In this document: in pieces, positions 1 to 22,633 of the stretch | How the letters are laid out: every line of letters begins with the position of its first letter | Position numbering within the stretch: position 1 is the first letter of the stretch | Made by a program: the position numbers and the translations under genes | The notes under the pieces: model-generated | Databases searched by the model: none | What the model was told of the DNA's origin: nothing | The model's input: only the letters and a program-made list of their open reading frames with translations | Virus record (IMG/VR): IMGVR_UViG_3300001533_000167 | Coordinates: 1 to 22,633 of that record | DNA length: 22,633 nt | Direction: 5' to 3' (one strand) | Source of the DNA: a virus

Positions 1-8
1 TTTTGGGG

Positions 9-37
9 TTGATTAGGGGATTACCATATTGTATAAT
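9..37 (+). promoter_or_regulatory. Possible sigma70-type promoter upstream of the packaging genes
   Basis: TTGATT at 9-14 and a perfect TATAAT at 32-37 are separated by exactly 17 bases, the ideal sigma70 spacing. The predicted transcript start is near 44, so an mRNA from it would begin at the ATG at 45 of the first gene and be almost leaderless. The stretch is AT-rich and lies at the window edge, so a chance match is possible. If translation really starts at the ATG at 36, which overlaps the -10 box, this promoter could not express that form. Confidence 0.4.
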
Positions 38-44
38 GTTTATT

Positions 45-644
45 ATGCTTAAAAAAACAAATTTTGAAAATCAAAAATCTGAGCATCCTGTCCCGGATGT
101 CAAGAAGGCGAAACAACGTGACGACGATGTCGCGGAAGTAAAGACGGCTCTCGCGGAAGTAAAGACGGCTCTTGGTTCAATACTCAGAAAGGATGAACGC
201 GAACGAACCATAGAGTCATCCGTTACGCCGACGTTGACGTATAGGAGAAACAAGCGAGGCCAGTCCACGGACGCACAGCTCCGGGTGATGTGGAAGAAAG
301 GCCAATCGGGAAATCCCAAAGGGAGGCCTAAAAAGGAATTCACCATCTCGGATATGCTCCGGCAGATTGGCAGAGAAGAATTGATAATACATGATAGAGA
401 CGGAAAGCCTGTCAGGATGACTCGGCACGAGTTCGTAATGCGTCAAGCATACCTTGCCGCAGAGAATGGGAATAAGGACTTTGTTAAGTTCATTGCCGAG
501 AGAACAGAGGGGAAAGTACCGACAACGCTATCGCTAATGAACCATGATGACGAAAAAGTAGAGTATGATGTTATAAAAAATTTACTGTCGGGAAAAGGAA
601 AACACGATGCCAATTCAGCCGACTCAAACAAAGAGCCTCAGTGA
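45..644 (+). CDS. DUF5681 domain protein, putative terminase small subunit
   Basis: The product of about 199 residues carries the DUF5681 signature GQSGNPKGRPKK at roughly residues 86-97, followed by a helical region. DUF5681 proteins are commonly found just upstream of phage large terminases and are thought to act as the DNA-recognising small subunit; that role is an inference from family and position. The N-terminal 80 residues are charged and contain a perfect duplication of the heptad AEVKTAL, suggesting a coiled coil for oligomerisation. The start is uncertain: ATG codons at 36 and 45 are both in frame, neither has a Shine-Dalgarno sequence, and a TTG lies at position 3. I chose 45 because it follows the candidate promoter. 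The 3' end overlaps the next gene by 38 bases. Confidence 0.7.
   Translation: MLKKTNFENQKSEHPVPDVKKAKQRDDDVAEVKTALAEVKTALGSILRKDERERTIESSVTPTLTYRRNKRGQSTDAQLRVMWKKGQSGNPKGRPKKEFTISDMLRQIGREELIIHDRDGKPVRMTRHEFVMRQAYLAAENGNKDFVKFIAERTEGKVPTTLSLMNHDDEKVEYDVIKNLLSGKGKHDANSADSNKEPQ
131..172 (+). repeat. Perfect 21-bp tandem direct repeat inside the DUF5681 gene
   Basis: Two identical 21-base units (131-151 and 152-172) sit head to tail and each encodes the seven residues AEVKTAL with adjacent codons. The length keeps the reading frame and equals one coiled-coil heptad, so each copy would lengthen a helix by one turn set. The absence of any difference between copies points to a recent duplication. 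Confidence 0.9.
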
Positions 645-972
645 GAACCTGCGAATGCTTGAAAACGAAATTGATAAGATCGCAACACAGCCGAACCCGC
701 TTGACAGCACCATTCCCAGAGAGCCGGCGCTGCTTAGAATAAGGCCCGTATTGCAAATTGTGGGGGACCGGGACAGGGCGAACGGCGACCTCAAAGCGAT
801 AGGGTCGAGAGTGGCTTATCTCGCACGTCGTCTCCGCTGCAAACCGTATCCGGTTGACCCAACTACCGATGCGCCTTACAAGCGCGGTATCTACCTCTCT
901 GACGGCGACGCGCCTTTCGACTTGATTGAGGTACTTAACAAGCTGCTCGATTACCTCGGGTGCCCGGAGTGA
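607..972 (+). CDS. Hypothetical protein between small and large terminase genes
   Basis: This 121-residue protein is not one I recognise. It has a Gln/Asn/Thr-containing N-terminus, a central basic helix with the stretch VAYLARRLRCKPYP, and an acidic C-terminal helix (about 100-121). No membrane segment or signal peptide is visible. The ATG at 607 has an AAGGA sequence about eight bases upstream and lies inside the preceding gene; an alternative in-frame ATG at 655 has a weaker ribosome site. It overlaps the large terminase start, so all three genes look translationally coupled. Its place suggests a packaging or early head-assembly accessory role, but nothing in the sequence shows a function. 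Confidence 0.65.
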   Translation: MPIQPTQTKSLSENLRMLENEIDKIATQPNPLDSTIPREPALLRIRPVLQIVGDRDRANGDLKAIGSRVAYLARRLRCKPYPVDPTTDAPYKRGIYLSDGDAPFDLIEVLNKLLDYLGCPE

Positions 973-2234
973 TTAAGCAAATTTACGAGCCTTCGCCCAA
1001 AATGGTATTCTGTGCGCAGAATGCGCATAGGGCAAAGTTCCGCATATTCGACGGGCCTGTACGCTCGGGGAAAACCTTCACGGCGAATTTCATTTCTTTA
1101 CAAGAGATACAAGCACTGCCTTCGTGCAATGTGCTCGTATCGGGTTATTCAATTTCCACAGCCGCCCGTAACGTACTCGCATCGTGGAAAGAGAGTATAG
1201 ACCCAAATAATAGGGGAATCTTCAAATCGAACCGGGATGCTAAAGATGACTACGTCACGATCAACTGGAGAGGTTTACGGGATAAGAAATTTTACATTCG
1301 TGGCGCTGCGAAGGAATCGGATTACAAGTCGATACAGGGAGCGACGTTCGGGTATTGGCTATGTGACGAATTCACACGGCATCATGAGTCCTTTACCGAT
1401 ATGGCAATGACGCGGATGTCACCACCGTATGCGAAAGGCATTTTTACCACCAATGCCGAGTCCCCTTACCACTATGTCAAGAAGCGCTTTATTGACAATG
1501 AGGAACTGCACCAAAAATTACTTTGGATGCGGTTCCAGTTCCAGCTAAATGACAACCCCTCGCTATCGCCCGACTATGTGGCGATGCTGGAGGCAACGTA
1601 CACAGGAATCTTTTACAAGCGTTTCATACTCAATGAGTGGTGTGTGGCTGAGGGTGTCATTTACGATATGTTCAGCGATTCGCACATTGTCAGCCAGAAC
1701 CCGCAAGCGAAGTTCCACGTTGTCGGCATCGACTACGGCACCTCAAACCCCACATGCTTCATACTCTTTGGTGTCAATCCCGGAGGTAAACCTTGCATAT
1801 GGGCAGAGCGGGAATACTACTACGATAGCTCAGTTGACGGACACCAGAAGACCGATGAGGAATACGCGGATGAATTTGTCAAGTTCTTGAGGGGAGTACG
1901 GCCTGCTGTGATTTACCCAGACCCGAGTGCGGCATCGTTCATACAAGCGCTGAAGCGCAAGGGGTATGCGAGTATACGGCCAGCGGACAACTCGGTGATT
2001 GACGGGATAAGAACGCAAGCCCGTTTGTTGACCTCCGGTATGTACAAAGTGAACAGCGCATGTAAGCAAACGATAAAAGACTACTCTGTTTATTCATGGG
2101 ACAGGGCAGCGAGCGCGAAGGGTGACGACAAGCCGATAAAGCAAAATGACCATACAAAGGATGCCGAGCGCTATGTGCTCAATACAAGATACGGCAATGA
2201 TGGCACCGATCTAAATACTCTTGCGAAATGGTAG
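960..2234 (+). CDS. terL: Phage terminase large subunit (ATPase and nuclease)
   Basis: This is the packaging motor, which uses ATP to pump DNA through the portal and cuts the concatemer. The N-terminal ATPase has a Walker A motif GPVRSGKT at residues 32-39, a Walker B-like GYWLCDE at 131-137 with catalytic Glu137, and a coupling motif TTN at about 163-165. The C-terminal RNase H-like nuclease begins at VVGIDYGTSNP with Asp258, and further acidic positions lie in IYPDPSAASF and in KDAERYVLN near the end, which is typical of the PBSX-type terminase family. At 424 residues it is full length. The start shown is GTG 960; GTG 969 is equally plausible because it forms a GTGA overlap with the upstream stop. 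It precedes the portal gene, as is usual. Confidence 0.95.
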   Translation: MPGVIKQIYEPSPKMVFCAQNAHRAKFRIFDGPVRSGKTFTANFISLQEIQALPSCNVLVSGYSISTAARNVLASWKESIDPNNRGIFKSNRDAKDDYVTINWRGLRDKKFYIRGAAKESDYKSIQGATFGYWLCDEFTRHHESFTDMAMTRMSPPYAKGIFTTNAESPYHYVKKRFIDNEELHQKLLWMRFQFQLNDNPSLSPDYVAMLEATYTGIFYKRFILNEWCVAEGVIYDMFSDSHIVSQNPQAKFHVVGIDYGTSNPTCFILFGVNPGGKPCIWAEREYYYDSSVDGHQKTDEEYADEFVKFLRGVRPAVIYPDPSAASFIQALKRKGYASIRPADNSVIDGIRTQARLLTSGMYKVNSACKQTIKDYSVYSWDRAASAKGDDKPIKQNDHTKDAERYVLNTRYGNDGTDLNTLAKW

Positions 2235-3529
2235 GGACTATGAAAAGTAAACGAGCTGACGGGTGGATGAACCTGCTCACGGGTTTGGGCGTGAAGGGGG
2301 CTGACAAGCGCAAGTCAACTACCTTCGCAGGCGCAAAGACGTTGAACCAGCAAACGCTCACCGACCTTTACACGGGGGACGGATTTGCGCAACGTATCGT
2401 GAACCTCGTGGCAAAGGATATGGTTCGTGAGTGGTTCAAGGTGCATGGCGATGATGAAGGTTTGCTGCTGCAGGGGCTTGACACACTAAGAGCGAAGAAT
2501 CATTTCGCTCGCGCTCTCCGTTGGTCCCGCCTGTACGGTGGTTCCGCAATGGTGATGGGAATTGATGATGGGGGGGAACTGCAGGACGAGCTTCGCGAGG
2601 AGTCAATTCGTAATGTGGAATTCCTGCGTGTTTACAACCGGCACCAGCTTTCACCCCAGAGCACGTATACCTCGCCCGAACATAAAAGTTACGGCAAGCC
2701 CGAGACCTATATGGTGTCGTCCATAAGCGGTTCGCCTTACGTTGTGCATGAGTCAAGGATGTTGAAGTTCGACGGCGTTGATGTGCCGGATGACGTGAGG
2801 GCACACAATAACGGATGGGGCAACTCTGTGCTGCAATCGACATACGACCGAATTCGTGGTCTAGGGGAGGCATACGCGAATGTGGAGAGCATTATAAATG
2901 AGTTCGTTATAGGTACGTTGACGGTTCGGAATTTGGCCGAGCTACTCGCATCCGGTCAAGAATCGTTGGTACATGCGCGGCTCAACCAAATTGATCTGTC
3001 GAAACACATTATAAATACTGTGCTGCTTGACGAAAATGAGAGGTTCGAGCGCGTCACCTCCACCGTGTCCGGGCTCGACGGTCTTATTGACAAATTGGAA
3101 AAATCGCTTTCGGCTGTAACTGGTATCCCGGTGACGTTGCTCATGGGAGAATCCCCCGCAGGCTTACAGGCTACGGGCGCAAGCGATATCCGGCTGTACT
3201 ACGACTCAGTAGCAGCGGATCAGGAGGTTTCTTTACAGCCGCAACTCGAAACGATGCTTCGTATCCTTATGCTGGCAAAGCAGGGGCCGTTCGGCGGCAA
3301 GGAGCTTGACAGTTGGACAATTGAGTTCAGTCCGCTTTGGCAGCCGACTGAGAAAGAGGTTGCGGAGACGAAGAAGATCGTTGCGGACGCTGATCATATT
3401 TACCTGCTTGACGGAGTGGTGCTGCCGGAGGAGATCGCGCAGTCGCGCTTCGGAGGTGGCCAGTACAGCGCCGATACGCGGTTGATGTACGACCGCACAC
3501 GACCGAGCATTGACAGGGGCGAGCAGTGA
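2228..3529 (+). CDS. Portal protein, DUF1073 family
   Basis: The portal forms the dodecameric ring at one capsid vertex through which DNA enters and to which the tail attaches. The 433-residue protein matches the DUF1073 family of phage portals: an early LYTGDGFAQRIVNLVAKDMV helix, the RWSRLYGGSAMVMGI core at about residues 96-110, and the diagnostic MGESPAGLQATGASDIRLYY segment near 305-325. It lies directly after the large terminase and before a head morphogenesis gene, the standard portal position. ATG 2228 overlaps the terminase stop but lacks a ribosome site. ATG 2240, preceded by GTAGGG, would shorten the protein by four residues and may be the real start. Confidence 0.92.
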   Translation: MVGTMKSKRADGWMNLLTGLGVKGADKRKSTTFAGAKTLNQQTLTDLYTGDGFAQRIVNLVAKDMVREWFKVHGDDEGLLLQGLDTLRAKNHFARALRWSRLYGGSAMVMGIDDGGELQDELREESIRNVEFLRVYNRHQLSPQSTYTSPEHKSYGKPETYMVSSISGSPYVVHESRMLKFDGVDVPDDVRAHNNGWGNSVLQSTYDRIRGLGEAYANVESIINEFVIGTLTVRNLAELLASGQESLVHARLNQIDLSKHIINTVLLDENERFERVTSTVSGLDGLIDKLEKSLSAVTGIPVTLLMGESPAGLQATGASDIRLYYDSVAADQEVSLQPQLETMLRILMLAKQGPFGGKELDSWTIEFSPLWQPTEKEVAETKKIVADADHIYLLDGVVLPEEIAQSRFGGGQYSADTRLMYDRTRPSIDRGEQ

Positions 3530-4467
3530 ATATAAAGGAGCTGCTGAATCAGCCGGGTGGTATACGTGCGCCCAGAGTACGCGGGAGGGTGAATCTGGCG
3601 TACCCGAGCGCTATTGAGGCAAAGTATTTCTCGCACCTCGTGGATTACGTGAAGAGGCTGCGAAAGGTGCTTGACGAGCAGACAGGAATATTTTTGCCGT
3701 TGATAGAGAGCGAGGTTGCTGCTGAGAAGACCATTCGTCAAGACGCATGGCCGCAGGATGTGATGCGGATGCTGAGTATTATCCGTAAAGAGTTCGACGT
3801 GATGAAACGAGCCGTAGGGCCGTTGATTGAGGGCGTTGCTGACGAGGTGAGCGAATTTGAGTTGAGGCAATGGCAAAGCACGATGCAGAAAATTGTCGGC
3901 ATTGAGTTGTATGCCGCTGAACCTTGGCTGCGGGACGAGCTGCAGGCATTTACAATTCAGAACGTGGAGCTGATCCACAAGTTGACGGATGACTTAGCTA
4001 GTGACGTTGGTACAATTGTCAATTCGGGATTTCGCGCAGGTAAACGCCATGAGACAATTCGCAACGAGCTGCTCGGCACGAACCTCGAGGGGCTCGATCA
4101 TGTACCTGCATTGCGCAAAGTGGAGAACAGGGCAAAACTCATTGCGCGTGATCAGGTAGCGAAACTCAATTCAGAACTAAACCATCTTCGGCAGGAACAG
4201 GTAGGACTCGAGCTTTACGTATGGCGCACCTCGCTTGACGAGCGTGTGCGTGCTTCGCATGATCTGCTTGACGGAATGTATTGTAAATGGGACGATGCGA
4301 TTGTTTACTCACAGGATGGCGTGAACTGGAAACCTCGCACTTCTTCGATGTTCCATGGGCATCCGGGCGAGGACTACCAATGCAGATGTGTGGCGGAGCC
4401 AGTATTTGAGATACCCGAGCGGCAAACACGAAGAGGGCACGAAGAGGGAGGGGAGCGTGAGCAGTAG
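3526..4467 (+). CDS. Phage head morphogenesis protein, SPP1 gp7 / Mu F-like
   Basis: This 313-residue minor head protein belongs to the family that binds the portal inside the procapsid. The N-terminal half is helical and charged. The C-terminal half has the family layout: RAKLIARDQVAKLNSELN at about 204-221, then YVWRTSLDERVRASHDLLDG near 231-250, and the cysteine-containing end HPGEDYQCRCVAEPVF. The GTG start at 3526 makes a GTGA overlap with the portal stop, and an AGGGGC stretch upstream can serve as ribosome site, so it is probably coupled to portal translation. The final ten or so residues are charged and overlap the next small gene. Confidence 0.88.
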   Translation: MNIKELLNQPGGIRAPRVRGRVNLAYPSAIEAKYFSHLVDYVKRLRKVLDEQTGIFLPLIESEVAAEKTIRQDAWPQDVMRMLSIIRKEFDVMKRAVGPLIEGVADEVSEFELRQWQSTMQKIVGIELYAAEPWLRDELQAFTIQNVELIHKLTDDLASDVGTIVNSGFRAGKRHETIRNELLGTNLEGLDHVPALRKVENRAKLIARDQVAKLNSELNHLRQEQVGLELYVWRTSLDERVRASHDLLDGMYCKWDDAIVYSQDGVNWKPRTSSMFHGHPGEDYQCRCVAEPVFEIPERQTRRGHEEGGEREQ

Positions 4468-4639
4468 CGTTGATATTGCAAAGCTGCTTGACGATAAGTT
4501 AAGCGAGTATCTTGTGAGCGAGTTCACGGGACAAATATCATTTCATCTTCATTGTCGTAAAGGCGGCGTTGGGAGGATTTTCCTGGAAGTCAAGCAGAAT
4601 TTTGGCAAGGATGATTTCACCGATAAGTGCGAAGATTGA
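4457..4639 (+). CDS. Small hypothetical protein (60 aa)
   Basis: I do not recognise this protein. A GTG at 4457 is preceded at good distance by a purine-rich ribosome site (GGGAGGGG), and the frame runs 60 codons to the stop at 4639. The product has an acidic N-terminal helix (SSVDIAKLLDDKLSEYL) and a C-terminal part that looks like two beta strands. No membrane segment is seen. It overlaps the head morphogenesis gene by 11 bases and is the last gene before the large non-coding spacer, so it may mark the end of the first transcription unit. The frame is also open upstream of 4457, but that part is a shadow of the previous gene. Confidence 0.55.
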   Translation: MSSSVDIAKLLDDKLSEYLVSEFTGQISFHLHCRKGGVGRIFLEVKQNFGKDDFTDKCED

Positions 4640-4663
4640 CATCCACTTGGTATAGAAATTTTC

Positions 4664-4692
4664 TTGACTTTGGCATTTTTATTTAGTATACT
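4664..4692 (+). promoter_or_regulatory. Strong sigma70-type promoter in the head-gene spacer
   Basis: TTGACT at 4664-4669 and TATACT at 4687-4692 each match the sigma70 consensus in five of six positions and are exactly 17 bases apart. The flanks are AT-rich. The predicted start is an A near 4698-4699. It lies in the only long non-coding gap of the window, just after a stop codon at 4639, and points toward the hairpins and T-tract that end near 4828, as well as toward the head genes. Confidence 0.75.
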
Positions 4693-4698
4693 TTAATA

Positions 4699-4828
4699 AC
4701 ATCGGCTATCTGTGCGCCTTAACTGTTACGCACTGACCCGAGCGAGTATTGAGCACATTCGTCATTTTTCCCCGCTGTCCTCTGCCGGCGAGGTTTTCCT
4801 TCGAATGCTCACTCGCTCGGGTTTTTTT
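4699..4828 (+). ncRNA. Candidate structured small RNA or attenuated leader, about 130 nt
   Basis: A promoter with a start near 4699 and an intrinsic-terminator-like end near 4828 delimit a transcript of about 130 nt with no convincing gene inside. Two hairpins are visible: GTGCG at 4712-4716 with CGCAC at 4729-4733, and a long stem 4736-4822. The second has 12 perfect pairs, a three-base bulge, five pairs (4751-4755 with 4806-4810), a two-base bulge, and four pairs (4758-4761 with 4802-4805). Inside its loop a smaller hairpin, CCTC with GAGG around a TGCCGGC loop, is possible. It resembles neither a tRNA nor an RNA family I know. It could be a phage small RNA or the 5' leader of the head operon. 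Confidence 0.5.
4736..4828 (+). terminator. Rho-independent terminator-like hairpin upstream of the protease gene
   Basis: A perfect 12-base inverted repeat (ACCCGAGCGAGT at 4736-4747, complement at 4811-4822) closes a stem that is followed directly by seven T residues at 4822-4828. The 63-base interior is unusually long but itself partly paired, so the closing stem can still form. The ribosome site of the next gene (GGAGG at 4835-4839) lies just past the T-run, so the element could act as an attenuator between the promoter and the head genes. Confidence 0.65.
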
Positions 4829-4847
4829 ATTTGTGGAGGCTTTATAC

Positions 4848-6041
4848 ATGGGAATTCAGTCCAATCTTCGTTTCGATTACATGCCTGTTCGCTCTCGTAA
4901 AGTAACGAGGACGGACGAAGGCTATCTCTCCGGTAGTGCCGCTATTGCGAAGGTGGGAGTGCTTACGTACCGGTTGACGGATGGCACGACACGGAAAGAA
5001 TTCGTTCCGCCCGAGACCCTGTTCAACGAAGACAGCTTCGCCTCACTTCGTCTGAAACCCATCACCAGTGCCCACCCTCCAGAGAAATTACTTGATGCAC
5101 GAAGCGTCAAGCGACGGTATGTCGGCACAATAGGCGAGAATGTTATCCGTGAAGATGATGCCCTCGTCACTTCACTTATTGTAATGGACAGCGAAGCGAT
5201 TAAAGGCGTGGAGAATGGGCAGCATCAATTATCACCCGGATACGTATGCGAACTGGAAATGATCCCCGGCGAGCACAACGGCGAGCGCTACGACGCGGTT
5301 CAGGTCAAGCGCTCCTACAACCATGTAGCGCTCGTTGACAGTGCAAGAGGCGGAGCGGATTTGAAATTGCACCTTGACGGCATGGACGACAATGTGCGCC
5401 TTGACGGATTTGAGCAGATTAGCGAATTACTTAACGACAATAAAAACCCACAACACAATCAAAGGAGTGGTAGAATGCTGAAAAAGATTTCACTTGACGG
5501 AATTGAGTACGAGGCAGCGCCGGAAGTCTTGCTGCGTCTTGACAAGATGGAGAAGGAACTTGTCGCGTCGGAAGAAGCGCTTGCGACCGTGACCGCTGAG
5601 GTTGAGACGGTGAAAGCCGACCGAGATACTATCCAGACGAAGTTAGATGAGGCGAATGCACGCGACATCATTGGTGAGGCGAAGGCCATTGCAGCGGCTC
5701 GCACTAAGCTCGAACGCGAAGCCTCGCCGTACTTGACGCCTGAGCAATTGACGAAACTGGATTCGATGACAGATCAGGAAGTACGCAACGCCGTGATTCT
5801 GAAAGCCTTCCCTAAAGCGGAAGCGCAGTTGAAGGACGCGAGCGATATCTACTTGACAGCTCGCTACGACAGCGCTGTAGAGATCTTGGCCGAGATCCCG
5901 AGCGACGCTTTCGCATCGCAGCGCAAAGCGGTTAACGGTGGTGTGCGGACTGACAAGCGCGACGAAGTCGATCAGGCGGCAGCGCGTAAAAAGATGGAAG
6001 AGGACGCGAAGAACGCGTACGTTTCGGCGTCCGCGAAGTAA
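4848..6041 (+). CDS. DUF2213 prohead protease fused to scaffold domain
   Basis: This 397-residue protein combines a DUF2213-type capsid maturation protease with a C-terminal scaffold region. The protease part (about 1-175) has the family block GYVCELEMIPGEHNGERYD followed by SYNHVALVDSARGGAD, in which His159 and Ser165 are the likely catalytic His and Ser, as in related prohead proteases. Residues 210-397 are highly charged and helical with coiled-coil character, as expected of a scaffold. The ATG at 4848 has GGAGG eight bases upstream. The frame is open for 33 more codons upstream, but that part crosses the terminator hairpin and lacks a ribosome site. It precedes cement and capsid genes, the normal order. 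Confidence 0.85.
   Translation: MGIQSNLRFDYMPVRSRKVTRTDEGYLSGSAAIAKVGVLTYRLTDGTTRKEFVPPETLFNEDSFASLRLKPITSAHPPEKLLDARSVKRRYVGTIGENVIREDDALVTSLIVMDSEAIKGVENGQHQLSPGYVCELEMIPGEHNGERYDAVQVKRSYNHVALVDSARGGADLKLHLDGMDDNVRLDGFEQISELLNDNKNPQHNQRSGRMLKKISLDGIEYEAAPEVLLRLDKMEKELVASEEALATVTAEVETVKADRDTIQTKLDEANARDIIGEAKAIAAARTKLEREASPYLTPEQLTKLDSMTDQEVRNAVILKAFPKAEAQLKDASDIYLTARYDSAVEILAEIPSDAFASQRKAVNGGVRTDKRDEVDQAAARKKMEEDAKNAYVSASAK
5475..6041 (+). CDS. Nested in-frame scaffold protein (internal start)
   Basis: Inside the protease gene, an AAAGGAG at 5461-5467 stands seven bases before an in-frame ATG at 5475. This is one of the best ribosome sites in the window, although it lies within coding sequence. 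Starting there gives a 188-residue, charged, largely helical protein (MLKKISLDG... to ...ASAK) with a likely coiled coil over its first 80 residues, equal to the scaffold domain alone. Lambda C/Nu3 and Mu I/Z show the same arrangement, where the nested product is the main scaffold and the long form is the protease. That it is made here is an inference from the ribosome site and these precedents. Confidence 0.7.
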   Translation: MLKKISLDGIEYEAAPEVLLRLDKMEKELVASEEALATVTAEVETVKADRDTIQTKLDEANARDIIGEAKAIAAARTKLEREASPYLTPEQLTKLDSMTDQEVRNAVILKAFPKAEAQLKDASDIYLTARYDSAVEILAEIPSDAFASQRKAVNGGVRTDKRDEVDQAAARKKMEEDAKNAYVSASAK

Positions 6042-6084
6042 ACAGAACAGACAACAATTTCAAAATTTCTCAGGAGGATAGGTA

Positions 6085-6585
6085 ATGGCACAAACTTCTT
6101 ACGACAGAGATCAGGGGCTTGCTTTTGCGGGAATGAAAGCCGATGCCCGATTCGATGAGGTGGTTTCTTATCAGGCTGAAGGCGCAATTGCTTTCGGTCT
6201 CGGCGTTGTGCGCGGCACTGACAAAGAGCGGCAGGTGATTGTACCGAATGGCACTACTACCGGCATGGCGATGCAGGGCCTCGCGTTGTACACTCACAAG
6301 GAGCCCGTTGCGGGTGCAGCACGTTACGAGGACAAGGAAATGGTTTCTGTTCTTCGTAAAGGACGCGTATGGGTTCCGGTGGTCGGAACGATCACGACTG
6401 CGGATGCCCCCCGCATTATTGACACGGGCACGGATGCTGGAAAATTTACCGCTGCGACTACCGACTCGACGGCTATCGCTGGTCTACAGTTCGAGTCATC
6501 CTATGATGCAACGACCTCGGACTTAGCGCTGGCATTGCTTGACGTCAATCTGCCGCAGCAACATTGTAACAACGACGACGAATAA
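6085..6585 (+). CDS. Capsid cement (decoration) protein, Gp24-like
   Basis: The 166-residue protein resembles the structural cement protein Gp24 family of phages with DUF2184 capsids: an early IAFGLGVVRGTDKERQV segment, the GLALYTHKE block, and MVSVLRKGRVWVPV near the middle, all beta-rich. Such proteins bind the outside of the shell and stabilise it. The ATG at 6085 is preceded by an ideal CAGGAGG, and the 43-base A/T-rich leader between it and the protease gene suggests high expression. It sits immediately before the major capsid gene, the usual place. The C-terminus ends in a hydrophilic CNNDDE tail. Confidence 0.8.
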   Translation: MAQTSYDRDQGLAFAGMKADARFDEVVSYQAEGAIAFGLGVVRGTDKERQVIVPNGTTTGMAMQGLALYTHKEPVAGAARYEDKEMVSVLRKGRVWVPVVGTITTADAPRIIDTGTDAGKFTAATTDSTAIAGLQFESSYDATTSDLALALLDVNLPQQHCNNDDE

Positions 6586-6616
6586 CCTTTACAAAAAGTA
6601 ACAAGGAGTTTTTAAC

Positions 6617-7585
6617 ATGGCAGAAAGAATCGTAGCAGTAAACCTTGACGCCAACGAGAGCGCGTTCTTTGCGCGGGAGTTGGAGTTTGTCAAGGCACGT
6701 ACTTATGACAAACGGTATCCGGAGTACAAAGCGCAAGCGCTGATTCCTGTTTCCACAGAAGCCGGTGCGGGTGCTGAGTCCATTACCTATCGTCAATTCG
6801 ATAGCGTGGGCCTGATGAAGTTGATCGCGAACTATGCCGACGACCTCCCCCGTGCGGATGTTTACGGAGCGGAATTCACTTCCCCCGTTCGCTCTCTCGG
6901 CGGATCGTATGGGTGGAACCTGCAGGAAATTCGCAACGGTCAAATGTCCGGTCGCCCTCTATCGACTCGTAAAGCGGAAGCCGCACGGCTCGCTTACGAG
7001 CAGACTGTGAACCGGCTCGCTTGGTATGCTCGCGCTGCCGATGGTAAGAGCTCCGGTCTTAACGGTTTTCTTCATAATGCGAATATCACCAAGAAAACCG
7101 CTCCGAACAATGCAGGTGATACTTCCAGAAAATGGGTTGACAAAACGGCCGACGAGATCCTGCTCGACCTCAATAATGGTGTTAACGACATCATTGAATT
7201 GACAAAGGGCGTGGAGATCCCCGATACCGTCTTGCTGCCGATTAAGCAGTATACGCATATTGCCACTACTCCACGGAGTGCGACGAGCGATACTACTATT
7301 CTGGAGTTCTTCCTGCGCAACAATCCGAATATCACTTCGGTTGAATGGGTGAACGAGTTGAAAGATGTTTCCCCCAAACCGAGCGATCCTACGGGTTCGG
7401 GCACCTGCGATTGTATGATCGTTTACAAGCGCGATCCGATAAAACTCACCCTCGAGCTGCCGCAGATGTTCGAGCAGCTCCCGGTGCAGGAGCGCGGTTT
7501 GGAGTACATCGTTCCGACACATGCGCGTATCGGTGGCGTGATAGTTTACTATCCGCTGTCAATCGCCATTGTGGAAGAAATCTAA
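6617..7585 (+). CDS. Major capsid protein, DUF2184 family
   Basis: This 322-residue protein matches the DUF2184 major capsid family (HK97 fold). The N-terminal motif YPEYKAQALIPVSTEAG is followed by ESITYRQFDSVGLMKLI, and the core RSLGGSYGWNLQEIRNGQMS at about residues 97-116 leads into the long helix RKAEAARLAYEQTVNRLAWY. The C-terminal VPTHARIGGVIVYYPLSIA is also typical. The ATG at 6617 has AAGGAG ten bases upstream. Position after the cement gene and the family length both fit. It is followed by a 95-base spacer holding hairpins rather than another overlapping gene. Confidence 0.93.
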   Translation: MAERIVAVNLDANESAFFARELEFVKARTYDKRYPEYKAQALIPVSTEAGAGAESITYRQFDSVGLMKLIANYADDLPRADVYGAEFTSPVRSLGGSYGWNLQEIRNGQMSGRPLSTRKAEAARLAYEQTVNRLAWYARAADGKSSGLNGFLHNANITKKTAPNNAGDTSRKWVDKTADEILLDLNNGVNDIIELTKGVEIPDTVLLPIKQYTHIATTPRSATSDTTILEFFLRNNPNITSVEWVNELKDVSPKPSDPTGSGTCDCMIVYKRDPIKLTLELPQMFEQLPVQERGLEYIVPTHARIGGVIVYYPLSIAIVEEI

Positions 7586-7604
7586 TCACGCCCAATGGCG
7601 GAAA

Positions 7605-7644
7605 GGGGAGGCTTGCCATTCGTAAAGAAAGGCGAAGCTTCCCC
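7605..7644 (+). other. Intercistronic hairpin downstream of the capsid gene
   Basis: GGGGAGGCTT at 7605-7614 pairs with AAGCTTCCCC at 7635-7644 (ten pairs, one G-U), and GCC 7615-7617 can extend it with GGC 7631-7633. No T-run follows, so it is not a classical terminator. A shorter alternative (AATGGC 7594-7599 with GCCATT 7615-7620) excludes the extended form. The element may protect or process the abundant capsid mRNA. Confidence 0.5.
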
Positions 7645-7680
7645 GTCAATTCTCACCAGAGCAGAGAGGGAGGAACACGA

Positions 7681-8091
7681 ATGCTGATCGAAAGTAAACT
7701 CCAATGCGTCTACATTCACGGAAGCAAATTCATCTACCCCGGTGTCAATCACTTTACAGCCGAAGAAGTGGCAGCGCTGCAAGCGGACTCGAAATTCCAA
7801 GAGGTGGCATCCAATGGCGCACTCATCGTACATGATGGTGGGGCGGCACCTGCGAAGAAAACATCGAAGTCGGTTGACGTTGCGCAAACCATTGTCGAGG
7901 ACGTTGCCGCGTGCAATGTGAAACAGGCAATTGAGATCGTACAGAAAACCCTACACCTTGGCACGTTGAAATTGCTGCTTGACAAGGAGCAGCGGAAAAA
8001 TGTTCGCAAAGCAATCGAGGAGCAGATCGACGTTCTGCTTGGCAAGGGCGAAGAGGTAGAGGAAGAGGGCGGCGATGTCGCTATCGGCTGA
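7681..8091 (+). CDS. Hypothetical head-region protein with acidic C-terminus
   Basis: I do not assign this 136-residue protein to a named family. The first 55 residues (ESKLQCVYIHGSKFIYPGVN then TAEEVAALQADSKFQE) look like a small domain common in phage proteins encoded between the capsid and connector genes. A short Ala/Lys linker follows, then a helical part (about 62-123), and the end is very acidic (GKGEEVEEEGGD). The ATG at 7681 has a strong GAGGGAGG upstream; the longer open frame before it covers the hairpin spacer and the capsid gene, so I rejected it. It overlaps the next gene by 17 bases, and context suggests a head-completion role. Confidence 0.7.
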   Translation: MLIESKLQCVYIHGSKFIYPGVNHFTAEEVAALQADSKFQEVASNGALIVHDGGAAPAKKTSKSVDVAQTIVEDVAACNVKQAIEIVQKTLHLGTLKLLLDKEQRKNVRKAIEEQIDVLLGKGEEVEEEGGDVAIG

Positions 8092-8461
8092 GGCAATTAT
8101 CGCGCTCCGCTCCCCACAGCACGCTAGCGATGCGCGGCTTAGCGATCTTGTTGAGCTTGCGAAGCTGAGTACCTCGTCCTGCTTTGGGGACAAGTACAAT
8201 CTTGCCGTAGCGCTGCGTGTGCTGCACATGCTCGCGCTGGAGGACTTGCGAGGCGGCACCGGGACAGATACGGGTGCAGCTTTTGCGGGAGCCGTGACCA
8301 GTGAGACAGAGGGGCAGCTTTCTCGCAGTTATGGCAGTAGCGCGGGAGCGATGGGTGTCCGTTTCCTCTCTCTCCAGTCAACGGCATACGGGCTCGAGCT
8401 GATCGAATTGATAGATGGGTTTTTCTTCAAGCCTCGCACAGGGAGAATGCCGGGATGTTGA
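8075..8461 (+). CDS. DUF4054-like head-tail connector protein
   Basis: The 128-residue protein has the DUF4054 layout: an N-terminal helix, a central AVALRVLHMLAL helix, the segment GAVTSETEGQLSRSYGS, and a C-terminal STAYGLELIELI helix. Proteins of this family bind under the portal as adaptors that continue the DNA channel toward the neck. The ATG at 8075 follows a GAGGGCGGCG ribosome site and lies in the end of the upstream gene; the gene overlaps the next by seven bases. Order after the capsid gene and before the tail-completion genes supports the call. Confidence 0.75.
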   Translation: MSLSAEAIIALRSPQHASDARLSDLVELAKLSTSSCFGDKYNLAVALRVLHMLALEDLRGGTGTDTGAAFAGAVTSETEGQLSRSYGSSAGAMGVRFLSLQSTAYGLELIELIDGFFFKPRTGRMPGC

Positions 8462-8928
8462 GCGCATCGGTAAAGCTGCAGGACCGTATAGGATCGTATC
8501 AGAAAATACGTGATGCTTTTGCACATGCTGACGGCACACACGTCAAGGTAGGGTTCCCAAGCGAGTCGCTACCGGCAGCGGGTGAGGCGGGAGATATTTC
8601 GGAGGTTGCCGAGATTGCGGCGTTTAATGAGTTCGGTACGTCAAGCATTCCAGAACGCCCCTTCTTTCGTCAGGGACTTGATAACAACAAACAAGCAATA
8701 AACGAGTTTGTTGACAAAGAGCATGAGCAGGTTCTCACAGGAAACAGGAGCGTGAGCGAGGCGTTGAACAGGATAGGTCTGTTCGTGCAGTCGAAGATAC
8801 AAGATTCAATACGCAATGGGGATTTCGCACCTTTACACCCAGCAACTAAGGCGGCAAAAGGTTCGACTCGACCGCTGATTGACACGGCGCAAATGTTGAA
8901 CTCCGTAACGTATGTAGTGAAGGAATAA
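8455..8928 (+). CDS. Virion morphogenesis / tail-completion protein, HK97 gp10 or Mu gpG-like
   Basis: The 157-residue protein carries the pattern of the small morphogenesis family: VKVGFPSES near residue 31, AAFNEFGTSSIPERPFFRQG at about 54-73, a long helix with VQSKIQDSIRNGDF, and RPLIDTAQMLNSVTYVV at the C-terminus. Such proteins complete the head-tail interface or tail end. The ATG at 8455 overlaps the upstream gene by seven bases, pointing to coupled translation. I cannot decide from sequence alone between the head-completion and tail-completion roles known in different phages. Confidence 0.78.
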   Translation: MLSASVKLQDRIGSYQKIRDAFAHADGTHVKVGFPSESLPAAGEAGDISEVAEIAAFNEFGTSSIPERPFFRQGLDNNKQAINEFVDKEHEQVLTGNRSVSEALNRIGLFVQSKIQDSIRNGDFAPLHPATKAAKGSTRPLIDTAQMLNSVTYVVKE

Positions 8929-8937
8929 CGCAAGCAC

Positions 8938-9264
8938 ATGATACCGAGAAAACTTTTAATCGTTACACAACATCTCCCCGGTACATATGTCAAGGGAGTT
9001 TACGCTCCGGGCACGACAACGAGCACGACCATTTTTGCATCCGTGCAGCCGGCGACAAAAAACGACATCGAATCATTGCCGGAGGGAAAGCGCAATTCGA
9101 AATCCTACGCACTGTTCACGAATTCGGACTTGCCAATGGTGAGCTTGTCAACGCCGGACACGGTTATGATCGAGGGCGAAACGTATGAGATGGTTCGCAA
9201 AGAGCCGTGGAGAAACAACGTAATCAGTCACTATAAATACATTGTGGTAAAGGTTGACGGATGA
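8938..9264 (+). CDS. Probable head-closure or head-tail joining protein
   Basis: The 108-residue protein is beta-rich, with an early TQHLPGTYVKGVY segment, an IFASVQPATKNDIESLPEG block at about 30-50 and a late MIEGETYEMVRKEPWRNNVI block. This shape is common in small head-closure or stopper proteins. The ATG at 8938 comes nine bases after the previous stop, with AAGGA a little farther upstream than ideal. It ends in a four-base ATGA overlap with the neck gene. The call rests on fold-like pattern and position, not on a decisive motif. Confidence 0.6.
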   Translation: MIPRKLLIVTQHLPGTYVKGVYAPGTTTSTTIFASVQPATKNDIESLPEGKRNSKSYALFTNSDLPMVSLSTPDTVMIEGETYEMVRKEPWRNNVISHYKYIVVKVDG

Positions 9265-9794
9265 GCAGTGGGCTTCTTTTCAGCACAATACGCGAAGGGA
9301 TTTACGATTGGGTATCCACAATCGTAGATCCTACGCCTGTGATATGGGCAGACCAGAATTCGCCCAAACCATTGACGCCTTTTGTGACGTTGCGTATTTC
9401 CCCCTCGTCAATGGTCGGGCAGGATTACCATGGAAGCCCGGATGAGGACGGCGAGCTTGAGGTGATTGGCAACAGGGAATTCACTTTGATGATGCAGCAT
9501 TTCGGCGCTGGCGGATATGATGCGATGGAGAAAATAGGCAGCTCGCTTGAACTCTTTACAATACAGAATCAGCTCGGTAAGGTGGGGCTTGCGTATGCGC
9601 GTTGTATGCAAACACTTGATATATCGGCTGTGCAGGACGCAAGGTTCGAGCAGCGGTACACGAAGGATATAATGTTCCGCACACACTACGTGCAGATAGA
9701 CGATGTGCCGCCTATCGAAATCGTAAGTACTGACAGCACGATAAAAGCACAAACTGACATAGAAGAAAATAGAACAATCAGTCCTTTCTCTTGA
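9261..9794 (+). CDS. Neck or tail-terminator protein, LIC_12616-like
   Basis: This 177-residue protein resembles the LIC_12616/gp12-like neck family encoded just before contractile sheath genes: an N-terminal helix with LLFSTIREGIYDWV, a PFVTLRISPSSMVGQDYHG beta segment, a NREFTLMMQHFGAGGYDAM block, and a C-terminal MFRTHYVQIDDVPPIEIV strand. The family caps the tail and joins it to the head. Its ATG at 9261 overlaps the upstream stop as ATGA, so translation is probably coupled. It ends 11 bases before the sheath start. Family assignment is from remembered pattern. Confidence 0.65.
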   Translation: MSSGLLFSTIREGIYDWVSTIVDPTPVIWADQNSPKPLTPFVTLRISPSSMVGQDYHGSPDEDGELEVIGNREFTLMMQHFGAGGYDAMEKIGSSLELFTIQNQLGKVGLAYARCMQTLDISAVQDARFEQRYTKDIMFRTHYVQIDDVPPIEIVSTDSTIKAQTDIEENRTISPFS

Positions 9795-9805
9795 GGAGGA
9801 AATGT

Positions 9806-11152
9806 ATGGGTTTGCAGGAAATTGTCAACGTACAGATCACCCGCGAAACCAGAGCGATAACCGCTCCGGGCTTCGGCACGCTTTTGATTGTTGGGCCTAA
9901 TGCGAATTTCGGTTCGCGTTTGCAGTTCGCGACTTCCATTTCGCAAGTAGCTGACATGCTGGTCGGCGGCTCGTCTGTTCCAGAGTATGCGGCTGCTTCG
10001 AAAGCGCTCTCCCAGAATCCCCGCGTCGAGCGTATCGCAATCGGCAATCAGCACGGGACGAAGACGCTGACTGACAATGCGGGAACCTTCACCGGCGGTA
10101 CTATCGAAGTGACCGTGAACGGTGATGAGGTCTCGCAGGCGTGGGGCACGGATAAGGATGACACACTCACGGAGCTCGCGGTAGGAATACAGGCGCTTGA
10201 CAGTGTGCTCACTGCGGCGTACAATTCAGTATCACACACGATTGTCATTACACCTGCGACAGGCGAAGTGCTCGAGGTGTCGTTTGATATTTCGGAGATC
10301 ACCGGCACGATGACGTGGGAACTGAGCGCGACGGCGACGGAAAACATCGACGATGCTCTTTCGGCAATTGAGCAGGAGAACGACGATTGGTACGGCGTCA
10401 AGATAGTGAACTACGTTGAGCAAGACTTGCTTGACGTTGCGGCGTGGACTGAGGCGAGAAGGAAAATTTTCTTCTACTCATCCGACGAGTCCGATATTGT
10501 CAACGTGGCACCGGCTTCCGACACCGCCTCCATCGCTGCACAGTTGAAAGCTGCAGGGTATGCGCGGTCGGTTGGGCTGTTCTCGAATGTCGCCGATTCG
10601 CAATTCCCCGGCGCTGCTTTCGCTGGAAAGATTTTTCCCTTCGATCCGGGTTCTTATACTGCAAAGTTCAAAACGCTGGCAGGCATCACGGTTGACGTCC
10701 TGTCTGCCACTCAATCGTCAAACGCTCGCGGCAAAAACACCAATACGTACGAGTCAATCGGTGGTGTAAACATTGTGCGTGAAGGCGTGGTAGCAGAGGG
10801 CGAGTTTATTGACACGATCATATTCGTTGACTGGTTGCAGGCGAACTTGACGACCGACATCTATGCGCTGCTCGCGAAGTCGCGCAAGGTGCCGTATACC
10901 ATTGCCGGTATAGAGGCTATCAAGTCGATAATTGAGAAGCGTCTCGAAATCGGTTTGGCTCGCGGCGGTATCAGCCCGTTCTCAGAGGACGCAGATGGAA
11001 ATCAGAACGGCGGATACGTTGTAACGGTTCCCGCTTTTGACAGCATACCGACTGCCGACAAAGCAGCTCGCTTGCTGCAAGATGTGCGCTTTACGGTGTG
11101 GCCTGCAGGTGCAATACACGCGGTGAAGGTTGACGGAGTGGTAACGCTGTAA
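9806..11152 (+). CDS. Contractile tail sheath protein, DUF3383 family
   Basis: The 448-residue protein is the sheath subunit that contracts to drive the tube into the host. It matches the DUF3383 sheath family: N-terminal IVNVQITRETRAITAPGFG, an inserted beta-rich domain at about residues 85-195 (with the IEVTVNGDEV and SFDISEITGTM strands), then a core with ARRKIFFYSSDE, and the C-terminal GIEAIKSIIEKRLEIGLARG helix near 370-390 that forms inter-subunit contacts. The ATG at 9806 is preceded by a strong GAGGAGGA; a TTG five codons upstream lies within that ribosome site and is not the start. Its presence defines a myovirus-type tail. Confidence 0.88.
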   Translation: MGLQEIVNVQITRETRAITAPGFGTLLIVGPNANFGSRLQFATSISQVADMLVGGSSVPEYAAASKALSQNPRVERIAIGNQHGTKTLTDNAGTFTGGTIEVTVNGDEVSQAWGTDKDDTLTELAVGIQALDSVLTAAYNSVSHTIVITPATGEVLEVSFDISEITGTMTWELSATATENIDDALSAIEQENDDWYGVKIVNYVEQDLLDVAAWTEARRKIFFYSSDESDIVNVAPASDTASIAAQLKAAGYARSVGLFSNVADSQFPGAAFAGKIFPFDPGSYTAKFKTLAGITVDVLSATQSSNARGKNTNTYESIGGVNIVREGVVAEGEFIDTIIFVDWLQANLTTDIYALLAKSRKVPYTIAGIEAIKSIIEKRLEIGLARGGISPFSEDADGNQNGGYVVTVPAFDSIPTADKAARLLQDVRFTVWPAGAIHAVKVDGVVTL

Positions 11153-11193
11153 TCAACAGTCGATAAACGAACCTTAACAATAGGAGAATAAAT

Positions 11194-11628
11194 ATGTCAG
11201 TGAGAACTTACGATCCGAAAGAAGTCATATTATTGATGGACGGAATTCCCATCTCTGGGTATGCCGACGGGACTTTCGTCATGGTTGAGCGCACAAGCGA
11301 TGCGTTTACGAAAGTTTCCGGAAGTGATGGTGATGTGTCGCGTGTAAAGACGAATGACAAGTCGGGAACCATCACCGTGACGCTTGCGCAGACATCACCG
11401 GGGAACGACATCCTTACGGGCCTTGCTCTACTTGATGAGCAGTCGAACAGTGGAGTCGTACCTGTTGCGGTAGTTGATAAAAGCGGTCGATCGACTTATG
11501 CGTCCGGCTTTGGGTGGGTGAGGAAAATGCCGAACAGTGAGTTCAGCAAGGACGTCAGTAATCGTGAGTGGATTATTGATTGTGCCAATATGCAATGGTT
11601 TGTCGGGGGAAATGCGCAAGCCGAATAA
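11194..11628 (+). CDS. Tail tube protein, DUF3277 family
   Basis: This 144-residue protein matches DUF3277, the inner tube subunit of small contractile phages: YDPKEVILLMDGIPISGYADG at the start, the loop ERTSDAFTKVSGSDGDVSRV, and a NDKSGTITVTLAQTSPGND strand pair, with a hydrophobic C-terminus. The subunits stack as rings inside the sheath. ATG 11194 has TAGGAG at good distance. Sheath followed by tube is the standard order, and the length fits the family. Confidence 0.87.
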   Translation: MSVRTYDPKEVILLMDGIPISGYADGTFVMVERTSDAFTKVSGSDGDVSRVKTNDKSGTITVTLAQTSPGNDILTGLALLDEQSNSGVVPVAVVDKSGRSTYASGFGWVRKMPNSEFSKDVSNREWIIDCANMQWFVGGNAQAE

Positions 11629-11648
11629 CTTAACAAGGGGGAATCGCG

Positions 11649-12083
11649 ATGATTAAAACACGTAGTAAGAGGATTGACGAGAAGGAAATTTCTGTTACGC
11701 AACTACCGGGAAGACGGGCCTTGCGGTTGAAGACTAGACTGTTGAAACTGGTCGGCCCGTCTTTCTCAAAGCTCCTCGGTCAAGCGAAGAATGTTACAGC
11801 GGAAGCCGATATCGGCCCTGCTCTTGAGTTGCTTGCCGATAAGCTCGACCCGCACGACTTCGAATCATTGGTGCTCGAAATACTATCCGGTACAAGAATT
11901 GACGGAACGGAAATCAACGAGTCGTCTTTCGACTTGATTTTCGGTGGCGAGATGCTGCTCATGTACAAAGTAGTAGCGTTCTCGCTGAAAGTGCAGTTCG
12001 AGGATTTTTTCGGTTCCAGCGTCTTTACGAACCTTGTGCAAAGAGCGCAGGCAATCACACAGAGTCAACCGACTCAGGCGTAA
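11649..12083 (+). CDS. Tail assembly chaperone, short form
   Basis: This 144-residue protein lies between the tube and tape-measure genes, the place of the tail assembly chaperone in nearly all long-tailed phages. The first 30 residues are basic, the middle is helical (LELLADKLDPHDFESLVLEI), and a YKVVAFSLKVQFEDFFGSS segment follows. ATG 11649 has an AAGGGGG ribosome site. Residues 119-121 (Asp-Phe-Phe) are encoded by GAT TTT TTC, which contains a -1 slippery heptamer, so part of the ribosomes probably shift to give a longer form. The last 23 residues belong to the short form only. Family match is by position and pattern. Confidence 0.75.
   Translation: MIKTRSKRIDEKEISVTQLPGRRALRLKTRLLKLVGPSFSKLLGQAKNVTAEADIGPALELLADKLDPHDFESLVLEILSGTRIDGTEINESSFDLIFGGEMLLMYKVVAFSLKVQFEDFFGSSVFTNLVQRAQAITQSQPTQA
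12005..12011 (+). promoter_or_regulatory. Slippery heptamer T TTT TTC for -1 frameshifting
   Basis: In the chaperone frame the codons read GAT TTT TTC, which fits X XXY YYZ with X and Y equal to T. The -1 frame is open from well upstream until a stop at 12278-12280. A small hairpin can form at once downstream (GGTTC 12012-12016 with GAACC 12029-12033) and another at GAGTC 12062-12066 with GACTC 12071-12075. P2 gene E/E' and lambda G/T use comparable shifts in the same genomic place. Confidence 0.7.
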
Positions 12084-12280
12084 AGACGCTGCTCCAGAAA
12101 ATGCCCGAGTGCCTTGTTGAGGAAATGGAAGTATGGAGAATCGTTCTTGACAAGGTGGCAACGCTTACGGAGATTGATGAAACGTGGAGCATAGTTGACG
12201 TGATGAAAGCGAACTGCATACTGTCGGCTAAACAGGCGATGGAAAAATCGATGCTTGACAAGATTGACAAAAACAAATGA
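12011..12280 (+). CDS. -1 frame extension of the tail assembly chaperone
   Basis: The -1 frame after the slippery site encodes 89 further residues (from RFQRLYEP to DKNK), giving a fusion of about 210 residues starting at 11649. The extension is charged and helical (ECLVEEMEVWRIVLDKV, then WSIVDVMKANCILSAKQAMEK). It has no start codon with a proper ribosome site: ATG 12101 lacks one, and ATG 12126 has a GAGG only about two bases away. The tape-measure ATG overlaps its stop as ATGA and also lacks its own ribosome site, which implies that this frame is translated. In other phages the long form bridges the tape measure and tube subunits. Confidence 0.7.
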   Translation, partial: RFQRLYEPCAKSAGNHTESTDSGVKTLLQKMPECLVEEMEVWRIVLDKVATLTEIDETWSIVDVMKANCILSAKQAMEKSMLDKIDKNK

Positions 12281-13875
12281 CAATACGCGAACTCATAACA
12301 GTGCTCGGTTTCAAGTACAATCCTACTGCCTTCAATCAATACGATCAGGCTATAGGTGAGATACATAAGAAGACTGCCGACCTCGGCAAGAACTTAAAGC
12401 GCGTATCCGAGGGCATCGCGAACGCTGGAAAAGCCATGACTATGCGCTTGACGTTGCCTATTGTCGGGTTGGGCACTGCGTCCGTTATGGCTTCCGGCGA
12501 GATGGAAAAAATGGACGTCATGCTCGGCCGATTTCTCGGCAAAGGTGAGGACGTGCAGGATTTTACCCGTAGATTATGGGAAGTGCAGCGGCAGCAAGGC
12601 CTCGGTATCAAAGCAACACAAGAAGCAACACAAACACTATTCGGCTTGGGTTTCGCTGCCGACGACGTGCTTGACACGATAACAATGCTATCGGACATCG
12701 CAGCGACCGGCAAGATGGAAATTGGCGCATTGGCCGATACTTACGGGAAAGCGATGGTAAGAAACAGAGTTAGCAGTCGCGAGTTCATACGGTTGCAATC
12801 CGCTGGCATCGACATCATTAAGGAGATGGCAGAGGCAACAGGAGTGAGTGAGGAGGCCATGCGAGGCATGGCCGAGCGGAGCGAAATACAGTTCAAGCAT
12901 TTACAAGCGGGATTTCGCAACATGACCCGAGAGGGTGGAAGGTTTCATGGACTCGCGCAAGAAATGGACCGTACAGTCCCTGGGGCGTGGAACAACATTT
13001 TTAACGGACTTTTTAGGGTACGGAGAGTAATCGGCGATGTCATCGTGGATACACTGAAACTTGATAAAGTATTTCAGGGCATAGCCAATTGGCTTGAGGC
13101 GGCTGCAGAATATTTGAAATCGTTACCGGCATGGCTTCAGCGAATCAGTGTCATCACTGCCGTAATATTAGCGCTACTCGGGCCTCTGCTATTTTTCTTA
13201 GGCAATATACTCGGCACAATGGTACTAATGCAGCTTGCAGTGACGGCGCTCGGCAAGGCATCGATTGCCTCGTTTAAAAAGATGGCTCTTGCGCTGCTTC
13301 CGCTATTTGTCAAGTTCGCTATCATCGCTGCAATTCTCGGGGCGCTTTGGCTTCTGGTTGATGATATAGTAGGGTATTTTCAGGGGCGTGACTCAGTGTT
13401 CGGTTTGATAATGGCGTGGATCGACGGGCTTTGGAAAAAATGGTCTGCGTTCTTTGAATCGGTAGGGGCTGAAATTGCGCAATTCATACGTAGCGCGAAG
13501 ACTGCAATAGGCGAATTCATGGATTGGCTTTACGAGGTGGGAGAGGCTTGGTCGGCATGGTTTGACAAAATAATAAACGAGATAAAAGAGAAGATACAAG
13601 GCATACCGGTACTTGGTAGATTCGCCGTGGGCATGGCACAATACATCAAACGCGGTCAAGCAATGGAGCAAGAGCTACTCGCATCGATGCCGGGGGGCGT
13701 TGCTTTCGCCGGTGCCGGTCAGCCAATCAACGTGACGGTCGATAGTAAGTTCGATTTCAACGGAGCGGTCGGCGGTGATGCAGAGCGTGAGGCATGGCGC
13801 GAGACAGCGGAGCAACACGCCGAGGATGTTTCTTACCGGATTGTAAACGAATTGCAAAGGTCAATACGTCGATGA
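12277..13875 (+). CDS. Tape measure protein
   Basis: The 532-residue protein sets tail length and is ejected with the DNA. The N-terminal third has tape-measure family features: ANAGKAMTMRLTLPIVGLG at about 48-66, then GEMEKMDVMLGRFLG, and helical RNRVSSREFIRLQSAGIDII. Two hydrophobic stretches, about 288-325 (ISVITAVILALLGPLLFFLG) and 334-365, may enter the host membrane. At about 1.5 angstrom per residue the tail would be near 80 nm, short for a myovirus. ATG 12277 overlaps the stop of the chaperone -1 frame, and the upstream bases (GACAAAAACAA) contain no ribosome site, so it seems to depend on translational coupling. Confidence 0.87.
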   Translation: MTIRELITVLGFKYNPTAFNQYDQAIGEIHKKTADLGKNLKRVSEGIANAGKAMTMRLTLPIVGLGTASVMASGEMEKMDVMLGRFLGKGEDVQDFTRRLWEVQRQQGLGIKATQEATQTLFGLGFAADDVLDTITMLSDIAATGKMEIGALADTYGKAMVRNRVSSREFIRLQSAGIDIIKEMAEATGVSEEAMRGMAERSEIQFKHLQAGFRNMTREGGRFHGLAQEMDRTVPGAWNNIFNGLFRVRRVIGDVIVDTLKLDKVFQGIANWLEAAAEYLKSLPAWLQRISVITAVILALLGPLLFFLGNILGTMVLMQLAVTALGKASIASFKKMALALLPLFVKFAIIAAILGALWLLVDDIVGYFQGRDSVFGLIMAWIDGLWKKWSAFFESVGAEIAQFIRSAKTAIGEFMDWLYEVGEAWSAWFDKIINEIKEKIQGIPVLGRFAVGMAQYIKRGQAMEQELLASMPGGVAFAGAGQPINVTVDSKFDFNGAVGGDAEREAWRETAEQHAEDVSYRIVNELQRSIRR

Positions 13876-14579
13876 TATCAATTCTCTTTAATAGAAACCG
13901 CCTACAGTTTCTTCCAGCGGGAGGGGCTGAGGCGCTTCTTGAACTTGACGCTCGCATAAGCGAAACGCCAGAATTTAAGAACGAGGTGACTTTGCATCCG
14001 GTAGAAGACGGATCTAGTGTTGCCGACCACATACGGGTGATGCCTGAAAAGGTGGTCATAAATGGCCTCGTGTCAAGTTCCCCGGTTCGGTTTGCTGATG
14101 GGCTTCGTGTTGCGCTTGCTGATAGGGACAGAGGCGGCACCAGGATACGTAGCGCATACGATGTCCTCATGTCAATGGCTGGCTATCGCTCGGCAGAGAC
14201 CGAGGCGAGCAGATTTGATTACATACACAGCGAGCCGATACTGGTTGACATTATAACACGGTTCAGGGTATATACTAGCATGGCGTTAACTTCGCTCACC
14301 ATTCCCAGAGATCGGGCGGTCGGGGAATCGTTGCAGTTCACTGCCGAATTCGTCAAGGTGAGAAAAGTACAATCACAAACCGCAGTCATATCGCACGTTG
14401 TTGAGAGACCGGGGGCGGAGGGAGCGCGTGATCAGGCTGCCTCGTTAAGCGAACTCGGCAAGGTTCAGCCAAAGCCGATTGACGACAGGACAATAGCAAA
14501 GCGGCTGCTCGACTCGATAGCGAACAAGGCGAAGGGAAATCGTGAGTTTGAATTCTTGCCAGCGGGAGCAGAAATGTAA
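13872..14579 (+). CDS. Dit-like baseplate protein
   Basis: The 235-residue protein contains the block EVTLHPVEDGSSVADHIRVM at about residues 38-57, followed by PEKVVINGLVSSSP, which is the signature of Dit-like phage tail protein N-terminal domains. A SAYDVLMSMAGYR helix and an ILVDIITRFRVYTSMALTSL strand pair follow, and the last 80 residues are hydrophilic. In compact contractile baseplates this protein forms part of the hub around the tube end. ATG 13872 makes an ATGA overlap with the tape-measure stop. An upstream in-frame ATG at 13794 lies inside the tape-measure gene and adds 26 residues of unrelated, Arg/Cys-rich sequence, so I rejected it. Confidence 0.75.
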   Translation: MISILFNRNRLQFLPAGGAEALLELDARISETPEFKNEVTLHPVEDGSSVADHIRVMPEKVVINGLVSSSPVRFADGLRVALADRDRGGTRIRSAYDVLMSMAGYRSAETEASRFDYIHSEPILVDIITRFRVYTSMALTSLTIPRDRAVGESLQFTAEFVKVRKVQSQTAVISHVVERPGAEGARDQAASLSELGKVQPKPIDDRTIAKRLLDSIANKAKGNREFEFLPAGAEM

Positions 14580-14920
14580 TGCCGTTCACTTTACCTATGC
14601 AAGATTTACCAGCGTTCGAGCAGGACATTGTCCTGGAGAACGTGCCGTATAAATTCTCTTTTCACTACAATACTCGCGGTCGTTTTTGGGTCATCAGTAT
14701 TCTTAACAGAGCGCGACAGCCATTGCTTTCTGGTGTCAAGCTCGTTATCGGGCACCCGTTGACAGCGCAGTATATAGCTCGTGAAATACCTCGTGGGCTT
14801 TTTGTTGTGCTCGACACGAACGCACAGACTGAGAACGACCGGATTGAGCGGGGTGACTTTACATCGGGAAGAAACCTTGTGCTGTCCTACATGACCGAGG
14901 CGGAGTATGCTGCTATTTAA
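14579..14920 (+). CDS. Baseplate plug protein, Pam3 gp18-like
   Basis: This 113-residue protein resembles the plug family named after cyanophage Pam3 gp18 (DUF6983): IVLENVPYKFSFHYNTRGRF at about 19-38, then ISILNRARQPLLSGVKLVIG and a GLFVVLDTN strand, ending in GRNLVLSYMTEAEY. The plug closes the tube end in simple baseplates. The start codon overlaps the preceding stop by one base (TAATG), and its 3' end overlaps the hub gene by 14 bases, so it is tightly coupled. Assignment is by family pattern and neighbouring genes. Confidence 0.75.
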   Translation: MPFTLPMQDLPAFEQDIVLENVPYKFSFHYNTRGRFWVISILNRARQPLLSGVKLVIGHPLTAQYIAREIPRGLFVVLDTNAQTENDRIERGDFTSGRNLVLSYMTEAEYAAI

Positions 14921-15761
14921 CCGTAACGCAAGCTTACAGATAGGAAAGTTTCAAGAGGAGGGACTACTTCTTGAAGGCTTTCGTGTTGCGTTCACGGTTG
15001 ACAAAACTATAACCGACGAGCCGAACAAAGCGCGGATCGAGATTTCCAATTTATCAAATGACACAAGGAAACGCATAACACCCGACGACGGGAATCAGGT
15101 TATACTTCGCGCAGGGTATGAGTACAGTAGTGATATTATTTTCATAGGTGACATTGTGAACGTGCACCACAGCGCCACTCCCCCAGAGACGACGACAACT
15201 ATAGAGGCGGCGGATGGGTTGAACGTGTTCGATGCTGGCCTTATTAGTTTGTCAATACAGGACGAGACGAATAGCCACGAGGTAATGCAGCGTATAATTG
15301 ATAATATAGGAATACCAGCGCAGAAGAGCGCGGAGATACTGAAAGAAATACCCATGATGATCTTTAACAACGGGCTCAGCTTCTCCGGTTTCTTTACCGA
15401 CATAATGAACCGCTTGTCAACCGATATGAGTTTTGATTGGAGCGTGCAGAACAACGAGCTGAAAATAACCCACAAAGATTCGACCTCCGGGCTTGTTGCA
15501 ATCAGGCTCGACACTGTATCCGGTCTCATTGGGAGCCCGTCTCGCGTTCGTGAAATTGATATCGAGGACGCCGATAAAACATTTACAGGATGGGACGTTG
15601 AGAGTTTACTGCAGGGCAAAGCAGAACCGGCTGACATTGTGGAAATTGAAAGCCACGAGATTTCACCTGCTGCACAGTTTAGAATACATGACGTTACGCA
15701 TATAGGCGACACACACGGCGCGGCGTTCATGACCCGTATGCGCGTTAAGGACTTGGTATGA
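14907..15761 (+). CDS. Baseplate hub protein (gp27-like)
   Basis: The 284-residue protein begins with SLQIGKFQEEGLLLEGFRVA and continues with EPNKARIEISNLSNDTRKRI at about 38-57 and VILRAGYEYSSDIIFIGDIV at 65-84, a pattern typical of phage hub proteins with a gp27/gpD-like fold. Repeated short beta segments follow, including FDWSVQNNELKITHKDS. The trimeric hub links the tube to the spike. The ATG at 14907 lies inside the plug gene after a GAGGCGGAG ribosome site; its stop overlaps the spike gene start. The exact subfamily is not certain from sequence alone. Confidence 0.72.
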   Translation: MLLFNRNASLQIGKFQEEGLLLEGFRVAFTVDKTITDEPNKARIEISNLSNDTRKRITPDDGNQVILRAGYEYSSDIIFIGDIVNVHHSATPPETTTTIEAADGLNVFDAGLISLSIQDETNSHEVMQRIIDNIGIPAQKSAEILKEIPMMIFNNGLSFSGFFTDIMNRLSTDMSFDWSVQNNELKITHKDSTSGLVAIRLDTVSGLIGSPSRVREIDIEDADKTFTGWDVESLLQGKAEPADIVEIESHEISPAAQFRIHDVTHIGDTHGAAFMTRMRVKDLV

Positions 15762-16447
15762 ATAAGAAATCAATAGCGCACACGTTGCGTATGTTTGTTG
15801 ACGCGATGCTAGAGGATATGCATACGTCAATGGCGGCAAGAGTCGAATCATACGACTACAAAAAACAAATGGCTTCTGTTAAGCCTGTAGTTCGGCGCAG
15901 GATGTTCGACGGCACGGAGACTGATTTCCCTGTCATTTCTCACGTGCCTGTGATCTTTCCCAGAACTTCGGCAGCGGGAATGCACATGCCTGTCACGAAG
16001 GGTGATACTGGTTTGCTTGTGTTCAGCGAGAGGTCACTCGACAGATGGCTCAACTCGAAGGAACCCGTGACCGACTCCGTTTACAGTCGCAAGTTCGATT
16101 TGACCGATGCCGTATTCATTCCCGGTATGTTGAAATTTACTATCGGCAATCCGGCAGACAGCAATAACGACTTCATAGTTTATATGGGTGAATCGAAAAT
16201 AAAACTAAAAAAGAGCGGCGATATAGAGTTGACAGGTGGCAATGATATTACCATAAAGAAGAACGGCGATATTGTTTTGGGATCAGGCTCGGTAGAAAAA
16301 TTGATGAATAAGACTGCAATGAATGCGTTCAATAAACATACGCATTTAGTCAAAGCTGTCCCCGCTACCGAAACAATTCCGACTCTCCCTCCATCGGTTC
16401 CGATGGTCGAGGACGTACACACAACAAGTAAAGTCGAGGCGCAATGA
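15758..16447 (+). CDS. Baseplate spike protein with Gp138-type N-terminal OB domain
   Basis: The 229-residue protein has a Gp138 N-terminal-like OB domain: MAARVESYDYKKQMASVKPV at about 24-43, followed by VISHVPVIFPRTSAAGMHMP and KGDTGLLVFSERSLDRWLNS. The middle then shows short repeats with Gly and Asp (KKSGDIELTGGNDITIKKNG), consistent with a beta-helical spike shaft. A His near the end (NKHTHLVKA) could belong to a metal-binding tip, which is speculation. The spike pierces the host envelope. The start makes an ATGA overlap with the hub gene. Confidence 0.78.
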   Translation: MNKKSIAHTLRMFVDAMLEDMHTSMAARVESYDYKKQMASVKPVVRRRMFDGTETDFPVISHVPVIFPRTSAAGMHMPVTKGDTGLLVFSERSLDRWLNSKEPVTDSVYSRKFDLTDAVFIPGMLKFTIGNPADSNNDFIVYMGESKIKLKKSGDIELTGGNDITIKKNGDIVLGSGSVEKLMNKTAMNAFNKHTHLVKAVPATETIPTLPPSVPMVEDVHTTSKVEAQ

Positions 16448-16803
16448 AAGACTTGATGCTTGACATTGACACGCACGACTTGCTGTTGACAGACGGTGAT
16501 CTCGGGCTTGTTGACGGCGTGGACGCTGTGCGACAGCACCTCAAAATACGATTGCTGTTTGTGCATAGTGAGTGGTTTCTTGACGGCACGCAGGGGATTC
16601 GTGTATATGATTTTATCGCCATAAAGAATCCGAACATAGATATAGTTGACGGGATAATAAAGGCAACGATACAGGAGACGCCAAAGGTGATTGACATAGC
16701 AGAATACTCGTCGGAGTATGATGCAGCGCAAAGAAAATTCTCAGTCAACTTTCTGGCGCGAACTGCCGATGGCGATGTAACCTTAAATACTGGAGTGCTA
16801 TAA
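16444..16803 (+). CDS. Sheath initiator / gp25-like baseplate protein
   Basis: This 119-residue protein matches the contractile sheath initiator family (T4 gp25-like, Pam3 sheath connector): LTDGDLGLVDGVDAVRQHLK at about 15-34, then IRLLFVHSEWFLDGTQGIRV at 35-54, and a beta-rich C-terminus. It sits at the baseplate and templates the first sheath ring. Its ATG overlaps the spike stop (ATGA) and its own stop overlaps the J gene start (TAATG), giving continuous coupling. The length and order spike, initiator, J wedge are as expected. Confidence 0.8.
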   Translation: MKDLMLDIDTHDLLLTDGDLGLVDGVDAVRQHLKIRLLFVHSEWFLDGTQGIRVYDFIAIKNPNIDIVDGIIKATIQETPKVIDIAEYSSEYDAAQRKFSVNFLARTADGDVTLNTGVL

Positions 16804-18239
16804 TGCCTTATGGAGTGACACCGGAAGGCTTTGTGTTAAAGCGCCTCGCGGATATCAAGGCGGAAATCGAGAGCGATATACGTGAGGAATTTGGTGAAGT
16901 AAATCTACGGCCCGACTCTGTATTCGGTCAATTGATTGGCGTATTTACAAAGTCCTCGGCTGACGTGTGGGAAATTGCCGAGGACATATACAATTCGCTC
17001 TATCCCGCGACTGCTGAGGGTGCCGCGCTTGATAACATTCTTGATCTGTCAAACGGGCTGTTCCGCCTGCCAGCCACAAGGACAACGGTTCGAGGTGCGG
17101 TGACCGGGGACGAGGGGACACTTGTTCCAGAAAATTCGCAAGCGCGAACGACTGCCGGTAAAATATTTCGCACGTCAAGCGATGTGACCATTACCAGACT
17201 GAGCGTGTTGAAGGCACGCATTGAAGTAGAGGATGCAATTGAGGAGCACGACTACATCGTAGCTATTGACGGAGTGGCAGAGACGTACACCGGACTCGCT
17301 GAGCAGACAACCGAGGACGTTGCATCGGCTCTTGTTGCGCTTGTCAATGCTGAGTTCGAAGGTGTCACGGCTGAGGCTGACGGCAGCGAGGTTGTTATAG
17401 TGTCCGATGACAAGGCGACTGTGTTCTCGGTTGACGCAGGTGACGAGCTTGATATTGTGGAAAGATGGACACCTGTTGATTTCGTCGCAGCGCTGGCAGG
17501 GCCTATACAGGTCAACATCGGTTCACTCAACACAATCGTGACTCCAGTTTCTGGGTGGGAGGCGGTTGACAATTTGGTAGACGGTGATACGGGAACCGAT
17601 ATCGAGACGGATGCACAAGCCCGAGCACGCAGAGCGGCGAGTTTACGGGTGATAGGCGCCGGAACACTTGAAGCTATTCGGTCAAGGATATTAAACGAGG
17701 TTCCAGAGGTTTCGCAGGCGGCAGCGTTCGAGAATAGGGAAGACACGGTGGTCGATGGCCGACCTTCACATTCTTTCGAGATCGTTGTATTTGGTGGTGA
17801 CAGTCAATTGATAGGTGAGAAGATATGGCAGACAAAACCGGCAGGAATCCAAACACACGGTAATGTGATCGTTGACGTGCTGGACTCGAACAACGCTTTA
17901 CAAGAAATAAAGTTCTCTCGGGCCATACCCGCGTATACTCATGTCGAGGTGACGTACACGCTTTACGATGAAGAAGTTTTTCCAGAGGACGGCGATAATC
18001 TTTTACGCAAAGCGATTTTCGACTACGGCAGTTCTCTACCGCTTGGTAGAGACTTAATTGTCAAGCGCTGGTTCGTTCCCATATTTACCGTTCCCGGTAT
18101 AGGCGGTGCTGTCATACGGCACGCGGTGACGGCTGACGAGATTACACCTCCGACATGGGAAACCGGCAACATAGCAATCGGTTCAACTCATATAGCAGTA
18201 ATAGCACTTGATAGAATAATAATTGCAGAAGCACCATAA
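16803..18239 (+). CDS. Baseplate J-like wedge protein
   Basis: The 478-residue protein is a J/gp47-type wedge subunit. Family marks are the N-terminal NLRPDSVFGQLIGVFTKSSA at about 35-54, YPATAEGAALDNILDLSNGL at 67-86 and VPENSQARTTAGKIFRT near 107-123, and the central TPVSGWEAVDNLVDGDTGTD followed by RARRAASLRVIGAGTLEAIR. The wedge surrounds the hub and transmits the contraction signal. It starts in a TAATG overlap with the initiator gene. After it the tight overlaps end, with a 15-base gap and a new ribosome site. Confidence 0.88.
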   Translation: MPYGVTPEGFVLKRLADIKAEIESDIREEFGEVNLRPDSVFGQLIGVFTKSSADVWEIAEDIYNSLYPATAEGAALDNILDLSNGLFRLPATRTTVRGAVTGDEGTLVPENSQARTTAGKIFRTSSDVTITRLSVLKARIEVEDAIEEHDYIVAIDGVAETYTGLAEQTTEDVASALVALVNAEFEGVTAEADGSEVVIVSDDKATVFSVDAGDELDIVERWTPVDFVAALAGPIQVNIGSLNTIVTPVSGWEAVDNLVDGDTGTDIETDAQARARRAASLRVIGAGTLEAIRSRILNEVPEVSQAAAFENREDTVVDGRPSHSFEIVVFGGDSQLIGEKIWQTKPAGIQTHGNVIVDVLDSNNALQEIKFSRAIPAYTHVEVTYTLYDEEVFPEDGDNLLRKAIFDYGSSLPLGRDLIVKRWFVPIFTVPGIGGAVIRHAVTADEITPPTWETGNIAIGSTHIAVIALDRIIIAEAP

Positions 18240-18254
18240 ACAAAGGGGAAAAAT

Positions 18255-18566
18255 ATGTGGACTGAGGAGCAACTCATTTCTGATCTTGCATCAAAATACA
18301 AGTCGGTTGGTACGCCGAGAGTTCTTGACACTGACGACAAGAATGTGACCCTTGTTTCTGTCAATGTTTTTGACATTGTCGAAGGAACTGAGGAGAATGT
18401 GCGAAATGTTACCCCTGTTGCGCGTCGTGTCAACATCGAATACTACGTTCTGTTTCGCGGTGATGAAGAAGAGGAAGAGGCGTACTACAAAGACAACGAG
18501 CCGACTAAATTGATTGCTCGCTTTACATCTGCATTGACTGTCGAAGATCCTGTAGTGAAAGGATAA
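18255..18566 (+). CDS. Hypothetical protein between wedge and adhesin
   Basis: I do not recognise this 103-residue protein. It has an N-terminal helix (TEEQLISDLASKYKS), a beta-looking middle with VTLVSVNVFDIVEGTEENV and RRVNIEYYVLFRG, and a very acidic patch GDEEEEEAYY at about 73-82. ATG 18255 is preceded by AAAGGGGAAA, a fair ribosome site. It is followed three bases later by the adhesin gene. It might be a fibre adaptor or a tail accessory protein, but only its location suggests that. Confidence 0.65.
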   Translation: MWTEEQLISDLASKYKSVGTPRVLDTDDKNVTLVSVNVFDIVEGTEENVRNVTPVARRVNIEYYVLFRGDEEEEEAYYKDNEPTKLIARFTSALTVEDPVVKG

Positions 18567-18569
18567 GCA

Positions 18570-19811
18570 ATGGGCTTTCCGAACGGATGGAAAAGAAAAG
18601 TTAAGTTGACAATACAGTCAACGAAGGTGAGCGGTGACGTTTCGAACTTTCCCACTCTGTTGACAAGGGCGAACGTACCCGCTGAGATGCTGACATCTGG
18701 TGGCGCTTTCGCTTGTAAATCAGGCGGGGGCGACATTCGTGTATCGTCTGACGTTTACGGAATAAATCCCTGTTCTGTCGAGGTTGTGGTTTGCGAATTA
18801 AACGCGAATCCTGCTTTGGCGCAATTAGAGGTATGGGTTCGCGTGCCTTTCATCTCCTCGGCTAACGATACCGATATTTGGCTTTGGTATGGGAACCCGG
18901 ACGCGACTGCTAATGCGAATACTCACGCACTAGGCAGGAATGCCGTTTGGTCAAACGGGTATCGTGGTGTTTGGCACATTCAAGCGTTGAACGCGGTTGA
19001 CAGTACGGGAATCCACAGTAATGCAAGCGCTTCAGTTGACGCTGAACTTGGTAACGGTATTGTGCAGAACGGTATTGACATTTACAAGACGGAGGATGTT
19101 GATACAAGAGTGCCTCACAATATCGAGTCATCGTTAGCGCGGACTGACGATGGCAACGATCCTCTGTGGACATCCGATCATGGTTTCACGATCGAAGTGT
19201 GGCCGAAGACATCCGATAACTTTGATCCTGACGATATTTCTGGGTACACAAAGTGGCATACATTTATGAATCGCGGCGGTTCAGCTAATGAGGACGTTGA
19301 ATACCGACTCAGGTGGGGCACTCGAGTTGCAGGCACTGACGGGAAAATAAATTTCCAGTATAGGACAGGCGCGACTACTACAACGACTTACGGTAATACT
19401 GTAGTAGGTGATTTCTCTACAGACACACAATACTATATTGCGGTCAAGGGCGAGAAGGACGATGGAACTCCGAACCTGAGATTTACAGTGCGCGACGAGG
19501 TTGGTTTTCGCGCGGAGACCGACGTTGCGGCGGCGTCACCTGTCGCGTGCTCTTCTGATCGAGTTATCGAAATCGGAGCGCACTTGAACGACTCATTTTG
19601 TGACTGGACTGACAACGGGCAGGTGCTTGACGAGTGCAGGCTTTCAGCAGTTGAGAGGACAGAGGAATGGCTGAAAACAACATACGAAACCATAGCCGCT
19701 CCGGGCGCTTTCGTTGAAGTCGGTACTCCGACACAAGCACAGCTTTACGATAAGGCAATACAGCGCTGCGTAAATCGTGGAATAAACGACATGATCGAAA
19801 CTTTACCATAG
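18570..19811 (+). CDS. DUF2341 plus concanavalin-A-like lectin domain protein, putative receptor-binding protein
   Basis: The 413-residue protein has a DUF2341 domain at about 1-112 (WKRKVKLTIQ near the start, LEVWVRVPFI and IWLWYGNPDATANA near its end), then a region with the layout of a LamG/concanavalin-A-like domain (residues about 125-395). That part shows RGVWHIQALNAVDSTG, HGFTIEVWPKTSDNF, TQYYIAVKGEKDDGTPNLRF and VLDECRLSAVERTEEWLK. Such pairs occur in cell-surface and carbohydrate-binding proteins, so in a phage tail region it is likely an adhesin. ATG 18570 has AAGGA upstream. The last 20 residues (from KAIQRCVNRG) are of unknown use. Confidence 0.72.
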   Translation: MGFPNGWKRKVKLTIQSTKVSGDVSNFPTLLTRANVPAEMLTSGGAFACKSGGGDIRVSSDVYGINPCSVEVVVCELNANPALAQLEVWVRVPFISSANDTDIWLWYGNPDATANANTHALGRNAVWSNGYRGVWHIQALNAVDSTGIHSNASASVDAELGNGIVQNGIDIYKTEDVDTRVPHNIESSLARTDDGNDPLWTSDHGFTIEVWPKTSDNFDPDDISGYTKWHTFMNRGGSANEDVEYRLRWGTRVAGTDGKINFQYRTGATTTTTYGNTVVGDFSTDTQYYIAVKGEKDDGTPNLRFTVRDEVGFRAETDVAAASPVACSSDRVIEIGAHLNDSFCDWTDNGQVLDECRLSAVERTEEWLKTTYETIAAPGAFVEVGTPTQAQLYDKAIQRCVNRGINDMIETLP

Positions 19812-19819
19812 GGGAAAAC

Positions 19820-21313
19820 ATGCGAAACAAGTATTTTTGGGGACAGCCGCACACATTCAGCACTGTACTACGATTAGCGAATTCTGCTAACGTAGCACAG
19901 AACCCGCAATTCGCATCTGGCGATGTCAAAATATCCAAAGACGGTGGCGCGTTTGCGAACCTCGCCACATTGCCGACCGTCACCCCTGCAGGCGGAACGA
20001 ATGTGCGCGTAGAGGTAAAGCTCTCGGCAACGGAGGCGCAAGCGAAGGAAGTGCTTATTGCGTTTGTCGATCAGACTGACCCGAAAGAGTGGGACGATCA
20101 GGTTCTTATCCTGTCAATGATGGACGCTCGCGATGGTAAGATTTCTTACCAGATGAAGGGCGGCGCAACGATGGAAGAGAGAACTGGCACAACGGTAGAG
20201 AGCGCACAGATTACAAGATCAGGTTATCCGAATTATTATTTATTGACAACGGGGTACACGGGACACACGAAAAACGATTTTAACACGGCGTCGCTTTGCG
20301 GAGCGGTAATCCACAACGAGACTACCGGATCGCAAGTCGTGATACTTGGCGGCTATTTTCACGGCAGCGATGATAAGACGTACTCACCGTTTGGCGTTGC
20401 AAAGCAATACGGCGCTTTCAACATAGTAGAAGGCGGCAGCAATGCGAGCGCACTATGGACGAACCATCCTACTGAAGTAGGCACTGTCGGCTGGACTTTT
20501 ATTTGTGCCGATACTGCGGGTGCTTCTTTCTACTCAGGCCACGTGCTCACTCTGTTCGTCAGCCCGAGCGTAATAGCGGAGCAACACATAAGTAAATGCC
20601 TTGACCTGAGAAGGATGCACATTGTCAATCCGGATGGTTCGGCAATATCCGCAATCTGTACGGGTGGGAATGGTAATGGGATGCTTATCACGGGTATGTT
20701 AGAGGGTGCCGGATTAAAAATTGAAGGAGGCGCTAATGGCGGACATGGTGCCCACATAACAGGGAACAATGCCGGATCAACCAACGGGAGCGGATTAGTT
20801 GTCGAATCGAAAGGAACCTATGCGCTATTGGCACACGCCATTGAAGCTACTACCGAAAGTCAACAGGGACACGGTATACTGGCTGACTCAGCGCGAGGTG
20901 ATGGTATTCGAGCCATAAGCGACATGCAGGTAGGTCTTCGGGCTGCGGGAAGGTTTGGTGCTTATATCGAATCGACTCACTATGAAGGGTTGACAATACA
21001 CGGAACTAACGACGCAGTGAAGATATCCGGTGGTATTTCTGGTGGCAATTGGGATGGAATAGATGTGAACGGGAGCGGAACCGGAAAGGACATTGACGCA
21101 AAGGAAATCGGTGCTCCAGGCATGAAATTGACGGACACGGTTGACGGAACCACAGTCTCGAACCTGCTCCAGAAATTGATGGCGATGGCGGATGGGCGGT
21201 TCGCAAAGAACACTCCAGCACAGGGACAGGTGACATTTTACAAGCGCGACAATGCGACTCCGCTGTTCGTTGTCGAAGTGACTGCTGCGGGTAGAACGAG
21301 AGAGGTAGGTTGA
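19820..21313 (+). CDS. Tail fibre-like protein
   Basis: This 497-residue protein begins with a segment often seen in phage tail proteins: GDVKISKDGGAFANLATLPT at about 34-53, then VRVEVKLSATEAQAKEVLIA. The middle (about 270-425) is rich in Gly, Asn and His with irregular repeats such as GNGNGMLITGMLEGAG and GGANGGHGAHITGN, consistent with a beta-helical stalk. The C-terminal end, ISGGNWDGIDVNGSGTG followed by SNLLQKLMAMADGRF and VTFYKRDNATPLFVVEV, is a pattern common in phage host-recognition proteins. ATG 19820 follows TAGGGGAAA. The receptor is unknown. Confidence 0.72.
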   Translation: MRNKYFWGQPHTFSTVLRLANSANVAQNPQFASGDVKISKDGGAFANLATLPTVTPAGGTNVRVEVKLSATEAQAKEVLIAFVDQTDPKEWDDQVLILSMMDARDGKISYQMKGGATMEERTGTTVESAQITRSGYPNYYLLTTGYTGHTKNDFNTASLCGAVIHNETTGSQVVILGGYFHGSDDKTYSPFGVAKQYGAFNIVEGGSNASALWTNHPTEVGTVGWTFICADTAGASFYSGHVLTLFVSPSVIAEQHISKCLDLRRMHIVNPDGSAISAICTGGNGNGMLITGMLEGAGLKIEGGANGGHGAHITGNNAGSTNGSGLVVESKGTYALLAHAIEATTESQQGHGILADSARGDGIRAISDMQVGLRAAGRFGAYIESTHYEGLTIHGTNDAVKISGGISGGNWDGIDVNGSGTGKDIDAKEIGAPGMKLTDTVDGTTVSNLLQKLMAMADGRFAKNTPAQGQVTFYKRDNATPLFVVEVTAAGRTREVG

Positions 21314-21316
21314 TGT

Positions 21317-21499
21317 ATGGTAGGAGAGCTTGACGAACAGGCTATAGCTCAATACGGGCAAACTGAAGAGATACACGTTGCGCTTATGGCTGTATTCGGG
21401 TACTTGATATTCGACGACCCGCTTTACATTCCGGACATGGAGGACAGGGCGGCGGGTCTACTTATTTACGAACTGAGGGACCAATATGGCACAGGGTGA
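21317..21499 (+). CDS. Small hypothetical protein (60 aa)
   Basis: I do not recognise this protein. It begins MVGELDEQAIAQYGQTEEIH, has a hydrophobic centre (VALMAVFGYLIFDDPLYI, too polar at its end for a clear membrane helix), and ends in EDRAAGLLIYELRDQYG. It fills the gap between the fibre and the DUF2612-like gene and overlaps the latter by 14 bases. ATG 21317 is preceded by GAGGTAGG. Without it there would be a 170-base unexplained gap in an otherwise gapless region, so I consider it real but of unknown role. Confidence 0.5.
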   Translation: MVGELDEQAIAQYGQTEEIHVALMAVFGYLIFDDPLYIPDMEDRAAGLLIYELRDQYGTG

Positions 21500-22022
21500 C
21501 AGGAGTAAGCTAAACAGGCTCGTCCGTATTTTTGTTCGGCAGCTCCAGAGAGTGGAAGACGCTTTCGTTGACATGCGCGGCAAACTCGTTTTGAAGACGG
21601 CAGCGGGGGCACAGCTTGACATATACGGCGATCTAGTTGGTGAGCAAAGACTCGGCAGGGACGATGCAGAGTACCGGGATGCGATATACTTTGCTATGTT
21701 CTTGAACGCTGGCAACGGTGAGCCGGAGCTATTGATCCGTGCTGCAAAGCGTCTTACGCAAGCCGATACAGTTTCGTATAGTGAATTGTACCCCGCAAAA
21801 GTGCATATTGAGTACACCGGGGAAACGATTTTCCAGAATGTAAAGAAGAAACTGCAAGCGCTTTGCTCTGCAGGTGTCAAGTTATTACTTTCTGCTGGTC
21901 TCGGCGCGGATGGGTTCATTATGGATAGCGTTATAGGGCCTTTGCCAGATAGCGAGGGGCTTGGTTTTTCGAGCGAAGACCAGATTGAAGGCGGACAATT
22001 TTCTACATTAATAGGGGGATAG
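21486..22022 (+). CDS. DUF2612-like baseplate protein
   Basis: The 178-residue protein has the DUF2612 pattern known from phage baseplates near J genes: LKTAAGAQLDIYGDLVGEQR at about 36-55, then DAEYRDAIYFAMFLNAGNGE and PELLIRAAKRLTQADTVSY, followed by beta strands (KVHIEYTGET) and a late GVKLLLSAGLGADGF. Proteins of this kind connect wedges to fibres, comparable in place to P2 gpI. Here it lies about 3.2 kb downstream of the J gene, with fibre genes between. ATG 21486 follows GAGGGA. Confidence in the family is moderate. Confidence 0.68.
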   Translation: MAQGDRSKLNRLVRIFVRQLQRVEDAFVDMRGKLVLKTAAGAQLDIYGDLVGEQRLGRDDAEYRDAIYFAMFLNAGNGEPELLIRAAKRLTQADTVSYSELYPAKVHIEYTGETIFQNVKKKLQALCSAGVKLLLSAGLGADGFIMDSVIGPLPDSEGLGFSSEDQIEGGQFSTLIGG

Positions 22023-22023
22023 T

Positions 22024-22488
22024 ATGCCGTTTGATAAGCCGACTAAATTGCCAAGATGGGCAGACGTGCCGGGGATTGGGGCCGATGGGCAAGCTCATGT
22101 AGCCGAGCCGCCAGAGGGAAGAAAAGATGATGGATGGCAGTGGAAAGAAAAGCCGCCTCGTCAGTGGTTCAATTGGCTGCTGAACTTGACATACGAGTGG
22201 CTCGGCTGGATTTCACAATGGATTGACAACGTGAATTCTTCCGATATTGTGAATGATTCTTCAGTCGCAGGCACCGACGTCACAGAGGCACTTGACACGC
22301 TAGAAGGTGACATTCTACAAATCGCCGGCTCTTCTGGCATGATATCTTGTAAGGTAACGACTACATATGCAGAAACCGAGCAGCCATTCAACATCTCTTA
22401 TCGCCGACTACATATGCAGACACCGAGCAGCTATTCGACATCTCTTATCGCGTTCTCAATTTCGGATCGACGAAGGTGGTTTATTTAG
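22024..22488 (+). pseudogene. Tail fibre gene, 5' part, frame-shifted by a tandem duplication
   Basis: The first 111 residues look like a phage fibre base: LPRWADVPGIGADGQAHVAE, then GWQWKEKPPRQWFNWLLNLT and YEWLGWISQWIDNVNSS. ATG 22024 follows AGGGGGA. After the segment TTYAETEQPFNISYR the frame enters a second, 47-bp copy of the same DNA in a different frame, reads 28 unrelated residues and stops at 22488. The natural continuation is found in another frame from about 22407 on. Either the gene is broken, or the duplication is an assembly error, or the short product is made in some phages of the population. Confidence 0.65.
22358..22451 (+). repeat. Imperfect 47-bp tandem direct repeat
   Basis: Units 22358-22404 and 22405-22451 are head to tail, 47 bases each, differing at three positions. 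Read in the proper frame they encode TYAETEQPFNISYR and TYADTEQLFDISYR. As 47 is not a multiple of three, the second copy throws the gene out of frame. Confidence 0.9.
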
Positions 22489-22633
22489 ATTTCCCTGACA
22501 TGATCTTTAATCCGGGAACCACTCCGAACGAACTTAGAATTACAGTTGCGGGAACTGCTCATTGGCCGTTATGGATGGTTTTTCCGGGTAATAAAAACCT
22601 AATGTTTATCGTGAACGGTGGGCCTGGGGCAAT
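22407..22633 (+). pseudogene. Tail fibre gene, 3' part in the shifted frame, cut by the window end
   Basis: From 22407 a frame one base back from that of the gene at 22024 reads TTYADTEQLFDISYR and continues without a stop to the window end, with FGSTKVVYLDFPDMIFNPG, then TTPNELRITVAGTAHWPLWM and VFPGNKNLMFIVNGG. The residues are normal beta-rich protein sequence. If one repeat copy is removed, this joins exactly to the upstream part as one long fibre. No start codon with a ribosome site is seen for independent translation. Length and C-terminus are unknown because the window ends. Confidence 0.65.

Follow-up and report, generated by a model that had tools for sequence, protein, structure and literature searches.

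Does the short transcription unit embedded in the head gene block of this phage encode an independent RNA, or does it serve the genes around it? The window analyzed here, an IMG/VR record of 22,633 nucleotides (22.6 kb), carries the head and tail gene block of an uncultured tailed phage on its plus strand. The original prediction described a possible small RNA gene between the portal and head-shell genes, which might regulate mRNAs, act in packaging, or be an attenuator. The feature is real and recurrent, and the most fitting name for it is a candidate attenuator leader that precedes phage capsid genes.

A compact transcription unit between the packaging and capsid genes

The unit occupies the gap between a small ORF and the DUF2213 gene, with packaging genes on its 5' side and capsid genes on its 3' side (Table 1). 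A head gene does follow it, the DUF2213 protease/scaffold gene starting at 4848, but the preceding gene is not the portal: a MuF-like gene and the small ORF lie in between. The near-consensus boxes first noticed were found at the proposed spacing, with TTGACT at 4664-4669, a 17-nt spacer, and TATACT at 4687-4692. This is the best-scoring promoter site within positions 3000-7000, matching 10 of 12 consensus positions. Promoter-like sites are commoner in that interval than in shuffled sequences (9 versus 2.5 expected), perhaps due to common CTT-GAC codon pairs, and consensus matches alone therefore carry little weight there.

Table 1. Positions of the genes and RNA features discussed (window coordinates unless a locus is named)
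Feature	Position	Strand	Basis
Terminase	960-2234	+	ORF list, Pfam/PHROG scans
Portal	2228-3529	+	ORF list, Pfam/PHROG scans
MuF-like gene	3526-4467	+	ORF list, Pfam/PHROG scans
Small ORF, 60 aa	4457-4639	+	Directly 5' of promoter
Sigma70-type promoter, TTGACT-17-TATACT	4664-4692	+	10/12 consensus; TTGACA-17-TATTAT at the same place in L168
Predicted leader transcript, ~130 nt, putative start	4699-4828	+	Promoter and terminator positions
Upstream hairpin, inner stem 4709-4716/4729-4736, loop CCTTAACTGTTA 4717-4728	4702-4741	+	L168 comparison
Putative intrinsic terminator, T7 4822-4828 closing a long stem (4735-4823) that has a large inner loop	4735-4828	+	Fold
Ribosome-binding site GGAGG of DUF2213, 6 nt past T-run	4835-4839	+	Sequence
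DUF2213 head protease/scaffold, first gene behind leader	4848-6041	+	Pfam PF09979, 1.8e-35; phrog_530, 2.8e-78
Cement	6085-6585	+	ORF list, Pfam/PHROG scans
Major capsid	6617-7585	+	ORF list, Pfam/PHROG scans
B-group hairpins	L191:4860-4990, L199:7583-7720, L195:4310-4400	n/a	Tandem in L191, L199; last overlaps terminator

Both predicted hairpins and the T-run were located, at 4712-4733, 4735-4823, and 4822-4828. The predicted transcript (4699-4830) folds at -49.4 kcal/mol (z -5.0) and the terminator region (4735-4830) at -43.3 kcal/mol (z -7.5), values reached by no shuffle. The core of the upstream hairpin consists of GTGCG (4712-4716) and CGCAC (4729-4733) enclosing the loop, and it is much less stable than the terminator. 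Apart from upstream extensions of DUF2213, a single ORF of at least 50 aa starts inside the transcript (GTG, 4712-4900, 62 aa). It has no ribosome-binding site, crosses the terminator, and was judged non-coding by inspection, in agreement with the initial view that the unit holds no convincing gene. That view also held that no RNA family fits, and a search of Rfam, in a release that may lack RAT models, likewise matched no family.

The terminator is coupled to the start of the capsid genes

The T-run ends at 4828, leaving no room for a promoter before the DUF2213 start codon. Polymerase reaching the capsid genes must therefore cross the terminator wherever it started, near 4699 or further upstream. 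Of 26 units curated by eye, 23 have the start of a gene of at least 80 codons no more than 45 nt from the T-run, compared with 38 of 96 other terminators (40%) and 39% of random places.

This coupling bears on the main rival explanation, a trans-acting small RNA whose loop would serve as a seed for phage or host mRNAs and whose terminator tail would be a chaperone site. Such a gene would fit a complete unit with, judged by its signals, its own promoter and a strong terminator, and it would fit the conserved, single-stranded 12-nt loop; in the window both hairpins can also form together in one fold. In some relatives, L188 and L204 among them, further genes lie between the terminator and DUF2213. 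An independent small RNA gene would nevertheless have no need of a terminator abutting a gene start, and loops differ wholly between lineages. Pairing of the loop with phage mRNAs was at chance level, and no convincing target was found in the window or in L168. We regard the small RNA reading as possible, if rather unlikely.

A further rival is an ordinary unregulated boundary, in which a booster promoter of low strength, combined with incomplete termination, would do no more than set the ratio of packaging to capsid transcripts. Phage gene blocks often carry such signals. A booster promoter would, however, be expected behind the terminator and not before it, and this explanation, which we hold to be very improbable, leaves the loop conservation and compensating stem changes described below without a reason.

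The unit recurs at the same place in related phages

Scans with single proteins gave no relatives, and alignment-based scans of IMG/VR and GTDB contigs were needed; these brought the set to more than 300 loci. A strict detector (promoter of at least 9/12, terminator hairpin of -13 kcal/mol or lower, the two 45-170 nt apart) was applied to 46 non-redundant relatives, and in 15 of them the MuF-DUF2213 gap contained a unit. The window's own locus belongs to the 46 but was missed by the detector, probably because the detector folds only 75 nt and the window's stem exceeds that length. On the same strand, 16 units were detected in 27.5 kb of gap sequence versus 6 in 459.7 kb elsewhere, an approximately 45-fold higher density; the opposite strand had 18 in 487 kb. 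More than twenty related phages have such a unit at this position. The expectation that such spacers are rare in structural gene blocks was thus not borne out for this phage group, whereas the description of a compact, structured transcription unit was upheld by the same position and layout in many relatives, a conserved loop, and compensating stem changes.

Cultured phages are distant, with capsid proteins at most 41.5% identical. No promoter and terminator unit was seen in the inspected gaps of six cultured relatives, and a distant blastn search of three units against cultured phages gave nothing above chance. In Aminobacter phage Erebus, a terminator is located 90 nt ahead of DUF2213.

Several other features were observed at these loci. 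Insertions seem to accumulate in the MuF-DUF2213 gap: L226, L232, L240, and L245 have long insertions after the MuF gene whose translations appear glycosyltransferase-like by eye. A tRNA gene lies inside the same gap on the opposite strand in L196 (9168-9239, minus strand; Rfam RF00005, 52.7 bits). L179, a 404-kb contig from a record titled Rufibacter sediminis, has a promoter of sigma70 consensus in a Bacteroidota contig. Other promoter motifs are usual in Bacteroidota; a misassigned contig or a phage with a different host could account for this.

Hairpins with conserved loops and changing stems

The nearest relative, L168/L008, encodes a DUF2213 protein 66% identical and a capsid protein 79% identical to those of the window. 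At the same place it has a unit of the same layout: a promoter, the hairpin GCTTTTGCG[CCTTTATTGTTA]CGCGAAAGC (loop in brackets), a terminator, and the DUF2213 start. Between the two, the 12-nt loop is identical at 10 of 12 positions while 3 of 9 stem pairs are changed on both sides, a comparison that is suggestive only, as it involves two sequences and 53 of 500 shuffles were as good. The L168 terminator, AAAGCCCGTA..TACGGGCTTTTTTTT, is different and shorter. The stem 4736-4822, which had been put forward for a covariation check, is the window's terminator, conserved neither in sequence nor in length (38 nt in the relative). Scanning for exact copies of its arm returned no matches. Conservation and covariation are found instead in the upstream hairpin. 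The loop pattern GCGCCTTNANTGTTACGC occurred in 8 contigs; among those inspected, no promoter-terminator unit was found besides that of the known relative.

The promoter spacer is identical at only 5 of 16 positions between the window and L168. Since the spacer is not conserved but the loop is, the RNA and not the promoter DNA seems to be recognized. This speaks against a further rival, processive antitermination of the lambda/21 Q or AlpA type, in which a DNA-binding phage protein would load onto polymerase at the promoter and enable it to read through the terminator that follows, with the short RNA as the default product. The order of promoter, short transcript, terminator, and late genes is the same (PMC6606751, PMC9371919). 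Pause elements resembling a -10 box were not enriched among the first transcribed bases, however (6 of 26 units, 4.0 expected), and the mechanism has no need of covarying hairpins; we therefore consider it quite unlikely.

The RNA sequence differs between lineages, and each subgroup has a conserved-loop hairpin of its own. The B group comprises L191 and L199, with two copies each, and L195, with one. Its 19-nt loop, TAGCGCGATAATATCAACC, is nearly invariant, 6 of 7 stem pairs are changed on both sides, and the covariation score exceeded those of all 500 shuffles and all slid versions. In the A group (L109, L178, L216, and L179; GGY-A-CNY[AAAGAAC]RNG-GCC) all pairs are kept, although with one double change only, and 140 of 500 shuffles as good, this group is weak alone. 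L225 and L229 appear by eye to form a further subgroup, with a poor automatic alignment.

In the A group, the B group, and L168, the hairpin shares bases with the 5' arm of the terminator. The GCC of the A group doubles as the terminator base; in the B group the second copy (L191, L199) or single copy (L195) has its 3' arm in common with the terminator 5' arm, which makes hairpin and terminator mutually exclusive. Across the 26 units, pairing between leader and terminator 5' arm is stronger than for shuffled leaders (mean z -0.60), and the Stouffer z of -3.05 overstates the evidence because some units are related. In the window the overlap amounts to 2 nt, to which a weak outer helix may be added. 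This helix, TCGG 4702-4705 paired with CCGA 4738-4741, appears only in the fold of a partial transcript and could there take bases from the terminator arm. Leader-arm pairing in the window is at chance (z -0.02 versus shuffled leaders).

A model for the leader

Three features, namely the coupling of terminator and gene start, a promoter before the terminator, and a hairpin that reaches the terminator base and keeps its loop while its stem changes, are what one would expect of a leader choosing between termination and read-through. We thus favor, at about even chances, a cis-acting transcription-attenuator leader between the packaging and capsid genes. Of the options first listed this is the one we prefer, with the reservation that in the window itself the overlap is weak, the pairing at chance, and the terminator far more stable than the hairpin.

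In such a leader, the strong host-type promoter would drive synthesis of the RNA between the terminase, portal, and MuF genes and the protease/scaffold, cement, and capsid genes. By default polymerase would stop at the terminator and release an RNA of ~130 nt. A trans-acting factor, most likely a phage protein, would bind the conserved loop of the upstream hairpin. The bound hairpin would then be stabilized and hold back the base of the terminator 5' arm, so that the regulated switch would run toward read-through into the capsid genes.

A small protein encoded next to the leader

Directly 5' of the RNA unit is encoded a protein family of ~60 aa, consisting of a helix and then an FTGxI...GGIG beta-hairpin. 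The AlphaFold model of the window's small ORF has this helix and beta-hairpin (pLDDT 80.6). The protein had no relative in Pfam, PHROG, NCBIfam, or the PDB, and a fold search gave no significant match. Homologues were found in L168, L187, L188, L190, L268, L271, L196, L270, L236, L273, and others; in most relatives that carry the unit, a homologue is encoded immediately 5' of the promoter. With a profile built from 22 members, a unit was present at 23 of 27 loci with the small ORF versus 12 of 124 without it, and, among gaps of at least 200 nt, at 23 of 27 versus 12 of 57 (p = 3e-8). These counts are qualified by a profile drawn largely from loci with a unit, by a relaxed detector that lets chance units through, and by shared ancestry among the loci.

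The ~60-residue protein is a candidate partner of the leader. It is doubtful, if conceivable, that it acts as an RNA-binding antiterminator, or as an autoregulator, of a new type, reading a fast-evolving, lineage-specific loop and timing capsid synthesis relative to the packaging genes.

Comparison with known systems

In tailed phages, late promoters and processive antitermination are the usual explanation for how capsid and packaging genes within one block are timed against each other. If the model holds, a recurrent, lineage-specific RNA switch at the packaging/capsid boundary, with a candidate partner encoded adjacently, would introduce another level of control, along with RNA elements absent from Rfam and perhaps a small new family of RNA-binding proteins. 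A search of the open literature, which did not cover subscription journals, found no earlier report of such a leader.

The phi29 pRNA is likewise a structured phage RNA, one with a packaging role. A packaging RNA of this type was rejected because the RNA here varies freely, differing completely and beyond alignment between lineages that keep homologous portal and packaging genes; this leaves packaging, among the functions originally suggested, unsupported. Base pairing with the 16S rRNA 3' end was also considered and dropped. HK022 put, also a structured phage RNA with a role in cis, suppresses termination without a protein (PMC9378689), but it differs in that no gene-coupled terminator follows it.

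Lambdoid PR'/tR'/Q and AlpA systems resemble the unit in their strong promoter, short terminated RNA, and late genes behind the terminator. Q-type late leaders are marked by a binding site between -35 and -10 and by a -10-like pause element in the first transcribed bases. The unit here lies inside the head gene block, however, and a Q/AlpA-like system is without support, as neither the spacer nor a pause element is conserved. IsrK of prophage Gifsy-1 is a short phage RNA, and transcription at times continues past its terminator into the genes behind it (PMC4825925). It is comparable as one locus acting as both small RNA and leader, but it controls an antiterminator gene and not capsid genes.

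The parallels for the proposed mechanism are leaders with a hairpin that overlaps a terminator. In RAT elements, recognized by the BglG/SacY/LicT family, a protein-bound hairpin of 29-30 nt partly overlaps the 5' part of an intrinsic terminator before the regulated gene (PMC3369931). Hairpins of 20-33 nt here adjoin or overlap a terminator, but the loop sequences are other, the genes encode capsid and not sugar functions, and the overlap in the window is weak. No BglG/SacY-type (PTS-type) protein was among the ten proteins scanned with Pfam in the window, which is a fragment. The B group, with two tandem hairpins of the same loop of which the second overlaps the terminator, resembles ANTAR leaders; those have two hexaloop hairpins with A1 and G4, whereas the B-group loops are 19 nt, and in the window there is just one hairpin, whose loop is 12 nt long and begins with C. 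The window thus differs from both classes in the size and sequence of the loop and in hairpin number, and by analogy the best reading is that its leader would work like RAT or ANTAR leaders while being a member of neither.
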